A stretch of DNA of 64,000 bases from Athalassotoga saccharophila (lineage in GTDB: Bacteria > Thermotogota > Thermotogae > Mesoaciditogales > Mesoaciditogaceae). The stretch lies in contig NZ_AP019551.1 in NCBI RefSeq assembly GCF_009936215.1, positions 775,501 to 839,500 of the forward strand, written 5' to 3'. A program made the translations under genes and the position numbers. This document shows, in pieces, positions 1 to 64,000 of this stretch; positions within the stretch are counted from its first letter, which is position 1, and each line of letters begins with the position of its first letter. The notes beneath the pieces were generated by a model, which saw only the letters and a program-made list of their open reading frames with translations, had not been told where the DNA came from and searched no databases.

Positions 1-11
1 ATGGGGTAAAT

Positions 12-100
12 TGGCGGAGAGAGTGGGATTTGAACCCACGGAGCCTATTAAGCTCATACGCTCTCCAGGCGTACGCCTTTGACCACTCGGCCATCTCTCC
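12..100 (-). tRNA. tRNA-Ser (anticodon GGA)
   Basis: The reverse complement folds as a class II tRNA. A 7-bp acceptor stem (GGAGAGA/TCTCTCC) is followed by a D-arm beginning TGGCCGAGTGG, an anticodon stem TACGC/GCGTA around loop CTGGAGA, a long variable arm and the TTCAAATC T-loop. The anticodon GGA reads UCC/UCU serine codons. Discriminator G and the CCA end are encoded in the DNA. It lies downstream of the CAT tRNA on the same strand. No separate promoter is visible, so it is probably co-transcribed. Confidence 0.95.
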
Positions 101-104
101 TCAC

Positions 105-135
105 AATTAAATCCCTGGCAACCAGGGATTTAATT
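105..135. terminator. 14-bp perfect hairpin between two tRNA genes
   Basis: Positions 105-118 and 122-135 are perfect reverse complements around a 3-nt loop (119-121). The arms are AT-rich at the base and GC-rich near the loop. It lies between the two minus-strand tRNAs and its right edge touches the -35 box of a plus-strand promoter. It could be a bidirectional terminator, or a processing site in the tRNA precursor. There is no long U-run beyond the stem, so the terminator call is tentative. Confidence 0.5.
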
Positions 136-163
136 TGACAAAATAGTTAAAGAGTGTTATAAT
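135..163 (+). promoter_or_regulatory. Consensus sigma-70-type promoter, plus strand
   Basis: TTGACA (135-140), 17-bp spacer, TATAAT (158-163): a perfect match to the vegetative consensus. Transcription would start near 170, run antisense through the CAT tRNA gene and reach the small ORF at 345. Confidence 0.7.
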
Positions 164-191
164 TTTGAAAACGTTACTTTTATTTTAACTT

Positions 192-267
192 TGGTGGGCT
201 CAGGTGGATTCGAACCATCGACCGCCCGGTTATGGGCCGGGAGCTCTACCAGCTGAGCTATGAGCCC
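192..267 (-). tRNA. tRNA with CAT anticodon (Met or Ile2), C at position 33
   Basis: The reverse complement gives a 76-nt tRNA: acceptor GGGCTCA/TGAGCCC, D-arm TAGCTCAGCTGGTAGAGC, anticodon stem CCCGG/CCGGG, loop CCCATAA, T-arm with GGTTCGAATCC, discriminator A and encoded CCA. The anticodon CAT could be elongator Met or lysidine-modified Ile2. The anticodon stem lacks the GGG/CCC triplet of initiator tRNAs. Position 33, almost always U, is C here. A perfect promoter lies just upstream on the minus strand. Confidence 0.93.
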
Positions 268-280
268 AACAGCGTTAATT

Positions 281-309
281 ATTATAAAACATTTGATTCA
301 AATTGTCAA
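281..309 (-). promoter_or_regulatory. Promoter of the tRNA pair, minus strand
   Basis: Read on the minus strand: TTGACA (309-304), 17-bp spacer, TATAAT (286-281). The predicted start, near 274, is only a few bases upstream of the CAT tRNA. Exact consensus and ideal spacing fit a strong stable-RNA promoter. Confidence 0.85.
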
Positions 310-344
310 TAGGAATATCAAAAATGTGAGGGGTGAAACATGTT

Positions 345-518
345 ATGCAAGACAATCGTGTTGATCCCGTGAAAATATTGATAGTCAAATATCCGAGGCT
401 CCTTATAATAAAAGCCGCATTCTCGATCTTTAGCCAGCACAAAAAAATAGACCTTTTCGCACTTGAAGACAGCATAAAAAAAGAATTTGAAAGGGAAAAT
501 CAAAAGAGAGCCTTTTAG
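345..518 (+). CDS. Small protein of unknown function (57 aa)
   Basis: I do not recognise this protein. ATG at 345 is preceded by GAGGGGTG (329-336) at normal spacing; an in-frame GTG at 333 sits inside that motif and is less likely. The product is basic and amphipathic, with a hydrophobic middle (about residues 12-30) and a charged C-terminus rich in Glu, Lys and Arg. It has no signal peptide and no cysteines. A consensus promoter lies at 135-163 and a strong terminator overlaps the stop codon, so the reading frame has complete transcription signals. Its short length and lack of a known family keep confidence moderate. Confidence 0.45.
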   Translation: MQDNRVDPVKILIVKYPRLLIIKAAFSIFSQHKKIDLFALEDSIKKEFERENQKRAF

Positions 519-530
519 GCTCTCTTTTTA
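502..530 (+). terminator. Rho-independent terminator overlapping the small ORF's stop
   Basis: GAGAGCC (506-512) pairs with GGCTCTC (518-524) around a 5-nt loop, extended by A/T pairs and followed by a T-run. The TAG stop (516-518) lies inside the hairpin. Confidence 0.85.
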
Positions 531-607
531 TACCGATTTAAAAGCCGCACAATGCCACATGATACGTGTTGTGCCGGAACGAATTGAAATTTGAACTTTG
601 TTTGGAA

Positions 608-634
608 TTAAAAATTCTTCCTCTTTGGAGGAAG
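608..634 (-). terminator. Terminator of the dnaX-to-rsmE operon
   Basis: On the minus strand CTTCCTC (the complement of 634-628) pairs with GAGGAAG (the complement of 623-617) around a 4-nt loop, then AATTTTT. The stop codon of the last gene is in the T-run, so the hairpin encodes its last residues. Confidence 0.75.
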
Positions 635-982
635 GTTAAATGTGGCAGTTTTATCGTCATCTTTGACGAGTTTGAGATATCTGTTTGCGGCATCTTTGGC
701 GAGTCTTTCGATTATCGCCGGAAGATCGCTTTCTCTGATAAGGTAATCGAATCGGGGATCTTTTTTCAAATTTTCTGAGATTTCGTATTTCGTCTCGCCA
801 TCGACATCGAGTTTAACGTCTGATGGCGTGTACTTTGCGAAGTCCTCATTTATCCTCGAAAGCAGGTCAATGACCGTTTTTGAGAATACATCCATCACTT
901 CTGAAGGCTTTTTTGTTTCATTCAACCTTTCTCTGTAATTTTTGGATATCTCCTTTTCTATATGTGTGTAACTGTACATCAT
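608..982 (-). CDS. Hypothetical protein (124 aa)
   Basis: Not recognised. The product is soluble, acidic/basic mixed and largely helical by composition, with no signal peptide, membrane segment or cysteine. The C-terminus ends Pro-Pro-Lys-Arg-Lys-Asn-Phe and is encoded by the terminator hairpin. Two adjacent ATG codons (982, 979) follow a G-rich ribosome site. The start overlaps the last codon of rsmE, so translation is probably coupled. It is the last gene of the minus-strand operon, and its position beside rsmE and serS suggests only a loose link to translation. Confidence 0.6.
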   Translation of the reverse strand: MMYSYTHIEKEISKNYRERLNETKKPSEVMDVFSKTVIDLLSRINEDFAKYTPSDVKLDVDGETKYEISENLKKDPRFDYLIRESDLPAIIERLAKDAANRYLKLVKDDDKTATFNLPPKRKNF

Positions 983-1653
983 CGTAACACCCCCTTGAGT
1001 ACTGTTATAGACGATAAAGCGAAGATCACCGCCGTCTCAACCCTTAAAATTCTTTCGCTTAACTTTATTTTTTCAAAACCGATCGATTCAAATCTCTCTT
1101 TTTCCCTTTGTGTAAATCCACCTTCGGGTCCAAAGATCAAAACATATTCAGAAGAATCATCGATTTCCCTTATCGATTTTTTCGAGTCCGGATCGAATAG
1201 GATCTTTACAGCACTTTGTGGAATTTTAAAATCCTTAATATCGACTATCTCTGGCATGTACAGATTTCCACTTTGCTTTAGCGCGTCGCGCATTACAAAT
1301 TCGATCTTCTTTATCTTTGACTCCGTTTCCTTTCTCGTGGTTCTATCCATATTCGATAAGACAAGCGTAGAAATTTCTAATTCAGTCGCTTTTTCGACTA
1401 AAAAACGCATTCTTTCCCATTTTATCGGAGAAATTATGATATGAATTTTCAGTCCCTTTCTTTCTTGGACCTTGACAACATCATCAACTTTCGATCGGTA
1501 ATTGGAAAGAATGCCTCTGAAAAGGCGACCTTTACCATCGGTAAAGAATATCTCAGATCCATCTTTTATTCTCATGACCTTCATGTGATTTATCTCATGA
1601 TCGTCAAATTCGGCGATACCGTTTTCTATCCTTGCGAAGAAAAATTCAGACAC
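979..1653 (-). CDS. rsmE: 16S rRNA (uracil-1498-N3)-methyltransferase RsmE
   Basis: RsmE methylates N3 of U1498 in helix 44 of 16S rRNA using S-adenosylmethionine; it belongs to the SPOUT (trefoil-knot) family. The 224-aa length is typical. The knot region is clear: IFGPEGGF (about residues 173-180) forms the SAM loop, and LSERILRVETA (198-208) is the other conserved knot strand. The N-terminal 70 residues form the PUA-like RNA-binding part. GTG start at 1653, sharing a G with the serS stop codon (TAGTG), so the two genes are translationally coupled. Confidence 0.93.
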   Translation of the reverse strand: MSEFFFARIENGIAEFDDHEINHMKVMRIKDGSEIFFTDGKGRLFRGILSNYRSKVDDVVKVQERKGLKIHIIISPIKWERMRFLVEKATELEISTLVLSNMDRTTRKETESKIKKIEFVMRDALKQSGNLYMPEIVDIKDFKIPQSAVKILFDPDSKKSIREIDDSSEYVLIFGPEGGFTQREKERFESIGFEKIKLSERILRVETAVIFALSSITVLKGVLR

Positions 1654-2927
1654 TATATTTCAGTCTTTCCTCCCATGTAATCTCTTAAAACTTCCGGTAC
1701 CCTTATCTTTCCATCTTTAGTCTGGTAATTTTCGAAGATCGCAACCAATGTTCTTCCAACGGCAAGGCCCGAACCGTTGAGCGTGTGGGCAAATTCAAGT
1801 GTACCGTCATTTCTCTTTATCCTCACATTCGCGCGGCGCGCCTGAAAATCTGTAACATTGCTGCAGGAAGATATCTCTTTGTAATTGTTGTAAGATGGAA
1901 GCCATACCTCTATGTCGTACGTCCTCGCCGAGACAAACCCTATATCTCCGGTGCAAAGTTCTATGACCCTGTAGGGAAGTTCAAGGTATTGGAGTACTTC
2001 TTCCGCATCGTGAGTTAGACTTTCGAGTTCTTTATAGGAATCTTCAGGCTTTGTGTACTTTACAAGTTCGACTTTGTCAAATTGATGTTGCCTTATCATT
2101 CCGCGCACGTCTTTTCCGTAACTTCCAGCCTCCCTTCTGTAGCAGGGCGTGTATGAAACGTATTTGAGAGGCAGATCCTTCTCATCTATTATCTCGTCTT
2201 GGTGCATGGCCGAGAGAGGCACTTCGGCAGTCGGAATAAGAAAAAGGTCATCTAAGGTTGTTGAATAAGATTCTTCTTCGAATTTTGGTAATTTACCGGT
2301 GTTGATCATCGTTTGCCTGAGGACAAGGTGTGGAGGAAGAATCTCTGTGTATCCATGCTTTTTTGTGTGCAAATCTATCATGAAGGAGATAAGAGCCCTC
2401 TCCATCATGGCGGCGTCTCCTTTCAAAATCGTGAATCTCGATCCTGAAATCTTGGCAGCCCTTTCAAAATCGAGAAGGCCCCTCTTTGAGCCGAGATCCC
2501 AGTGAGGCTGTGGATTAAAGTCGAACTTTGTGGGATCTCCCCATCTTCTTATCTCCACGTTATCATTTTCATCTTTTCCAAACGGGACTTTTTCATAGGG
2601 TATATTGGGCAAGAATAACAACGCTTGATTTAACTGGGATTGGAGTTTTGAAAGTTCATCTTCGTCATTCTTTATTTTTTCGGACAAAACCTTGCCGCGA
2701 TCTAAAATTCTATTCACTCCTTCTTCGTCTTTGGCAGCCTTCAACTTTGCGATTTCTTTTGAAATGGAGTTTCTTTCTGCCCTCATCGAGTTCAGATCCG
2801 TTATCATCTTCCTTATTTTTTCGTCCAGTCTTAGAATTTCATCTATATCTTTTTCGGGGACTCCTCTTCTTCCAAGAAGCGTCTTTACCTTTTGCGGGTC
2901 TTCTCGGATAACTTTTATATCGAGCAT
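1653..2927 (-). CDS. serS: Seryl-tRNA synthetase
   Basis: Class II aminoacyl-tRNA synthetase that charges tRNA-Ser, cytosolic, 424 aa. The N-terminus starts [11 protein letters not shown], typical of SerRS, and continues into the long antiparallel coiled-coil arm (about residues 28-100) that grips the long variable arm of tRNA-Ser. Class II motif 2 ([12 protein letters not shown]) and the C-terminal motif 3 ([10 protein letters not shown]) are present. ATG at 2927 was chosen because AAGGAGG sits 6-7 nt upstream; the ORF extends 5 codons further with no support. It lies 11 nt after the YVTN-propeller gene. A matching tRNA-Ser gene lies at 12-100. Confidence 0.96.
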
Positions 2928-2938
2928 AAATCCCTCCT

Positions 2939-4117
2939 TCATTTTATAACGCTTACTGTACCGCTTCCGTAATTCACAACGTATATTTCGCCCAAATTCT
3001 GATCTATCTTCACGGCACAGGGTTCATGGCCGACAGATATAACCCTTATTATCGATTCGGTCTGGGCATTCAAAAAGATCAAGGAATCTGCCTTCGAGTT
3101 GGTAAGATAAATGGCATTTACCGATGGATCGTATGTCATGCTGTTGATACCAGTGCCAACGTTGAATGTTCCTATTACAGCGTAATTCTTTATCATGCTT
3201 ATACTTCCGTCAGATTCATTCAGTACATACACGATACCATTTCCGATGCAGACAGAGGACGGATTATTCCCTACCTTGACGGTATTGATTACCATATTCG
3301 TGCTTCCATTTATCACGCTTACAGTGTTGTCTCCGGAATTCGTCACGTATATCGAATTGTTATTTTCGTCTACGGCTATACCGTAAGGACTTTTGCCAAC
3401 GTTGACGGTACCGATGACTTTATTCGTTGATGCATCTATTATGCTTAAAGTATTGTCAAAGTTATTCGCTACGTATATCCTGTTTGTTTTTGCATTCAGT
3501 GCAATTCCAAGCGGCTCATTTCCAACCTTTATATTCGTTATGACCTTATCCGTTTTCGCATCTATGACCGTCACTGTATTGTCTCCGAAATTTGCAACGT
3601 ATACCATGTTGTTTTGAGGGTCAAAGACCATCTTCCACGGATCTATTCCAACATTTATCTGTTTGAGAATGTTGTAGGTTGAAAGATCGAAGACATCAAC
3701 GATATTTTGTGAAGAGACGCTTACGTACCCCTTCCCGTCCTTCGGATCCAAGATCAGATCGCGTGGTTTGTTGCCGACATCAAAGACTCCATTTACCTTT
3801 TCCTGAATGCCGTAGAAGTTGGCATTTTGGTAATTTCCATTCACATCTATGGCAGGGGTAAACCTCCACCCGGCCTTCTTTGCATCTACCTTTACATCTC
3901 CCTTTAGACCGTTCTTCGTCCAGTATCCATTAGAATTCGTGTAGACGGGAGCATATCCATTGCTAAAACTTATCATGACATTTTCTATAGGATTTCCTTC
4001 AAAATCACGGACGTATCCCGATACTGTATAGGTCAAAGATTGGACATAAAAAAGTCCTGCGATTATTCCAACTACAACGCCTATTCCTATGATCAAATAG
4101 ACAAAAAAATCATTCAA
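2939..4117 (-). CDS. Membrane-anchored YVTN beta-propeller protein with N-terminal carboxypeptidase-regulatory-like domain
   Basis: Residues 6-28 form one hydrophobic segment (signal anchor). Residues 30-100 resemble a carboxypeptidase-D regulatory-like/Ig fold ([17 protein letters not shown]). The remainder is about seven repeats of roughly 42 residues with the YVTN/YncE signature ([18 protein letters not shown] and similar), which form a beta-propeller. Such propellers are usually extracytoplasmic binding or scaffold modules; no catalytic site is visible. It lies between tpiA (19 nt) and serS, an odd position for a surface protein. SD GGAGG is upstream of ATG 4117. The ligand is unknown. 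Confidence 0.85.
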
Positions 4118-4135
4118 AGGTATTACCTCCAGAAT

Positions 4136-4894
4136 TTAGCAGAATTTGGTTGCTATTTTGTATATCTCAATGAATTCGTCTAACTTCAAAGAGGCACCAC
4201 CTATCAATCCTCCGTCTACATCTGGAAGAAGGAAGAGTTCCTGACAGTTTTCTTTATTCATGCTGCCACCGTAAAGGCAGGAGATTTTCTCTGCCATGTC
4301 AGGATAAATTTTTCTCAACTGATCTCTGACGTACGCTATCGCTTCCTGCGCCTGATAAGGCTGGGCCACAACCCCGGTTCCTATTGCCCATACAGGTTCA
4401 TACGCTATCGTAAGTCTTTGCGGATCTTCGATTTTGACCCCTTCTAAGTCTTTGGTAAGTTGATCTTTTATTACGTCAAAGGTTTTTCCGCTTTGCCTCT
4501 CGTCGAGCGTCTCGCCGATACAAAGAATGACATTCATCCCGCCCGAGATGGCGGACTTTACCTTTTCGTTTATGAACTGATCGCTCTCGCCAAAGATATG
4601 CCTTCTTTCCGAATGTCCTATTATAACATGATCTATTCCCATGTCTTTGAGCATCGGGACGCTAACCTCTCCGGTAAAGGCTCCGGACTTTTGAGAATGA
4701 ACGTTTTGTGCTCCCACCACGATATCGTAGCCTGTGAAGATCTCTTTGACAACAGAAAGAGACACAAAAGAGGGAAATACCCACATCTTTGTGTCTCCGC
4801 TAAATCTTACGATCTTTATCAAATCCCTTGCGAAAGCCCTTGCCTCCGAAGGGGTTTTGTTCATTTTCCAGTTACCGGCTACTATCAGCGGACG
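4136..4894 (-). CDS. tpiA: Triosephosphate isomerase domain, expressed by -1 frameshift as PGK-TIM
   Basis: TIM interconverts dihydroxyacetone phosphate and glyceraldehyde 3-phosphate. The reading frame carries the first strand with catalytic Asn and Lys ([14 protein letters not shown]), the electrophile His (IGHSERR), the catalytic Glu ([11 protein letters not shown]) and the phosphate loops ([14 protein letters not shown]). The only ATG (4864) lies after the active-site Lys, so a protein starting there would lack Asn11 and Lys13 equivalents. No usable start or ribosome site precedes the first strand. The frame is -1 relative to pgk and overlaps its last codons at a run of nine A (4903-4895). 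It is therefore most likely made as the C-terminal half of a PGK-TIM fusion of about 650 aa, as in Thermotoga maritima. The coordinates mark the TIM-specific frame, not a free-standing ORF. Confidence 0.9.
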
Positions 4895-6087
4895 TTTTTT
4901 TTTGCGTCTGAGATCGAGGCGATCCCGGGCAATTCTTTTCCTTCCAAAAATTCGAGAGATGCCCCACCACCGGTTGAAACGTGAGAGACCTTTTCAGAAA
5001 GACCGAATTTGTCCATCGCTGCGGCGCTATCACCACCACCGACGACTGTGGTCGCATTCTTCATCTTTGCAAGCACTTCGGCTACGGCCTTTGTACCGGT
5101 TGCAAAATCGTCTATTTCAAAAACACCCATCGGACCATTCCACACAACGGTCTTTGCGCCGCTGAGTTTAGACTTGAAAAGTTCGATGGTCTTCGGTCCT
5201 ATATCTAAACCCATCCATCCATCTGGAATTCCAGAGGATATATCCAAGATCTTCTTTTCAGCACCGGCCTTCAATTCTCGTGCACACACGGCGTCAACGG
5301 GAAGAACGAAGTCGACGTTGAGTTTTTTTGCGTTTGCGAGGATCTCTTTTGCAACGTCCAATTTATCCTCTTCAAACTTTGAAGCGCCTATTTTGTACCC
5401 TTGGGCCTTTAAGAATGTGAACATCATGGCTCCGCCTATAAGAACCCTATCGGCCTTTTTGAAAAGGTTGTCTATAACCCCTATTTTGTCCGATACCTTG
5501 GCTCCGCCGAGTATAACGACGTAAGGCTTTTCAGGAGAATAGGTAACCTTCGAAAGCATCTCGATTTCCTTTTCCATTAAAAATCCAGCAACGGATGGAA
5601 GATACTGCGCAACTCCCACGTTGGATGCATGTGCCCTATGGGCAGTTCCGAATGCGTCGTTGACGTGAATATCTCCTAATTTGGCAAAAGACTTCGAAAG
5701 TTCGGGATCATTTTTCTCCTCGCCGGGGAAAAACCTCGTATTTTCCATGAGCACGACATCGCCCGGCTTCATTGAGTTGACGAGCCCTTCAGCCCTTGGA
5801 CCGATAGTATCGTGACAGAAAGTTACCTTTCTACCAAGGAGTTCTTCGAGTCTTTTTGCCACAGGCTCGAGTGAGAATTGAGGATCCGGTCCTCCCTTTG
5901 GTCTGCCAAGGTGGGAAAGGAGTATAACCTTCCCACCCTTCTCTATCACGTATTGAATGGTCGGCAATTCCGCCCTTATGCGGGTATCGTCAGTTATTAC
6001 ACCTTTTTCAATTGGAACGTTGAAATCCACGCGCATCAAGACGCGCTTATTTTTCAGATCAACATCCCTTACCGTTAATTTGCCCAT
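4885..6087 (-). CDS. pgk: Phosphoglycerate kinase (also N-terminal half of PGK-TIM)
   Basis: PGK transfers phosphate between 1,3-bisphosphoglycerate and ADP in glycolysis. 400 aa, normal length. Signatures: RVDFNVP near residue 20, substrate-binding [10 protein letters not shown], hinge and nucleotide motifs [23 protein letters not shown] and the C-terminal GGGDSAAAM and [16 protein letters not shown] 6087 ([11 protein letters not shown]) is preceded by a GGTGG-type site; the ORF runs 28 codons further upstream into gap, which is a shadow. The gene lies 11 nt after gap. The 3' end contains the A9 slippery run. In-frame reading ends at TGA 4887-4885 just after it, giving free PGK; a -1 shift gives PGK-TIM. 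Confidence 0.96.
4895..4903 (-). promoter_or_regulatory. A9 slippery run, -1 programmed frameshift site between pgk and tpiA
   Basis: On the minus strand GC is followed by nine A then CGTCCGCTGATAG. The zero frame reads GCA AAA AAA AAC GTC CGC TGA. The -1 frame reads AAA CGT CCG CTG ATA and enters the first TIM strand. A tandem AAA AAA slip is a classical bacterial -1 site, and A-runs this long can also cause polymerase slippage. Neither mechanism can be separated by reading. Confidence 0.82.
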
Positions 6088-6098
6088 AAAAACCACCA

Positions 6099-7450
<1,352 letters not shown>

Positions 7451-7452
7451 TT

Positions 7453-8826
7453 TTAACCTCCTTCCGGGAGAATCTTTCCGCCAAACAAACTTAGGACCTT
7501 TATGACAGGCTCTTTGAGATTTTCTTCCATAGAATCGATTGGTATTTTCGAATAGGCAAAGACAAAATGTGCATCTCTTTTGGTCATTTCTTTGAATTTG
7601 TTGTTTATCTCTTCTCTCTTTTCATCTAAAATCTCTTTGTGAAGAGGAGCGTAAGAGATGACGAGTATTCTATCGCCTAAATCTTTCAAATTTGACATTT
7701 TTAAAGACACGTAAATGGAAAGATCTTCACTTTTATAACTTTCCACAAATCTTTCGATAATACTCTCGACTGTCTGATCCTTCTCGACTGTCTGCGCTTT
7801 CTCCGTTTTAGGATTATATCTTTCATCTTTGTACTTTAACGCTTCAAAGACGCTCATGATTTTAAAAACATCGAATTGCCTTTCTTCGTATTTAAGGTAC
7901 TGGATCAGATCAATTGCAAATTTGCCAATTTGAATCATTTGAAGATCTTCTATTTTTTCCGATGAATATTCTACCACATTTTTAAGGAAATTCATGACAT
8001 CGATGCCGCGATTTTTGATCGATTCCATTGTATTGATAAGCGATTCAACATTTCCATTCAAAATCGAGAATGTGTAATTTTCGACGATTTCGACTGGGCT
8101 TTCTCCGAGCACTATAAGTGTATCGTTTAAAGTTATCTTGTCTTGGGAAAATCTCGATATTTCCTCAAGCATTCCAATGGCATCTCTCATGCCGCCGGAC
8201 GCAACTTTGGAAATATGATCGATTGCGGATGGTTCATATTCTATCTTTTCATTTTCGCATATTCTTACAAGTCTGTTTCTTATAACATCTGATGGGATTC
8301 TCCTGAATTCGAGAACCTGACATCTCGACAAAACAGTTTCTGGAACTTTTTGCATCTCAGTCGTTGCGAGAATGAAGATGGTCTTTTCTGGTGGTTCTTC
8401 GAGCGTTTTTAAAAGCGCGTTGAAGGCCTCTCTCGTTAGCATGTGGACCTCATCGATTATGTAAACCTTGTACTTCTGATTGAAAGGCATGTAAGCGACT
8501 CGATCCCTTATATTTCTTATCTCGTCTATTCCCCTGTTTGATGCCGCATCCATTTCTATGACGTCGAGTGAATTTCCGGAATCTATTTCAACGCATGAAT
8601 CACACACATTGCACGGCTCATAACCATCTACAGGGTTTGAACAGTTGATGCTCTTTGCCAAGATCCTTGCAACGGAAGTCTTTCCCGTTCCACGCGGACC
8701 GCTGAAAAGGTAGGAATGGGAGATATTCTTTGATTTTACGGCATTTATGAGTATTCTTTTGACATGATCCTGCCATACAACGTCTTCGAATTTTTTGGGC
8801 CTGTACTTCAAATAAAGTGTACCCAT
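7453..8826 (-). CDS. dnaX: DNA polymerase III subunit gamma/tau
   Basis: AAA+ clamp-loader subunit. Walker A SGPRGTGKTS (42-51), zinc-binding cysteines at 62, 72, 75 and 78, Walker B VYIIDEVHML (121-130) and sensor 1 ILATTE are all present. At 457 aa it is shorter than E. coli tau and closer to gamma plus a short C-terminal region. I see no long A-run that would give a frameshifted form. SD GGAGAG precedes ATG 8826. Probably the first gene of the minus-strand operon; the upstream spacer (8827-8911) has A/T-rich -10-like sequence but no clear -35. Confidence 0.95.
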   Translation of the reverse strand: MGTLYLKYRPKKFEDVVWQDHVKRILINAVKSKNISHSYLFSGPRGTGKTSVARILAKSINCSNPVDGYEPCNVCDSCVEIDSGNSLDVIEMDAASNRGIDEIRNIRDRVAYMPFNQKYKVYIIDEVHMLTREAFNALLKTLEEPPEKTIFILATTEMQKVPETVLSRCQVLEFRRIPSDVIRNRLVRICENEKIEYEPSAIDHISKVASGGMRDAIGMLEEISRFSQDKITLNDTLIVLGESPVEIVENYTFSILNGNVESLINTMESIKNRGIDVMNFLKNVVEYSSEKIEDLQMIQIGKFAIDLIQYLKYEERQFDVFKIMSVFEALKYKDERYNPKTEKAQTVEKDQTVESIIERFVESYKSEDLSIYVSLKMSNLKDLGDRILVISYAPLHKEILDEKREEINNKFKEMTKRDAHFVFAYSKIPIDSMEENLKEPVIKVLSLFGGKILPEGG

Positions 8827-8911
8827 CTACTTCACTCTCCGTAGATATTTTAACATATAAGGAAGTATTTCGTTTTTTTCTTATTTGTGAATTTTATAAC
8901 AAAATTGTTTT

Positions 8912-9586
8912 TCATCTTTTTTCCAAGAGATAGATCACCGTGTAGATGAAAAGCCAAAAAAGTGTGAAAAATATTGTAAATTCAATGAAAAAATTGAGGC
9001 GTTTGAAGACAAAGGAAAAATTCTCGGTGCTGAATATACTTAGAATTTGCCAACTATTGAGCCTTAAAAATCTTCCAAAGTATATCCCGACACCTGAAAA
9101 AAATGAGACGATTATCACAAATGCCCAACTTAAAACTTTGTGCCTTTCTATGAGCCTTTGGATGTTAAATAGAGAGAAAAAGCCCATGACTATGCTCAAA
9201 AAGACCGAGAGTGTTATCTCTATCAATTCGTACCAGCGAATCATCTTTTGACTGTAGACGAAGATGTTGTTCTCCATCTTAAGATAATCCAACGATCTTA
9301 TGTGAATAACGTCTGTCATTATGTAAGGAATATTTGGATAAAAGATAATCCATAAAATAAAGACGGGAATCAAAAGATAGATTTTTAAAGATCTCTTTAA
9401 TCCTGAAATGTAAACCGATGTTATCAGAAATGAAAGGAAGAAAGGAATCCATGCAAGAAAGATGTTAAGAATCAAGAATGAGAACTCGTAATCTTTGTAG
9501 TAAAAAATGCCATAGCAGGTGATGATAATGACAAGAAAAGATGCAAAAGATAGTGTTAGAAATGATTTTTGAGTGATCGAGATCAA
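8912..9586 (-). CDS. DUF1361 multi-pass membrane protein
   Basis: 224 aa with about six or seven hydrophobic segments. DUF1361 hallmarks are visible: NIFLAWIPFFLSF near residue 40, the motif YPNIPYIMTDVIH near residue 85, and GVGIYFGRFLRLNSW near residue 170. The family is an integral membrane protein of unknown function. The ORF starts with TTG; spacing to the AAGGA motif is poor, so the exact start is uncertain. It is separated from dnaX by 85 nt and divergent from prfA, with a shared palindromic -10 region near 9622-9631. Confidence 0.8.
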   Translation of the reverse strand: MISITQKSFLTLSFASFLVIIITCYGIFYYKDYEFSFLILNIFLAWIPFFLSFLITSVYISGLKRSLKIYLLIPVFILWIIFYPNIPYIMTDVIHIRSLDYLKMENNIFVYSQKMIRWYELIEITLSVFLSIVMGFFSLFNIQRLIERHKVLSWAFVIIVSFFSGVGIYFGRFLRLNSWQILSIFSTENFSFVFKRLNFFIEFTIFFTLFWLFIYTVIYLLEKR

Positions 9587-9621
9587 TCCTTTCTACTTGG
9601 GATTCATATTGAAACAATTTT

Positions 9622-9631
9622 ATTATATAAT
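9622..9631. promoter_or_regulatory. Palindromic -10 region shared by divergent promoters
   Basis: ATTATATAAT is self-complementary and supplies TATAAT on both strands (9626-9631 plus, 9627-9622 minus). It sits between the DUF1361 gene and the prfA operon. The -35 boxes are weak (TTCATA at 9603 on the plus strand, 17-bp spacing). Confidence 0.4.
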
Positions 9632-9662
9632 CTTGTGCGAAAGAAAGTGTCTTTGAAATGTT

Positions 9663-9737
9663 ATGTTAAGCGAGGGACGGGATTTCTTGAGGCTGAGTGA
9701 GCCTAAAGTATCGTCATCTGCTTATTATCCTTTGTAG
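9663..9737 (+). CDS. Possible 24-codon leader ORF ending in TAG before prfA
   Basis: ATG 9663 opens a 24-residue frame that ends in TAG (9735-9737). The last G of the TAG is the first base of the GGAAGG ribosome site of prfA. Its own ribosome site is weak. The product RF1 reads UAG, so a UAG-terminated leader would be a logical sensor, but this is inference only. It may be chance in a short untranslated leader. Confidence 0.25.
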   Translation: MLSEGRDFLRLSEPKVSSSAYYPL

Positions 9738-9749
9738 GAAGGTATGTCT

Positions 9750-10799
9750 ATGATAGAAAGTTTGAAAAGTTTTTACGAGAAATACAAAAAAATTAACGAA
9801 AGTTTGATAGATCCAGAGGTCATAAAGTCTCCGGAGATGGTCATAAAGTATTCGAAAGAACTTTCGGAAGTAGAAAGGCCGGCAAAGTTGTATGAGGAAT
9901 ATTTAAGAGTTCTTAACGACATAGAGGAATTGAAATCTCTCGATGATCCGGATTTACACGAGGAGATTTTGAAAGAGATAAAGGAAAAAGAAGATGTGAT
10001 CTCCAAATTAGAAAAAGAGGCCGGCGATTTTTTAGATTCGCTCGATTCTAACTTTTCAAGAAATGTCATTGTCGAAATAAGGGCCGGCGTTGGAGGACAG
10101 GAAAGTGCCATCTTTGCCGGAGACCTTTTGAGGATGTACCTTAGATATGCCGAAAGGCACAACCTTGAGGCCGAGATCCTCGATTCCCATGAAACGGAAC
10201 TTGGAGGGTTTAAAGAGGTTACCTTTTCCGTTTCTGGAAATGGTGCCTACAAACTTTTCAAATACGAAAGTGGTGTTCACAGAGTCCAAAGGGTTCCGGT
10301 TACCGAGGCATCTGGAAGGATCCACACCTCAACTGCCACCGTCGCAGTTTTGCCAGAGGCAACGGAGGTTGATATCGAGATAAATCCCGATGATCTCAGA
10401 ATAGATACCTTCAGGTCTTCCGGAGCCGGAGGCCAGCACGTGAATAGAACTGAATCTGCCGTAAGAATAACTCATATACCTACTGGCACCGTAGTGGTTT
10501 GTGAGTCAGAAAGATCTCAGATTCAAAATAGAGTCATAGCCATGAAGATATTGAGGGCGAAACTTTTTGAGATGAAGAAACGTGAGGAAGAGGAAAAGAT
10601 GTCAGATATGAGAAGAAATCAAATAGGCATGGGAGAGAGAAGTGAAAAGATAAGAACTTACAATTTCCCGCAAAATAGGGTTACAGATCACAGGAATGGA
10701 TTTACCGCGTACAACCTCGAAGAGGTGATGGACGGATATTTAGACGATATCGTCAAATCTTTGATCGAATGGGAATCTCAATTAACGATAAAAGGGTAG
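9750..10799 (+). CDS. prfA: Peptide chain release factor 1
   Basis: RF1 ends translation at UAA and UAG. The tripeptide discriminator is Pro-Val-Thr (RVPVTE, about 183-185), which is the RF1 pattern (P-x-T) and not RF2 (SPF). The catalytic GGQ loop is [15 protein letters not shown] (about 224-238). 349 aa if begun at ATG 9750, which sits 7 nt from GGAAGG; the ORF opens at ATG 9744, too close to that site. It is the first gene of a ten-kilobase plus-strand operon of translation and RNA genes. Confidence 0.95.
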
Positions 10800-10808
10800 G
10801 TGAGTTTT

Positions 10809-11657
10809 TTGAAAAAAAGTCTTTTGTTTTTTGTCATTGTCACGGCAGGAACCCTCTCTTTGATACTTTCTGGATGTTTTCAGACACAATCAACCACGAT
10901 ATCTTATCAGACGTACATCCAGACAACGCCATTTTCATCTGTCAATCACATAGAGATATTCATAAAATCGATAAATGCCAATGGAAATACAGTCCTTCTC
11001 AGTTCTATTTACAACAGGGAATACGATCTCGTTCCACCGCTTAACGGGACCGGGAATTTCTACATTGCACGTCCAATCGATGGACTTCAGGGCCTATCCA
11101 TTAACGGAAATCCTCCTTTCATCATAAATTCTCTTTTGATAAACATAGGCCCAGTTGCCACCATCGTCCTTGGAAATGGAAATGAATACACTGTTCCTGT
11201 TTCAACATCTGTGAGCGTGCCATTTTACAGTTACAGTCTTCAAAAAATGCAGGTAGCACCCTTGCAGATCAATAATGGACAGAACAAGGCGGCTTTGATT
11301 TTGTGGAATCTTTCAAATCTTTCAACGTCCGCAACAGCCCCCATTACTTTGAGCGCCATTGGTCTTGATATGTCGCAGGTCGTGCCATTGTACATTACCC
11401 ATGGCATTTCGTCAGATCCCGGACTTTACGGCGGTTTTTACAGGTACGCATCGGTTTCAGACTTCTCAAAGACTTACACCTTTACATCTCAGGGATATTG
11501 GAATACTTTAAATGACACTTACGATTTCACATTGTATCCATTCGTTGCCCCAACGTCTCAAGGCTACAAAGCGACTATTTCAATTAACAGTGCCACACAA
11601 ACAATTGTGTCGAGTAGTGTAACCATCAACTCTTCTACTTTGTCTTTGAACTTATGA
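10809..11657 (+). CDS. Lipoprotein of unknown function
   Basis: TTG at 10809 gives MKKSLLFFVIVTAGTLSLIL followed by the lipobox Ser-Gly-Cys, so the mature protein is lipid-anchored at Cys of about residue 22-23. The ribosome site AGGTGAG overlaps the prfA stop; a GTG at 10800 in the same frame is less likely. The mature 260 residues are rich in Ser, Thr, Asn and beta-branched residues, with alternating hydrophobic pattern typical of extracellular beta-sandwich proteins; the arrangement loosely resembles DUF4382. No catalytic motif seen. It ends in an ATGA overlap with the next gene. Confidence 0.75.
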   Translation: MKKSLLFFVIVTAGTLSLILSGCFQTQSTTISYQTYIQTTPFSSVNHIEIFIKSINANGNTVLLSSIYNREYDLVPPLNGTGNFYIARPIDGLQGLSINGNPPFIINSLLINIGPVATIVLGNGNEYTVPVSTSVSVPFYSYSLQKMQVAPLQINNGQNKAALILWNLSNLSTSATAPITLSAIGLDMSQVVPLYITHGISSDPGLYGGFYRYASVSDFSKTYTFTSQGYWNTLNDTYDFTLYPFVAPTSQGYKATISINSATQTIVSSSVTINSSTLSLNL

Positions 11658-11893
11658 GAAAAAAGATAATTCTTATAGTGCTTTTGGTTATCGCCGCTTA
11701 TCTCGTGTATTTTGATATCACGTCTTATATCTCATACACAAAGGCGAAAAGTGAATACGAGAAGGTTTTGAAAGAATACGATCAGACCAAGCAAGAGTTG
11801 GATTATCTAAAGCAGACCATGAAGGAGATCGAATCGCAAATTGCGAATAGCGGTAACAACGTCCCACAAACCCCTTCAACATCAGGTAAATAA
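11654..11893 (+). CDS. Small single-span membrane protein with coiled coil (FtsB/DivIC-like)
   Basis: 79 aa. Residues 4-23 are one membrane span after a short basic N-terminus (MRKK), so the rest is probably outside the membrane. Residues 30-65 are a heptad-rich coiled coil (YEKVLKEYDQTKQELDYLKQ), followed by a Ser/Thr/Pro tail. The layout matches FtsB/DivIC-type septum initiators, but no diagnostic residue confirms that. It overlaps the preceding stop by ATGA, and the following gene starts inside it. Confidence 0.6.
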   Translation: MRKKIILIVLLVIAAYLVYFDITSYISYTKAKSEYEKVLKEYDQTKQELDYLKQTMKEIESQIANSGNNVPQTPSTSGK

Positions 11894-12593
11894 GGCAAAG
11901 GAACTTGCCCAGGCCTTTGGTTGCCGTTACATTCCACGAAGGCACTTTTCTTTTATGGAAGGAGAGATAGTCATAATCGCTGAAAGGTATGGAATTTCGG
12001 CTGTAAAGGATGGAAAGCGTCTATTTTTTCATCCATCCCTTGCCGTTTTAAGAAAATCCAACGTTGAAACGGGTCAGCGAGATTACCTTATCGAATCTCT
12101 CGATCTTTCGGGGAATGAGAAGGTGCTCGATTGTACCCTTGGCCTTGGGAGCGAGGCCATTTTAATCGCGCATTTTTTACCAAAAGGGCACGTCAAATGC
12201 CTTGAAAGTTCAAAGATAATAAAGATAATAGTCGAAAATGGCATTAGAGATAAAAATTTGCCTGACTGGGTTAGGGAATCCGCGCAAAGGATAGAAATAT
12301 TAGAATACGATTACAAGAAATTCGTAAGAGAAAGCGATGAGATCTTCGATTGCGTGTACGTTGATCCCATGTTCGAGCATCCAAACTTTAAGTCCTATGC
12401 GATGAATCCATTAAGGCCTTTTGCGGATCATTCTGGAATAGATCCTGCGGACATAGAGGAGATGAAAAAAATAGCACGTAAAAGGATTGTCGTAAAGGCA
12501 AGATGGAATGATTCTATCTTTGAAAGGTATAAATTCGATAAAGTTGTCGGAAGTTTGAAAAGCAAGATAGGTTATGGAGTGGTAGAGATTTGA
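11841..12593 (+). CDS. RsmJ/YpiP-like class I SAM-dependent methyltransferase
   Basis: 250 aa. The N-terminus (VTTSHKP, then RAKELA-like helix and YIPRR) matches the YpiP/RsmJ-like group. The Rossmann SAM site is VLDCTLGLGSEA (about 94-105); a catalytic VYVDPMFEHPNF (about 173-184) resembles the DPM(F/Y)PH motif of RsmJ, which methylates 16S rRNA G1516. The substrate here is unproven. The TTG start lies 53 nt inside the coiled-coil gene, with GGAG about 13 nt upstream. It precedes miaA with a TTGA overlap, consistent with an RNA-modification role. Confidence 0.75.
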   Translation: MRIAVTTSHKPLQHQVNKAKELAQAFGCRYIPRRHFSFMEGEIVIIAERYGISAVKDGKRLFFHPSLAVLRKSNVETGQRDYLIESLDLSGNEKVLDCTLGLGSEAILIAHFLPKGHVKCLESSKIIKIIVENGIRDKNLPDWVRESAQRIEILEYDYKKFVRESDEIFDCVYVDPMFEHPNFKSYAMNPLRPFADHSGIDPADIEEMKKIARKRIVVKARWNDSIFERYKFDKVVGSLKSKIGYGVVEI

Positions 12594-13483
12594 AGATACC
12601 TGTCATTATGGGACCTACCGGAGTTGGAAAAAGCGAATTTGCCATCGAACTCGCCAGAAAAATTGGTGGAGAGATAATATCTATGGATTCGATGCAGATA
12701 TACAGATACATGGATATAGGAACTTCGAAGGTCGATCCAAAATTGAGAGAAGAGATTCCCCATTACATGATAGACATAATGACGCCGGATGAGGAATTCG
12801 ATGTGAAAAGATTTAGAGATATGGCCTTGAAATTCATCGAAGACATAATTTCGAGAAAGAAAGTCCCCATTCTTGTCGGGGGAACGGGTCTTTATTTTGA
12901 GGTGTTAAGGTACGGAATTTTCGATGGCCCATCTAAGAATGAAAGGATAAGAGAGGCACTTTTGAAGATCGAAAAAGAAAGGTCCGGATCGCTTAGAAAC
13001 TTGCTTTTTCACGTTGATCCCAAAGCCTTTGAAAAGATAGATTCCCACGATCTTGTAAGAACTGTCAGAGCACTCGAAGTTTACATTCTTACCGGAAGAC
13101 CCATATCAACCCTTTGGAATGAGAGAACTGGTGAGGACAGATACGTTATTTTTATTCTTACAAGAGATAGAAATGAACTTTATTCCCGAATAAACAAAAG
13201 GGTCGATCTCATGTTCGAAAAAGGTCTTGTTGATGAGGTTAAAAGCCTAATGGATATGGGATATTCGAAGGATTTGAAACCTATGAGATCCATAGGGTAT
13301 AAAGAAGTGGTACAATATCTTGAAGGGAAAATAGATCTAAAAGGATGCGTGGAGATGGTAAAAATATCAACAAGGCACTATGCCAAAAGACAGTTAACGT
13401 GGTTTAGAAAGTACAAAGATGCCATATGGATAGATTTAGATGAGAAATCATCTCTTGAAAAAGTAATTCAATTCATTGAATAG
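12590..13483 (+). CDS. miaA: tRNA dimethylallyltransferase
   Basis: Adds a dimethylallyl group to N6 of A37 in tRNAs that read codons starting with U. The P-loop is GPTGVGKS (8-15), then DSMQIYRYMDIGTSK, VGGTGLYF and the C-terminal RHYAKRQLTWFRK, all hallmarks of MiaA. 297 aa is normal. TTG start overlapping the TGA of the methyltransferase. Followed by hfq after 11 nt, the widespread miaA-hfq arrangement. Confidence 0.96.
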   Translation: MKIPVIMGPTGVGKSEFAIELARKIGGEIISMDSMQIYRYMDIGTSKVDPKLREEIPHYMIDIMTPDEEFDVKRFRDMALKFIEDIISRKKVPILVGGTGLYFEVLRYGIFDGPSKNERIREALLKIEKERSGSLRNLLFHVDPKAFEKIDSHDLVRTVRALEVYILTGRPISTLWNERTGEDRYVIFILTRDRNELYSRINKRVDLMFEKGLVDEVKSLMDMGYSKDLKPMRSIGYKEVVQYLEGKIDLKGCVEMVKISTRHYAKRQLTWFRKYKDAIWIDLDEKSSLEKVIQFIE

Positions 13484-13494
13484 GGGGCCTAACG

Positions 13495-13761
13495 GTGGAA
13501 AAGCAGAACTTACAGGATAAGTTGTTGAATTATCTTAGAAAGAAAAAGATAGAAGCCAAAGTTTATCTCGTTAACGGCTTTCAGGTTAAAGGACTTGTCA
13601 AATCCTTTGACAATTACACAGTTCTTATCGAAAGCGGCAGACAGCAAAATATGGTTTACAAACATGCGATAAGTACCATTATTCCGTCCGAGTATCTCGA
13701 ACTCGAAGAAGTGATAGGGAAAAAATCTTTAGAAGAGGAGGAAAAAACAGAAAAGGATTGA
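13495..13761 (+). CDS. hfq: RNA chaperone Hfq
   Basis: Sm-like hexameric RNA-binding protein. 88 aa. The Sm1 motif region is VYLVNGFQVKGLVKSFDN and the Sm2 motif is YKHAISTI, both intact. The C-terminal tail is short and acidic. GTG start at 13495 behind GGGGCC. It lies between miaA and hflX as in many bacteria; the stop overlaps the TTG start of hflX by 4 nt. Confidence 0.96.
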   Translation: MEKQNLQDKLLNYLRKKKIEAKVYLVNGFQVKGLVKSFDNYTVLIESGRQQNMVYKHAISTIIPSEYLELEEVIGKKSLEEEEKTEKD

Positions 13762-14990
13762 AAAGGGCTGTATTGCTTGGCGTTAGCCATTCAAAGGGAT
13801 ACGAAATAGAAAAAAGTCTTGAAGAACTTTCTCTTCTTGCAAAAAGCGTTGGAATCGAAGGAGTGGGAACTTTCTGGCAATTTTTGAGTTCTCCTCTACC
13901 AACGTACCTTGGAAGTGGAAAACTCAATTCCGTTTCAAAGTACATAGAACTCTATCGCGCAGATGGTGTCATCACCGATGATGAACTTACCATAGTTCAA
14001 AGATCAAAACTCGAAGAGATTCTAAAAGTTGAGGTGCTTGACAGAACGGAGATCATTTTACGTGCGTTTTCGCGTAGCGCCACAACGGAGGAAGGAAAGA
14101 TAGAGGTTGAACTTGCAACTCTCGAGTACACACTTTCACACTTAAGATCCAAAGGCTTTTCGAGAACGGGTGGAGGAATAGGTACCGTCGGACCCGGAGA
14201 GACTAAATTGGAGATGGATAGAAGAGTCATAAAGAAAAAGATCGGATTCCTTAGGGAAGAACTCGAAAGAATAGAAAAGAATAAATCGATCAAAAAAAGT
14301 AGAAGAAACTCTTCTTTAATTCCAAAAGTTTCCATCGCCGGATACACAAATGCTGGAAAGTCAATGCTTTTGAAATCACTTAGCGGTTTTGACATAAAAA
14401 GCGAGGATAAACTTTTTACAACGCTCGATCCTATAACCCGAAGGGTATGGATAGGAGAGAATCTTTACGCGCTTTTTTCAGATACGGTGGGCTTCATATC
14501 AAAATTGCCTGCCCAACTCGTTAAGGCCTTCAAGGCCACTCTCGATGAAATAAAGGAGGCCAATCTTATTTTGATCGTCGCCGATGGGGCCGATGATGAC
14601 ATCGAAAAGAAGATAAATGTTTCTCTTGAGACTATAGATGAAATAGGCGCTTCCAATATTCCAATTTTGAAGGTAATAAACAAGATCGATCTGTGTTCAT
14701 CGAGCCGTTTGTCTATGCTTTCAAGAAAATACAATGATGCGATCTTTGTTTCGGCCACCAAGGGGCTTTATCTTGATGATCTGGTATCGAGAGTGCGTGA
14801 AGAACTTACGAGGGATTACATTCCATTTGAAGGAAGCATAGACGTTGACAAATGGCAGAAGATTCTAAATACTGATGGAGTGAGAGTTTTGCGTTTTGAA
14901 TCTATGGACGGTGTAGTTCATGTCAAACTTAAGATCAATTCAAATCTTTTATCAAAGGTAAGGGAGATCCAGAATGTTTTTCAGGCGTAA
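13758..14990 (+). CDS. hflX: GTPase HflX
   Basis: Ribosome-associated GTPase that splits stalled 70S ribosomes under stress. 410 aa. The N-terminal HflX domain includes YLGSGKL (50-56) and the glycine-rich GGGIGTVGPGETKLE linker (138-152). The G domain has G1 GYTNAGKS (195-202), G3 DTVGFI and G4 NKID. TTG start overlapping the hfq stop. Confidence 0.95.
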   Translation: MKRAVLLGVSHSKGYEIEKSLEELSLLAKSVGIEGVGTFWQFLSSPLPTYLGSGKLNSVSKYIELYRADGVITDDELTIVQRSKLEEILKVEVLDRTEIILRAFSRSATTEEGKIEVELATLEYTLSHLRSKGFSRTGGGIGTVGPGETKLEMDRRVIKKKIGFLREELERIEKNKSIKKSRRNSSLIPKVSIAGYTNAGKSMLLKSLSGFDIKSEDKLFTTLDPITRRVWIGENLYALFSDTVGFISKLPAQLVKAFKATLDEIKEANLILIVADGADDDIEKKINVSLETIDEIGASNIPILKVINKIDLCSSSRLSMLSRKYNDAIFVSATKGLYLDDLVSRVREELTRDYIPFEGSIDVDKWQKILNTDGVRVLRFESMDGVVHVKLKINSNLLSKVREIQNVFQA

Positions 14991-15291
14991 AAAGATTCAG
15001 GAAGGCCCCCTTTACTTTGAAAAAGAGGGGATTTTTATGTACACTCAAAGCAAAAAAGGAACGCTTTTTAAGACCATACTCAGAAAGGGATATGATTTCC
15101 AGATAAATTACGATGAAGGACCTTCGATACTTCTTGACAAAGAACTTGTGGGTCAGAGGTCTGATGATTTGATCGTAGTTCATATGGAATTGGATGAGAA
15201 TTACAATGTTGTCTCTTCAGAGATAAACGGGGGAAGGTTTCTAACCCCGCAAGAATACGAAGAACTTTTAAAAAAGGAGGAACTAAAGTGA
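14974..15291 (+). CDS. Hypothetical protein (105 aa)
   Basis: Not recognised. Soluble; a basic N-terminus (MFFRRKK) and an acidic C-terminal half ending in a Glu/Lys-rich helix. No signal peptide or cysteine. It overlaps hflX by 17 nt and metK by 4 nt, so it is certainly part of the operon. ATG 14974 has GGGAG about 7 nt upstream. Function cannot be inferred. Confidence 0.65.
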
Positions 15292-16478
15292 AGAAACTTT
15301 TCACAAGTGAAAGTGTTACGGAAGGACATCCGGACAAGATAGCAGATCAGGTTTCGGATGCGATTTTGGATGAGGCGTTGGCTCAGGATCCTGAAAGCAG
15401 GGTCGCAATTGAGACCTTTGTCGTGAGAGGAGAGGTAATGGTTGGAGGCCAGATGACGACTCGTGCGTACATAGACATTCCCTCCGTTGTGCGTAAAACT
15501 GTGCTTGATATTGGATACACAAGGGCCAAGTACGGTTTTGATGGAGAAACATGTGCCGTTATTACGGCCATAGATGAGCAATCTCCGGATATAGCCCTCG
15601 GTGTCGATGAAGCCTTTGAAGTAAAGGAAGGGGAAAAGGTCTCAGATCCTCTCGAAAAACTTGGAGCCGGAGATCAGGGATTAATGTTTGGATATGCAAC
15701 GGATGAGACGCCGGAATATATGCCTTTGAGCATATCTCTTGCTCATAAACTTGCAAGAAGACTCGCAGAAGTTAGAAAGGATAAAACGCTTGATTTTCTA
15801 AGGCCCGATGGAAAAACTCAAGTAACGATCGAATTTGACGATGACAACAAACCTATCGCCGTTGATGCCGTCATTGTTTCTGCCCAGCACGATCCAAATG
15901 TTTCGAGAGTCGATCTCGAAAATGGCATAAGGGAAGAGGTCATAAAGAAGATCATTCCAGCAGACCTTTTGACGAAAAACACTAAAATTTACATAAATCC
16001 AACGGGACGTTTTGTAATAGGTGGTCCTATGGGTGATACAGGATTAACCGGCAGAAAGATAATAGTTGATACATATGGCGGTGTGGCACCGCATGGCGGT
16101 GGCGCTTTCAGCGGCAAGGACCCGACCAAAGTTGACAGATCGGCCTCTTACATGGCAAGATACGTTGCAAAGAACGTGGTTGCCGCAGGCCTTGCCCATA
16201 AATGTTTGATTCAGGTGGCCTACGCTATAGGCGTTGCAAGACCGGTTTCTATTTTTGTGGATACTTACGGAACTGGTTTGATACCTGATATGGAACTGAT
16301 GAAGATCGTAAGCCAGACCTTTGACTTCAGGCCGGGAGCAATAATAAAGAATCTCAATTTGAGAAGACCGATTTACAAACAGGTAGCCGCCTATGGTCAT
16401 TTTGGAAGATTAGATCTCGATCTTTCTTGGGAGAAGACAGACAGCGTTAATCTGTTGAAGTCTGTCGTGAAGGTTTGA
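15288..16478 (+). CDS. metK: S-adenosylmethionine synthetase
   Basis: Makes SAM from methionine and ATP. 396 aa. The N-terminal [15 protein letters not shown] (7-21), methionine-binding [12 protein letters not shown], phosphate loop [16 protein letters not shown] and the C-terminal GHFGR are all present. GTG start behind AAAAAGGAGG. Its product is used by the RsmJ-like enzyme, RsmE, RlmI-like and radical SAM proteins in this window. Immediately followed by mnmG with no spacer. Confidence 0.97.
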
Positions 16479-18311
16479 ATGGAAGAGTACGATGTAGTCG
16501 TTGTTGGATCTGGGCATGCCGGCGTTGAGGCGGCACTCGCAAGTGCAAAGCAGGGTCTTAAGACCCTGCTTTTGGGCATAAATCTCGATAATGTTGCATG
16601 GACTCCGTGCAATCCCGCCATAGGAGGACCTGCAAAGGGAATAATAGCGAGAGAGGTAGACGCACTTGGAGGTGCGATGGCAAGGATAACGGACGTTGCG
16701 ATGATAAACATAAGAGTTTTAAATACCTCGAAAGGTCCGGCCGTTCAAGCCTTGCGTGCTCAAGTGGACAAATACCTCTATTCGAAGACCGCAAAGCAAA
16801 TTCTCATGGAGGAGAAGAATTTAACTCTCAGGCAAGGCGTTGCAACACGTCTGGTTGTAGAAAACGGAAAGGTTGCCGGAGTCGAAACCTCTCTTGGAAT
16901 CTTTTACAGGTGCAAAAGTGCCATAGTCACAACGGGCACATTTTTGGGAGGAAGGATTTTCATAGGTCCTAATTCCATGCCGGCTGGCCGTCTCGGAGAG
17001 CCTTCGGCAGAAGGTTTGACAGATAGTTTGAGAAGTTATGGAATAAACATGAAAAGATTCAAAACCGGGACTCCTCCACGCGTTTTAAAATCATCGATAG
17101 ATTTTTCAATCCTTGAAAGGCAGGATACATCGGATGAACCTCTTGCCTTCTCATATTCGGATGAGCCGAGAGTACTTCCCAAGACACATCCGTGTTTTAT
17201 AACGAGAACGAATACTGTGACTCACGATATAATAAGGGAAAATTTGCATTTTTCTCCAATGTACGGAGAGGTTAAACTCATTCATTCTGTGGGACCGAGA
17301 TACTGTCCATCGATAGAGGATAAAGTCGTTAAATTTCCGGACAAAGATTCACATCAACTTTTTGTTGAGCCGGAAGGCATAGATTCGATGGAATATTACA
17401 TAAATGGATTTAGCACCTCCCTTCCTTATGATGCTCAGGTAAGAATGCTTCACACCCTTCCCGGCTTCGATCATGCCATAATAATAAGGCCGGCTTACGC
17501 CGTCGAATACGATTACGCGGATCCTACACAGTTGTATCCCACCCTCGAATCCAAAGTGGTGGAAAATCTTTATTTTGCCGGTCAGGTTAATGGCACAAGC
17601 GGGTACGAGGAAGCCGCCGGACAGGGAATAATTGCCGGATTGAATGCCGGATTGAAATTAAAGGGCGAGGATCAAATCGTGCTTGGGCGTCACGAGGCAT
17701 ATATCGGTGTTATGATAGATGATCTCGTCTTTAAAGGAGTTGACGAGCCTTACAGAATGCTTACCTCAAGGGCCGAGTACAGGTTGCTTCTAAGGGACGA
17801 TAACGCTCAATTTAGACTTACGAAGTACGGGTACAGGGCTGGAATTGTAGACAAATCGACCTACGAGAAGGTTTTAAGACTCGAAAAAGAGATAAAGGAA
17901 GCCATAGAAAGGCTTCAAAAAACAAAGGTCAAAGTTTCAAAGTTCAAGGAACTCACAATCGATAGAACCCTTTCACTCTACGATCTTTTAAAGATGCCAA
18001 ATGTTTCATACTCTGACATAGTCATGTTCGATACATCTCCTTTGGAAGATCCTCGAGTGATAAAAGAAGTTGAAATAGAGGCTCATTACGGTGGTTATAT
18101 ATCCAAAGAAATACAGGAAGCCCAGAAACTTTCAAAATTAGATAAAATAAGAATACCTCGAGATTTCGATTTTTCAAGTGTTGTCGGTATTTCAACGGAA
18201 TCGAAGCAGAAGTTGATGAAGATAAGACCTTCAACGCTTGGTCAGGCCGCAAGAATTCAGGGAGTTACCCCAAGCGATCTTTTCCTTTTGAGTTCGAAAA
18301 TAAAGGAGTAG
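16479..18311 (+). CDS. mnmG: tRNA uridine-5-carboxymethylaminomethyl modification enzyme MnmG (GidA)
   Basis: FAD protein that, with MnmE, modifies U34 of tRNAs. 610 aa. The FAD-binding [14 protein letters not shown] (8-21) starts the protein; conserved [11 protein letters not shown] near residue 44, [11 protein letters not shown] and the C-terminal [16 protein letters not shown] mark the family. ATG follows the metK stop directly (TGAATG). mnmE is not in the window. Confidence 0.96.
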
Positions 18312-18313
18312 AA

Positions 18314-19918
18314 ATGGACAAAATTTACATAATAGGCCATAAAAATCCAGATACCGATTCCATCTGCAGCGTGATAGGTTATGCAGATCTTTTGAATCGC
18401 TTCGATCCAGTCTACGTTCCCGCACGATGCGGCGAGATGAATTCAGAGACAAAATTTGCACTTTCAAAATTTGGGATGAATGAACCTCTATACATAGAAA
18501 GCCTCGAGCCAAAGATCGCAGACATGAAATTACCATCTCCTATAAGTGTTCAAGAGGATGTTCCGACGATTGACGTTGCAATACTTATGGAAAAACACGA
18601 CATAAAAAATGTGCCCGTTATCGATGACGCTGGTAAACTTGTAGGCCTTATAAGTGAAAGAGGCCTTGCGAAGGCTTACGTGAGAAAGATCAAGATAGAA
18701 CAACTCGAAATGGCTCCCATTGGCGTGGAGACTCTTGCAAGGATAATAGATGGAAAGGTGATCTTCGATTCCGGCAGAATTCTTAAAGGGAAGGTTTACA
18801 CGGCAATAGATGCCCTTCACGTTGCGCTTTCAAGACTCAGCCATGAAGATGTCGCTATTGTCGGCGATAATGAGCCGGATCAGATCGCATTCATAAGATC
18901 TGACATAGCGGCACTTATAATCGCAAATAGTGCCCCGGTTGGAGAAAGGGTCATAAATGAGGCAAAAGTGCATAACACATCGATCATTCAAACGAATTTA
19001 GACGCGTTCGGTGTTGGCAAGATGATAAATCTTTCTCTTCCGGCAAGAATGGTAATGGCAAGGGATATACCCGTTTTGAAAATGCATGATTCCATCGAAT
19101 ACGCAAAGAAAATCGTCTACGAATCGAAATTCAGAACCGCCTGTATCGTCGACGACAATGGAATTCTTGTCGGAATTGTAACGAGGACAAATCTTCTCGA
19201 GGATGTAAAAAAATCAGTTATACTTCTCGATCACAACGAATACACTCAGGCTGTCGACGGCATAGAAAAGGCTGAAATAGTAGAGATAATAGATCATCAC
19301 AGGATAGGAAATATAAACACAGTCAAGCCGGTTAAATTTTTAAATGATCCTATAGGTTCGACCTCTACCATAATAACCTACAAATTCATAGATGCCGGCA
19401 TCACCCCTTCACCCCAGATTGCCGGAATTCTTTTGAGCGGAATACTCTCAGATACGCTTGTTATGAAACTTTCGACAACAACGCAAAGAGACATAAATGC
19501 CGTCGATTATCTCTCTCGAATAGCCGGAATCGATCCTTACGATTACGGAAATGCGTTGATCAACGCCGGCATGTCTCTCGAGGGCTTATCGATAGAAGAG
19601 ATTCTTACAAAAGATATGAAAAGGTACAACCTTTTCGGCAAAAATATAGTTATTTCACAGGTTATGGTGGCCTCCTTTGATTTTTCCTCGTCTAAATCGA
19701 ATGAGATAACATCGAAAATGTCAAAATTGAGAGATTCCATGAATGTTGACTGCTTTTTCTGCCTTTTTACCAACGTGTTTGAGAATTCAAGCGATCTTTT
19801 CATAAGTTCCGACGAAGAGTGCCTCTTAAAATTCGAATCGAATCCCGTAAGGTTAAAAGGCGTTATGTCGAGAAAAAAAGATTTTCTTCCACATCTTGCA
19901 AAGATAATTCAAGATTAA
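18314..19918 (+). CDS. ppaC: Manganese-dependent inorganic pyrophosphatase with CBS and DRTGG regulatory domains
   Basis: Family II pyrophosphatase of the DHH superfamily. The N-terminal metal motif is IGHKNPDTDS (7-16). CBS sequences follow (about 70-125 and 245-300) around a DRTGG domain, then the second half of the catalytic region with LDHNEY and IDHHRIGNI. 534 aa fits regulated CBS-PPases, in which adenine nucleotides control activity; here the nucleotide response is inferred. The DHHA2 C-terminal domain carries the substrate site. Last gene of the prfA operon. No clear terminator follows before the next promoter at 19963. Confidence 0.92.
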   Translation: MDKIYIIGHKNPDTDSICSVIGYADLLNRFDPVYVPARCGEMNSETKFALSKFGMNEPLYIESLEPKIADMKLPSPISVQEDVPTIDVAILMEKHDIKNVPVIDDAGKLVGLISERGLAKAYVRKIKIEQLEMAPIGVETLARIIDGKVIFDSGRILKGKVYTAIDALHVALSRLSHEDVAIVGDNEPDQIAFIRSDIAALIIANSAPVGERVINEAKVHNTSIIQTNLDAFGVGKMINLSLPARMVMARDIPVLKMHDSIEYAKKIVYESKFRTACIVDDNGILVGIVTRTNLLEDVKKSVILLDHNEYTQAVDGIEKAEIVEIIDHHRIGNINTVKPVKFLNDPIGSTSTIITYKFIDAGITPSPQIAGILLSGILSDTLVMKLSTTTQRDINAVDYLSRIAGIDPYDYGNALINAGMSLEGLSIEEILTKDMKRYNLFGKNIVISQVMVASFDFSSSKSNEITSKMSKLRDSMNVDCFFCLFTNVFENSSDLFISSDEECLLKFESNPVRLKGVMSRKKDFLPHLAKIIQD

Positions 19919-19962
19919 ATCTTTGATCTGACAAATTGGGAGATTGTAACATATTATTTTTA

Positions 19963-19992
19963 TTGACATATACGGTTAAGATGAAGTATAAT
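19963..19992 (+). promoter_or_regulatory. Promoter of the cohesin-like/dockerin gene pair
   Basis: TTGACA (19963-19968), 18-bp spacer, TATAAT (19987-19992). The predicted start is about 20 nt before the ribosome site of the lipoprotein gene. Confidence 0.8.
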
Positions 19993-20025
19993 TTTTTGAC
20001 ATCTTATTGAAAGGGGATGAAGTAT

Positions 20026-21633
20026 TTGAAAACAAGGGGTAAGTTACTTCTTCTTTCCGCATCAATCGCCATAGTGGCCTTAGTCTTAAGCGGATGTTTT
20101 TTAATGCCTCCAACGGTAAGGTTTATCTCTCCAACCTCTCTTAACAACTCTGCATATCCGGTTAACTCTCCAATAACCTTTTCATGGTCTGGCGAGAGTG
20201 GCCTTACTTACACCTTAACTCTTTCTGCATCCGGCATCGGTCCGATAACTTTGCTTTCTAATTCGAATCTTACAACCTACCAAACATCGATAGCGACGCC
20301 CGGAGTCTACACGGCCCAAATCGTCGGTAAAACGAACTTGGGTGGTACCGGCAAAGATACCACGACATTTAACGTTACGTCTTTGAAGATCACCAATTCT
20401 GCCACAATTTACGCCAAGAACAGCGTGACGGTCTCTTGGGAATCTCTCGACAACAAGCCTCACACGTACCTTTACTCGATAGACAATGGCGCAAGTTGGA
20501 CAAGTACAACACAAACGAGTGCGACCTTGACAAATCTTCCAGATGGAAATTACACATTCATGGTCAAACTTGCCCAGTCTTATGTCCCTCCGGCCGTTTA
20601 CAATTTTGAAATTTTGACGGCAGGACCAACGATAGGAATAGCGGTTTCCGACAGAACTGAAGGTGGATTTTACGGAATAGGTTCCCATCCTCAGGGCAGG
20701 TATGCAGAAATAAGTTGGGCATCTAACCAGCCTTTGGGCGCTTTACTTGTTAGATTTTACATGTACGGGCCATTGGGGACTGGCATAAGATACAGGCTTA
20801 ACATCTCTCCAAATGGTCAGTGGGTTGTCCTTCCGGCCACATCGACGGCCCAGCAATGGTATTTGATTCCTCATCCGAATACGAATACCGACATGATAAT
20901 TTCGGCAACAGGCCCTGGTAGTTTGCAGGTCTACGATATGAGTGGAAATGCTTACAACGTACCTGCGTTCCAATTGGGTCAGACCTACGCGATAGGTATG
21001 TTGCCCGTTAACTGGCTTGGAACACAAGGATCCTTTGCAATAGCCCCATTTGTGCTTAGCGAAAGATATGGACTTTCGAATATGCCGCAAATGTACGTTG
21101 GATACAACACGACCTCAGTTGCAACGGGTGGATCTTTTGTTGCATCTGTTTACGCTCCAAACCTTACGGCATACGCGTCTGGCACCCATCAGATAGTCAA
21201 CGACAATGTCGATCATACAGACATCACAACGAACAATGGTCTTATGTACATGCAATTCTCAGTTCAACTCTCCCCCGGCCTTCAACTTAACAGCGTTACA
21301 TTCCCGGACATGATGGCGGGAAAGGTTAACCTTTGGACGTACAAGTACGATCCAAATACCGGAATTCTTACTGTGTACAGAGGATTTGTAAATCCTGTCC
21401 CGGGCGCACCGGTGGCGCAGTCTGCAACCGATATAGCCGTCCAGTTACAATGCACGGTACCGGCCACCTACAGCGGATCTTACGCCTTTGCAAGCGTAGT
21501 CTATGAAGGATACTTTGGCAATGAAGGATACAGCAATCTCAATCCCGTCTTCAAAGATAATTCTTTGAGGAATATAGACGGTGTTGTGATTTTGAGATCG
21601 GTTCCGGTCGTTACCGTCGGTAGCGCTCAGTAA
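20026..21633 (+). CDS. Lipoprotein with Ig-like modules and a cohesin-like C-terminal domain
   Basis: TTG 20026 gives MKTRGKLLLLSASIAIVALV followed by lipobox Leu-Ser-Gly-Cys (Cys about 24). An ATG at 20017 touches the AAAGGGG ribosome site and is less likely. Residues about 28-118 and 120-198 are Ig/fibronectin-like (ITFSWSG, VTVSWES). Residues 200-350 form an unassigned beta-rich region. Residues about 354-530 follow the pattern of cohesin modules: GGSFVASVYAPNL at the start, MYMQFSVQLSPGLQLNSV in the middle, YKYDPNTGILTVYRGF, and final DGVVIL. The next gene, 14 nt on, is a protease with a dockerin. The cohesin call is inference from pattern and context. Role proposed: surface anchor for dockerin proteins. 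Confidence 0.7.
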   Translation: MKTRGKLLLLSASIAIVALVLSGCFLMPPTVRFISPTSLNNSAYPVNSPITFSWSGESGLTYTLTLSASGIGPITLLSNSNLTTYQTSIATPGVYTAQIVGKTNLGGTGKDTTTFNVTSLKITNSATIYAKNSVTVSWESLDNKPHTYLYSIDNGASWTSTTQTSATLTNLPDGNYTFMVKLAQSYVPPAVYNFEILTAGPTIGIAVSDRTEGGFYGIGSHPQGRYAEISWASNQPLGALLVRFYMYGPLGTGIRYRLNISPNGQWVVLPATSTAQQWYLIPHPNTNTDMIISATGPGSLQVYDMSGNAYNVPAFQLGQTYAIGMLPVNWLGTQGSFAIAPFVLSERYGLSNMPQMYVGYNTTSVATGGSFVASVYAPNLTAYASGTHQIVNDNVDHTDITTNNGLMYMQFSVQLSPGLQLNSVTFPDMMAGKVNLWTYKYDPNTGILTVYRGFVNPVPGAPVAQSATDIAVQLQCTVPATYSGSYAFASVVYEGYFGNEGYSNLNPVFKDNSLRNIDGVVILRSVPVVTVGSAQ

Positions 21634-21647
21634 GCGGGGTGAATGGT

Positions 21648-23036
21648 ATGAAAAAGATTACATTTATTCTGATCGCTTTGGTTTTGATTTCGGTCTTTGC
21701 CTTTGGAATTTCTCTAAGTACGCAGACTGTTATGAGCACAGCCACCGTTGAGGCTGTAAATGCACAAAATACCCAGTTGGATCTTCCGTGGACGGCTGGA
21801 CTTAACGGTTTTAACGGAAAAACGATAGGACAGTTGTCCGTTATGAACGGGTGGCGTCCACTTCCGAAGGATTTCGTTAACGCCATTTTATCGAAGGCAA
21901 AAAAACTCACAACGACAGATGATATGCTCATGGGATCTTACACGATGTTCAATCCGTTGACGATGGATGCGTCTAACCTTCCAACTGCCTACGATCTAAG
22001 CAATCAATTCGTCCAGTATCCCGGCATTTCTTACGTAACGCCTGTCAAAGATCAGGGATACCATGGCACATGCTGGGCATTCTCCACGACTGAAACCTTT
22101 GAAACGGCCCTTGCAATGCAAGGCGTTGTACCATATTCAAATATCCCGGTTCTTTCAACCCAGTTTGTTGCATACCACGACATAAACTGGAATCTTTTGA
22201 TCGCGGCAAATGGATGGGTAGTGCAGGATTCCAACTACGATGCAGGCGGAAACCAGTACTTCTCGATGTACAACGCGATAAGGTATGGAATACCACCTGC
22301 CTCGGATTTTCCGACGATATCTTACGAGAATTCTCCGTGGATAGAATGGGATCCGCAAAATCCGAACTGGCAAAAAGATTTGATTTATTCGCAGGGGACA
22401 CTTTTGTTGCTCAGCGCTCCCGAGGAGGCATATTACTACAACGTTAGTTACGATCAATACATAGACGCTATAAAGACTATGATAATGAAGTACGGATCCG
22501 TCAGCGTCTCTTATTCAGTGCCGGCAGACTTTTTCAGTTATCAAAGTGGCGTTTATATTCCTGTAAATCCCGGCTCCTCTTCCAACCCTTACGAAGGAGG
22601 CCATGCCGTCCAGATAGTTGGATGGATAGACAATTACGTGGCTTCCAATGGCCAGACTTACAACGTGTGGATAGTCAGAAATTCATGGGGTTCAAGTTGG
22701 GGCATGAATGGATACTGGCTACAGCCTTGGGTAACACCTCAGGAATATGCCTCCGGCAAAGTGCCGGCATGGAAATTCGAATCTTACGGTAACTGGTTCT
22801 TCGTTCCCATTTTCAAAACAGTTAATGCCGCTTATTCTCAGGCCGACTTCAACAACGATGGATACGTTAACATGGAAGACTGGAACTTGCTCGTAAGTGC
22901 CATGCAGCAGACGAATCCATCTTCTCAAACTATAGCCAAATACGATATAGGAGTGCCAAAGACCGGAAAGATCGGTGGAGGTTCTCTGGAACAATTCATG
23001 TATTTGTGGAATCTGGCGGCCCAGAGCGGACATTAA
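21648..23036 (+). CDS. Secreted papain-like (C1A) cysteine protease with C-terminal dockerin
   Basis: 462 aa from ATG 21648, which has GCGGGGTG at good spacing; a GTG at 21639 lies in that motif. A signal peptide (residues 1-20) and a pro-region to about 115 precede the catalytic domain. Catalytic residues: Gln136 and Cys142 in VKDQGYHGTCWAFST, His319 in GGHAVQIVGW and Asn345 in VRNSWGSSWG. Residues about 399-462 are dockerin-like: DFNNDGYVNMEDWNLL is a good calcium-loop/helix repeat; the second repeat (YDIGVPKTGKIGGGSLEQF) has an insertion. It is followed by a strong terminator. It probably degrades external protein and docks on the adjacent lipoprotein. Bacterial C1A proteases are known, but this pairing is unusual. 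Confidence 0.9.
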   Translation: MKKITFILIALVLISVFAFGISLSTQTVMSTATVEAVNAQNTQLDLPWTAGLNGFNGKTIGQLSVMNGWRPLPKDFVNAILSKAKKLTTTDDMLMGSYTMFNPLTMDASNLPTAYDLSNQFVQYPGISYVTPVKDQGYHGTCWAFSTTETFETALAMQGVVPYSNIPVLSTQFVAYHDINWNLLIAANGWVVQDSNYDAGGNQYFSMYNAIRYGIPPASDFPTISYENSPWIEWDPQNPNWQKDLIYSQGTLLLLSAPEEAYYYNVSYDQYIDAIKTMIMKYGSVSVSYSVPADFFSYQSGVYIPVNPGSSSNPYEGGHAVQIVGWIDNYVASNGQTYNVWIVRNSWGSSWGMNGYWLQPWVTPQEYASGKVPAWKFESYGNWFFVPIFKTVNAAYSQADFNNDGYVNMEDWNLLVSAMQQTNPSSQTIAKYDIGVPKTGKIGGGSLEQFMYLWNLAAQSGH

Positions 23037-23050
23037 AAGTTAACAAAACA

Positions 23051-23083
23051 ATAAAGGGCGCTAAATGCGCCCTTTATTATTTT
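23051..23083 (+). terminator. Terminator after the dockerin protease
   Basis: AAAGGGCGC (23053-23061) pairs with GCGCCCTTT (23067-23075) around a 5-nt loop, followed by ATTATTTT. Confidence 0.9.
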
Positions 23084-23134
23084 AACTGACTTTATGGTAA
23101 AATATTCTGTGTTTGTGAATAGAGGTGGTAGAGA

Positions 23135-24175
23135 TTGAAAATAGGCATTCCGAGAGCGTTATATTTTTACGTATATTATCCGATGTGGTATGGATTTTTT
23201 TCGTCCCTTGGTCATGAAATGAAACTTTCCATTCCGACGAACAAAGAGATCATAAATTTAGGAGTTTCACATTCAGTTGACGATATATGTATTTCCGTTA
23301 AGGTATTTCATGGCCATGTTAAATATCTGCTCAACAAGGATGTAGACTTTGTCTTCGTTCCGAGAATCGCGAGCGAGGAAAAATACAAATACACATGTCC
23401 AAAACTTGCTGCACTTCCCGACCTTATGAAAAGTGCCTTTGTTAGCGATGCAGGTAGAATTTTGACGGCGACCTTTTACACAAGGCAGGGAGACAAACCT
23501 ATCATAGAGGCTTTTGAAGAGATAGGAAGGCAACTTGGAGATCCCGAAGAAAAGGTAAAGAGAGCGACAAAAGAAGGTATAAAATACCAAAATCTCGCGA
23601 CAAAAGCGTTGAGATCCGGCCATACCTTTCTTGATATTGTCAAAAACATAAAAAACCTTGAAGAACTTATAAAAAGGCCCGTCGAAAAGAAGAGATACAC
23701 CGTAGCCCTCGCCGGTTTTCCTTACGATGTTTACGATACATTCACGAATGGAGATGTCATATCAAAACTTGAAGATTCCGGAGTTGGAATAGTGACGACT
23801 GATATGCTTGATCCAAAAGTTTACAAGCATTATTCCAAATACATGATAAAAGATCTGTTCTGGTATCAGGCAAATGCCGCCGCAAAAGGTGGGATGTATT
23901 ACATAGATTCACCAGACATAGATGGAATAATAAGCATATCATCATTCAATTGCGGTATAAGTTCTATATATCAGAAATTACTTGATCTTTATTCAAAAGA
24001 GATTGGAAAGCCTGTCATGCACATAATAGTTGACGAACAAACCGGGGATGCTGGTCTTGCAACGAGAATAGAGGCATTTATCGATTTAATACGCGTGAAA
24101 AGAGGTGATGGTCTTGTCTCGCAAGAAAATAACCTACACGGTACCGAGAATGGGGTACACGTACGCAGCGTTTGA
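23135..24175 (+). CDS. COG3580/DUF2229-like component of an activase-type redox system
   Basis: 346 aa. It begins GIPRALYFYVYYPMWYGFF, characteristic of the DUF2229/COG3580 part of the large 'acyl-CoA dehydratase activase-related' proteins. Conserved features are the PTNKEIINLGV stretch, Cys in DDICIS, YTCPKL and SSFNCGISS, which may be iron-sulfur ligands, and a closing DEQTGDAGLATRIEAF motif. The fold is thought to be related to 2-hydroxyacyl-CoA dehydratase subunits; the substrate is unknown. TTG start behind AGAGGTGG. First of three tightly packed genes; its 3' end overlaps the next gene by about 60 nt. Confidence 0.8.
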   Translation: MKIGIPRALYFYVYYPMWYGFFSSLGHEMKLSIPTNKEIINLGVSHSVDDICISVKVFHGHVKYLLNKDVDFVFVPRIASEEKYKYTCPKLAALPDLMKSAFVSDAGRILTATFYTRQGDKPIIEAFEEIGRQLGDPEEKVKRATKEGIKYQNLATKALRSGHTFLDIVKNIKNLEELIKRPVEKKRYTVALAGFPYDVYDTFTNGDVISKLEDSGVGIVTTDMLDPKVYKHYSKYMIKDLFWYQANAAAKGGMYYIDSPDIDGIISISSFNCGISSIYQKLLDLYSKEIGKPVMHIIVDEQTGDAGLATRIEAFIDLIRVKRGDGLVSQENNLHGTENGVHVRSV

Positions 24176-25262
24176 GAGTTTCTTTAAAATTCTTGGATAC
24201 GACGTTATAATACCTGAGCCTACAAACACCGAGACTATAAAGGAAGGCGTTTCCAACTCTCCAGAGTACATGTGTTTTCCATTTAAAATATTGCTTGGTC
24301 AATTTGAAAGGGTGCTTGAGAAAAATCCCGACAGATATTTCAAGGTAGTATCTCTTGAAAGTTATGGGCCTTGCAGATTCGGATATTACAGTCCTTTGTA
24401 TTACAAGATATTGAGAGACAAAGGTTTTACGAACTTTGAAATAGTCAACATCGAAGGGATCTATCCACCACTTTACAAAGGTATTCCAAGATTTTTCAAA
24501 AAACTCGTAAAACTCACCGGATGGCACGCACCGTGGACAGTTGTCAAAGCCTTTGTCATAGCGGGATGGAAGGTTTACGCGCTTGAACAACTTGAGAAAA
24601 AACTTTACCATCTCATTCCAAGAGAGAAGGTTACAGGATCAACTGAGAAGATCTTCAACGCGGCAGTTGAAAGGATAAGACATGCTCCGAACAAAGTCAA
24701 AGCCATAAAGAAGATTTTGAACGAAGAACTCGAGAAGATGGAAAATAATCCCCATGTCGAGCGCGATGATCTTCCAAAAATAGGCCTTGTCGGAGAGGCT
24801 TACATATTGATGGATTACAGCAATAACCTTGATATAGAAAAGAAACTGGCCTACATGGGAGTAGACGTGGATAGATCTTTGAGGGTTACGAACTGGACGC
24901 TTGATAGGCTCATAAAGGCAAAATCGCATAAGGCTCACATGTTAGAGGTGAACAAGGGATATCTCGATTTCTTCATAGGCGGGGATGGTCAGGAAAGTAT
25001 AATGAATACGATACTTTACAAGAAGGCCGGATATGATGGCGTCATTCAGGCCCAACCATTTGGATGCTTGCCAGAGACGGCCGCAAAGGAAATTCTTACA
25101 AAAGTAAGTGAAGATTACGATATACCCGTCTTAAGTCTCGCATTTGACGAGCAAACGGGTGAGGCCGGATTCGTTACAAGGCTTGAAGCCTTTGTTGATA
25201 TGATAAAGAGCAGAAGACAAATGAAAGAAGAAAAAAAGGAATCCGTAACGGTTGAAAATTAG
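24114..25262 (+). CDS. COG3581-like component of an activase-type redox system
   Basis: About 382 aa from TTG 24114 (MSRKKITYTVPRMGYTY), which stands 5-6 nt after AGAGGTGA; GTG 24105 and ATG 24108 are alternatives inside that motif. Probable cluster ligands are Cys in EYMCFPFK, YGPCRFGYY and PFGCLPE. The end (FDEQTGEAGFVTRLEAF) mirrors the end of the preceding protein (DEQTGDAGLATRIEAF), so the two are probably paralogous halves. In many genomes both are fused to activase domains in one large protein; here they are separate. Function unknown; likely a low-potential electron-transfer partner of the next protein. Confidence 0.8.
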   Translation: MSRKKITYTVPRMGYTYAAFESFFKILGYDVIIPEPTNTETIKEGVSNSPEYMCFPFKILLGQFERVLEKNPDRYFKVVSLESYGPCRFGYYSPLYYKILRDKGFTNFEIVNIEGIYPPLYKGIPRFFKKLVKLTGWHAPWTVVKAFVIAGWKVYALEQLEKKLYHLIPREKVTGSTEKIFNAAVERIRHAPNKVKAIKKILNEELEKMENNPHVERDDLPKIGLVGEAYILMDYSNNLDIEKKLAYMGVDVDRSLRVTNWTLDRLIKAKSHKAHMLEVNKGYLDFFIGGDGQESIMNTILYKKAGYDGVIQAQPFGCLPETAAKEILTKVSEDYDIPVLSLAFDEQTGEAGFVTRLEAFVDMIKSRRQMKEEKKESVTVEN

Positions 25263-25272
25263 AGGTGAAAAG

Positions 25273-26307
25273 ATGTCAAAAACAGTTGCTTTGGGAATAG
25301 ATATAGGTTCTGTAACGACGAAGGTTGTCTTTATAGACGAAAATGATGAGATAATAGAGGGTCTCTACATTCGCACGAAGGGAAATCCAATAGACACTAT
25401 AAAGGCGGGAATGATAGAGGCCTACAACGTTATTTCTTCAAAATACGGAGACATAGAGGTTATGGCCGTTGGAACGACTGGAAGTGGAAGGCAACTTGCC
25501 GGTGTTGTAGTCGGTGCCGATATCATAAAAAATGAGATCTCGGCCCACGCTTACGCGGCTATTCACGAAGTGCCGGACGTTTCCACCATCTTCGAGATAG
25601 GTGGACAGGATTCGAAGATAATTTTTATAAGAAATGGGGCCGTCACGGATTTTGCGATGAACACGGTTTGCGCCGCCGGAACTGGATCTTTCCTCGATCA
25701 TCAGGCCGAAAGGATCGGTATCGGTATAGAAAAATTTGGAGAATACGCACTTCGGGCCACAAATCCAGTTAGAATAGCGGGAAGATGTACCGTCTTTGCC
25801 GAATCAGACATGATTCACAAGCAGCAAATGGGTGCAACGCCAGAGGATATAATAGCTGGGCTTGCCGAAAGCCTTGTCAGGAATTACCTTAACAACCTTG
25901 CCCGTGGAAAGGAATTGCTTCCAAAATTCGTCTTCCAGGGTGGTGTGTCCGAAAATATAGGGATAGTTAAGGCTTTCGAGAATGCAGTTGGGGCAGAGGT
26001 AATAGTACCGAAGAACAACAAACTCATGGGAGCATGGGGCGTTGCGATGCTCGCAAAGAGGGAGATCGAGATAACAGGTCAAAAGACGAATTTCAAAGGT
26101 TTTAAAGTGACAGAACTTGAGCATAAAACTCGGGTCTTTTATTGTGATGGTTGCGCGAATAATTGTGAGGTGTATGAAGTCATAGAAAACGGAGAGACCA
26201 TAGCCTACTGGGGAGACAGATGCGGCAAATGGTCCAACAGGTTGACTTCCAAGGTAAGAAGAACTGAAAGGGCAGACAGAAGAGAAGAAATAAACAGTGA
26301 GAAGTGA
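25273..26307 (+). CDS. BcrAD/BadFG-family ATPase (dehydratase/reductase activase)
   Basis: ASKHA-fold ATPase that couples ATP hydrolysis to electron transfer from a bridging [4Fe-4S] cluster. 344 aa from ATG 25273, with AGAGGTGA upstream. Nucleotide motifs: GIDIGSVTTK (8-17), GTTGSGR and EIGGQDSK. The two cluster cysteines of the HgdC-type dimer are present: Cys133 (TVCAAGTGSF) and Cys172 (GRCTVFAES). Beyond the usual 260 residues there is a tail with CDGCANNC and DRCGKW, four more cysteines that may bind a second cluster. The last dozen codons are Arg/Glu-rich and look like low-complexity filler. Confidence 0.88.
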   Translation: MSKTVALGIDIGSVTTKVVFIDENDEIIEGLYIRTKGNPIDTIKAGMIEAYNVISSKYGDIEVMAVGTTGSGRQLAGVVVGADIIKNEISAHAYAAIHEVPDVSTIFEIGGQDSKIIFIRNGAVTDFAMNTVCAAGTGSFLDHQAERIGIGIEKFGEYALRATNPVRIAGRCTVFAESDMIHKQQMGATPEDIIAGLAESLVRNYLNNLARGKELLPKFVFQGGVSENIGIVKAFENAVGAEVIVPKNNKLMGAWGVAMLAKREIEITGQKTNFKGFKVTELEHKTRVFYCDGCANNCEVYEVIENGETIAYWGDRCGKWSNRLTSKVRRTERADRREEINSEK

Positions 26308-26310
26308 GCG

Positions 26311-28056
26311 GTGAATAACAAAAAACATCCAAGTGTGCTAAACAAACTTGTCGGTGTACTCGATAAGGTAGAAAAGCCCAGCAGATATATAGGTAATGAA
26401 TACAATTCGGTAAAAAAAGACGCGCCCCTTTCGGTGTGTCTTGTTTTTCCCGATCTTTACGATGTGGGAATGTCGCATTTTGGAGTCAAGATCCTTTACG
26501 ATATAGTTAATGATCTTGATTTTGCAAAGTGCGAAAGATCTTATTTGCCATGGCCTGACATGCAAAGGGAAATGAAGGATAATTCTATCCCTCTTTACTC
26601 TTACGAATCTTACACGCCTCTTGATCATTTTGACGTTGTTGGATTTACCCTCCAGTATGAAATGTCTTACACGAATGTCTTGAGGGCTCTAAATCTTGCA
26701 AATATACCGCTAAGAAGTGCTGATAGGGGCGAGGATTCTCCGATTGTGATAGCGGGAGGGCCATGCACCTTTAATCCGTCACCGATTGAGGATTTCATAG
26801 ACGCATTTTTGATAGGAGACGGTGAAGAGGGAATCGTTGAAATGTTAGAGGCGATAAGATCTGGAAAGGACCGATCGGATAAACTTAGAAAACTTTCGAA
26901 CATCGAAGGGGTTTATGTCCCTTCCCACAACAATCGTGTAAGAAAAAGAGTTGTGCACGATTTAAAGAGATCTTGGGCGCCAACGCGTCAGATCCTTCCC
27001 TATACCGAGATAGTTCATGACAGAGGCGTTGTTGAGATAATGAGAGGATGTACAAATGGATGCAGGTTTTGTCAGGCAGGGATGATATACAGACCGGTTA
27101 GAGAGAGAAGTAATGATGAGATTTTGGATATCTCTTTTGAGACGATAAAGCAAACTGGATACGAAGAATTGAGTCTTCTTTCTTTAAGCAGCGCGGATCA
27201 CAGTCAAATAAAGGATATAGTTTCTTCTTTGAGAGAGATACCTTACACCTCTTTGTCTATTCCTTCGACAAGGGCCAACTCTTTAACGGTTGAAATAGCG
27301 AAGGCCATAGGAAGTGTCAGAAAAAGTGGCATAACGATAGCCCCAGAGGCGGGAACTCAAAGACTTAGAAATGTCATAAATAAGGGCATAAGCGAGGAAG
27401 ATATAATCTCCGCCGCAAAACTTGCGATAGAAAATGGATGGAGAAGGATAAAACTCTACTTCATGATAGGTCTTCCGACAGAAACCGATGACGATGTCCG
27501 TGGCATAGGTCATCTCATAGACAGGATAAAGCGTATGGGCTTCTACGATCTTTCGGCGACGATAGGCGTATTCGTTCCAAAGGCGCATACTCCATTTCAA
27601 TTTGAATCACAAATAATGCCGGATGAGGCCATGAGAAGGTTCAAACTTTTGAACTGGACGAATAAATTCGCAAAGTTGAATTTCACAGATCCTCACAAGG
27701 CCCTTATCGAAGGCATTCTATCCAGAGGAGGAAAGGAACTTTCTTACGTGATAGAAGAAGCAGAAAAGAGAGATTTGATATTCGCCGATTGGGACGAATT
27801 TTTCAACGCGCAAAGATGGATGGATCTTTTTAAAGAATACAATGTGGACATCGATCACATTATGGGAAAGAAGAGTTTCAAAGATGAATTCCCATGGGAT
27901 TTCGTCGATTCTGGAATATCAAAGGGATTTTTGTGGGCGGAATACCAAAGATCTTTAAGAGGCGATCTTACAGTCGACTGCAGAAATGGATGCACAGGAT
28001 GCGGTGTATGTCCGAACTTTGGAGTTGAGAATATAATCCACGGGGTTAGAGAATGA
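26311..28056 (+). CDS. Radical SAM protein (TIGR03960 type)
   Basis: 581 aa. The radical SAM motif is CTNGCRFC (Cys 247, 251, 254), inside MRGCTNGCRFCQAG. An N-terminal region (about 40-200) resembles a cobalamin-binding-type Rossmann fold (VFPDLYDVGMSHFG, IAGGPCTFNPSP). The C-terminus adds cysteines (CTGCGVCPNFG) that could bind an auxiliary cluster. The family is usually found next to TIGR03936/DUF2344, as here, and often before RNase G and rplU; its substrate is not established to my knowledge. GTG start; overlaps the next gene by 4 nt. Confidence 0.88.
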   Translation: MNNKKHPSVLNKLVGVLDKVEKPSRYIGNEYNSVKKDAPLSVCLVFPDLYDVGMSHFGVKILYDIVNDLDFAKCERSYLPWPDMQREMKDNSIPLYSYESYTPLDHFDVVGFTLQYEMSYTNVLRALNLANIPLRSADRGEDSPIVIAGGPCTFNPSPIEDFIDAFLIGDGEEGIVEMLEAIRSGKDRSDKLRKLSNIEGVYVPSHNNRVRKRVVHDLKRSWAPTRQILPYTEIVHDRGVVEIMRGCTNGCRFCQAGMIYRPVRERSNDEILDISFETIKQTGYEELSLLSLSSADHSQIKDIVSSLREIPYTSLSIPSTRANSLTVEIAKAIGSVRKSGITIAPEAGTQRLRNVINKGISEEDIISAAKLAIENGWRRIKLYFMIGLPTETDDDVRGIGHLIDRIKRMGFYDLSATIGVFVPKAHTPFQFESQIMPDEAMRRFKLLNWTNKFAKLNFTDPHKALIEGILSRGGKELSYVIEEAEKRDLIFADWDEFFNAQRWMDLFKEYNVDIDHIMGKKSFKDEFPWDFVDSGISKGFLWAEYQRSLRGDLTVDCRNGCTGCGVCPNFGVENIIHGVRE

Positions 28057-28586
28057 AGTATCTTTTCTTTTACAAAAGATACGGGCTTTTGAGATTCCTT
28101 TCGAACCACGAGACCATGAGGATGATCGAAAGGATTCTGAGAAGAACCGGAATGAATTTAAAAATGACTGAAGGCTTTCATCAAAGACTTAAACTCTCAT
28201 TTGGTCAGGCACTGCCAACTGGTATAATAGACAGGGCAGGACTTTTTTTGATATCTACCGATGAAGAGATAGGTCAAGAATTCATCGGAAAGATAAACTC
28301 ACTCTCTCCGCATGGATTTGAAGTGTACAGAATTTGTAAGGTTTCAGAGAAATTCGAACTCGGCAGATCCGTAAATGGGTACGTTTTTTCACTCATATTC
28401 TTAGAAGAACCTAACATTCCTGAAGGATGGAAGATCGAAAAGTATGGTAAAATATGGAAAACAAGTTTTTTCGTCGCTTTCAATTCCTCATCTCCGAGAA
28501 CTAATGCGTACGGTCAGTACCTTACTTTAAGAGAGAGTGTTGTCTTTAAGGAGACTTTCAATGACGAAAGTGCTTGTTGTGGATGA
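28053..28586 (+). CDS. DUF2344 (TIGR03936) radical SAM partner protein
   Basis: 177 aa. It begins YLFFYKRYGLLRFLSNHE, with the family LRFLSHxE-type motif, and contains GFHQRLKLSFGQALPTG, the other conserved block (xPxxxFxxALPxG). It commonly follows or is fused to the TIGR03960 radical SAM protein. Function unknown; the N-terminal motif suggests a nucleic-acid- or ribosome-related role, which is inference. ATGA overlap with the radical SAM gene. Confidence 0.85.
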   Translation: MKYLFFYKRYGLLRFLSNHETMRMIERILRRTGMNLKMTEGFHQRLKLSFGQALPTGIIDRAGLFLISTDEEIGQEFIGKINSLSPHGFEVYRICKVSEKFELGRSVNGYVFSLIFLEEPNIPEGWKIEKYGKIWKTSFFVAFNSSSPRTNAYGQYLTLRESVVFKETFNDESACCG

Positions 28587-28926
28587 TTCGGATGTTTTGA
28601 GAAAAATAGCCATCTTCAATCTCTCGAAGGCCGGCTTTGAAGTTCATGAAGCGATAGACGGACTTATGGGCATTGAAAAGATAATCGAGATAAAACCCGA
28701 TGTCGTTATTTTGGACATAATGATGCCGAAGTTGGACGGCTTTCAGGTGCTCGAAAAGGTAAAGAAAGACCCTCAATTGAACACGGTAAAGTTCATAGTG
28801 TTGACTGCAAAAGGAGGAGATACCGATTTAGAAAGGGCAAAAAAACTTGGAGCGGAGGAGTTCATGACAAAACCCTTTAGCCCCAAAGCCCTTGTAGAGG
28901 CGGTGGTAAGGCTTGCATCAAGATGA
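28561..28926 (+). CDS. Stand-alone response regulator receiver (CheY-like)
   Basis: 121 aa from ATG 28561, with AAGGAGA at correct spacing; the ORF opens earlier, in the DUF2344 gene, without support. Acidic pocket DD at 8-9, phospho-acceptor Asp52 (VVILDIMMP), Thr in VLTAKGG and Lys in FMTKPFSP are all present. No output domain. It overlaps the preceding gene by 26 nt and the PP2C phosphatase by 14 nt, which suggests that it controls that phosphatase. Confidence 0.92.
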   Translation: MTKVLVVDDSDVLRKIAIFNLSKAGFEVHEAIDGLMGIEKIIEIKPDVVILDIMMPKLDGFQVLEKVKKDPQLNTVKFIVLTAKGGDTDLERAKKLGAEEFMTKPFSPKALVEAVVRLASR

Positions 28927-30268
28927 GAAGATCGATTTACGAAGTATATATGGCGAACTTTCGAATTATTCCCGTAATGTCGGGTGGTACAACTTTCCAA
29001 ATCTCGAATACGTCGATGCCGATCGTATAATCGAAATTTTCAAAAAAGCCGTAGATGAGATAAGGAAATACAAAAAAGAGATAGAAGAATCCGCTTTAAT
29101 TCTCGAAGAAAATCTTGAAGAAATTTCGAATACTTACGATTTGCTTTCGGCTCTTCTTGAGATAACGAATATTCTTTCAAAGGATATAAACCCATTCAAA
29201 GTTGCTTCGGAAATAGTCGATATCATCGAGAAAAACATAATGGCTCGAGAAATTTCCCTCTTCCTTTTCGATGAGGGAAATGAATTCGAGTTTTCAACTC
29301 CTAACGCCAAAAATACAAGAGAATTTTTTAAATCTTACAGGTTAACTTCCAAATCAGTCATTATGAATGATGCGATACCTCTTATGGTAATTCCCATCCG
29401 ATCTGATGAAGAATTCAACGGTGTCTTTGTATGTATGGGGAAGGAAAATGGCACTTTTTTCAGTGCCGCGGACAGAAAATTGGTAGAGGCCGCCTCAAAA
29501 CAATTAAAACTCGCTTTAAGCAATTACAGTTATTTCAAAAATGAAATGAAACGCGCGATGATAGAAAAAGAACTTGCCATAGCACGCGATATCCAGTACA
29601 AACTCTTTCCCCATACCTTTCCTCCAGATTACAAAATATGGGGAGCCTCCTTGCCCGCAAGAGAGATAGGAGGAGATTATTACGACGCCTTTGAAAGGAA
29701 TGATAAACTCTTTGTGACCATTGCTGACGTTTCGGGCAAAGGTATAGGTGCGGCCATAATGATGAGCATGTTCAGAAGTTATCTCAAAAGTTTGAGTTCT
29801 AAGTCAGATCTTCACGAAATAGCCATCCTTTTGAATCATTTAATGTGCGAAGAACTTTCTGAAGATAGGTTTGTAACTGCAGTTATAGGCATCTTCGATC
29901 CGCGCAAAAAGATCTTTGAATATGTCAACGCAGGCCACGATCCAGTATTCATCTTTAAAGATGGGAAGATGAAATTGCTTGAATCTGAAAATCCACCTTT
30001 CGGAGTTATTGAAAATGGCGATTTTTACATTCCCAAAAGTGTTGGACTTTCCGAGGGTGATTTACTTGTCATGTACACCGATGGATTTCCCGAGGCAAGA
30101 AATGAAAAAAATGAAGAGTATGGCCTTGAAAGGTTATTCAAAAAAATCGCCGAATTAAGTGACAGATCTCCGACCGAGATAGTGAGATCTCTTTTGGAAG
30201 ACGTAAAAGCATTTTCCCAGTCCACCTCTCAACATGATGATATGACGATCCTCGTTATGAAAGGTTAA
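28913..30268 (+). CDS. GAF-domain PP2C/SpoIIE-type serine phosphatase (RsbU-like)
   Basis: 451 aa. Residues 45-85 form a coiled coil; about 85-205 a GAF-like sensor domain; 220-451 the SpoIIE/RsbU phosphatase domain with ARDIQYKLFPHTFPPDY, GGDYYDAF (metal Asp), DVSGKGIGAAIMMSMF, VNAGHDPVFIF and the closing QHDDMTILVMKG. Such enzymes dephosphorylate anti-anti-sigma factors in partner-switching. TTG start inside the response regulator gene. HATPase anti-sigma-like domains occur elsewhere in the window (49256-50197). Confidence 0.9.
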   Translation: MHQDEKIDLRSIYGELSNYSRNVGWYNFPNLEYVDADRIIEIFKKAVDEIRKYKKEIEESALILEENLEEISNTYDLLSALLEITNILSKDINPFKVASEIVDIIEKNIMAREISLFLFDEGNEFEFSTPNAKNTREFFKSYRLTSKSVIMNDAIPLMVIPIRSDEEFNGVFVCMGKENGTFFSAADRKLVEAASKQLKLALSNYSYFKNEMKRAMIEKELAIARDIQYKLFPHTFPPDYKIWGASLPAREIGGDYYDAFERNDKLFVTIADVSGKGIGAAIMMSMFRSYLKSLSSKSDLHEIAILLNHLMCEELSEDRFVTAVIGIFDPRKKIFEYVNAGHDPVFIFKDGKMKLLESENPPFGVIENGDFYIPKSVGLSEGDLLVMYTDGFPEARNEKNEEYGLERLFKKIAELSDRSPTEIVRSLLEDVKAFSQSTSQHDDMTILVMKG

Positions 30269-30275
30269 ACTTGTA

Positions 30276-32048
30276 ATGAGATTCAGAAAGAAATTTCATT
30301 TTAAGATATCGAATCTTCCTTACTTTACAAAGTGGCTTATACTCGGGATAATAATAGGAGTCTTGAGCGGATTTGCCTCAACTTTGCTTTATTACTCCGT
30401 AGAACTTTCGGAAAAATTCTTCCTTGGTTATCTTTTGGGAATGCACATTCCGCGCACAGTAGGCGATGGTGGTATTCTTAACTATTCCGTCGACAGAATA
30501 TACCTCATTCCTTTAGTTGTAATTGCAGGGGCATTTATATCTTCTCTCTTGGTCTACAAATTCGCCCCGGAGGCCGAAGGGGACAGCAAGGCGATAGAGG
30601 CATACCATCAAAAACAGGGAAAGATAAGATGGCGCGTAGCACCCGTAAAACTCGTAGCATCAGCCATTGTCATAGGATCTGGAGGAAGCGCCGGAAGGGA
30701 AGGGCCGAGTTCTCAAATTTCGGCAGGCCTCGGTGCCATGGTCGCGGACATTTTGAAATTAAACTCTGAAGATAGAAGAAAGATGGTCGCGATAGGTATT
30801 GGCGCTGGCATAGGGACGATCTTCAAATCTCCAATTGCCGGAGCGCTTATAGCCGCAGAAATACTGTACAGGAGAGATTTTGAACCGGACGTGATATATC
30901 CGGCGATAGTGGCCTCGGCAACTGGATATTCCATTCTTGGCATTTTTTACGGCTTTACCCCTATCTTTGGGTATTATTTGTCTCCTTTCAATCCGGTCAG
31001 GTTGCCCATGTACGCAGTGCTTGGAATAGTGGCAGGTTTAATGGCCATACTCTATCCAAAATCTTTTTATTACGTGCAGAGTAGATTTTCTGAGTTGAAG
31101 GTTAACAGGTACTTCAAACCGGCCATCGGTGCCGCGATAACGGGGCTTATCGCCTTGCCCTTTCCCGAGATCATGGCGAGTGGCTACGGATGGGTTCAAA
31201 TTTTGATGGATCAAAAGTTCGATTTGTTTCCAACCTTTGGAATGCCGGTTTTAGTTGTGCTTTTTGCAATACCGTTTATCAAGATTTTTGCAACATCTAT
31301 GACGATTGGTTCTGGTGGAAGTGGAGGATTATTTGCGCCGGGCATCTTTACAGGTGCTTTCATAGGTGCCGATATCGGCATCATCTTTCATTTTATCTTT
31401 CCCGCACAGGTGCCAACGATTGCGCCATTTGTCATCGTTGGCATGTTAGCCTTTTACGGCGCGGCCGCAAAAATTCCTGTTTCCGTTATACTAATGGTTG
31501 TCGAAATGACTGGAGGATTGCAATTGTTGCCGGCCGAAATGATAGCCGTCTCTATATCTTACCTTGTATCTGGAAATCACACGATATATCATGCTCAGGT
31601 TCCAACGAGAAAGGACTCACCTGCCCATGCCGGTGAATACAACGTGCCGATTTTGACGAGTCTTAAGATTACCGATATAGAAAATCTGAGAAACCTTTCC
31701 ATCAATCCCGAAGCAGATATAAAAGAGGCAAAGGCCATGATGACACAGAATTCAGTCTCCTCTCTTGCCGTGTCAAATCAAGGTCATTTTCTTGGAGCAA
31801 TTTACATGTACGATATTTACCAATTGAATGATGGAAAGGTAAGGACTTTCATGAAAACCGGTGTTGCTTCGGTAAGGCCTAATTCTACCCTTGAAGAGGC
31901 ATGGGAAATAATGAATACGAACAAAAGCACGTGGGTACCAGTTGTGCTCAACGGTGCCTTTCTCGGAATAGTAACGATGACGGACATTTTAGATATTTAC
32001 AGATCTAAGTTGAAATCACTTGGAATATCAGGAGAAAGTGGCGGATAA
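30276..32048 (+). CDS. ClC-family chloride channel/transporter with C-terminal CBS pair
   Basis: 590 aa with about 10-12 membrane segments. Selectivity-filter motifs: GSGGSAGREGP (134-144) with gating Glu142, the internal GIGAGIGTIFKSPIAG and GSGGSGGLFAPGIFTGAF. The gating glutamate is typical of both channels and exchangers. Residues about 460-585 hold a CBS pair that may sense adenine nucleotides. ATG 30276 is 7 nt after the PP2C stop. Last gene of this operon. Confidence 0.93.
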   Translation: MRFRKKFHFKISNLPYFTKWLILGIIIGVLSGFASTLLYYSVELSEKFFLGYLLGMHIPRTVGDGGILNYSVDRIYLIPLVVIAGAFISSLLVYKFAPEAEGDSKAIEAYHQKQGKIRWRVAPVKLVASAIVIGSGGSAGREGPSSQISAGLGAMVADILKLNSEDRRKMVAIGIGAGIGTIFKSPIAGALIAAEILYRRDFEPDVIYPAIVASATGYSILGIFYGFTPIFGYYLSPFNPVRLPMYAVLGIVAGLMAILYPKSFYYVQSRFSELKVNRYFKPAIGAAITGLIALPFPEIMASGYGWVQILMDQKFDLFPTFGMPVLVVLFAIPFIKIFATSMTIGSGGSGGLFAPGIFTGAFIGADIGIIFHFIFPAQVPTIAPFVIVGMLAFYGAAAKIPVSVILMVVEMTGGLQLLPAEMIAVSISYLVSGNHTIYHAQVPTRKDSPAHAGEYNVPILTSLKITDIENLRNLSINPEADIKEAKAMMTQNSVSSLAVSNQGHFLGAIYMYDIYQLNDGKVRTFMKTGVASVRPNSTLEEAWEIMNTNKSTWVPVVLNGAFLGIVTMTDILDIYRSKLKSLGISGESGG

Positions 32049-32120
32049 ATCGGCATCAGGATGTTAAAATCGAACCGTTATGGTATAATTCAATAAATGA
32101 ATTAAGGATGGTGTTTTAAA

Positions 32121-32666
32121 ATGATGAAATTTTTTACCGTACTTTCGATAGTTGTGGTTTTGGCAAGTTTCGCGTTTGCCTTTAATCTTCAGGTTGGAGG
32201 AGGAGTTGAGATAGCATCCTTCTGGACTTCCGGTGTCGCACTTCCAACGATTAACACCTCCTTTGCCTTTCCAATCTCGAGCAACCTCTCTTTAACCGGG
32301 CAACTCGGGTCTATTTTGACTCAGCAAATGGGATATATAACCTCTACTTCAACTCAAAGTGCGGCCTTACTTGCTCTCGTTGGTGTCAGGTACACAACGT
32401 ACTCATCGACGTCCGGTGATTTTCAAAGATTTGTTGGAGCAGACGTAGGGGTTATCTCCAATTTCATCCAGTCAAGTGGAGTATCTCCCATTGTGGGAAT
32501 AAACGCGGGTTACATCTTTCCGATCGTCAGCGGCTTTGAAGGATACGTAAAGGGCGCTTTGAGGGTAATGATGGTTTCTGTTCCGACATCTTCCCAGATA
32601 GGCTCTACCTTCCCACTCTCATTGCCTGTTGTGGAAGTGTCGACGGGTTTGAACTTTTCTTTTTGA
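32121..32666 (+). CDS. Small outer-membrane beta-barrel candidate
   Basis: 181 aa with a signal peptide (cleavage after Ala-Phe-Ala at about 20). The mature part consists of alternating amphipathic strands rich in Gly, Ser and Thr, ending in Phe-Ser-Phe (LNFSF). A terminal aromatic residue is the usual barrel-assembly signal. The length fits an eight-strand OmpA/OmpX-like barrel. ATG 32121 (or 32124) follows AAGGATGG. A TATAAT lies at 32084-32089, with no clear -35 box. Confidence 0.65.
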   Translation: MMKFFTVLSIVVVLASFAFAFNLQVGGGVEIASFWTSGVALPTINTSFAFPISSNLSLTGQLGSILTQQMGYITSTSTQSAALLALVGVRYTTYSSTSGDFQRFVGADVGVISNFIQSSGVSPIVGINAGYIFPIVSGFEGYVKGALRVMMVSVPTSSQIGSTFPLSLPVVEVSTGLNFSF

Positions 32667-32679
32667 TCGAAAATAGTAG

Positions 32680-32708
32680 TTGATCTGTCCGAAAATATAT
32701 GGTACAAT
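32680..32708 (+). promoter_or_regulatory. Promoter of tRNA-Val
   Basis: TTGATC (32680-32685), 17-bp spacer, TACAAT (32703-32708). The predicted start is about 7 nt upstream of the tRNA gene. Confidence 0.65.
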
Positions 32709-32721
32709 TAACTGTGTTAAA

Positions 32722-32797
32722 GAGCGCGTAGCTCAGATGGTAGAGCGCTTCCTTGACGCGGAAGAGGTAGCAGGTTCAATTCCTGCCGCGCTCACCA
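32722..32797 (+). tRNA. tRNA-Val (anticodon GAC)
   Basis: 76-nt cloverleaf: acceptor GAGCGCG/CGCGCTC, D-arm TAGCTCAGATGGTAGAGC, anticodon stem CTTCC/GGAAG with loop TTGACGC, T-arm GGTTCAATTCC, discriminator A and encoded CCA. The anticodon GAC reads GUC/GUU. A terminator follows within 3 nt. Confidence 0.96.
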
Positions 32798-32800
32798 AAT

Positions 32801-32828
32801 AGCGACCAGATAGGTCGCTTTAGTTTTA
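32801..32828 (+). terminator. Terminator after tRNA-Val
   Basis: AGCGACC (32801-32807) pairs with GGTCGCT (32813-32819), 5-nt loop, then TTAGTTTTAT. Confidence 0.8.
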
Positions 32829-32843
32829 TAAAAAGGAGAGAAA

Positions 32844-33707
32844 ATGAAAGTAGGCGTTGTAGATGCGGGAAGCAATTCTTTTTTGCTTTTGATGGCTGAG
32901 AAAAAAGACGAAAAGATAGAGTATTTTTTTGATACGTCCCGAATAGTTGGCCTTGGCCACCTCTTGAATGGAAAGGTAAGGGAGGAAAATTTTAAAAAGG
33001 CCTTGGAAGTTGTAAAAGAGTACAGAGTAATTTGCGAGGAACATTCAATCGACAAAACTGTAATCACCGGAACCGAGATCTTCAGAAAAATTGATAAAAA
33101 GTATTTCGAAATTCTATCTGAAAACTTCGATAAGTCCATTATTTTAACTCATCGGGAGGAATCTTTATTTTCTTACAGATCTGTCGTCGAGGATGAGAAA
33201 TTCAATTTCGATCCTGTAGTTGTGGATATAGGCGGCGGCAGTTTTGAGATTGCATGGAAAGATGAAGATTTCATTTTTAAAAGCATCCCCATGGGAGCGA
33301 TCTTCATAACGGACAAATTCATAAAAGGATATCCAGTTGGAGATCAATTGGATCGAATAGAATTAGACTCTTACCTTGAAATTCCGAATAAACCACTTGT
33401 TTCGATAGGCGGTACGGGTACAACGATCGCCTGTATCGTTGAGAAGAAAAAATTCGATCCAGCCTTAATTCACGGTAAATTTTTGAAATTCGAAACCTTG
33501 AAATTGCTTTTTGAAAGAATGAAGAAAATGACGTTAGAAGAAATTTCTTCACTTGAGGGAATGGAGAGAGGAAGAGAAAGGATAATAATCTCGGGATTAT
33601 TTCTTCTTTTGCGCATTCTCGAGAAAAATTCTCTCGACGGTCTTTACGTCTCAACAAGAGGTCACAGGTACACTGTAGCACGAGACACATTGGAAGGAAA
33701 GATATGA
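32844..33707 (+). CDS. Ppx/GppA family phosphatase
   Basis: 287 aa, single-domain member of the exopolyphosphatase/guanosine pentaphosphatase family (ASKHA fold). Motifs: VVDAGSNSFLLLM (5-17), VVVDIGGGSFEIAW (about 125-138) and VSIGGTGTTIACI (about 191-203). The short form lacks the C-terminal HD-like part of E. coli Ppx and GppA. It may hydrolyse polyphosphate or pppGpp; sequence does not decide which. ATG behind AAAAGGAGAG, and ATGA overlap with the following gene. Confidence 0.88.
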   Translation: MKVGVVDAGSNSFLLLMAEKKDEKIEYFFDTSRIVGLGHLLNGKVREENFKKALEVVKEYRVICEEHSIDKTVITGTEIFRKIDKKYFEILSENFDKSIILTHREESLFSYRSVVEDEKFNFDPVVVDIGGGSFEIAWKDEDFIFKSIPMGAIFITDKFIKGYPVGDQLDRIELDSYLEIPNKPLVSIGGTGTTIACIVEKKKFDPALIHGKFLKFETLKLLFERMKKMTLEEISSLEGMERGRERIIISGLFLLLRILEKNSLDGLYVSTRGHRYTVARDTLEGKI

Positions 33708-34849
33708 TCGTAATTAGATTGAATAAAAGAGGAATGGAAAAGATATCGAGGAAACATTTGTGGATCTTCTCCGATGAGGTTACAGAAATTATTGCCGACA
33801 GCGAGTCGGGTATTGCCAATCTTTTCTACGAAAATCATTTTGTAGGTCGTGGCCTTTACAATGGAAGATCAAAAAACATCGTAAAATTTCTCACTTCTAA
33901 GGATGAAGAAATAAACGAAGATTTTTTCAAGAAAAGATTTAATTTGGCCTTAAAGAGAAGAGAGGGATTTTCAAAATTCAGGCGCGAAATAAATTCCGAA
34001 GGCGATCTTCTTCCAGGCCTCGTTGTTGATAGATTTGGCGATTTAATGGTTATTCAGATAAGATCCCTCGCTCTTGAGAAAATGAAGGATTCAATAGTGA
34101 AGGCGCTTGTGGATCTTTACTCTCCGTCTACCGTGTACGAAAGAAGCGATTTTGAATCACTTCCCGAGGAAGGATTATCGAGAGAAAAAGGATTGCTTTA
34201 CGGCAAAATTCCGCAACCCGTGATTGTCGAGGAAAATGGTCTTAAATTTCTCGTCGATATTGTAAAGGGTCAAAAAACCGGGTTTTTCTACGATCAAAGA
34301 GACTCAAGGAAATTCGCGCGTGAATTTGCTCGTGGTACATACGCACTTGATCTTTTTACCTACACGGGAGGCTTTGCTCTAAACTTAGCGAAGGCTGGAA
34401 TGAGTGTCGATGCGGTCGATCTTTCAGAGGCCGATCTTGAGACGGGAAGGCAAAATGCCATCATGAATGGTTTAGAGGTTAATTTTTTAAGGGGAGATGC
34501 TTTTAACCTTAAGGATCTTGGATCTTACGATCTCATCATCGCAGATCCTCCTTCTTTGATAAAGAGGAAAGAAGATAAACAGAAAGCCTTTGATCTGCTT
34601 TTAAAATTAACGGAGGAAATCTTCGATCATTTAAAAGAAGGTGGCAGGGTATCTTTGTGTTCTTGCGCTTACAACATAGATAGAACCATGATGGAAAAGG
34701 TCATTCTTAACTCATCGCAAAAAAAGAATTTGATCGTAAGACCTCTTGGGTGGACCGGAATGCCTTCGGACCATCCCACTTTACTTTCGATGCCAGAGAC
34801 AGATTACCTGAAATGTTTTTGGTTTGAGACGTTAAGGAGTGATTTATGA
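33704..34849 (+). CDS. RlmI-like class I rRNA (cytosine-5) methyltransferase
   Basis: 381 aa, COG1092 family. An N-terminal PUA-like domain (IRLNKRGMEKI, KHLWIFSDE) and the EEDLLPGLVVDRF-type segment precede the C-terminal Rossmann methylase. SAM-site residues: DLFTYTGGFALNLAKAG (about 222-238); catalytic-loop ADPPSLIKRKED, and Cys in SLCSCAYNI. E. coli RlmI makes m5C1962 in 23S rRNA; the exact target here is inferred. It overlaps Ppx/GppA by 4 nt and DUF72 by 4 nt. Confidence 0.9.
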   Translation: MIVIRLNKRGMEKISRKHLWIFSDEVTEIIADSESGIANLFYENHFVGRGLYNGRSKNIVKFLTSKDEEINEDFFKKRFNLALKRREGFSKFRREINSEGDLLPGLVVDRFGDLMVIQIRSLALEKMKDSIVKALVDLYSPSTVYERSDFESLPEEGLSREKGLLYGKIPQPVIVEENGLKFLVDIVKGQKTGFFYDQRDSRKFAREFARGTYALDLFTYTGGFALNLAKAGMSVDAVDLSEADLETGRQNAIMNGLEVNFLRGDAFNLKDLGSYDLIIADPPSLIKRKEDKQKAFDLLLKLTEEIFDHLKEGGRVSLCSCAYNIDRTMMEKVILNSSQKKNLIVRPLGWTGMPSDHPTLLSMPETDYLKCFWFETLRSDL

Positions 34850-35604
34850 GAGTGGGCACAAGCGGATTTTCATTTCCGGACTGGGTTGGAAATATTTATC
34901 CGGCAAATACGAAGAAAGAGGATATGTTTTCAGAATACTTGAAATTGGGCTTTAATGCGGTCGAGATAAACTTTACCTATTACTCTATACCATATTCTAA
35001 GACGATGAACGCTCTTTCTCAAAAGGCTCCTCAGAATTTCTCATTTTGCGTGAAACTTCATAAAAGTTTTACCCATGAATACGATCAAGATCTGAAATCT
35101 CTTTATCCCAAATTTTTGGACGGCATAAGGCCTCTTATCGATGACAAAAAATTCGGATGCCTCATAGGGCAATTTCCATACTCATTCAAAAGATCCAAAG
35201 AATCTGTAGAATATCTTTTAAAACTAAGGCAAATCATCGATATTCCACTTGTCGTCGAATTCAGAAATGATCTCTGGAATGATTCCGAAACATTTGAAAT
35301 GCTCGCTGATCATCAAATCTCAATTGCCGGAGTTGATCTCCCAAAGATAAGGGGATTGAAGATGAATGAAAAGCCATTTGGAAAAATATCTTATTTCCGA
35401 TTCCATGGAAGAAACGTGAACTGGTTTACCGATGAAATGAAGAGATACGATTACACATACAGCGAAGACGAGTTATTTCAACTTGCGAAAAATGTTTTGA
35501 GTACTCCCGAGCCAATATACGTTTTTTTCAACAATTGCCATAACGGTCAGGCCGCAAGAAACGCCATTCAATTTTCAGAGATCATACGGAAAGTTCGAAA
35601 TTAA
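34846..35604 (+). CDS. DUF72 (YecE) family protein
   Basis: 252 aa. The family start VGTSGFSFPDWVGNIYP, the middle NFSFCVKLHKSFTHE, VEFRNDLWN and FRFHGRN, and the C-terminal YVFFNNCHNGQAARNA are all clear. It adopts a TIM-barrel-like fold and its function is unknown. It overlaps the preceding methyltransferase by ATGA. Its 3' end overlaps the convergent fliS gene by 23 nt. Confidence 0.9.
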   Translation: MRVGTSGFSFPDWVGNIYPANTKKEDMFSEYLKLGFNAVEINFTYYSIPYSKTMNALSQKAPQNFSFCVKLHKSFTHEYDQDLKSLYPKFLDGIRPLIDDKKFGCLIGQFPYSFKRSKESVEYLLKLRQIIDIPLVVEFRNDLWNDSETFEMLADHQISIAGVDLPKIRGLKMNEKPFGKISYFRFHGRNVNWFTDEMKRYDYTYSEDELFQLAKNVLSTPEPIYVFFNNCHNGQAARNAIQFSEIIRKVRN

Positions 35605-35968
35605 CATTTGACTTTTGACCGGCCTTCTTTTCCACTTCTTTCCAAGTTTCGAGAAGTCCTTTCATTATTTCCATTGCTTCTTCCAACTTTTTCGGATCCT
35701 TATGAATATTTCCTTCCACGAGCGATCTGTAAACGAAATCGTACAATTCCCTGAGATTTTTTGCTATCTGGCCACCTTTTTGATCGTCTAAGATGGACAT
35801 CAAATATATCGTCATATCTTGGGCTCTCAAAAGGATATTATTTCTTTTTTCGTTGTTTTCTATGTTCGCGATTGCTTTTTGTATTAATTCGATTATCTGA
35901 TCGTAGAGCATTTCTATCAATTTCGCAGGACTTGCCGTCAGAATTGCATTTTTTAGATATTGATCCAT
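35582..35968 (-). CDS. fliS: Flagellar export chaperone FliS
   Basis: Binds the C-terminus of flagellin in the cytosol and prevents premature polymerisation. 128 aa. Typical features: the first helix with YLKNAILTASPAKLIEMLYD (the family T-A-S/P-x-K-LI-x-M-L-Y-D pattern), four-helix-bundle composition and GGQIAKNLRELYDFVYR near residue 65. ATG 35968 adjoins the stop of the upstream gene with GGAGGG as ribosome site. Together with fliP at the window end it shows a flagellum. Its 3' end overlaps the DUF72 gene. Confidence 0.92.
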   Translation of the reverse strand: MDQYLKNAILTASPAKLIEMLYDQIIELIQKAIANIENNEKRNNILLRAQDMTIYLMSILDDQKGGQIAKNLRELYDFVYRSLVEGNIHKDPKKLEEAMEIMKGLLETWKEVEKKAGQKSNVNFELSV

Positions 35969-36493
35969 TCATACTCCCTCCGTTTCGAGTATTTTTGAGA
36001 ATATTTTTCTGTAAATTTCGCAGACTTTTTTTATCCTTTTGACAGTCTCATCTTTATTTTCAAGGGCCACAAATGAATTTATCTCCATGAAAATCCTTCT
36101 CTTTTGTTCTTCATCTTCCTTTGATTCAAAATTCCTCCCTATTTGTTTTATCGAACTTAAAGCGCTTTCAAAAACTTCAAAGCCATTCACAATCTGGGGC
36201 AAAACCGAAAAGATGTCATTTTCTATGTTTTGATTCTCTATCCAGTCAAGAAATTGCATGGCGTTATTTGATATCCTCAAAATGCTCTGGCTTACGGTTA
36301 TGAAGGAAAGATCGACTGTTTCATTCCCGGCTAAGACGCAATTGTCTATCTCCGAGATAGGGAGTGGCTTTTTATTTATCTTTATCTCATCAAGTACGCT
36401 GTTTTGAGGATAAAGTTCAGATATAACGTCAGATAATCTGACATTTTTTTCGTACCTTTTTGCCTCATTTCCATTTATCGTAACCTTTATCAT
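35969..36493 (-). CDS. Unknown protein encoded directly upstream of fliS
   Basis: 174 aa, not recognised. The first 65 residues (MIKVTINGNEAKRYEKNVRL, then a hydrophobic strand pattern) suggest a small beta-grasp domain; the remainder is helical and charged. No signal peptide or membrane segment. It ends one base before the fliS ATG, so the two are co-translated. A role as flagellin- or FliS-associated factor is inference from position. Ribosome site GGAGGG upstream of ATG 36493. Confidence 0.7.
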   Translation of the reverse strand: MIKVTINGNEAKRYEKNVRLSDVISELYPQNSVLDEIKINKKPLPISEIDNCVLAGNETVDLSFITVSQSILRISNNAMQFLDWIENQNIENDIFSVLPQIVNGFEVFESALSSIKQIGRNFESKEDEEQKRRIFMEINSFVALENKDETVKRIKKVCEIYRKIFSKILETEGV

Positions 36494-36546
36494 GATAACA
36501 CCCTCCTTTCATATTTTCGGCAAAAAATCTAATAACTTTAATTGAA

Positions 36547-36559
36547 ATTATAGTATAAT
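36547..36559. promoter_or_regulatory. Back-to-back divergent -10 boxes
   Basis: TATAAT occurs on the plus strand at 36554-36559 and on the minus strand at 36552-36547, one base apart, between the fliS operon and the two-component operon. Neither has a clear -35 box, so activators or another sigma factor may be involved. Confidence 0.4.
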
Positions 36560-36591
36560 GAGAAGGATAAAAGTTGCAAAGGGGATCTGTC

Positions 36592-37233
36592 TTGGAAAGA
36601 ATCTTAATCGTGGAGGACGATAAAAGTATAGGGGATATACTTAATCTTTACCTTAGCAAAAAATACGATACGGTTCTTGTGAACGATGGAATGGAAGCCG
36701 CGAGAATCATAAAAAAAGAAAGATTTGATTTGATCCTGCTCGATCTGATGCTTCCGAATATAAGTGGCGAGACTCTTGCACAAATGGCCGACTTGAGTCG
36801 GATTCCTGTCATTATAATAACTGCGAAGAGTTCCGAAGAGGACATTTTAAATGGTTTGAAACTCGGCGTCATTGATTACATAACAAAGCCTTTTTCTCCC
36901 AAGATACTGCTTGCCAAGATAGACAATTTCTTTTCAAGAATGAGGAACAACGTTGTTGATCTTGGAGATGATGGCAGGAGTTTGATAATTGGCGGTAAAA
37001 AGATATACTTAACGCAGGTTGAGTCCAAACTCTTGAACTTTTTGATCAAAAATTATGGAAGAGTTTGTAAAAGAGAGGAATTGCTGATGGCCGTATGGAA
37101 TGGGGAAAGATCTGAGAGAATAGTCGATGCGACTGTGAAAAATTTGAGAAAGAAGATAAAAGATAGCGGTATAGAGATAAAAACGGTGATGGGTCTTGGC
37201 TACACGATCGAAAAATCCAAAACTTTCGACTAA
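36592..37233 (+). CDS. OmpR-family response regulator
   Basis: 213 aa from TTG 36592 (MERILIVEDD), placed 7 nt after AAAGGGG; the ORF extends 6 codons further. Receiver domain: acidic residues at 9-10, phospho-acceptor Asp51 (LILLDLMLP), Thr in IITAKSS and Lys in YITKPFSP. C-terminal winged-helix DNA-binding domain with LTQVESKLLNFLIKN and VDATVKNLRKKI. The partner kinase gene starts inside its 3' end. Target genes unknown; divergent fliS is a candidate by position only. Confidence 0.93.
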   Translation: MERILIVEDDKSIGDILNLYLSKKYDTVLVNDGMEAARIIKKERFDLILLDLMLPNISGETLAQMADLSRIPVIIITAKSSEEDILNGLKLGVIDYITKPFSPKILLAKIDNFFSRMRNNVVDLGDDGRSLIIGGKKIYLTQVESKLLNFLIKNYGRVCKREELLMAVWNGERSERIVDATVKNLRKKIKDSGIEIKTVMGLGYTIEKSKTFD

Positions 37234-38236
37234 ATTCGTACTTTATGTCATCGTACCGGTCATAATAATGGGGATTTTGATGGTATTAGCCCAGCAAAGA
37301 ATATTCGAGAATAGATTTGAAAATTTCACCAGAACATATGGAAAGAGTTTCTATGGCTTCAATCCATATTTTCCCGAACAAAGGTTAAAAAACATAGAAA
37401 GAATAAAACGGGAGACGGCGATAGAGATATTCGTATCCTTCGGAATTGCCTTCGGTGCTTCGTTAGCGGTATCGATCATTCTCGCAGAAGTTTTTCAAAA
37501 GAAGATATCTGATTCCTTGAAATCCCTTTCTAAAGGCATAGAAAGAATAAAATCGAATCAAAAGCCTGACTTTTCGAATGTGAAGTTTTCCTCGGAAATA
37601 ACGGATCTTGCCGCTGACATAGAGTCTTTAGCCGAAAAGTTGTCTGAGAGATCTCTTGCAAGAAAGGCTATGACCTCAAGCGTTTATCATGAGATAATGA
37701 CCCCTTTGACAGTCATAAGAATGGAACTTGAAGCCGTAAGAGATGACGTTGTGCCTTACAGTAAAGAGATGGTTGACAAAATGCTTCTTAACATAGATCA
37801 CATTACCGAGGTTTTAAGAGATTTAAAAAGCATAGAGGGTGATGATCTAAGTTATATAAAAGAAGAATTTGATGCAGGATTTGAGACCGAGGAGATATTC
37901 AAGTCTTTCATTCCGATTCTTGAATCGAGAAATCAAAAATTTTCCACAGATTTTAAAAGTGTTCTGATCACGGCAGACAAAAGGAGATTTAAGCAGGCGA
38001 TCTTCAATTTGCTGTCAAATGCCGTCAAATACACAAAAGTTGGAGGAAGAATTTCAATAAGTGTCGATCGAGATAAAGTGGTGATTTCGAATGAATTTGA
38101 AGGAGATCCGCCGAGGCAGTCTGATTTTGGAACTGGCCTAAAGTTGGTAAAGGATTTTTGCGAATACCATGGATTTAAATTCGAAATCACTAAGTCAGAA
38201 GGGTATGTTGTCTCTTCTATATTGTTTAAGAATTAA
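37196..38236 (+). CDS. Sensor histidine kinase
   Basis: 346 aa. Two membrane spans (about 14-31 and 76-96) enclose a short 45-residue external loop. A HAMP-like stretch and dimerisation helices follow; H-box His165 lies in VYHEIMTPLTVIRME, N-box in FNLLSNAVKY and G-box GTGLKLV near residue 313. The N-box is intact, but the G1 box is degenerate, so the ATPase domain is compact. TTG start 37196 overlaps the response regulator by 38 nt; it is the cognate kinase. Confidence 0.9.
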   Translation: MATRSKNPKLSTKFVLYVIVPVIIMGILMVLAQQRIFENRFENFTRTYGKSFYGFNPYFPEQRLKNIERIKRETAIEIFVSFGIAFGASLAVSIILAEVFQKKISDSLKSLSKGIERIKSNQKPDFSNVKFSSEITDLAADIESLAEKLSERSLARKAMTSSVYHEIMTPLTVIRMELEAVRDDVVPYSKEMVDKMLLNIDHITEVLRDLKSIEGDDLSYIKEEFDAGFETEEIFKSFIPILESRNQKFSTDFKSVLITADKRRFKQAIFNLLSNAVKYTKVGGRISISVDRDKVVISNEFEGDPPRQSDFGTGLKLVKDFCEYHGFKFEITKSEGYVVSSILFKN

Positions 38237-38364
38237 AGATTGGCAATGTGCGATCCTCAATTTGCAATTATCTATTTACTTGTCACCGATAAATTATTGG
38301 ATAAGTGAAATTAGTATATTTTCGTTCAAAAAATGTTATGATCGTTTATGTGGAGAGTGATTCA

Positions 38365-39009
38365 GTGAAGGTTGAAAAATTACGTTTTTTTAAAACGATG
38401 CCAGATTATAAAGAACTGATAATCCTGTCCGAGATAGATGAAGATCCTCATGTGACACAGAAAGAAATAGCGTCAAAGTGCGGTATAACTCCTCCAATGG
38501 TTAACAAATACCTTTTCGATCTCGAAAAGCAGGGATACGTCGAGATAAGAGGGACAACGACTCGAAATACAACGTACCATCTTACAGGTGATGGAAAGAA
38601 CAGACTTATGATTCTTAACATTTCTTACAGCCGTGAGGTTTTGAAGATGTACAAAGATTCACAGAAAAATTTCGAGCAAGTATGGAACTATCTACTTTCG
38701 AACAATCTTAAAAGAGTGGTACTTTTTGGAGCCGGAGATGTTGGCGAGATGGCATTCGAGATAATGAAAGATCACGACATCAAGATCGTAGGTTTGATAG
38801 ATGAGGACGAGAAAAGAATCGGAAAAGAGATAGAGGGATTAAAGATAAGTCCTCTTTCCGAACTTAACCAAATGGACTTTGATGCCGTTGTTATAACGTC
38901 TTATCGGCACGGTGCCGAGATGGCAAAAAGAGTTATAACTGATAAGCCTGTTTTCATTTTTTCTCTCGAGAATGGTGTAACGTCTCTTAAACTTGCAAGA
39001 AGCAAATAA
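38365..39009 (+). CDS. Winged-helix regulator fused to a Rossmann-type nucleotide-binding domain
   Basis: 214 aa from GTG 38365, behind GGAGAG; the ORF extends 20 codons upstream without a ribosome site. Residues about 12-80 form a winged helix (TQKEIASKCGITPPMVNKYL is the recognition part). Residues about 110-214 form a Rossmann-like domain: VVLFGAGDVGEMAFEIM, IVGLIDEDEKRIGKEIEG and DAVVITSYRHG, resembling the N-terminal domain of PglD-type acetyltransferases and CoA/NAD-binding folds. The DNA-binding family is MarR/ArsR-like. Ligand and targets are unknown. The next gene, lemA, is on the same strand after 15 nt. Confidence 0.8.
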   Translation: MKVEKLRFFKTMPDYKELIILSEIDEDPHVTQKEIASKCGITPPMVNKYLFDLEKQGYVEIRGTTTRNTTYHLTGDGKNRLMILNISYSREVLKMYKDSQKNFEQVWNYLLSNNLKRVVLFGAGDVGEMAFEIMKDHDIKIVGLIDEDEKRIGKEIEGLKISPLSELNQMDFDAVVITSYRHGAEMAKRVITDKPVFIFSLENGVTSLKLARSK

Positions 39010-39024
39010 AAGGGAGGGTAATGG

Positions 39025-39591
39025 ATGTTAGGATTGATAATCGGGATTGTTGTGGTTGCAATTCTGGTGATCATCGTCGTGTGGCTAATCGCCGCTTATA
39101 ACTCTCTTGTTACGCTTAAAAAGAGAGGTCAAAACGCGTGGGCTCAAATAGACGTCCAACTCAACAGAAGACATGATTTGATCCCCAATCTTGTAGAATC
39201 TGCAAAAGGATACATGAAATACGAGCAGGAAACGTTGCAAAAGGTTATCGAGGCAAGATCGAAGGCCGTTGGTGCGGGGAATATCAAAGATAAGATAGAC
39301 GCTGAAAATCAATTGACCGGAGCACTTGGAAGGTTATTGGCAGTTTTTGAAAGGTATCCCGATCTGAAAGCCAATCAAAATGTGCAAATGCTCATGGAAC
39401 AATTGACAGACACGGAAAATAAGATTGCCTATTCCCGCCAGTTTTACAACGATATCGTTACGAGATATAACACGAAAACTGCCGTTTTCCCTTCCAACAT
39501 AGTGGCTAATCTTTTTAAATTCGAAGAGATGCCGCTTTTCAGAGCCGAAGAAGAGGTAAAATCCGTTCCAAAGGTAGATCTTAACATATGA
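39025..39591 (+). CDS. LemA family protein
   Basis: 188 aa. One N-terminal membrane span (residues 3-24) followed by the LemA domain: YNSLVTLKKRGQNAWAQIDV, LNRRHDLIPNLVESAKGYM, then YPDLKANQNV and the closing helix with NTKTAVFPSNIVA. Family function is unclear; it forms a long helical bundle outside or inside the membrane. ATG behind GGGAGGG. The next gene, fba, starts 13 nt later. Confidence 0.92.
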   Translation: MLGLIIGIVVVAILVIIVVWLIAAYNSLVTLKKRGQNAWAQIDVQLNRRHDLIPNLVESAKGYMKYEQETLQKVIEARSKAVGAGNIKDKIDAENQLTGALGRLLAVFERYPDLKANQNVQMLMEQLTDTENKIAYSRQFYNDIVTRYNTKTAVFPSNIVANLFKFEEMPLFRAEEEVKSVPKVDLNI

Positions 39592-39604
39592 AGGAGGTCG
39601 TCAA

Positions 39605-40549
39605 ATGTATGTAAAGAGTACAAAAGAAATTCTTGACAAAGCGAATGCCGGGTATTATGGTGTTGGGGCTTTTAACATTAACGACATAGAATTTTTGGCT
39701 GGCATAATATCTGCCGCAGTTGAAAAGAGATCGCCTGTTATAATTCAGGCAAGCGAAGGAGCGATGGCTTATGCCGGCAATGGAGATTTTAGGAAAGGTG
39801 CCTATGTGCTTGCCGACATAGTAAGAAGATACGCGGACGATATACCAGTTCCTGTTGCTCTTCATCTCGATCATGGTCATGATATGGATCACGTTATGGC
39901 AGCGATAAAGGCAGGCTTCACGTCGGTCATGATAGATGCCTCCGCTAAGCCTTTTGAAGAGAATCTTGCCATAACATCTGAGGTTGTGAAAATTGCGCAT
40001 GCCGCGGGGATCTCGGTTGAAGCAGAACTCGGTAAACTTGTTGGTGTCGAAGACAACGTCTCTGTCGCAGAAAGAGACGCGACGCTTGTTGATCCAGAGG
40101 AGGCAAAGATCTTCGTTGAAAAAACTGGTGTTGATTTTCTTGCCCCTGCAATAGGAACAAGCCACGGTGCTTTTAAATTCAAAGGTGAGGCTAAACTTGA
40201 CTTTGAAAGACTTCAAAAGGTTAAGGCGCTGACAAAATTGCCGCTCGTCCTTCATGGTGCTTCAAGCGTTCTTGATGAGGATGTGCAAAAGGCGAATTCT
40301 TACGGCGCAAAAATAGAAGGCGCAAAAGGAGTTCCATTTGAGGTTTTAAAAGAGTCCATAAAGTATGGAATAAACAAAATAAACACCGATACCGATTTGA
40401 GGATTGCGTTCATAGCCGAATTGAGAAAAGCGCTTCACGATAAACCATCTGACATAGATCCAAGAGATTTCTTTAAGCCAGCCATGGAGGCCGTAAAGAA
40501 AGTTGTGGCTCAAAGAATGGATGTACTTGGATCATCGGGAAAAGCTTAA
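39605..40549 (+). CDS. fba: Class II fructose-1,6-bisphosphate aldolase
   Basis: Zinc-dependent cleavage of fructose 1,6-bisphosphate to the triose phosphates that TIM interconverts. 314 aa. Zinc/active-site segments: LHLDHGHDMDHV (His), SVEAELGKLVG (Glu), GTSHGAFKFKG (His) and VLHGASSVLDED (His), and the substrate loop NTDTDLR. ATG at 39605 behind AAGGAGG. Adjacent to ackA after a 15-nt gap, so glycolysis and acetate formation are co-expressed here. Confidence 0.96.
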   Translation: MYVKSTKEILDKANAGYYGVGAFNINDIEFLAGIISAAVEKRSPVIIQASEGAMAYAGNGDFRKGAYVLADIVRRYADDIPVPVALHLDHGHDMDHVMAAIKAGFTSVMIDASAKPFEENLAITSEVVKIAHAAGISVEAELGKLVGVEDNVSVAERDATLVDPEEAKIFVEKTGVDFLAPAIGTSHGAFKFKGEAKLDFERLQKVKALTKLPLVLHGASSVLDEDVQKANSYGAKIEGAKGVPFEVLKESIKYGINKINTDTDLRIAFIAELRKALHDKPSDIDPRDFFKPAMEAVKKVVAQRMDVLGSSGKA

Positions 40550-40564
40550 CCGGAGGTGTTGAAA

Positions 40565-41773
40565 TTGAAAGTCCTGGTGATTAACGCTGGAAGTTCTTCA
40601 TTGAAGTACCAATTATTTGACATGACAAATGAAAATGTTTTGTGCAGCGGAATAGTGGAGAGAATAGGTCTCGATGGTTCAAGACTTGTTCACAAGTTAA
40701 ATGGTCAAAAGCATGTAAAAGATCAGGAAGTAAAGGATCACAGGGTTGCTCTCAAGATCGTGCTCGAAATTCTTACAGATAAAACCTATGGTGTTATAGG
40801 TTCGATGAAAGAAATAGATGCCGTCGGTCACAGGGTCGTACACGGTGGAGAGACATTCTCCGGTTCTGTTTTGATAGATGAAAAGGTTATGAAGGCACTT
40901 GAGGATAACATCGAACTTGCACCTCTTCACAATCCTCCGAATATAATGGGAATAAAAGCGGCAAAAGAATTGCTTCCAGACGTTCCTCATGTTGGGACTT
41001 TCGATACCGCATTTCATCAAACGTTGCCCAAGAAGGCTTACCTTTACGCGATACCTCTGAGATATTACGAAAAGTACAAAATAAGAAGGTACGGCTTTCA
41101 CGGTACCTCTCATTTCTACGTTTCTCACAGAACAGCGGAGATCCTTGGGAGGCCAATAGAAGAATTGAAGATAATAACGTGTCATATAGGGAATGGAAGT
41201 TCTGTTGCGGCCGTTAAGTATGGAAAGAGCATTGACACTTCTATGGGTTTTACGCCTCTCGAAGGCCTTGTAATGGGAACGAGATCGGGAGATCTCGATC
41301 CTGCGATCGTGACATTCTTGCAGGAAAAAGAACATCTTTCCTATAAAGAGATAAATAACATTTTGAACAAGGAAAGCGGCGCATACGGACTTTCAAATGG
41401 ATTGAGTAGCGATATGAGAGATATAGAAAATGCGGCTCTCGAAGATCATAATGAAGTTGCAAAACTCGCTCTTGATATATACGATTACAGGATAGCAAAA
41501 TACGTCGGCGCTTATGCGGCCGCGATGAATGGTGTCGATGCGATAGCATTTACGGCCGGGGTTGGAGAAAATTCCCCTTACACGAGGGCCGATGTGTGCA
41601 GTTATCTTGAATTTCTTGGTCTCAAGATAGACAATGCTAAAAATAACATTCGTGGAAAAGAGGCCATAATATCTACCGAAGATTCAAAGGTAAAGGCGCT
41701 TGTTGTTCCGACAAATGAAGAACTTGTCATAGCGCGTGATACACAAAAAATAGCCAAAAGTATAAAAAAATGA
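40565..41773 (+). CDS. ackA: Acetate kinase
   Basis: Makes ATP from acetyl phosphate and ADP, yielding acetate. 402 aa from TTG 40565, spaced 6 nt from GGAGGTG; the ORF opens at a GTG in that motif. N-terminal [51 protein letters not shown] and [10 protein letters not shown] are all family motifs. pta is not in the window. Confidence 0.96.
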
Positions 41774-41786
41774 GGAGGAAGTAATC

Positions 41787-42719
41787 ATGATCCTTATGAA
41801 GGGGAAAAGCATCGTAAGTATTGACGATTTGACTATCGAGGAATTGAATCAGTTAATCGACACATCGATCCGTCTCAAAGATGAACTTTACAGTGGCGAA
41901 AGAAGGGACGTGCTTTCCGGTAAAACTTTGGGTATGATCTTTGAAAAGCCATCTCTGAGGACGCGCGTTGCCTTTGAGACTGCGATGACGCAACTTGGAG
42001 GTCATGCCATATATTTAGGACCGGACGATATAAAACTTGGAAAAAGAGAAACAACGGAAGATATCGCGAGAGTACTCTCGAGCATGGTAGACGTTATAAT
42101 GGCAAGGGTGTTTGCGCATAAGACCGTTGAGGACCTTGCAAAATATTCAAGAGTACCGGTTATAAATGGCCTTTCTGATTTCGAGCATCCAACACAAATA
42201 GTCGGCGATATGGTAACGGTCAAAGAAAAATTTGGATATTTCAAAGGCATCAAATTTTCATTCATAGGGGACGGAAATAATGTCGCGAATTCTATAGCCT
42301 TGGCAGGTGCCAAACTTGGAATGCATGTTGTCATTGCATCTCCAAAGGGATACGAGTTGCAGAAAAAGGTCTTCGAAAGATCTCTTGAAATTTCGAAGTT
42401 AACGCAAGCAAAGATAGAAATAACGAATGATCCCGAATACGCGGCAAAAGATGCAGATGTCATATACACAGATGTATGGGCCTCTATGGGACAGGAAAGT
42501 GAGGCCGAAGCAAGAAAGAAGATCTTTGCACCTTATCAGGTGAACTCAAGGATAATGAGTCTTGCCAAAAAAACGGCCATTTTCATGCATTGTCTTCCTG
42601 CCCATTACGGAGAAGAAGTAACTGAAGAAGTTGGACATGGACCTCAGAGTGTGATATTCGAAGAGGCTGAAAATAGATTGCATTCGATAAAAGCGATGAT
42701 TGTTCATGTCACAAGATGA
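41787..42719 (+). CDS. argF: Ornithine carbamoyltransferase
   Basis: Transfers the carbamoyl group to ornithine to give citrulline, or the reverse in the arginine deiminase pathway. 310 aa. Carbamoyl-phosphate motif SLRTR (about 54-58), the HPTQ loop (EHPTQIV) and the ornithine motif HCLPAHYG near residue 271 are intact. Ribosome site GGAGGAAG before ATG 41787. It follows ackA by 13 nt. No arcA, arcC or other arg gene is nearby, so catabolic and anabolic roles cannot be separated. Confidence 0.95.
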   Translation: MILMKGKSIVSIDDLTIEELNQLIDTSIRLKDELYSGERRDVLSGKTLGMIFEKPSLRTRVAFETAMTQLGGHAIYLGPDDIKLGKRETTEDIARVLSSMVDVIMARVFAHKTVEDLAKYSRVPVINGLSDFEHPTQIVGDMVTVKEKFGYFKGIKFSFIGDGNNVANSIALAGAKLGMHVVIASPKGYELQKKVFERSLEISKLTQAKIEITNDPEYAAKDADVIYTDVWASMGQESEAEARKKIFAPYQVNSRIMSLAKKTAIFMHCLPAHYGEEVTEEVGHGPQSVIFEEAENRLHSIKAMIVHVTR

Positions 42720-42801
42720 TCTTTTCGATCTCGATACAAGATAATTCGAGATAAAAAGATATAAATGTAGGAAAGTACTATTAAAAAGTCTTTTTTGTTT
42801 T

Positions 42802-42830
42802 TAATTGGCTTTAATCGCCGCTAATTGGCT
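42802..42830 (+). promoter_or_regulatory. Two direct repeats of TAATTGGCT 20 bp apart
   Basis: TAATTGGCT occurs at 42802-42810 and 42822-42830, exactly 20 bp (about two helical turns) apart, upstream of a TATAAT (42864-42869) and the micropeptide gene. A tandem activator site is plausible. No convincing -35 box precedes the -10. Confidence 0.35.
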
Positions 42831-42897
42831 TATACGGAATATCTATTAAAACGAATTTTGTTTTATAATTTTTACAAGCCTAAAAGGAGGCGATACC

Positions 42898-42957
42898 ATG
42901 CAGGAAAAGAAAGAAAAGAAACAGGAAAAGAAACAGGATAAAAAAGAAAAGAAATAA
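42898..42957 (+). CDS. 19-residue Lys/Glu/Gln-rich micropeptide
   Basis: The product is MQEKKEKKQEKKQDKKEKK: ten Lys, four Glu, three Gln, one Asp and only one hydrophobic residue, the initiator Met. The ribosome site AAAAGGAGGCG lies at ideal distance, a -10 box TATAAT is at 42864-42869, and a strong terminator (42972-43001) follows 14 nt after the stop. The gene is therefore a complete monocistronic unit and not a chance ORF. It is too short for standard ORF callers. Net charge is about +5. The sequence resembles a single highly charged alpha-helix or nucleic-acid-binding peptide. Function unknown. It occupies the otherwise gene-free stretch 42720-43109 between argF and niaR. Confidence 0.6.
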   Translation: MQEKKEKKQEKKQDKKEKK

Positions 42958-42971
42958 GTAAGTTGGTAAGC

Positions 42972-43001
42972 AAATCCCTTCTCTAAGAGAAGGGATTTTT
43001 T
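42972..43001 (+). terminator. Strong terminator after the micropeptide
   Basis: AAATCCCTTCTC pairs with GAGAAGGGATTT around a 3-nt loop and runs into a T-tract (12-bp stem). Confidence 0.92.
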
Positions 43002-43064
43002 GATTAATGAAGCAGATTGTAGAGATTACAGTGTTCGCTTCTATTAATGAGCACATGCATTTTG

Positions 43065-43093
43065 TTGACATATGTATATACATATGATAAAAT
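43065..43093 (+). promoter_or_regulatory. niaR promoter with 18-bp palindromic operator
   Basis: TTGACA (43065-43070), 17-bp spacer, TAAAAT (43088-43093). A perfect palindrome CATATGTATATACATATG (43069-43086) fills the spacer. Repressor bound there would block polymerase. The adjacent gene encodes a NiaR-type repressor, so autoregulation is the simplest reading. Confidence 0.75.
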
Positions 43094-43109
43094 TACAAAG
43101 GTGATCGCA

Positions 43110-43619
43110 ATGAGAAAAGAAGAAAGAAGAAGAAAAATACTCGATTTACTCTCAAAATCAGATTCCGAGATCAGCGGAGATCAACTCGCCAAAGTTTTAG
43201 GAGTTACAAGGCAGATAATCGTTCAGGATATAGGCGTTTTAAGATCGATGGATTACAAGATAATCTCGCTTGCGAGAGGATACAAGTTGGTCAAAAAAGA
43301 AGAAGGTACAAGGAGAATAATCGCGGTCAGGCATTCAAAAGAAAAAATAAAAGAAGAATTGATGTGCATTGTTCAAAATGGGGGAAGGGTTTTAGATGTC
43401 ATCGTTGAACATCCTGTCTATGGCGAAATAAGGGGAAACATCAACGTTTCGAATGAAGATGAGGTCGAGAAATTCATTGGAATGGTCGAAACATCCTCGG
43501 CTATGCCTCTTTTATCCCTTTCGAATGGGGTACATCTTCACACCATAGAAGCAAAGGATGAAGAGACCATAAATCGCATAATATCAATTCTTGACAAGAA
43601 AAAGTTCATCTTGAAATAG
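43110..43619 (+). CDS. niaR: Niacin-responsive transcriptional repressor NiaR
   Basis: 169 aa from ATG 43110, behind AAGGTGAT; the ORF runs 21 codons further into the promoter. N-terminal winged HTH (RRKILDLLSKSDSEISGDQL, then VTRQIIVQDIGVLR). The C-terminal 3H domain has the His-containing motifs VRHSKE, VEHPVYGEIRG and GVHLHTIEA that bind metal and niacin. It is followed after 4 nt by an MFS transporter that fits NiaP. Strong context for control of nicotinic acid uptake. Confidence 0.9.
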   Translation: MRKEERRRKILDLLSKSDSEISGDQLAKVLGVTRQIIVQDIGVLRSMDYKIISLARGYKLVKKEEGTRRIIAVRHSKEKIKEELMCIVQNGGRVLDVIVEHPVYGEIRGNINVSNEDEVEKFIGMVETSSAMPLLSLSNGVHLHTIEAKDEETINRIISILDKKKFILK

Positions 43620-43623
43620 GAGG

Positions 43624-44889
43624 ATGAAGATGAAAATAGACCGTGTAGTTGATCTTTACGTGCCTTCCAAAGTTCAAAGATCTTTGCTTTTGCTTTTCTC
43701 TCTTGCATGGATGGTCGATGCCGCCGGAGTTATGATGATGACATTCACCTTAGGAGGAATTTCCTCGGAATGGCATCTTTCGACATTTCAGTCAAGTACG
43801 ATTGCGAGTTTAACCTTTGTCGGCATGCTATTGGGAGCGATAGGTTCGGGTTTTGTTCTCGATTTGGCTGGAAGAAAATTTGCGATGAATCTCTTTCTTG
43901 CCTTCACGATCTTTTTTACTTTCATAGATGGATTTTCACCATCTCCATTTTTATTCGGAATTTTTAGACTTTTGTCTGGCATAGGATACGGTGGCCTTAT
44001 GCCTTCGGTCAACGCCTATCTTAGCGAGAGTACGTCCATGAAAATAAGAGGAAGATATCTTGTTTTGTTAGAGTCAAGTTGGGCAGTGGGAAGCATCTTA
44101 ATTGGATTGTACGCAGTTACATCTGGATGGGGATGGAGAAGCGTTTATTACTCGATTTTAATTGGATCTTTGATTTTTATACCATTTTTGAGAATAAAAG
44201 AAAGCCCGCGCTACATCTTTTTGAAAAAGGGTAAAAAGGGCCTTGAAGAACTTTTAGGTTTTCATTTGGATGAAGATGTAGAAAAAATAGAGAAGTCTGT
44301 AATCCCCGTTAAGGCTCTTTTGGGGAAGCGCTATTTTAAAAGCACTATTCTTGTATGGTCATCGTGGTTTACAATAAGTTTGATATATTATGGCTTGTTC
44401 ACATGGCTTCCAAAGATTCTTTCCGCGTCGGGAATAGGAACAAATGCGTTGTGGTTTACTTTTTTCATCTTTCTTGCACAATTGCCGGGGTACCTTAGCG
44501 CTGCTTATTTCATAGAGAAAATAGGAAGAAAACCTTCTTTGATTCTCTTTTTTGCTGGAACGGCCATTTCATCACTCATCTTTTCATTTGTTACAAACAT
44601 TTACACACTTATCATCGCCGGGCTTGTAACGAGTTTCTTTTGTATGGGTGTATGGGGCCTTGTCTACGCTTACACGCCGGAACTTTTTCCGACATCCTTT
44701 AGAGGCAGCGCAAATGGATCTGCGGGAATGATGGCAAGAATTGCCGGCATAATAGCGCCTTATTTTGTGGCCGCCTTTTTCGGGACCAACGTTTTACACG
44801 CGCTGATATGGTTTTCGATTTTGGCCTTTTTGATGGCCTTTCTGACCGCATTCCTTGGAAGAGAAACTAAAGCAGAAAATATAGAATAA
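43624..44889 (+). CDS. niaP: MFS transporter, probable niacin transporter NiaP
   Basis: 421 aa with 12 predicted membrane spans. Family motifs: GFVLDLAGRKFAM after the second span (the MFS D-x-x-G-R-K/R motif), SESTSMKIRGRYLVLLESSW and the C-terminal TPELFPTSFRGSANG, which is characteristic of the sugar-porter/NiaP branch. The substrate assignment rests on the gene following niaR by 4 nt. A 7-bp GC-rich hairpin follows the stop. Confidence 0.82.
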   Translation: MKMKIDRVVDLYVPSKVQRSLLLLFSLAWMVDAAGVMMMTFTLGGISSEWHLSTFQSSTIASLTFVGMLLGAIGSGFVLDLAGRKFAMNLFLAFTIFFTFIDGFSPSPFLFGIFRLLSGIGYGGLMPSVNAYLSESTSMKIRGRYLVLLESSWAVGSILIGLYAVTSGWGWRSVYYSILIGSLIFIPFLRIKESPRYIFLKKGKKGLEELLGFHLDEDVEKIEKSVIPVKALLGKRYFKSTILVWSSWFTISLIYYGLFTWLPKILSASGIGTNALWFTFFIFLAQLPGYLSAAYFIEKIGRKPSLILFFAGTAISSLIFSFVTNIYTLIIAGLVTSFFCMGVWGLVYAYTPELFPTSFRGSANGSAGMMARIAGIIAPYFVAAFFGTNVLHALIWFSILAFLMAFLTAFLGRETKAENIE

Positions 44890-44890
44890 G

Positions 44891-44912
44891 CCCCTTAAAT
44901 TGTCAAGGGGCA
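44891..44912 (+). terminator. Weak terminator after niaP
   Basis: GCCCCTT pairs with AAGGGGC around an 8-nt loop. The following bases (ATCATAACT) are not a good T-run. Confidence 0.5.
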
Positions 44913-44934
44913 TCATAACTCAACGAATGTTTGA

Positions 44935-45045
44935 TCAATGATCGGTGAAGCGTGAGGAGTGAACCTATTTTAATTGACGATTATCAATTGAAAATTGTCA
45001 ATTCTTGCTACATGCTACGTGCCAAATAGGCTTCCAGATCGATGA
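44935..45045. repeat. Low-complexity intergenic filler between convergent genes
   Basis: The 170-nt gap between niaP and the NuoF-like gene holds three degenerate repeats: GTGAAGCGTGAGGAGTGAA, an imperfect hairpin AATTGACGATT...AATTGTCAATT (44972-45003) and TTGCTACATGCTACGTGCC. No ORF or tRNA is seen. Similar GTGAG(A/C)AGTGA-type sequence occurs at 26287-26315 inside the activase tail. Confidence 0.5.
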
Positions 45046-45059
45046 TTCATTGAAATAAA

Positions 45060-46874
45060 TCATGTATCCGCCGTTACTTCAACGGCATCTAATTTTTCAA
45101 CCGCATCGAATCTGCACACTTCAAAGCAACTTCCACACTTTATGCACTTTTCTTGATCTATCGTGTGAACCTTTCTTACTTCACCAGTTATCGCCCCGGT
45201 AGGACACGCCCTCGCACACGCCGTGCATCCCGTACATTTGGCAGGGTCTATCCTGTAGGCTATCAAGGCCTTGCAAGATTTCGCAGGACATCTCTTCTCT
45301 TTCACGTGCGCTTCGTATTCGTCCCTGAAATATCTCAGAGTCGAGAGCACAGGGTTCGGCGCAGTCTGCCCAAGTCCGCAAAGGGCCGTGTCTTTTATTG
45401 TAACTGCGAGAGTTTCAAGTCTTTCTATATCTTCCATAGTTCCGTTGCCTTCAACTATTTTATCGAGTATGGAAAGCATTTTTCTTGTGCCTTCCCTGCA
45501 AGGGGTGCATTTGCCACATGACTCATCGGCAGTGAACTGCAAAAAGAATCTCGCCACATCTACCATGCACGTGTCCTCATCCATCACTATCATCCCGCCA
45601 GAGCCCATTATCGTACCTAAACTCGTCAACGACTCGTAATCTATCGGCGTGTCCAAGTACTCCTCGGGTATGCACCCTCCAGATGGCCCCCCTGTCTGGA
45701 CTGCCTTAAATCGCTTTCCGCCCGGTATCCCTCCTCCTATATCGAAGATCAACTCCCTCAGAGTCGTCCCCATCGGTACCTCGACAAGTCCAGTATTGTT
45801 TACCTTACCAACCAGTGCGAATACCTTCGTACCCTTCGATTTCTCCGTCCCTATAGACGCGAACGCTTCCCATCCCTTGTTTATTATGTACGGCACATCC
45901 ACAAGCGTCTCAACGTTGTTTATCACCGTCGGCTTCTTCCATAATCCGCTTTGTGCAGGATACGGCGGCTTTTGTACGGGCTGACCTCTTTTGCCTTCCA
46001 CTGATTGTATGAGGGCCGTCTCCTCTCCGCACACGAATGCGCCTGCCCCTATCCTCAAATCAACGTCGAAATCAAATCCACTTCCGAATATGTCTTTACC
46101 CAAAAGCCCGTATTCTCTTGCCTGCTTTATCGCTATCTTTAACCTCTCTATCGCGAGAGGATATTCTGCCCTTACGTATATGTATCCCTGATGCGCCCCG
46201 ATTGCGTATCCACCTATTGCCATTCCCTCGAGCAATGAATGCGGGTCTCCCTCCATCATGGACCTATCCATGAAAGCGCCCGGGTCTCCTTCGTCTGCGT
46301 TGCATATCAGATACTTCTCATCTGACTTCGACTTCCTCGTCAACTCCCATTTAAGACCTGTCGGAAAGCCCGCACCTCCACGACCCCTCAGTCCGCTCTT
46401 CTTTATCTCCTCGATGACCATCTCCGGCGTCATAGACAAAGCCTTTCTGAGGGCAAAGTAACCGTCACGGGCTATGTATTCTTCTATACTCGCAGGATCG
46501 ATTACTCCTAAATTTCGGGTCGCAATCCTTACCTGACGTGTAAAGAACGGAATCTCTTCTGTCGCGCGTGGCTTTATCTCTCCGGACGGGCCTTTGTAAA
46601 GCAACCTTTGAACTACCCGTCCCTTTAGAAGATGCTCCTCGACAATCTCTTTCGCATCCGATGGCTTTAACTTCTGATAAAACACACCCTCTGGATATAT
46701 GACCATCAAAGGTCCTAAACTGCACGCATCCATACAACCTGTTTCGACGACTTTTACGACCCCGTCGAGGGCGTATTTTTTTATCTCATTTTCGAGCGCT
46801 TCTTTTACGGATATCTCTCCTGCCGATATGCAACCACCGCCGGCGCATATCAGAATCGTATTCTCTAAAGGCAT
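45060..46874 (-). CDS. NuoF/HydB-like NADH-binding iron-sulfur flavoprotein
   Basis: 604 aa. Residues 1-90: thioredoxin-like 2Fe-2S domain (CAGGGCISAGE, GCMDACSLGP). Residues 130-430: NADH and FMN-binding NuoF domain (GRGGAGFPTGLKWE, NADEGDPGAF, then SVEGKRGQPVQKPPYPA). About residue 455: 4Fe-4S motif ESCGKCTPCREGTRKML. C-terminal: two ferredoxin-type clusters (CTGCTACARACP, CIKCGSCFEVC). This architecture is that of HydB of trimeric electron-bifurcating [FeFe]-hydrogenases. The catalytic HydA is not adjacent; the downstream gene is the convergent niaP. Start ATG 46874 behind GGAGG. Confidence 0.92.
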   Translation of the reverse strand: MPLENTILICAGGGCISAGEISVKEALENEIKKYALDGVVKVVETGCMDACSLGPLMVIYPEGVFYQKLKPSDAKEIVEEHLLKGRVVQRLLYKGPSGEIKPRATEEIPFFTRQVRIATRNLGVIDPASIEEYIARDGYFALRKALSMTPEMVIEEIKKSGLRGRGGAGFPTGLKWELTRKSKSDEKYLICNADEGDPGAFMDRSMMEGDPHSLLEGMAIGGYAIGAHQGYIYVRAEYPLAIERLKIAIKQAREYGLLGKDIFGSGFDFDVDLRIGAGAFVCGEETALIQSVEGKRGQPVQKPPYPAQSGLWKKPTVINNVETLVDVPYIINKGWEAFASIGTEKSKGTKVFALVGKVNNTGLVEVPMGTTLRELIFDIGGGIPGGKRFKAVQTGGPSGGCIPEEYLDTPIDYESLTSLGTIMGSGGMIVMDEDTCMVDVARFFLQFTADESCGKCTPCREGTRKMLSILDKIVEGNGTMEDIERLETLAVTIKDTALCGLGQTAPNPVLSTLRYFRDEYEAHVKEKRCPAKSCKALIAYRIDPAKCTGCTACARACPTGAITGEVRKVHTIDQEKCIKCGSCFEVCRFDAVEKLDAVEVTADT

Positions 46875-46887
46875 CGAATAAACCTCC

Positions 46888-47262
46888 TTATTGTGCGGAT
46901 TTTTTCACAAGCAAGTCTCCCAAAATTCTTCCGCCTATCACATGTTCTTTGACTATGCGTTTTGCCTCTTCAATTCCCACGTTTCCGTATATCACGGGCT
47001 CTTGATCTCCGATTTGAACTTCGACTGTGGGCTCAACTTCACACAGTCCCATACATCCCGACTGGACTACGGCTATATCGTCTATTCCGTTTTTGTCGAG
47101 TTCATCGATAATGGTCATCAAAGTATCCTTTGCTCCGGCGCTTATACCACAGGTTCCCATCGCGACGGTTATCCTTCCTCTTTTTTTACCCTGACGCCCG
47201 CTCAGATTTTTAAGTCCCTCTTCCTTTATCTTTTCAAGATCTTCCAAACTCTTTATCTTCAT
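46888..47262 (-). CDS. 2Fe-2S thioredoxin-like ferredoxin
   Basis: 124 aa. Thioredoxin-fold 2Fe-2S protein with cysteines in GTCGISAGA (about 37) and SGCMGLC (about 69-73). Typical of accessory electron-carriers in HydABC-type operons. It lies between the NuoE and NuoF subunits, 13 nt before the NuoF start, and overlaps NuoE by 4 nt. Confidence 0.9.
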   Translation of the reverse strand: MKIKSLEDLEKIKEEGLKNLSGRQGKKRGRITVAMGTCGISAGAKDTLMTIIDELDKNGIDDIAVVQSGCMGLCEVEPTVEVQIGDQEPVIYGNVGIEEAKRIVKEHVIGGRILGDLLVKKSAQ

Positions 47263-47756
47263 TTTTTATTCTCCTTTCTTCTATAAGATTCTATTATTTG
47301 CGGAATCTTATCCGGAGTTAGACGTCCGTAAAAATCTCTTTCTCCTACGAGCATGACAGGTGCCATGCTGCATGCACCGAGACATCTCACTTCCTGAACC
47401 GAGAATAGTCCATCCGATGTAGGCTCATCACCTGTAACGCCCAATTCTTCTTTGACTCTATCCGAGATCTTCTGTCCTCCTTTGACGTAACAGGCCGTCC
47501 CAAGACACACCTTTATCTGGTATTTGCCGCGTGGCTTCATTGTAAAGAAAGAGTAAAATGTCACAACGCCAAAAACAGTGCTTTCGGGAATATCGAGTTT
47601 TTGCGCGATATGATGCTGGACTTCTGCTGGTAGATAACCGAAAATCTCCTGAGCCTTGTGCAAAACCCCTATAAGCATTCCTTTCTTGTCCGGTAAGTTG
47701 TCTATGAACTCGTCTAATTCCGCAAATTTAGGATCTGTTAGAGTCTGATTTTCCAT
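47259..47756 (-). CDS. NuoE/HydC-like 2Fe-2S subunit
   Basis: 165 aa. Helical N-terminal NuoE part (GYLPAEVQHHIAQKLDIPES, VTFYSFF) and thioredoxin-like 2Fe-2S part with CLGTACYVKG and CLGACSMAPV. Transfers electrons between NADH flavoprotein and partners. ATG 47756 behind GGAGG that lies in the preceding HATPase gene, so the two overlap by 29 nt. Confidence 0.92.
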   Translation of the reverse strand: MENQTLTDPKFAELDEFIDNLPDKKGMLIGVLHKAQEIFGYLPAEVQHHIAQKLDIPESTVFGVVTFYSFFTMKPRGKYQIKVCLGTACYVKGGQKISDRVKEELGVTGDEPTSDGLFSVQEVRCLGACSMAPVMLVGERDFYGRLTPDKIPQIIESYRRKENKK

Positions 47757-48261
47757 TTATGGAATCCTCCAATCTTTTAAAATATTCAAAAATTATCTTC
47801 ATGTTTTTTGGATTCGTTAAATCTCCCTTTATATCCTCAGATGAAAAAATGTAAGATTTATCTTTAAACGACCTTTCTATGTGCCATTTTGTGTTTGAAG
47901 AAAGGACAAGCGTTGCTAAGGTTCCCGCTAAATCTCCTATAGGCTGACAATCTATCGTCTTTTTGAATTCGGCCTTTATCTTCGTTCCTTTTCCCTTCAT
48001 CGATTCTATTTTGACATATCCGCCGGTTAATTCTGCATATTCTTTCAACAAAGGAAGACCCAATCCCGTTTTTTTGTGCTTTGTGGTGAAAAAAGGGTCG
48101 AATACCTTTGATAGAGTTATTTCGTCCATTCCGCAACCATCGTCTAAGATTTCAAATTCGAATCTCATATCATCTTCTTTTATTTTGATTTCTATCTCTT
48201 TTGCCCCGGCATTTACAGAATTCTGGGCGATGTCAAGAATATGATCGGCTATTGTCCTCAT
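47728..48261 (-). CDS. HATPase-domain protein (histidine-kinase-like ATPase)
   Basis: 177 aa. It consists of an ATP-binding GHKL domain only: N-box LDIAQNSVNAGAKEI, G1 DDGCGMDEI and G2 KTGLGLPLLKEY. No H-box or membrane segment. It is consistently found next to hydrogenase subunits in Clostridia and Thermotogae in my knowledge; role unknown. It overlaps PHP (29 nt) and NuoE (29 nt). Confidence 0.87.
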   Translation of the reverse strand: MRTIADHILDIAQNSVNAGAKEIEIKIKEDDMRFEFEILDDGCGMDEITLSKVFDPFFTTKHKKTGLGLPLLKEYAELTGGYVKIESMKGKGTKIKAEFKKTIDCQPIGDLAGTLATLVLSSNTKWHIERSFKDKSYIFSSEDIKGDLTNPKNMKIIFEYFKRLEDSINGKSDSNRS

Positions 48262-48946
48262 CCGTGAATACTAACCTTCTTTCAAGCGCTAATTTGAATT
48301 CTTCGAAGGTCCTGTGATCCACCCCGACTTTAACCGTAGAAGTTCCTATTTGATCTAAGGAATGAGCGTCCGATGACTTCAATACAGTCTTATCGCTTTT
48401 TATTTTCCCTACCGCTTCCAAAGCATCGTACGGTGGATTATCGGGAATAAATCCAAGTTGCTTTAAAACTCCAAAAGTTCTCTCAACGTGCGCGTAAACA
48501 AAGAGTCCATTGAATGCTTTTATGAGTTTGAAAAGTTCGTCAAGGTGAAGATCTGTCGATGATGCTAAAATTCTATCTTCCATGCCTGTAAAATGATCTT
48601 CCTCATTAACGAATAACTGGTAGCCAAAATGTTCAGGGTCATTTTTAATGTCTGGAAGATGTGAATAGATTATCTTCGAGAATTCTTGAGACACTTCAAC
48701 GGATTCGAAATATCCTAATACATGGACCTCCTCAATGCTTTGAATCTCGATTCCGGGGAGTATCTTTATTCCGTATTTTGAAAAGACCTTTTCAAATACT
48801 TTCAAATTCCCGCAGGTATTGTGATCTTTTATTCCAACCCATTCGATACCGTGATGAAAAAATCTTTTTGCCATTTCGTTGGGTACCATCGTTATATCGG
48901 CACAGGGCGAAAGGCAGGTATGGACATGAAAATCCCCGACGATCAT
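48233..48946 (-). CDS. PHP-domain phosphoesterase-like protein
   Basis: 237 aa. Metal-site motifs of the PHP superfamily: FHVHTCLSPCADI (6-18), IKDHN (about 39-43), PGIEIQ, YAHVER and SSDAHSLDQIG. Phosphatase or nuclease activity on a small phosphate ester is plausible but unproven. ATGA overlap with the DRTGG gene upstream and 29-nt overlap with the HATPase gene downstream. Confidence 0.88.
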   Translation of the reverse strand: MIVGDFHVHTCLSPCADITMVPNEMAKRFFHHGIEWVGIKDHNTCGNLKVFEKVFSKYGIKILPGIEIQSIEEVHVLGYFESVEVSQEFSKIIYSHLPDIKNDPEHFGYQLFVNEEDHFTGMEDRILASSTDLHLDELFKLIKAFNGLFVYAHVERTFGVLKQLGFIPDNPPYDALEAVGKIKSDKTVLKSSDAHSLDQIGTSTVKVGVDHRTFEEFKLALERRLVFTDEDNSRSYS

Positions 48947-49266
48947 CTTATGCCTTTTTGATATATCTTACCACATGCTTCAAAAGTGTTAAGCGCTGTC
49001 TTGAAAAGTGCTATCTTCTCTTTTTTTGCCCTTTGGATCGTTTCCTCGTCGAATTTATGGTCGTTGCAAAGAATTATCGCTCTTATTCCGGTTATTGCCG
49101 CGACGGCTATTATATTGATATGTGATTGAACGGTAAGCCAGACGGTATCCGGCTTTGCCTTTCCCATAACCTCGCTTAGCAGGTCGCATGCGTATCCGTG
49201 ATCTATTTCTCCATCTCCATCGCTTACCATTTCAAATCCGAGATCTTTTAACTCTTCAATTTTCAT
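48943..49266 (-). CDS. DRTGG-domain protein, second copy
   Basis: 107 aa from ATG 49266 (MKIEELKDLGFEMVSDGDG), behind GGAGG; the ORF extends 25 codons upstream into the CBS gene. It has DRTGG-like features (VWLTVQSHINIIAVAAITGI, then AIILCNDHKF). It is related to the product of 50185-50556. In Clostridia such genes are annotated as serine kinases or DRTGG proteins; function unknown. It overlaps its neighbours at both ends. Confidence 0.8.
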   Translation of the reverse strand: MKIEELKDLGFEMVSDGDGEIDHGYACDLLSEVMGKAKPDTVWLTVQSHINIIAVAAITGIRAIILCNDHKFDEETIQRAKKEKIALFKTALNTFEACGKIYQKGIR

Positions 49267-50197
49267 CTTCGTGCCTCCAGAAATGCATCTCGACAAAGAC
49301 TCCATTTCCCTTTGAGGATAGAATAACCATTCTGTCTGCACACCTTTTCATATTCGCAAGACCCATTCCGGCCCCAAAACCGTATTCTCTGACATAATCA
49401 GGGGCGGTAGAAAAGCCTTCCTTCATTGCGAGATCTATATTCTCTATTCCCTTTCCATTGTCGTTAACCCTTACCTCTACGAATTCTGGCTCTATGTAAG
49501 CCTTTATTCTTCCTGTAGAATTCGAATGGATTACGACATTTGTCTCTGCCTCGTAGGTTGCTATCGCGACGCGTTTTACGAATTTTGGAGGAAAATTTTT
49601 GGATATTAAAAATTTTTTTAACTCCGATGCTCCCGTCCCTGCCATCGATATATCTTTGTAGTCTATTTGAAATTCAAATTCTTCCCTTACGATTTTTACA
49701 TTTTTTGGAATAGATCTGTAAATTTCCACCCCTACAAACTGCTCCCTTCTTGCGTCATGAACGTAAAGAACGCTCAACTTTGCCAACAACGCTATCATCA
49801 AATCGTATTTTGTCACAATCCCTATGACATTTTTATTTTCATCCACGACTGGGAAACGACCATATCCGTACATTTCAAATTTTTTAAAGGCATCCATTAT
49901 CTTTTCATCTTTAGTAAGACATACAACGTTTTTTGTCATTATTTCTGAAACATTAGAATTTAGCATGTTATTTTCGAGTGCGTGAATTATATCTTCTATG
50001 CTTATTATACCTTTTAATCTCCCGCCATCATCGATTACGGGCAGACCAGATATGCGCCGTGTTCTCAAAAGTTCTTTTGCTTCATTTATTCTTTGATCCT
50101 CCCTTACAGTAACAACTGGGGAAGACATGAGATCTCCAACTGATAACTCTGAAAAGTAAGGCTGGATCTTTCTTATGAGATCGTCTACACTTTCCAT
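49256..50197 (-). CDS. CBS-pair protein with C-terminal anti-sigma-type HATPase
   Basis: 313 aa. Residues about 16-75 and 82-140 are two CBS motifs (VGDLMSSPVVTV, VSEIMTKNVVCL). Residues about 175-313 form a GHKL ATPase of the RsbW type (NVVIHSNSTGRI, NDNGKGIENI, GFGAGMGLANMKR). The CBS pair probably senses adenine nucleotides. A partner-switching or kinase role is inference. It starts inside the first DRTGG gene (13-nt overlap) and ends inside the second (11-nt overlap). Confidence 0.88.
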   Translation of the reverse strand: MESVDDLIRKIQPYFSELSVGDLMSSPVVTVREDQRINEAKELLRTRRISGLPVIDDGGRLKGIISIEDIIHALENNMLNSNVSEIMTKNVVCLTKDEKIMDAFKKFEMYGYGRFPVVDENKNVIGIVTKYDLMIALLAKLSVLYVHDARREQFVGVEIYRSIPKNVKIVREEFEFQIDYKDISMAGTGASELKKFLISKNFPPKFVKRVAIATYEAETNVVIHSNSTGRIKAYIEPEFVEVRVNDNGKGIENIDLAMKEGFSTAPDYVREYGFGAGMGLANMKRCADRMVILSSKGNGVFVEMHFWRHEDEN

Positions 50198-50556
50198 TTG
50201 TAAAGTTCCACGCTATTTCCGTTTATGTCTTTAAGACCGGCACAAAAAAGCAGGCCACACGTCGTAAACATCACTAATTTTGTCGATATCAAAGGTATTT
50301 TGTAAGATTTAGCCATTTCAATGAACTCTTCATTCATTTCTTTTCCTCTCACAACGATTATTCCCCCCACTCCAACTATATCTGCAGCCTTTAGCATCTG
50401 CGATGTTGCAAGGCCCGTTACAAGTACCATGCCATCCCTTCCTACGGCTAACAGTTCACTTACCATATCAGTAGCACCGCACACGCTGCAATTTTTATCC
50501 TCAAAGTCCCATAACATTTTACCATTCACGATTTCAGCGATCTTTGAAAGCAGCAT
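50185..50556 (-). CDS. DRTGG-domain protein, first copy
   Basis: 123 aa from ATG 50556 (MLLSKIAEIVNGKM), with GGAGG 5 nt upstream; the ORF is open 9 codons further. DRTGG-type repeat: GMVLVTGLATSQMLKAADIV, ending in a Cys-rich CGLLFCAG segment. Two cysteines in NCSVCGAT may bind metal. First gene of the hydrogenase-type operon, with its promoter at 50588-50616. Confidence 0.8.
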   Translation of the reverse strand: MLLSKIAEIVNGKMLWDFEDKNCSVCGATDMVSELLAVGRDGMVLVTGLATSQMLKAADIVGVGGIIVVRGKEMNEEFIEMAKSYKIPLISTKLVMFTTCGLLFCAGLKDINGNSVELYKWKV

Positions 50557-50587
50557 ACAACCTCCAAGTGATTTTTTTAACAATCAT

Positions 50588-50616
50588 ATTATATCACAAT
50601 TTTTTGCCTATTTAAA
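50588..50616 (-). promoter_or_regulatory. Promoter of the DRTGG-to-NuoF operon
   Basis: On the minus strand TTTAAA (50616-50611), 17-bp spacer, TATAAT (50593-50588). Confidence 0.55.
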
Positions 50617-50673
50617 GACTTTATTTCCCTTTACGATTGTTAATTTCATGATAAAAATCTGACAATTAATTCT

Positions 50674-50702
50674 TGACATGTACATGATCTTGGGATATAA
50701 TT
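50674..50702 (+). promoter_or_regulatory. oppA promoter with a CATGTACATG palindrome
   Basis: TTGACA (50674-50679), 17-bp spacer, TATAAT (50697-50702): an exact consensus. A 10-bp palindrome CATGTACATG (50678-50687) overlaps the -35 box and may be an operator half. Confidence 0.8.
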
Positions 50703-50717
50703 ACATATATGTCAACG

Positions 50718-50758
50718 GATCTCTTAAGAAACATGAATTTGTCATGATTTTGAGATCC
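50718..50758 (+). promoter_or_regulatory. Nested hairpin in the oppA leader
   Basis: GGATCTC (50718) pairs with GAGATCC (about 50752), and an inner CATGA/TCATG stem closes the loop. It lies between the transcription start and the GGGGAGG ribosome site and could stabilise or regulate the mRNA. Confidence 0.35.
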
Positions 50759-50783
50759 AAAATGTATAAGGGGAGGTAAAAGA

Positions 50784-52664
50784 ATGAAAAAGATCCTGAT
50801 TATCATGATGGCTGTGCTTTTGGTCGGAGCATTTATCGGCATGGCAGCAGGCTCTGTTGTCAATCCCAACACGCTTGTCGAAGAGACCATAGGCCCATTC
50901 GATTCTATGGATCCGGCCTGGGCTTACGACACGGCATCTGGCGAAGTTATATGGCAATTGTATGAGAACCTTGTTCAGTACGATGGCACATCGACTGTCA
51001 ATCTGTTGCCGATGTTATCCACCAACGTTCCATCAGTTGCCGACGGTACTATTCTCGATAACGGCACAACATACGTCTTCCACATAAGACAGGGTGTCTA
51101 CTTCCACAACGGAGACATTCTGACTCCTGAGGATGTCGTCTACTCGCTTGAGAGGACAGTTATATTTGACAGAGCAGGTGGACCATCGTGGATGCTTGCA
51201 GGTCCATTGTTCCCGATGATAGATGGTCAGTATGTTTCGACAATAGTTCAGGTAGTCGCAAATGAACTTGGACTTAGCAATCCGCTCAATTACACGAGTC
51301 TGTCATCGTTAGGGATATTTGCAACCGGGACGAAGAATCCGTTGAGTGACAAGTACAAGCAGGCACTCATCAATGCGTTTAATTTGCTTGCGAAAGACTT
51401 TGAGATCAAGGGAAATGATGTCATAATTCACCTTCCACAGCCATACGCTCCATTCCTTTACATACTCGCGCACGGTGCAAACTGGTCTTCTATTCTTGAC
51501 AAGAAATGGGCAGCCGATCACAACGCGTGGGACGGTGCGGCCGATGACTGGTGGTATTACCACAACCCGGTCGAAAGCGCCGATCCTCTCAGAGATATAG
51601 AGAATGGAACAGGCCCTTACCAGTTGCAATACTGGATACCTGGCAGAGAGATGGCCTTTGTGAGATTTGACAACTACTGGGGCAAACCCGCTCCCGTCAA
51701 ATACGCGGTTATAAAGTACGTCAACGAATTCACAACGAGATTGCTTGATCTGTTGTCCGGTCAGGCAGATGTCATATACGTTCCTATCGAAAACCTTTCC
51801 GAAGTTGAGAACAATCCGAACGTTCGTGTTATAACGAAACTTCCGACTCTCGAAGTCGATAACATCTACTTCACATGGAATATAGCATCTCAGGGCAATT
51901 CTTACATAGGATCCGGAAAATTGGATGGTAACGGAATTCCACCCGATTTCTTCTCCAACTTGGATGTCAGAAAGGCATTTGAATATCTCTTCCCATACAA
52001 GCAGTACATCCAGCAGGCATGGAATGGAAATGCCATGCAGCCTAACAGTTGTATAATAGAAGGACTGCTCGGGTACGATCCTAACATTCCTATGTACCAG
52101 CAAGATCTTGCAAAAGCGACGGAATACTTCAAAAAGGCCTACAATGGCGAACTATGGCAAAAAGGCTTTAAATTTACGGCCGTCTACAACACCGGAAACA
52201 CCACACGCCAACTTGCCCTTCAGGCTCTCTCCAATTACGCAAGGCAGATTAACCCGAAATTCCAGATAAACGTTGTCGGAGAACTCTGGTCGAACTTCCT
52301 CAACGATTACCTTGCCGGGAAACTGCCTATGTACATGATGGGATGGCTTGCAGATTATCCTGATCCATATGACTTTGCGGATGCTTACTTTGCATCGACG
52401 GGTGCTTACGGTTCAGCTTTAGGCCAGAACTTTATAGACTTTGCACAGAAAAATCTCGATCCACTTGTCAACGATCTGATAACCAACGTTGTTCCGTCCC
52501 AGCGCGCGGCGATAGCGCAGAAACTTTCGATGCTTTCTTATGAGAATGCGCTCTACATATGGACAGATCAGCCTTACGCATATGAAGTCCAAAGAACATG
52601 GGTCAAGGGCTGGTACTACAATGCCATGAGGCCTGGCATTGATTTCTACAGTTTGTCGAAATGA
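50784..52664 (+). CDS. oppA: ABC transporter peptide-binding protein (family 5)
   Basis: 626 aa. Signal peptide (residues 1-22, no lipobox) followed by the SBP family 5 fold (VNPNTLVEETIGPFDSMDPA, YRLRRGV-type FHIRQGVYFHNGDILTPEDV, IIHLPQPYAPFLY). Binds oligopeptides or other small solutes outside the membrane. Its length is above the usual 520-550. ATG behind GGGGAGG. A terminator then separates it from the permease genes, which keeps the abundant binding protein in excess. Confidence 0.93.
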   Translation: MKKILIIMMAVLLVGAFIGMAAGSVVNPNTLVEETIGPFDSMDPAWAYDTASGEVIWQLYENLVQYDGTSTVNLLPMLSTNVPSVADGTILDNGTTYVFHIRQGVYFHNGDILTPEDVVYSLERTVIFDRAGGPSWMLAGPLFPMIDGQYVSTIVQVVANELGLSNPLNYTSLSSLGIFATGTKNPLSDKYKQALINAFNLLAKDFEIKGNDVIIHLPQPYAPFLYILAHGANWSSILDKKWAADHNAWDGAADDWWYYHNPVESADPLRDIENGTGPYQLQYWIPGREMAFVRFDNYWGKPAPVKYAVIKYVNEFTTRLLDLLSGQADVIYVPIENLSEVENNPNVRVITKLPTLEVDNIYFTWNIASQGNSYIGSGKLDGNGIPPDFFSNLDVRKAFEYLFPYKQYIQQAWNGNAMQPNSCIIEGLLGYDPNIPMYQQDLAKATEYFKKAYNGELWQKGFKFTAVYNTGNTTRQLALQALSNYARQINPKFQINVVGELWSNFLNDYLAGKLPMYMMGWLADYPDPYDFADAYFASTGAYGSALGQNFIDFAQKNLDPLVNDLITNVVPSQRAAIAQKLSMLSYENALYIWTDQPYAYEVQRTWVKGWYYNAMRPGIDFYSLSK

Positions 52665-52690
52665 TGGGCAATATTTTTTAGACAAAGATA

Positions 52691-52718
52691 AGGGGGCCCT
52701 TACTGGGTCCCCGTTTTT
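52691..52718 (+). terminator. Terminator between oppA and oppB
   Basis: GGGGGCCC pairs with GGGTCCCC (8 pairs with one G-U) around a 5-nt loop, followed by GTTTTT. Confidence 0.85.
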
Positions 52719-52769
52719 GGTTTGATGTGATGGAGGTTGCACATAATTTATTTGTGATTGAATTTTAAC

Positions 52770-52799
52770 TTGAAGTGATCTGCATTAAAAGTTTATAAT
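52770..52799 (+). promoter_or_regulatory. Second promoter, before oppB
   Basis: TTGAAG (52770-52775), 18-bp spacer, TATAAT (52794-52799), about 40 nt upstream of oppB. It allows separate transcription of the permease and ATPase genes. Confidence 0.55.
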
Positions 52800-52833
52800 C
52801 AATAAAAGAATTCTAAAAAGGGCGGTGTTGTGA

Positions 52834-53868
52834 TTGTTAAGTTTTATAATAAGAAGGTTGCTTTTGTTGCCTGTGACGTTGCTTGGGTTAACATTTTTGA
52901 TCTTTCTATTCATGTCGGCGCTTTCTCCTTACGCACTCTTAAGTACTTACGTTAACAATCCACGTCAATTGCAAGCCCCCGGGGCGGCTCAGAATTTGAT
53001 AAAGCAATATGGACTCGATAAACCATTTTACGTTAAATACGTGAGTTATCTCAACCAGATAATTCATGGAAATTTGGGGTGGTCCCAGACGATGAATGAA
53101 ACGGTTGTGCAGGTTATAAAGACAAGATTTCCGGCTACGCTTGAACTTGCGCTTTATTCAATAATACCAATAGTTATAGTCGGAATATGGCTTGGAGTGG
53201 TTGCTGCCGTTCATCATAATGGATTAATAGATCAGATATTGAGAGTTGTTGCCCTTATTGGATATTCAGTGCCCGCTTTTGTTCTCGGGTTGCTTTTACT
53301 TTTTATATTTTACGGTGTGCTTCGATGGCTTCCGCCCGGAAGACTTGGACTTGGATTTGAGATGATATACAATTCACCTGCATTCCATCATTACACCGGT
53401 CTGGTTACGATAGATGCGCTTTTGAATGGAAGGTTTTGGATGTTTTTGGACGCTCTCAAACATCTTATAGATCCGGTTTTGACACTTTCTTTCCTTTCAT
53501 GGGCTGGTCTTTTGAGGATAACTCGATCTTCAATGCTTGAGGCCTTGGGACAGGATTACGTAAGGACTGCCCGAGCGAAAGGATTAAGCGAGAGGGTAGT
53601 AATAAACAAGCACGCGAGAAGGAATGCGTTAATTCCTGCAACGACAGTTGCTGGTTTGATGTTCATAGGGATATTGGGCGGTGTGGTCATAACCGAGACC
53701 ATCTTCAACTATCCCGGAATCGGAAGCGCCATGGCTCAGGCATCCGAACAACTCGATTATGCAACTGTTCTTGGCCTCTCTTTACTTTTCGGCCTTATAA
53801 CGGTTGTTGGTAACTTGGTCGTCGACGTTGCCTACGCTTTGATCGATCCAAGAGTAAGGTTGGGGTGA
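52834..53868 (+). CDS. oppB: ABC transporter permease OppB/DppB
   Basis: 344 aa with about six membrane spans. EAA-loop motif of the DppB family (EALGQDYVRTARAKGLSERV) near residue 238. Cytoplasmic N-terminus FIIRRLLLLPVTLLGLTFL is typical. TTG start; GGGCGG ribosome site. It is followed by oppC after 5 nt. Confidence 0.95.
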   Translation: MLSFIIRRLLLLPVTLLGLTFLIFLFMSALSPYALLSTYVNNPRQLQAPGAAQNLIKQYGLDKPFYVKYVSYLNQIIHGNLGWSQTMNETVVQVIKTRFPATLELALYSIIPIVIVGIWLGVVAAVHHNGLIDQILRVVALIGYSVPAFVLGLLLLFIFYGVLRWLPPGRLGLGFEMIYNSPAFHHYTGLVTIDALLNGRFWMFLDALKHLIDPVLTLSFLSWAGLLRITRSSMLEALGQDYVRTARAKGLSERVVINKHARRNALIPATTVAGLMFIGILGGVVITETIFNYPGIGSAMAQASEQLDYATVLGLSLLFGLITVVGNLVVDVAYALIDPRVRLG

Positions 53869-53873
53869 TTTGA

Positions 53874-54758
53874 ATGGAAGGATTTGTCAAGGTTTTAAGA
53901 AAAATGTTCAGACATCCCGTCTCTATTGCGGGAATAATTCTTGTGCTTTTATTCTTGTCTATAGCCATCTTTGCTCCGCTTCTTGCTCCTCCTGCGTATC
54001 CGTGGAATCCTTACATGATGCCACAAAGCGGGCTCTCGGCAGTCCCACAACCACCATCGCCACAGCATATATTCGGTACCACCCAAGGACAGTATGATAT
54101 TTATTACGGTGTAATATGGGGCACAAGAACTGCCCTTGAAGTCGGAGTCGTGGTTATAGGGCTTGCCCTCGTGATAGGAATTCTTATAGGGACGCTTGCC
54201 GCCTACTTTGGCGGATGGGTTGATGAACTTCTTATGAGAATCACGGATATCTTTCTTGCATTTCCATTTTTTGTGGGCGTCATAGTCGTTATAACGATAA
54301 TAGGTCCGGGAATTACGAATGTAATGTGGGCACTTGTGATATTTTACTGGATGACCTACGCAAGGCTTATTCGTGGAAGTATTTTGGAGGTAAAGGAAAA
54401 TCAGTACGTGATGGCTGCCGTTGCCCTTGGAACTCCGGGAGGACGCATAATAACAAGGCATTTGTTACCCAACTCGATATATCCGGTTATAATTCAGGCT
54501 TCGATGGATATGGCAACGATTCCTCTTACGGCTGCCGCCCTTTCTTTCCTTGGACTTGGCGCACCTGTGGGATATGCCGACTGGGGACAACTCGCATCCT
54601 TTGCGAGGAACTGGATAATTACGCCTTCCGGGGGAAATCCATTCCAGTACTGGTACACGATATTCTTCCCATCTGTCACTATAGTCCTTTACGCACTCGG
54701 ATGGAATTTACTCGGTGATACTTTAAGAGACATTCTCGATCCGAGAATGCTCATATAG
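53874..54758 (+). CDS. oppC: ABC transporter permease OppC/DppC
   Basis: 294 aa with six membrane spans. N-terminal DppC segment (FRHPVSIAGIILVLLFLSIA) and HIFGTTQGQYDIYYGVIWGT, the family HxFGTDxxGRDxxxR-type motif in degenerate form. The EAA loop is VKENQYVMAAVALGTPGGRI. ATG 53874 behind GGGGTGA; followed by oppD after 12 nt. Confidence 0.94.
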   Translation: MEGFVKVLRKMFRHPVSIAGIILVLLFLSIAIFAPLLAPPAYPWNPYMMPQSGLSAVPQPPSPQHIFGTTQGQYDIYYGVIWGTRTALEVGVVVIGLALVIGILIGTLAAYFGGWVDELLMRITDIFLAFPFFVGVIVVITIIGPGITNVMWALVIFYWMTYARLIRGSILEVKENQYVMAAVALGTPGGRIITRHLLPNSIYPVIIQASMDMATIPLTAAALSFLGLGAPVGYADWGQLASFARNWIITPSGGNPFQYWYTIFFPSVTIVLYALGWNLLGDTLRDILDPRMLI

Positions 54759-54770
54759 GATGTGATCTGA

Positions 54771-55787
54771 ATGGCTCAGAAATTGTTGGAGGTTAAGGAT
54801 CTGCATACGGTCTTTCACACCGAAGATGGAACGGTCGAGGCCGTAAGCGGTGTCAATTTTGAAGTTTATCAAGGGGAAACACTTGGAATAGTCGGAGAAT
54901 CTGGATGTGGAAAGAGCGTTACATCTCTTTCCATAATGAGGTTGCTTCCCAAACAGACCGGAGAAATAACCAAAGGCGAGATCATCTTTAAAGGCAAGGA
55001 CATTCTCAAATTGCCGGAAAATGAAATGAGACATGTCAGGGGCAAGGAGATCGCGATGATCTTTCAGGAACCCATGACGGCGCTTAACCCTGTCTACACG
55101 GCCGGAGAGCAAGTGGCCGAGATGGTCGAATTGCATCTTGGAATGAGTAAAAAAGATGCCTACAATTACGCCGTTGAGATGTTTAGGAAAGTTGGAATCC
55201 CGATGCCGGAAAAAAGAGTATACAATTATCCACACGAATTAAGTGGAGGTCTCAGGCAAAGGGTAATGATAGCGATGGCTCTATCTTGCAATCCGAGTTT
55301 ATTGATAGCGGATGAACCAACGACGGCTTTGGACGTTACAATACAGGCTCAAGTCTTGGATTTGATGAGAAAACTTTTGAAAGAATATAATTCCTCCTTG
55401 ATAATGATAACGCACGATCTTGGCGTCGTCGCCGAAATAGCCCAGCGTGTTGCCGTCATGTACGCAGGGCAGATCGTCGAATATGGTGATGTTGTGACGG
55501 TCTTTAAGAATCCTTCCCATCCTTACACGATAGGTCTTATGAAGGCAATTCCGAGGCCTGATGTGGAAGTTGAAAGACTTATATCGATAGAGGGAAATGT
55601 ACCCGATCTTTTCCACATGCCAAAGGGATGTAGGTTCAACAACAGATGTCCTTACGCCATAGACAAATGTATGGAAATGCCACCGCTTTTTGAAGTTGAG
55701 CCGGGCCATCTTTCGAGATGCTGGAGATACAAAGAGATAAAAGATTTGTTAAAAAAAGAGGACGGTGTTGACGTTGGCAGAGGTTAA
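54771..55787 (+). CDS. oppD: ABC transporter ATP-binding protein OppD
   Basis: 338 aa. Walker A GESGCGKS (about 43-50), Q-loop [13 protein letters not shown], signature [15 protein letters not shown], Walker [13 protein letters not shown] and switch His (THDLGVVAE). C-terminal oligopeptide-ATPase extension with cysteines ([14 protein letters not shown]) that can bind an iron-sulfur cluster in this family. It overlaps oppF. Confidence 0.96.
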
Positions 55788-56811
55788 AAGCATACAAACA
55801 ACACAAAATCAATCTAAAAATGATCAGATTTTGCTTGAGGTCAAAAATCTTAAAAAATACTTTCCCATAAAGGCAGGAGTGTTCAGAAGCACTGTCGGAT
55901 GGGTAAAGGCTGTCGATGACGTTTCGTTCTACATAAAAAAAGGAGAAACTTTAGGCCTTGTCGGAGAGTCGGGATGTGGAAAGACCACCGTGGGACAAAC
56001 CATTCTCAGACTCATAGAACCAACTGGTGGTCATGTCTTCTACAACAACGTCGACCTTTTCAAACTCTCGAAGGGACAGATGAAAAAGTACAGATCGAAA
56101 TTACAGATGATCTTTCAAGACCCTTACAGTTCGCTGGATCCGAGGATGAGGGTAAAGGACATAATCGCAGAAGGGCTAAAGGCTGCCCACATTGGAAACA
56201 CGAAGGAAAGGTACGAAAAGGTCAGAGATTACATGCAAAGGGTTGGGGTATCTCCCACGTACATGAATAGATTTCCACACGAATTCAGTGGAGGGCAAAG
56301 ACAAAGGATAGGGATTGCGAGGGCACTCGTTTTGAATCCGGAACTTATAGTGGCAGATGAGGCTGTCTCCGCGTTAGACGCATCGGTACAGGCACAGGTG
56401 TTAAATCTTTTGGACGATTTGCAGCAGGAATTTCATCTTACGTATCTGTTTATAGCGCACAATCTAAGCGTTGTAAGGCATGTAAGTGACAGGGTGGTAG
56501 TCATGTATTTGGGGAAGGTAGTTGAGATAGCGAACAAGCACGAGATATTCTCAGACCCTCTGCATCCCTACACGAAGGCGTTGTTATCTGCCAACCCCAT
56601 TCCAGATCCGACGGTAAAGAGGAAAGACAGGATAATACTCCAAGGAGATGTGCCAAGTCCTGCGAATCCGCCGTCTGGGTGCAGGTTCCACACAAGGTGC
56701 TGGCTTGCACAGCCGATATGTGCGCAGGAAGAGCCAAAACTTGAAGAGGTCCATCCCGGTCACTTTGTCGCATGTCACTTTTGGAAAAACTTAGAAGATC
56801 AAAATAAATAA
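55765..56811 (+). CDS. oppF: ABC transporter ATP-binding protein OppF
   Basis: 348 aa. Walker [10 protein letters not shown]-loop [14 protein letters not shown], signature [15 protein letters not shown], Walker [13 protein letters not shown] and [10 protein letters not shown]-terminal oligopeptide/dipeptide extension with [14 protein letters not shown]. Several starts are possible (GTG 55765, TTG 55768, TTG 55774) after GAGG. Its ATPase pairs with OppD. Strong bidirectional terminator follows. Confidence 0.95.
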
Positions 56812-56837
56812 AAAGTCCCCTTCGGGGGGACTTCTAT
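56811..56837. terminator. Bidirectional terminator with UUCG loop
   Basis: AAGTCCCC (56813-56820) pairs with GGGGACTT (56825-56832) around a TTCG tetraloop. It is flanked by AAAA on the left and TCTATTTT on the right, so it serves both oppF and the convergent DUF89 gene. Confidence 0.9.
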
Positions 56838-57688
56838 TTTGATTGTTTTAGCACTATGTCTCCTATCCGTACACCAAGAATTTTGGAGATAACCGGACAT
56901 TTTGATTCGAGGAAAAAGAACAATCTCTCATCTTTTATTTCATCGAGACCTTCGAAATTTCCCTGCCCTTTTGATATTATTAGATCAGATCTTTTCCACA
57001 GGTCTAAAAATTCATCTGTTGCCGTCTCGAGCGTCATTCCCGCCATCTCACTTCCCGATTCGATGATCTCTGCTTTTTCGAATCCAACTGCGATTGCATC
57101 TTCAAGCGTAGCATCGTTTATTATGGGAGCGCTGCGGACAGCCGCGATTATTCTTACATTGAAACGCTTTTTGATCTCCTCTATGAACCTTTTATCGAAG
57201 ACTATCTCGCCCGTGTTATCTAAAATGTAGAGTACCAATCTTGAACTTTTGAGCCTTTCTATAAAAAGATCGTAATCGTCTATCGATAGAGTTTTTGTCT
57301 TTAAAAGATTTGTGAACTCTTCATCGATTTTTACGTTGTTGACACCAAAATCGAGATGATTGCCGAGTATAGAGGATATCGCAAATGATTTGAGAGGATC
57401 TTTACTTTCAAGGGCGAATTTTTCTATTTCTTTCAAGATCCCAATGGCTTTGAGATTGAGCGTTTTCTTTCTTGATTTGTAATGATCGTTGATGCCGGTC
57501 TTCATCTTTACCGTATCATTCACGATCTTTGAGAGTTCTATTGGTTTCATCCCGTATTTAGCATTTTCAAGGGATTTTGAAGCATATCTCATGACTTCGA
57601 ATTTTTGAAAATCGTCTCCGTCCCATTCTTCGAGATTTCTTTCTGCCTGGGCTATAACACAGGCAAAACATTCTTTTGTCGCTTTCAA
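56834..57688 (-). CDS. DUF89-family metal-dependent phosphatase
   Basis: 284 aa. The N-terminal CxxC (KECFACVIAQAERNL) and metal-binding core (YILDNTGEIVFDK, RSAPIINDATLED, GQGNFEGL) identify the DUF89/ARMT1-like damage-control phosphatases. Members dephosphorylate metabolites such as sugar or cofactor phosphates. TTG start behind AGGTGAAC. It lies 12 nt downstream of the metallopeptidase gene, at the end of the minus operon. Confidence 0.88.
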   Translation of the reverse strand: MKATKECFACVIAQAERNLEEWDGDDFQKFEVMRYASKSLENAKYGMKPIELSKIVNDTVKMKTGINDHYKSRKKTLNLKAIGILKEIEKFALESKDPLKSFAISSILGNHLDFGVNNVKIDEEFTNLLKTKTLSIDDYDLFIERLKSSRLVLYILDNTGEIVFDKRFIEEIKKRFNVRIIAAVRSAPIINDATLEDAIAVGFEKAEIIESGSEMAGMTLETATDEFLDLWKRSDLIISKGQGNFEGLDEIKDERLFFFLESKCPVISKILGVRIGDIVLKQSK

Positions 57689-57700
57689 TTGTTCACCTCT

Positions 57701-60310
57701 TCACATTTCGAGATTTACACCGTATTCGAATTTAGCCGTTTTGAAATCGTAAGATCCGTAAATTTGAACTGGAACGGTTTGATTGAAAAGCGAATCTATA
57801 CCTACAACGGCACTTAATCCCACGATGGGTTCATTACCGCCAAGATCGTAGGAAGAAAATTGTGAAAGATCGACATACCTAAGGCCAAATTCACCGGTTA
57901 CGTCGTACAAATTCACGTATATTCTCGATAGATTTATTGATTGGGAAAATGCCAAATTTCCGTTTAAAAAATTGATTCCCATTCCCATAACATTTCCAAC
58001 AAATGGGAATGATGTGTAAAGGTTAAGACTGTAAGCCGTTAATTTTGTACCAAAAAATTCCAACTGCCCATTCATGTAAAATGGCAGGATCGCACTTGAG
58101 TTATTTGGAATGGATGATGGATTCCACAAAAAGATCATATTCATTCCAAAATTATTCACATTTGTGGTAGAAGATTCGTAAGTAAAATAAATAGAAGGGT
58201 AGAAAAGAAAATCTCTTTCGAATATCAAACCCGTAAATGGTATTCCAGCGCTTGAATAAATGGAAAAAGCAGAGGGCGAAAGGGTAAGGCCTGCGTTAAC
58301 GCTTAACCTGCCGTAATGGGCAAGACCAAGTGTGAGATAATCGTAAGTTGCCGAAGACGATATGTTTCCGGATGTGTAGACTGTGTTAAAGCCCAATGTG
58401 TCTCTTAAGACACCAAATACGCCCATTGAATAAACGAGAGAGTTAATAGAGGTCCCTTGGGAAGTGATAACTGGAATTGTCCCTGCCATTATGGGTTTTA
58501 AACTGTCATTGTAAGGCTTCGAATCATTTTGAATTTTTGCAAAGATCGACGAAAGGTCGACGGAAAGATCGACCTGAACTTTTACGAGACTAAATCCATT
58601 TGCACTCGTAAGTTTGTCCTTCCATCCATCTATTACGAAAAGATTGTATCCATTTTGAGTGTAACCGGCGTAAAACAATTTATTTCCATCAACTTGGGGC
58701 GAGAATGATCCACCAATGACATTTGTTATTTTGTAAAATTGTCCATTTTGAAGGCTGACAGCGTACAGATTAAAGATCCCATCTTTGTCCGGTTTGGCAG
58801 CCGAGAAGATCATGTAATTTCCATTTTGAGAGAAGGTCATGTCTCTCATAAGATAATCGCCGCTTACAATCCCGTAAACGCTACCATTGGTGTCAATTTC
58901 GTATATCTCATCTTTTCCTTTGTAAGATCCGGAAAAATACACATTTCCATTGTAAGCGCTTATAGACGTTATAACCACGTAAGATGGAGAGAGAAGTATT
59001 TTTACACTACCGTCTTTGAGGTTAAAAGATTTTATTGAATAAAGTCCGCCATTTTCTTCGACGTAGGCTATGTTATCGTTAGAAATCCATGCTGTCATAA
59101 GAACATTTTTCAAATGCGTGTTGATCAATCCATTTGAATTAAGGATGAAGAGATGATCGTAGTCGAAGTTTCCACCATTTTGAGGGATAATTCTCGTAAA
59201 GGCCACGTTTTTTCCATCGGGAGAGACGGATAGAGATTGAATGTATCCATTATCGTATATAAATCCCCCAAGATTGTAAAATGTGTGGCTATTCATATCT
59301 GTTGTGTTCATTACCCTTATCGATGGAATTGAGGATGTGTCTTCGTAATAGTAATAAAGTTTACCGTTACCGTACCCGTTCATAATTCCGGTCCATCTGC
59401 CAGAATGGGTAAGTTGTATTCCATCTAATACCTGTCCGACATTTTTAACCTGATCGTCCACATCCTGCTTTTGGGCCGAGATCCATTCAGAGATTATCTG
59501 AGAGAAATTTTTATTCAAAGTTTTCGATATCGCCGAGGGAATTCCATCGGAAGGAGATTGAGAAAAATTCGATACTATCTTTTTGATCGCCGTGGCACCG
59601 TATGTTTGACCTATGTACCTTATAAAACTTCCCCCAACAAGGTAAGGTGCTCCTTCCGGATCCCATCCATCGCTTTCGTAATTTATCGATCCACCAAGAC
59701 CCTTTAGATTTCCAGAGAGAACGTATTCCCTTAGGTACATCTCGAAGATAGGGTCGTTGAGCCTTCCCCTGTTATCGTTAAAGTAGGTCTCTGTGTATTC
59801 CGCAAGGCCTTCTTGAAAATATGAAGGAATCATAAGGCCATTGTAGGCGGTAGACAGTGGCACACCATAGACTCTCAAAAAATTTAGACCTCCCTTTTGG
59901 GTTATCAATATGTGCGTGAGTTCGTGGGTAAAGACAAATCTTACCCATGAACTAACACTTGGAGAGAATGTCTGATCTGCCGAGGAATTGAGAAAGATGA
60001 AGATCACGTTGTCCACAGGATCTGTAACCGAATTAACTATATCGGTATCATTTTGAATTACAACCGTTAATTTCGAATAAGGCTCAACGTCGTAAAAGTC
60101 TGTCAATTGCTGGTATACCGTGTCTGCGTATTTCAAAAATTCGTTAACGGCATACTCGCATCCCGGCTGATAAACAACGTTTAGGTAAGGAGTTGAGATG
60201 ACTTCGTAGGAAGTGTAAGGATTCGCGTATATCGGCAAAAAGGGATTCATCGCCCCGAAAACGACAAAAGGAATAAAAAGCAATCCAGCAAGCCATCCCA
60301 ATCCTTTCAT
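57701..60310 (-). CDS. Exported gluzincin metallopeptidase, TolB-like propeller and outer-membrane barrel
   Basis: 869 aa. Signal peptide (1-20). Residues about 40-280 form a peptidase-MA-type domain with HELTH (129-133) and the downstream glutamate in YFQEGLAEYTE (Glu about 167), so the zinc site looks complete. Residues about 290-590 contain propeller-type repeats (VSPDGKNVAFTRI, FSQNGNYMIFSA). The last 250 residues are alternating amphipathic strands with Gly/aromatic girdles, resembling an outer-membrane barrel. Similar three-part proteins occur in other phyla, but the domain set is poorly studied. ATG behind AAGGAGG. Confidence 0.8.
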   Translation of the reverse strand: MKGLGWLAGLLFIPFVVFGAMNPFLPIYANPYTSYEVISTPYLNVVYQPGCEYAVNEFLKYADTVYQQLTDFYDVEPYSKLTVVIQNDTDIVNSVTDPVDNVIFIFLNSSADQTFSPSVSSWVRFVFTHELTHILITQKGGLNFLRVYGVPLSTAYNGLMIPSYFQEGLAEYTETYFNDNRGRLNDPIFEMYLREYVLSGNLKGLGGSINYESDGWDPEGAPYLVGGSFIRYIGQTYGATAIKKIVSNFSQSPSDGIPSAISKTLNKNFSQIISEWISAQKQDVDDQVKNVGQVLDGIQLTHSGRWTGIMNGYGNGKLYYYYEDTSSIPSIRVMNTTDMNSHTFYNLGGFIYDNGYIQSLSVSPDGKNVAFTRIIPQNGGNFDYDHLFILNSNGLINTHLKNVLMTAWISNDNIAYVEENGGLYSIKSFNLKDGSVKILLSPSYVVITSISAYNGNVYFSGSYKGKDEIYEIDTNGSVYGIVSGDYLMRDMTFSQNGNYMIFSAAKPDKDGIFNLYAVSLQNGQFYKITNVIGGSFSPQVDGNKLFYAGYTQNGYNLFVIDGWKDKLTSANGFSLVKVQVDLSVDLSSIFAKIQNDSKPYNDSLKPIMAGTIPVITSQGTSINSLVYSMGVFGVLRDTLGFNTVYTSGNISSSATYDYLTLGLAHYGRLSVNAGLTLSPSAFSIYSSAGIPFTGLIFERDFLFYPSIYFTYESSTTNVNNFGMNMIFLWNPSSIPNNSSAILPFYMNGQLEFFGTKLTAYSLNLYTSFPFVGNVMGMGINFLNGNLAFSQSINLSRIYVNLYDVTGEFGLRYVDLSQFSSYDLGGNEPIVGLSAVVGIDSLFNQTVPVQIYGSYDFKTAKFEYGVNLEM

Positions 60311-60322
60311 ATTTTAACCTCC

Positions 60323-62389
60323 TTAAAATTTCAACGTTATTTCAAAATTCTGCTCTTCTCCTTTGCCAAGATTAAATCTCCACATTGGCGTTAGAGAAGT
60401 ACCCTGATACACCTTTTCAAATCCGGCCTCGGAATATGATATGGTGTATATAGGATACATCCAGTATTTTGTGATCTGGCCTGTCTCGATTTCGACGTGG
60501 ACCTTTTCGTATTCGGAAACAACCTCTACCTTTTTGGATTCAAATTCCCCTGTGTATGAGGCCCTGTGCTTTTGCCCCCAGTCAAAGTATCTGTCATCGC
60601 TTTCGCCAGACATCAAATTTATCGTCATTTCAGATCCAAACCACAGACTTATCTTTCTATCCGATGCGTTTTTAATCGTGTAATAAACCCTTAAGAGATT
60701 TCCATCGATTTTAAAGGTTTTCCTGACATCGACCGGAATCCAGTCCGATCCTATCCACACATGGCCATGTCTTAAGACCGTGTATTTGTCTATCATCTCG
60801 TAAGGTTGATTGACGAAGTCTCCCTGTTCTGGATAAACCGATGATGCGTATCCATCGAGAGTTGCGTTGTCTCCAAAGAAATGATCCATAAAGGAAAATC
60901 TTTCGTACCAGTCGGTGTGAAGGTATCTTTGCAATCCCTCTTCCTTTGTTAGAATTACATCGTGGATGGTTTTAGCCTTTCCAAGTTTTTCAAGTTGTTC
61001 ATTTGTTATGGCCTTTGGCATTAACTCGTGGTAAACTTCGTATCTTCTCGTAAGAGAGTTTATAAGGTTATATCCTTTGTCTCTCAAATCTATTTCAAGT
61101 ACCCTGCCTCCGTAATCTGGATCCACTATGACCTCTATCTTGTCATTTTTTAAAACTATCTCATCAAGCCCGTCCTTATCGTAATCCAATACTTCAACCT
61201 TACCGATCTTTGCACTGTCTATCATCATTTCGGCCTTTATCAAATGGTTGTAAACGGCAGCCCTTAAATGTGGAAGGTAAAGTCCTCCAAAGACTCCATG
61301 CCAGTAAGGATCGTTGCATTGACCCTGCCAGTATTCGTTGAGTATCTCAGCGTTCTTCACGTTCATCTTTTTGATCATGTCATGTATGTATAGAACTTTT
61401 TTGTGCATGAGATTTGATTCGGTGTATTTGGCAAGAAAGGTTCTCCATATTCCTCCTTTAAGAAACATCTCCATCGACTCGTAAGCATTCGATTTTTTGA
61501 GATTTTCTATTAAAGATTCGAAATTGGCCCTTGCCCTTGTCGGCAGAGCCCATTCCATCATTTCACTGTAAGAGGATATCGGAAGGTATGTCCTTCCCAT
61601 TGCACTGTGGGTATCCACGTATTCTGAAAATGATACGCTGTTAAGCCATGAAGAGTTCTTTTCAATAGCGCCAAAGAATTCCTCGAGCCATTTTTTCGTG
61701 TAAACCTGATCGTAAGTGCCCGGCCATACGCCGAATTTTTCTCCATCGTCGAACATGACCAGCGCATTCTTGCCGTCAGAGGTCGCAAAGGTTTTCAAAA
61801 ATGAAATCGTGTCCTCAACATTTTCAAATGGGATAAGATATCTCAATTTTTTCGAGATGGGGAAGACTTTAAGCGTGTATCCCTCTTCTTCCGTTACGTA
61901 GTAGCCGGTAAGTTCATCCTCGTAATGACCGGCATTTTTGAAATGTGAATCGTCGACGACTACGTATTCAACGCCTGCAAGGGCGAGAGATTTTGCTATT
62001 TGTGGTTCCCACACTCTTTCGGCAAGCCACATTCCACGTGGTTTTGTGCCAAAAAGTTCCTCAATTCTTTCGGAAAGTTTTTTTATCTGTCCTACTCTGT
62101 CTTCTTCGGGAATAACTGGAATTATAGGTTCGTAAAATCCACCAGTGAATATCTCAAGTTGACCTTTCTCAACGAGACCTTTTACCTTTTTTATGTAATC
62201 TGGATATCTTTTTGCAAGTTCATCTAAAAGCCATCCGGTAAAATGAATTGCCATTTTAACGTTCGGGAATTTTTCAAGAGTTTCTATGAAAGGTTTATAA
62301 GATCTTTCGTAAGCCTCCTCGATCACAAAACCAAAATTTCCAACCGGCTGGTGGTTATGAATGCCAAATAAAAAGTTAACTTTGTTCAA
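60323..62389 (-). CDS. GH57 4-alpha-glucanotransferase/alpha-amylase
   Basis: 688 aa. The GH57 catalytic barrel starts FLFGIHNHQPVGNF; the nucleophile is Glu124 in WLAERVWEPQ and the acid/base Asp214 in MFDDGEKFG, matching Glu123 and Asp214 of the Thermococcus litoralis enzyme in my memory. The C-terminal half has the family beta-sandwich domains (DUF1925/DUF1926-like). No signal peptide, so it acts in the cytoplasm on starch-derived or glycogen-like alpha-glucan. It is 12 nt upstream of the metallopeptidase gene. Confidence 0.93.
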   Translation of the reverse strand: MNKVNFLFGIHNHQPVGNFGFVIEEAYERSYKPFIETLEKFPNVKMAIHFTGWLLDELAKRYPDYIKKVKGLVEKGQLEIFTGGFYEPIIPVIPEEDRVGQIKKLSERIEELFGTKPRGMWLAERVWEPQIAKSLALAGVEYVVVDDSHFKNAGHYEDELTGYYVTEEEGYTLKVFPISKKLRYLIPFENVEDTISFLKTFATSDGKNALVMFDDGEKFGVWPGTYDQVYTKKWLEEFFGAIEKNSSWLNSVSFSEYVDTHSAMGRTYLPISSYSEMMEWALPTRARANFESLIENLKKSNAYESMEMFLKGGIWRTFLAKYTESNLMHKKVLYIHDMIKKMNVKNAEILNEYWQGQCNDPYWHGVFGGLYLPHLRAAVYNHLIKAEMMIDSAKIGKVEVLDYDKDGLDEIVLKNDKIEVIVDPDYGGRVLEIDLRDKGYNLINSLTRRYEVYHELMPKAITNEQLEKLGKAKTIHDVILTKEEGLQRYLHTDWYERFSFMDHFFGDNATLDGYASSVYPEQGDFVNQPYEMIDKYTVLRHGHVWIGSDWIPVDVRKTFKIDGNLLRVYYTIKNASDRKISLWFGSEMTINLMSGESDDRYFDWGQKHRASYTGEFESKKVEVVSEYEKVHVEIETGQITKYWMYPIYTISYSEAGFEKVYQGTSLTPMWRFNLGKGEEQNFEITLKF

Positions 62390-62400
62390 AATAGCACCTC

Positions 62401-63867
62401 CTAAATTTTGCCTCTTTTTTTGTATTTTATATCGTATTTGTTATTTGTTTGACCATCGAAGATCAATCTTATCTTTAGATTTTTCGATCTTTCAATCGAT
62501 TTTACTGCATCATCTTGAAAATACGTCTTCATGGATGGATGAAGATGTACCTCTACCTCTCCTATGTCCTTTGAGTCCATAGTCTGAATTTCCTTTAAAA
62601 CACTTCCTGCAATTCTCCTCGGAGAGACAACCGTTCCATCGCCGAGGCACACGGGACATTTGACTTTGTAAAACTCTCTTAAAGGCGGTGAGACTCTCTT
62701 TCTCGTCATTTCAAGCAATCCAAAATGGGTAAAACCTCCTATTGTTGTTTTGACCTTGTCCTTTTTCAATTCTTCTTCGAGTACATGAATTACCAATTGG
62801 CGCTCCGATTCACTTTTCATGTCTATGAAATCTATGACTATAACACCGCTTTCATTCCTAAGCCTTAACTGTCGTGGGATTTCTTTTGCGCTTTCTATGT
62901 TTGTTTTTAAAATCAAATCTTCCGAATCTACCCCCGACGTGTTAGATCCGGTATTCACATCTATTACAAGCAATGCCTCGGCCGGATCAAAGTAAAGTAC
63001 TCCACCGCTTGGCAGTCTCACAGTTCTCGAAAGAGAGTCTAAGATCTGCTTTTCTATATTTAACTCTTTGAAAATGTCGATTTTCGAAAGTCTTATCATT
63101 GGTTGACGCTTTAAATTCAGAGATTTTATCATTCCTAAAAGTTCATTGTAAACTCTTTCATCGTCTATTATTATCTCATCGACCGAATCGTCAATCTTTT
63201 CTCTGAGAATATATTCAAGAAGCCCGTGATCTTCGTAAATTAACTGCGGCTTTCTTGCCCTTCTGAACTTTTTTTGAATTTCTTCCCATGTCTTTTTTAA
63301 ATGTTGCAATTCTTCACTTATCTTTTGTGCGTCCACGCCTTCTGCAGCCGTTCTCACGACAAGACCATATCCCTTTGAGATCGATTTTGCTATCTCGAAT
63401 AACCTCTTTCTTTCACTTTGATCTGTGATCTTTCTCGAAATGCCTATATTCGCAACGTAAGGCATCAAAACAAGATACCTCCCGGGTATGCTTATGTAAG
63501 AGGTTACCTGCGGTCCTTTAAGTCCTATCGCGTCTTTTTTTACCTGAACGAGTATCTTCTGCTTTGGCTTTAACATCTCAACCTTCAAAGTCTTTCCATT
63601 CCTTGGCTTTGAAAGACATACGTCCTTTTCTCTCAAAAAGGCATTCTTTCCTTCACCTATATTCACGAATGCCGCCTGAAGGTTCGGGACTATATTCTCC
63701 ACCCTTCCAAGGTATATACTACTTGCGATCGATTCCTCATCTGCAGATTCAAAATAAACCTCAACAAGTTGTTCATCTTCAAGCAGGGCTATTTTCAATC
63801 CGTCTATTTCATCTTTACTTACAACAACACGTTTGAGCGATGTTTTGCTTGTTACTATAAATACCAC
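62401..63867 (-). CDS. rng: Ribonuclease G/E
   Basis: 488 aa, RNase G-like endoribonuclease for rRNA and mRNA processing. S1 domain (SIYLGRVENIVPNLQAAFVN, then GKNAFL), catalytic Asp residues in LLVIDVNTGSN and VIVIDFIDMK, and the zinc-link KCPVCLGDGTV. GTG 63867 is the only normal start in frame. The ribosome site GAGGTGG overlaps it and is better placed for a downstream ATA codon (63858), so the start is uncertain. Upstream fliP ends 5 nt before. It is not next to rplU here. Confidence 0.93.
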   Translation of the reverse strand: MVFIVTSKTSLKRVVVSKDEIDGLKIALLEDEQLVEVYFESADEESIASSIYLGRVENIVPNLQAAFVNIGEGKNAFLREKDVCLSKPRNGKTLKVEMLKPKQKILVQVKKDAIGLKGPQVTSYISIPGRYLVLMPYVANIGISRKITDQSERKRLFEIAKSISKGYGLVVRTAAEGVDAQKISEELQHLKKTWEEIQKKFRRARKPQLIYEDHGLLEYILREKIDDSVDEIIIDDERVYNELLGMIKSLNLKRQPMIRLSKIDIFKELNIEKQILDSLSRTVRLPSGGVLYFDPAEALLVIDVNTGSNTSGVDSEDLILKTNIESAKEIPRQLRLRNESGVIVIDFIDMKSESERQLVIHVLEEELKKDKVKTTIGGFTHFGLLEMTRKRVSPPLREFYKVKCPVCLGDGTVVSPRRIAGSVLKEIQTMDSKDIGEVEVHLHPSMKTYFQDDAVKSIERSKNLKIRLIFDGQTNNKYDIKYKKRGKI

Positions 63868-63871
63868 CTCT

Positions 63872-64000
63872 TTAGAAACTATGTAAAATACCCGATACGA
63901 CCAAATTCCATCCGTCTACAAGTACAAAAAGCAAAAGTTTAAATGGCAACGAAATCATGACAGGCGGTATCATTATCATACCTAAAGAGAGCAAAATAGA
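63872..64000 (-). CDS. fliP: Flagellar biosynthesis protein FliP, 3' end only
   Basis: The last 42 codons of a gene that continues past the right end of the window. The translation contains [20 protein letters not shown], then [10 protein letters not shown] and a final HSF, which is the characteristic FliP C-terminus (last two membrane helices of the flagellar export gate). The stop TAA (63874-63872) is 5 nt before the rng start, so the two are co-transcribed. Confidence 0.9.

Follow-up and report, generated by a model that had tools for sequence, protein, structure and literature searches.

A conserved run of adenines at the pgk–TIM junction of Athalassotoga saccharophila and other Thermotogota as a candidate site of transcriptional slippage

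The pgk–TIM overlap in Athalassotoga

How does Athalassotoga saccharophila obtain a complete TIM when the one reading frame that encodes it has no standard start codon ahead of its catalytic residues? The question arises at the 3' end of pgk in a 64-kb stretch of the genome, the whole of which we call the window; the features described here lie on its minus strand. pgk (4885–6087; ATG at 6087, TGA at 4887–4885) encodes a phosphoglycerate kinase (PGK) of 400 residues that matches PF00162 over its full length (1–379 of 379). The TIM reading frame (4136–4993) is −1 relative to pgk, is open from 4993 to a TAA at 4138–4136 and matches positions 2–244 of the 245 in PF00121 (E = 1.3e-90). Within the 3' end of pgk is a slippery run of nine A's (A9; 4895–4903, T9 on the plus strand), and the pgk stop codon, 7 nt 3' of the run, terminates the PGK-only product. 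The portion of the TIM frame that would be read after slippage is 4136–4903. Immediately 5' of pgk is gap (6099–7103; glyceraldehyde-3-phosphate dehydrogenase, named from its translated sequence), which likely shares an operon with pgk. A frame with YVTN-type beta-propeller repeats, recognized by eye, lies directly 3' of the TIM frame at 2939–4117.

The catalytic Asn and Lys of TIM fall in a GNWKM motif (4862–4876) whose last codon is also the first ATG of the frame (4864–4862), such that initiation at this ATG would remove both residues. The frame is open for 39 codons ahead of the motif, none of them ATG, GTG or TTG, and a free TIM made from a standard start in the window was rejected for this reason; the non-standard codons in the interval are ATT (twice) and ATA, ATC and CTG (once each). 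Insertion of one A into A9 in silico joins the two frames into a PGK-TIM fusion of 650 residues. A PF00121 search of the whole genome assembly (2.04 Mb, 91.6% complete) found no second TIM, and pgk is hence followed directly by the sole TIM gene, overlapping in −1, as in the Thermotogota PGK/PGK-TIM pair. The core of this arrangement had been anticipated in the first-pass annotation, which described a TIM frame without a start before the catalytic Asn/Lys, an overlap with pgk at a nine-A run in the −1 frame, and PGK together with a fusion of about 650 aa, and which named the absence of another tpiA as a check. It had also dismissed an upstream SD-like AAGGAAAAG, about 30 nt off, as too distant. 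This element (4935–4943) sits within the conserved EGKELPG codons, ~31 nt 5' of A9, and we too judge that it is not a frameshift stimulator.

Kinship with the PGK-TIM of Thermotoga maritima, likewise proposed at first pass, is borne out by both halves of the locus. The best solved relative of the TIM frame is 1B9B (E = 6.4e-73), which we take to be the structure of T. maritima TIM. That of the pgk product is 1VPE (E = 2.3e-186), identified as T. maritima PGK in the available text of PMC7729029. In a tree of PGK and TIM proteins the window row clusters with the other genomes of its genus and nests among the 98 Thermotogota rows, each grouping with a support of 100, and the gene pair is an additional case of the T. 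maritima kind. Three other genomes of the genus have an identical A9 and an identical frame, making four with the window genome, which argues that the out-of-frame state is not a sequencing slip.

The run and the frame across Thermotogota

We searched 103 Thermotogota genomes for TIM, found a match in 99 and read 98 junctions. One TIM that begins at a contig end without pgk (G101), a second TIM-like piece of G024 with no match to the window TIM (L100) and a duplicate of L002 (L101) were excluded; the four TIM-less genomes (G018, G069, G078 and G079) have estimated completeness of 71–94%. The genes are out of frame at 52 of the 98 loci (51 at −1, one at +1) and fused in frame at 44. Two loci of family f5/g8 (L002 in G013, L099 in G019) have a TIM gene that is separate from pgk, follows it immediately and has an ATG of its own; either the fusion was lost there or the history of these loci is distinct. 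With lengths taken partly from draft assemblies, the out-of-frame junctions bear A9 in 42 and A10 in nine cases, all of them −1, and A8 at the sole +1 locus; 35 of the fusions carry A9–A11 and nine a shorter run or none. The run at the +1 locus (L049, in G091) is one A shorter than in L050, its sister; this may be a sequencing slip, or the locus may depend on slippage in the opposite direction.

A run of at least eight A's is thus kept at 87 of the 98 loci, as transcriptional slippage would require, and no out-of-frame locus among the 98 lacks one. Counted by genus, at least one member has the run in 30 of the 36 genera read and all members have it in 28. The conserved feature is the run itself and not the −1 frame, because many relatives are fused in frame yet keep the run. 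Indeed, each of the three possible pgk phases is represented among the runs, and seven genera contain more than one frame state while keeping the run. In a quick tree of 128 rows (including the 98 from Thermotogota), many branches of which are weak, rows with the run require no fewer than 13 changes of frame state, against about six changes in presence of the run. Many of the frame differences are indels outside the run, where run length is the same and phase and spacing differ, and hence are not homopolymer sequencing errors.

The run is also closely framed by stop codons. The pgk stop falls within 12 nt after the run in 52 of 52 out-of-frame loci. In 36 of these a further stop, no more than 3 nt from the first A, shuts the TIM frame, so the switch of frame is confined to the run or its immediate edge. 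From the stop of the TIM frame to GNWK, 31 of the 52 loci have no ATG, GTG or TTG and 21 have one.

In-frame fusions show the same near-stop pattern that is expected of transcriptional slippage, namely early termination of the non-productive frames. In 29 of the 35 run-bearing fusions each of the other two frames meets a stop within 12 nt, against 9.95 expected when the codons 3' of the run are resampled among synonyms according to codon usage at the same locus; none of the nine run-less fusions shows this (0.09 expected). Counted by genus the figure is 12 of 16 against 3.3. The six exceptions among the 35 are G006, G009, G012, G017, G100 and G102, two of them from the window's family. Codon-usage chance was rejected as the source of the run, since synonymous resampling of the 44 fusions gave 14.2 with a run against the 35 observed; for the run-bearing fusions alone, a set chosen for having the run, the values are 35 of 35 and 12.9. 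Each of the nine run-less fusions has one PGK gene only, which implies that PGK alone is dispensable for some of these organisms. A second, distant PGK gene occurs in five Thermotogota genomes (G006, G021, G037, G051 and G062). These paralogues were considered as makers of free PGK and discarded, none of the five genomes being a run-less fusion, and they do not account for loss of the run.

Transcriptional slippage and its alternatives

We think it probable that RNA polymerase slippage on A9 yields both PGK and PGK-TIM in Athalassotoga. The gap-adjacent pgk/TIM pair would be one expression unit with two products. Slippage of RNA polymerase on A9 would generate a mixed pool of mRNAs, in which messages with nine A's would give PGK alone (400 aa, ending at the stop 7 nt past the run) and those with ten (9+1) the 650-residue PGK-TIM. 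With standard start codons the fusion would be the only route to a complete TIM; the predicted outcome is PGK in excess, with all or nearly all TIM covalently joined to PGK. Selection may keep the run across the phylum in either state, since slippage would give the fusion from out-of-frame DNA and PGK alone from in-frame DNA with a run. The first-pass annotation had suggested a conserved way of setting the PGK:TIM ratio. Conservation is evident (87 of 98 loci with the run); a ratio-setting role is something we infer more cautiously, because nine of the 44 fusions lack the run, implying that some of these organisms do without free PGK.

The sequence context of the run is exceptional. A9 at 4895–4903 is the sole run of eight or more A's or T's in the window, where both strands together hold 260 A5, 100 A6, 41 A7, no A8 and one A9; Markov models of the window's base statistics predict ~4–9 runs of at least nine. 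The genome as a whole has five A9 runs in 2.04 Mb against ~130–280 expected from window statistics, and outside the junction no A-run exceeds eight in 184,127 nt of coding sequence for pgk and TIM at the 98 loci. In-frame A AAA AA(A/G/C) heptamers, on the other hand, number 29 in the 57 kb of window ORFs. The Athalassotoga genome avoids homopolymers of eight or more while tolerating ribosomal slippery heptamers, and the frequency of such heptamers elsewhere counts against the main alternative, in which programmed −1 ribosomal frameshifting at A AAA AAA or A AAA AAC in the run, as in Escherichia coli dnaX, would produce PGK-TIM.

Several observations are in keeping with ribosomal frameshifting. 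Both heptamers lie inside the run in the window and conform to X XXY YYZ in frame, suitable heptamers occur within the run in every phase, the stop follows directly (0 nt) in 26 of the 52 out-of-frame loci, and 51 of the 52 are shifted in the −1 direction. In the available text of PMC3711429, mixed directions are a sign of transcriptional slippage and a single conserved direction one of ribosomal frameshifting; applied here, to 51 FS-1, one FS+1 and 35 in-frame loci with the run, that rule favours neither mechanism, as the frame does vary while the out-of-frame loci are almost uniformly −1. Slippage dominated by insertions would favour the same −1 class as ribosomal frameshifting. Other features fit the ribosome poorly. 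The run has at least nine A's in 51 of the 52 out-of-frame loci, although a ribosomal heptamer needs only seven or A AAA AAG. Its third codon in the 35 phase-0 out-of-frame loci is AAA in 34, AAT in one and never AAG, where AAG makes up 17–65% of Lys codons depending on family. In-frame fusions that retain the run, with stops in both other frames, count against the ribosome as well.

Folding and SD pairing, calculated for 51 FS-1 and 35 fused loci, gave no stimulator in either group. Downstream folding over 70 nt, computed without pseudoknots, had a mean z of −0.05 across the 51 FS-1 loci and of −0.02 across 156 controls, and at the window locus (z = −1.02) there is no stem-loop of the E. coli dnaX type. 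SD pairing 6–20 nt upstream of FS-1 runs is weaker than in controls (−0.95 vs −2.32 kcal/mol), in line with the first-pass opinion of the SD-like element; an SD-like stimulator at ~10–14 nt is lacking in the window, AAGGAAAAG being 31 nt away. An upstream hairpin in the window fold (GGGAUCG..CGAUCUC) was set aside as it is absent, by eye, from G001 of the same genus. Taken with the length of the run and the fate of in-frame relatives, these results make ribosomal frameshifting unlikely in our view, and transcription is favoured over translation as the step at which slippage would occur in Athalassotoga. The first-pass annotation had also called for slippage at the run but had left ribosome and polymerase on an equal footing, whereas the phylum data favour the polymerase. 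Its description of a −1 frameshift likewise suits the window, where the frame is −1, and not the many relatives that are in frame.

A separate TIM might instead arise by translation coupling at a non-standard codon, either the ATT at AAGGAAAAG-ATT spacing or a CTG or ATA before the first strand. The ATT does lie a few nt 3' of the SD-like element, a 32-kDa TIM spot is recorded for T. maritima (in the available text of PMC3465335) and 21 of the 52 out-of-frame relatives have ATG, GTG or TTG before GNWK. The last two points also leave unproven the earlier statement that there is no free functional TIM, of which this much stands, that the window has no complete TIM frame opening with a standard codon. 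Yet the other 31 relatives have no such codon, an ATT would be useless in the 36 loci where a stop close to the first A closes the TIM frame, the 32-kDa spot could be a cleavage product and the A-run is left without explanation. We strongly doubt this route. Even less credence attaches to variation of run length in the DNA itself, whereby replication slippage would create mixed populations and frame would be set by phase variation and not by recoding. Run lengths do range from 8 to 11 across the phylum, and T. maritima differs from its congeners by one A (A10 vs A9). However, all four genomes of the window's genus have A9 in the same frame, many frame differences are the indels outside the run noted above, and TIM is probably needed in every cell for glycolysis. 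Out-of-frame genes at homopolymers are a classic artefact, but a broken gene or sequencing error is barely credible here and is largely refuted by the relatives: the state recurs in four genomes of the genus, 52 of 98 loci are out of frame, and TIM is full-length (PF00121 2–244 of 245) with no other TIM in the genome.

Polymerase slippage thus remains the reading we prefer. If it holds, genomes with a clean fusion (T. maritima, G096) and those with what look like two broken genes (about half of the loci) would express the same two proteins, the junction would be a rare case in which polymerase slippage has become fixed phylum-wide in a gene of central metabolism, with convergence elsewhere, and pipelines that split or 'repair' the gene in annotation would call for caution. 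The comparison makes the mechanism testable by one RNA experiment.

Known systems, a clostridial lineage and other A9 runs

The T. maritima PGK-TIM is said to have been known since 1995, with the mechanism of frameshifting left open; Schurig et al. (1995, EMBO J.) reportedly described overlapping frames and suggested a programmed frameshift. We took genome G096 as T. maritima since it contains 8 of 8 tested peptides from the proteomic study PMC3465335 (next best, 6 of 8), and its junction, with A10, reads in frame. In T. maritima strains the run may instead be A9. As far as the available text of the review PMC7729029 goes, T. maritima makes PGK and a 70-kDa tetrameric PGK-TIM, and T. neapolitana makes PGK with 73- and 81-kDa fusions; the available text of PMC3465335 gives T. 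maritima spots of 43 kDa (PGK), 70 kDa (PGK/TIM) and 32 kDa (TIM), the last of which leaves room for either free TIM or a cleavage product. If the G096 sequence is that of the cultured T. maritima, its PGK-only protein is most simply accounted for by slippage. The window locus resembles that of T. maritima, for which PGK and a 70-kDa PGK-TIM are reported, in its single pgk directly followed by the sole TIM, in its junctional A-run and in having 1VPE and 1B9B as nearest solved relatives of the two halves. It differs in being out of frame at A9 and on another branch, near Mesoaciditogaceae.

The closest mechanistic precedent is dnaX of Thermus thermophilus. The available texts of PMC5009743 and PMC1088944 describe slippage that is efficient at nine A's and, for Thermus dnaX, an A9 that has stops close by in each alternative frame, along with two tRNA-Lys. 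Athalassotoga shares the A9, the near stops and the two tRNA-Lys (ctt and ttt, both in the genome). In Thermus, however, the long product is in frame and both products belong to a single protein, whereas here two enzymes are joined in a long product that requires a change of frame; RNA heterogeneity has been measured for Thermus dnaX and is predicted for Athalassotoga. Poly-A slippage in Citrobacter tssM1 and Yersinia tssM3, shown by AAG swaps in the available text of PMC4256274, provides a parallel for both polarities, the long product coming from slippage in one gene and the short product in the other. It concerns two tssM genes only, unlike the pgk run, which is phylum-wide and in a core metabolic gene. 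E. coli dnaX is similar in its A-rich site, −1 direction and two products, and dissimilar in that the homopolymer here is longer and that neither a nearby SD nor a downstream stem could be detected. A dnaX-like frame in the window itself (7453–8826, minus; 457 aa), so named by eye and located two genes 5' of gap-pgk, lacks any run of eight or more A's, from which it follows that slippage of the Thermus dnaX type is not used in that gene.

A scan of 84,980 species genomes for a PGK end motif followed by A9 returned 30 stretches, comprising 22 from Thermotogota, six ordinary pgk ends and two clostridial PGK-TIM fusions with A10; the pattern recovers 57 of the 86 loci known to have at least nine A's, and other groups may be missed. 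The six ordinary ends (L104, L106, L108, L111, L114 and L129) were discarded, the A-run lying beyond the stop and TIM being absent. The clostridial order concerned (that of G103) is represented by 33 genomes, of which 31 match most of the TIM profile, one matches part of it and one has no match; 30 loci were read. PGK-TIM occurs at 11 of the 30, all in one clade (support 100), L135 being out of frame and the other ten in-frame fusions. Five of the 11 carry A9 or A10 (L132, L133, L135, L145 and L148), and the other two frames both end within 12 nt at three of the four fused loci with a run and at none of the six without. The remaining 19 loci have separate TIM genes, and 'FS' labels on run-less clostridial rows denote separate genes in differing frames, nothing more. 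PGK and TIM proteins of this order fall apart from those of Thermotogota (support 100), from which placement the clostridial fusion and run look to be of independent origin. We regard it as an even question whether selection acts across the phylum on the run for itself, indifferent to frame, with at least a dozen changes of frame and a second origin in the clostridial clade; within that reading, a product ratio in which TIM is tied to PGK and free PGK is in surplus would have been selected repeatedly. A search of openly available main text found no paper describing the run across the phylum.

The other four A9 runs of the Athalassotoga genome (G000:C1:221699, 499748, 1020096 and 1378776; L162, L163, L165 and L166) all lie within open reading frames and are candidates for further slippage sites. 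One is near the start of a plsX-like frame, named by eye, and another is near the end of a frame of 454 codons.

Follow-up and report, generated by a model that had tools for sequence, protein, structure and literature searches.

Organization of the locus

The window analysed here is a stretch of 64,000 nucleotides from Athalassotoga saccharophila (RefSeq contig NZ_AP019551.1, positions 775,501 to 839,500; genome of about 2.04 Mb), and coordinates are counted from its first nucleotide. Two neighbouring genes on the forward strand form the unit under study. The first (20017..21633, stop codon at 21631-21633) encodes a lipoprotein that is also supported by orthologues and has 538 aa when read from ATG 20017 or 535 aa when read from TTG 20026. 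The second (21648..23036, stop codon at 23034-23036) encodes a papain-like protease of the C1A type with 462 aa and a Sec-type signal peptide without a lipobox. A spacing of 14 nt separates the lipoprotein stop codon from the protease ATG at 21648; both reading frames and this spacing were present as described in the original prediction. TTG 20026 is the likelier start of the lipoprotein gene as judged from the sequence, because the Shine-Dalgarno motif AAAGGGG (20010..20016, forward strand) is read at the usual distance, 9 nt before it, and because this start agrees with that of the nearest homologues (MKLRGK/MKVRGK).

The pair was originally proposed to have its own promoter and terminator. 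Upstream, a sigma-70 consensus promoter, TTGACA-18-TATAAT, was found on the forward strand (19963..19992) with 12 of 12 matches. Promoter-like sites in the whole region number 8 compared with 7.7 in shuffles, i.e. they stand at shuffle level, and the sole point in favour of this candidate promoter is its perfect single match. Downstream, an intrinsic terminator stem-loop is present on the same strand (23050..23078). The genes that follow (23135-26307) resemble, by eye, 2-hydroxyacyl-CoA dehydratase-type subunits and an activase, and are conserved beside the pair in near relatives only.

The lipoprotein and its C-terminal domain

The lipoprotein carries the lipobox LSGC (20086..20097, forward strand) at residues 24-27, with Cys27 as the lipobox cysteine (numbered from ATG 20017). 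A lipobox-like motif was recognized in 24 of 27 aligned lipoproteins; the other three comprise one with the motif inside an overlong ORF (G057) and two that are cut at contig ends (G005, G064). The combination that defines a bacterial lipoprotein, a signal peptide with a lipobox cysteine, was found in the window protein and in the orthologues whose start is present. What the motif shows is predicted lipid anchoring, and not which membrane or membrane face is used in these toga-bearing diderms.

The Ig modules noted earlier in this protein proved to be real, and form two Ig/FN3-like spacer domains (20113..20616, forward strand, approximately residues 33-200; Pfam Y_Y_Y 5.2e-7 and a weak Ig_J match). 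In the AlphaFold2 model, residues 33-123 align with FN3-like modules at Z 11 (VIA). They are followed by a middle beta domain (20689..21066, forward strand, approximately residues 225-350), the length of which differs between families.

The C-terminal domain (21073..21630, forward strand, residues 353-538) had been called a cohesin from its sequence pattern, and the call is now backed by the predicted fold and by Pfam matches of the orthologues. An AlphaFold2 model of the lipoprotein, built with 17 aligned sequences, has a mean pLDDT of 82.7; within the C-terminal domain, the core strands reach at least 90, and two loops and the extreme end are lower. Alignment to PDB chains with VIA gave the cohesin 4fl4_I as the best match of residues 353-538 (Z 13.2, 2.9 Å, 140 residues). 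Cohesins, both cellulosomal and non-cellulosomal, made up 47 of the 50 matches listed for the model, and the remaining three cover residues 28-123, not the C-terminus. Among the non-cellulosomal cohesins, 2xdh and 2vo8 matched the window domain at Z 12.4 and Z 11.3, respectively. The Foldseek E-value ranking was set aside for this model; it returned multi-domain Ig and complement proteins that span the whole model, and the per-domain VIA comparison was used instead.

The window lipoprotein has no match to Pfam Cohesin (PF00963), and a search of PDB sequences gave no cohesin match either. The orthologue at the same gene position in G007 matches Pfam Cohesin at 3.8e-8 (33.9 bits, cut-off 24.1), and the same-position lipoproteins of G028 (7.4e-5), G043 (1.0e-4) and G020 (0.0036) match below the cut-off. 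A profile of the cohesin domain gave borderline matches only to PDB sequences, the top four of which are cohesins (1qzn and related, E 0.04). Because the predicted fold and the orthologues match, the lack of a Pfam or PDB sequence match was not taken as absence of a cohesin, and the assignment of the C-terminal domain as a predicted cohesin is well supported by model and homology. Weak matches to the NCBIfam models Por_Secre_tail and Phr_nterm were dismissed as meaningless.

The protease and its dockerin-type domain

The C1A catalytic domain of the protease (21978..22811, forward strand; Peptidase_C1 9.4e-23) contains Gln136, Cys142, His319 and Asn345, all four of which are invariant in 17 aligned proteases, in agreement with the complete active site that had been described. 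The homologous protease of G051 models as a papain fold, with Z 21.8 to Der p 1. A 96% identical protease occurs in a MAG labelled Mesoaciditoga sp., which places the window in the Thermotogota.

The last 64 residues of the protease (residues 399-462; 22842..23033, forward strand) form a dockerin-type domain. Taken in isolation, this domain matches Dockerin_1 at E 0.0021 with 18.6 bits, which is below the cut-off of 22.9. Of 28 homologous domains, 27 are recognized by Dockerin_1 with an E-value no higher than 0.1 (the lowest being 1.9e-9), and a dockerin profile searched against PDB sequences ranks cellulosomal dockerins first, with calmodulins below. The first calcium loop, DFNNDGYVNMED (residues 400-411, DxNxDGxVxxxD; 22845..22880, forward strand), is intact from D400 to D411, the first repeat having been pointed out in the original prediction, and D400, D404 and D411 are invariant in the 28 domains. 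The second loop, DIGVPKTGKIGGGS (22944..22985, forward strand), is degenerate, a point on which the prediction was silent. Its acidic ligands are lost throughout the window genus (G000, G001, G002) and its acidic positions are retained in other genera, e.g. DIGIPKDGRIDGND and DLNGDGKVNGND. The latter loop, from G102, is canonical, and both loops are textbook in G100 and G102. As the second-loop acidic ligands are lacking in the window genus, we class the domain as a one-loop dockerin homologue; by homology, it is a dockerin relative with one intact loop and not a textbook dockerin.

Conservation of the pair

The survey covered 103 Thermotogota genomes (class). The lipoprotein and protease genes were directly adjacent and in the same order in 26 copies from 25 genomes, with a spacing of -32 (overlong start) to +15 nt among the pairs measured. 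No counter-example to adjacency was found in the 103 genomes among dockerin-bearing proteases with upstream DNA present, and the other dockerin proteases (G003, G020, G061, G069) sit at contig ends. The homologues of the two genes, which had been expected to co-occur, do so wherever a dockerin-bearing protease has sequence upstream of it. The cohesin profile marked 28 places in 27 of the 103 genomes, all of them in these lipoproteins, and strong dockerin profile matches (E below 1e-17) fell solely on these proteases. A search for further dockerin proteins in the window genome, as originally suggested, returned none: the profiles identify one cohesin and one dockerin, and the Pfam models neither a cohesin nor a dockerin. 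Its recurrence in 25 genomes from the class means that the arrangement is not due to chance. The flanking genes are common to the window and its own family or near relatives only, and general synteny therefore does not explain why the two genes stay together.

In G055 (L157:2000-3600, G055:C16), beside leuS, stops and frame changes disrupt the lipoprotein gene, and all that survives of the protease is its signal peptide. The cohesin in this genome was considered as an orphan and rejected, given the broken gene and the missing protease; the loss of both genes together is a co-decay of the pair.

Two tandem, diverged pairs of cohesin lipoprotein and dockerin protease are present in G067 (L139:3293-9112, G067:C33), and offer a natural test of pairing specificity.

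Dockerin and lipid anchor among homologous proteases

Seven homologous proteases lack a dockerin (G000:C1:1737524, G002:C75, G003:C80, G007:C114, G024:C54 and two in G083). All seven have a lipobox of their own, and a cohesin lipoprotein is found upstream of none of them. Conversely, no canonical lipobox was found in the 27 dockerin-bearing proteases; the second-copy protease of G067 has an equivocal LLAC motif. In a maximum-likelihood phylogeny built from the catalytic domain, one branch (support 100/99) splits the dockerin state from the lipobox state, and the anchor swap is thus one evolutionary event, unreplicated. These sequences are good evidence that a protease has either a dockerin or a lipid anchor, with the distribution reflecting a single event, and they suggest that docking replaces lipidation, again through a single evolutionary switch. 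The two protease lineages, lipidated without a dockerin and dockerin-bearing without a lipid anchor, would allow a direct test of such a replacement.

For three of the dockerin-less proteases the preceding gene was compared with Pfam, and in each case it encodes a PQQ-propeller lipoprotein. A different conserved pair, in which a PQQ-type beta-propeller lipoprotein directly precedes a lipidated dockerin-less C1A protease, was observed at L054:4019-6414 (G000:C1), L148, L149, L055 and L053 (Pfam-confirmed in three).

A putative minimal anchor for the protease

We consider it quite likely that the two genes encode a minimal 1:1 cohesin-dockerin anchor that would hold the protease at the envelope. 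The first gene would yield a lipoprotein whose lipid-modified cysteine, at the lipobox found in the sequence, is set in a membrane, with the Ig-like domains as probable spacers and the predicted C-terminal cohesin as receptor. The second gene is probably transcribed from the same promoter, and its product, judged from the sequence, carries no lipid anchor and is exported via Sec. The dockerin-type domain at the protease C-terminus, recognized by homology, would bind the cohesin made alongside it and thereby keep the enzyme at the envelope, where the substrate may be either proteins of the envelope itself or, if the enzyme serves the uptake of peptides, proteins from outside. Cohesin and dockerin would thus probably form a plug and socket of the kind found in cellulosomes, with one of each, that tethers the protease to the membrane.

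The predicted cohesin fold and the co-occurrence of the genes lend support to the earlier reading of the pair as a minimal docking system with a protease as cargo. Counting in favour of the anchor are this fold together with the Pfam Cohesin matches of the orthologues and the dockerin profile matches, the adjacency of the genes, the confinement of profile matches to the pair, the exclusion between lipobox and dockerin, the joint loss in G055 and the lack of general synteny. To these can be added the model of a read-through fusion of the G051 cohesin, protease and dockerin, which has a mean pLDDT of 82.6, a pTM of 0.77 and a dockerin pLDDT of 93-96. The fused model favours docking in a suggestive manner only, as pTM is not a PAE and the fusion is a single one; the VIA matches listed for it are C1A proteases only and are silent on a docked pose. 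Counting against the anchor are the degenerate second calcium loop in the window genus, the Pfam scores of the window cohesin and dockerin, both under the cut-offs, and the dependence of the swap on one change in the tree, with the equivocal LLAC of the second G067 copy.

The loss of the second-loop ligands in G000, G001 and G002 and the low Pfam scores of both domains could also mean that, although the two domains derive from a cohesin and a dockerin, the window-genus dockerin with its one good loop is non-binding; the pair would then be retained for some other reason, or the protease would be set free. This has a small chance of being correct: the degenerate dockerin is 90-93% identical between three species, its first loop is intact, the sole cohesin of the genome is still adjacent, and single-sided binding by one repeat is possible in principle. 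Docking is inferred, and operon partners need not touch, so the two proteins might instead act in the same process without mutual binding, the EF-hand domain merely stabilizing the protease and the cohesin binding another envelope component. We regard this as less probable again, since each genome has one copy of either half of a known receptor-ligand pair and has the two side by side, dockerin and lipobox exclude each other among the proteases, both genes decayed jointly in G055, and the fused model reaches the pTM given above. Some Thermotogota lipoproteins have other dockerin-like and cohesin-like modules, but membership of the unit in a larger cellulosome-like complex, with more dockerin enzymes on the lipoprotein, is highly improbable given the single cohesin in the lipoprotein and the one cohesin and one dockerin that the profiles detect in the window genome, where the Pfam models detect none.

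Under the preferred docking model, we tentatively propose, with somewhat less than even confidence, that the cohesin-dockerin pair is an old, phylum-wide replacement for lipidation: a protease lineage would have switched between its own lipid anchor and a dedicated lipoprotein, with one plug for one socket and a dockerin able to run on a single calcium loop.

Comparison with known cohesin-dockerin systems

The unit shares with the cellulosomes of Acetivibrio/Clostridium thermocellum and Ruminococcus flavefaciens (ScaE) the cohesin fold, the dockerin EF-hand repeat, the C-terminal position of the dockerin on the enzyme and a cell-fixed receptor. It differs from them in the single cohesin and single dockerin of each genome, a lipoprotein anchor and a C1A protease as the enzyme. 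The multi-cohesin scaffoldin and set of dockerin enzymes that characterize a cellulosome are lacking in the window genome.

Cohesins and dockerins outside cellulosomes were reportedly reviewed by Peer et al. in 2009. Cohesin modules of this kind are represented by Archaeoglobus fulgidus (2xdh), Clostridium perfringens (2vo8/2jh2) and ANME archaea; they attach to other proteins, whereas here a strict two-gene unit of lipoprotein and protease is kept across a bacterial phylum. The bacterial C1A protease of solved structure 4ci7 matches the window protease in sequence and bears an annotation as a cell-surface protein; it is anchored through its own cell-wall-binding repeats and is not known to use a cohesin-dockerin pair. 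Non-cellulosomal cohesins and dockerins are known from both bacteria and archaea, including ANME archaea (PMC9012536). Dockerin-bearing peptidases are known from cellulosomes, namely RflaF_05439, reported to bind the surface-anchored ScaE, and a subtilisin-like protease of C. thermocellum (PMC3573020). These resemble the present case in linking cysteine or serine peptidase modules to a dockerin; RflaF_05439, however, is an NlpC/P60 protein in a large cellulosome and the window protease is of the C1A type.

Non-cellulosomal cohesins and dockerin-bearing proteases are known already; for the strict 1:1 unit of lipoprotein and protease, no report was found in the literature searched, in which few subscription journals were covered. 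If the proteins bind as proposed, they would represent a natural cohesin-dockerin pair reduced to its minimum, with a protease as cargo, and would be useful for studying the roles of these modules outside cellulosomes.

Other cohesin- and dockerin-like modules in Thermotogota

A lipoprotein of 1580 aa in G011 (L158:3064-7806, G011:C17) combines FN3 domains and a caspase-like C14 domain with a cohesin match at 145-264, which is directly followed by a dockerin loop (274-302); this may be a cohesin-dockerin dyad within a single chain. Dockerin-like modules of a second class were observed in other Thermotogota proteins, at L151:2007-4775 (G028:C1), L152 (G086:C1), L153 (G004:C17) and L154 (G067:C18), in which the first loop is clear (GDFNLDGVIDIDDY) and the second loop follows after a longer insert.
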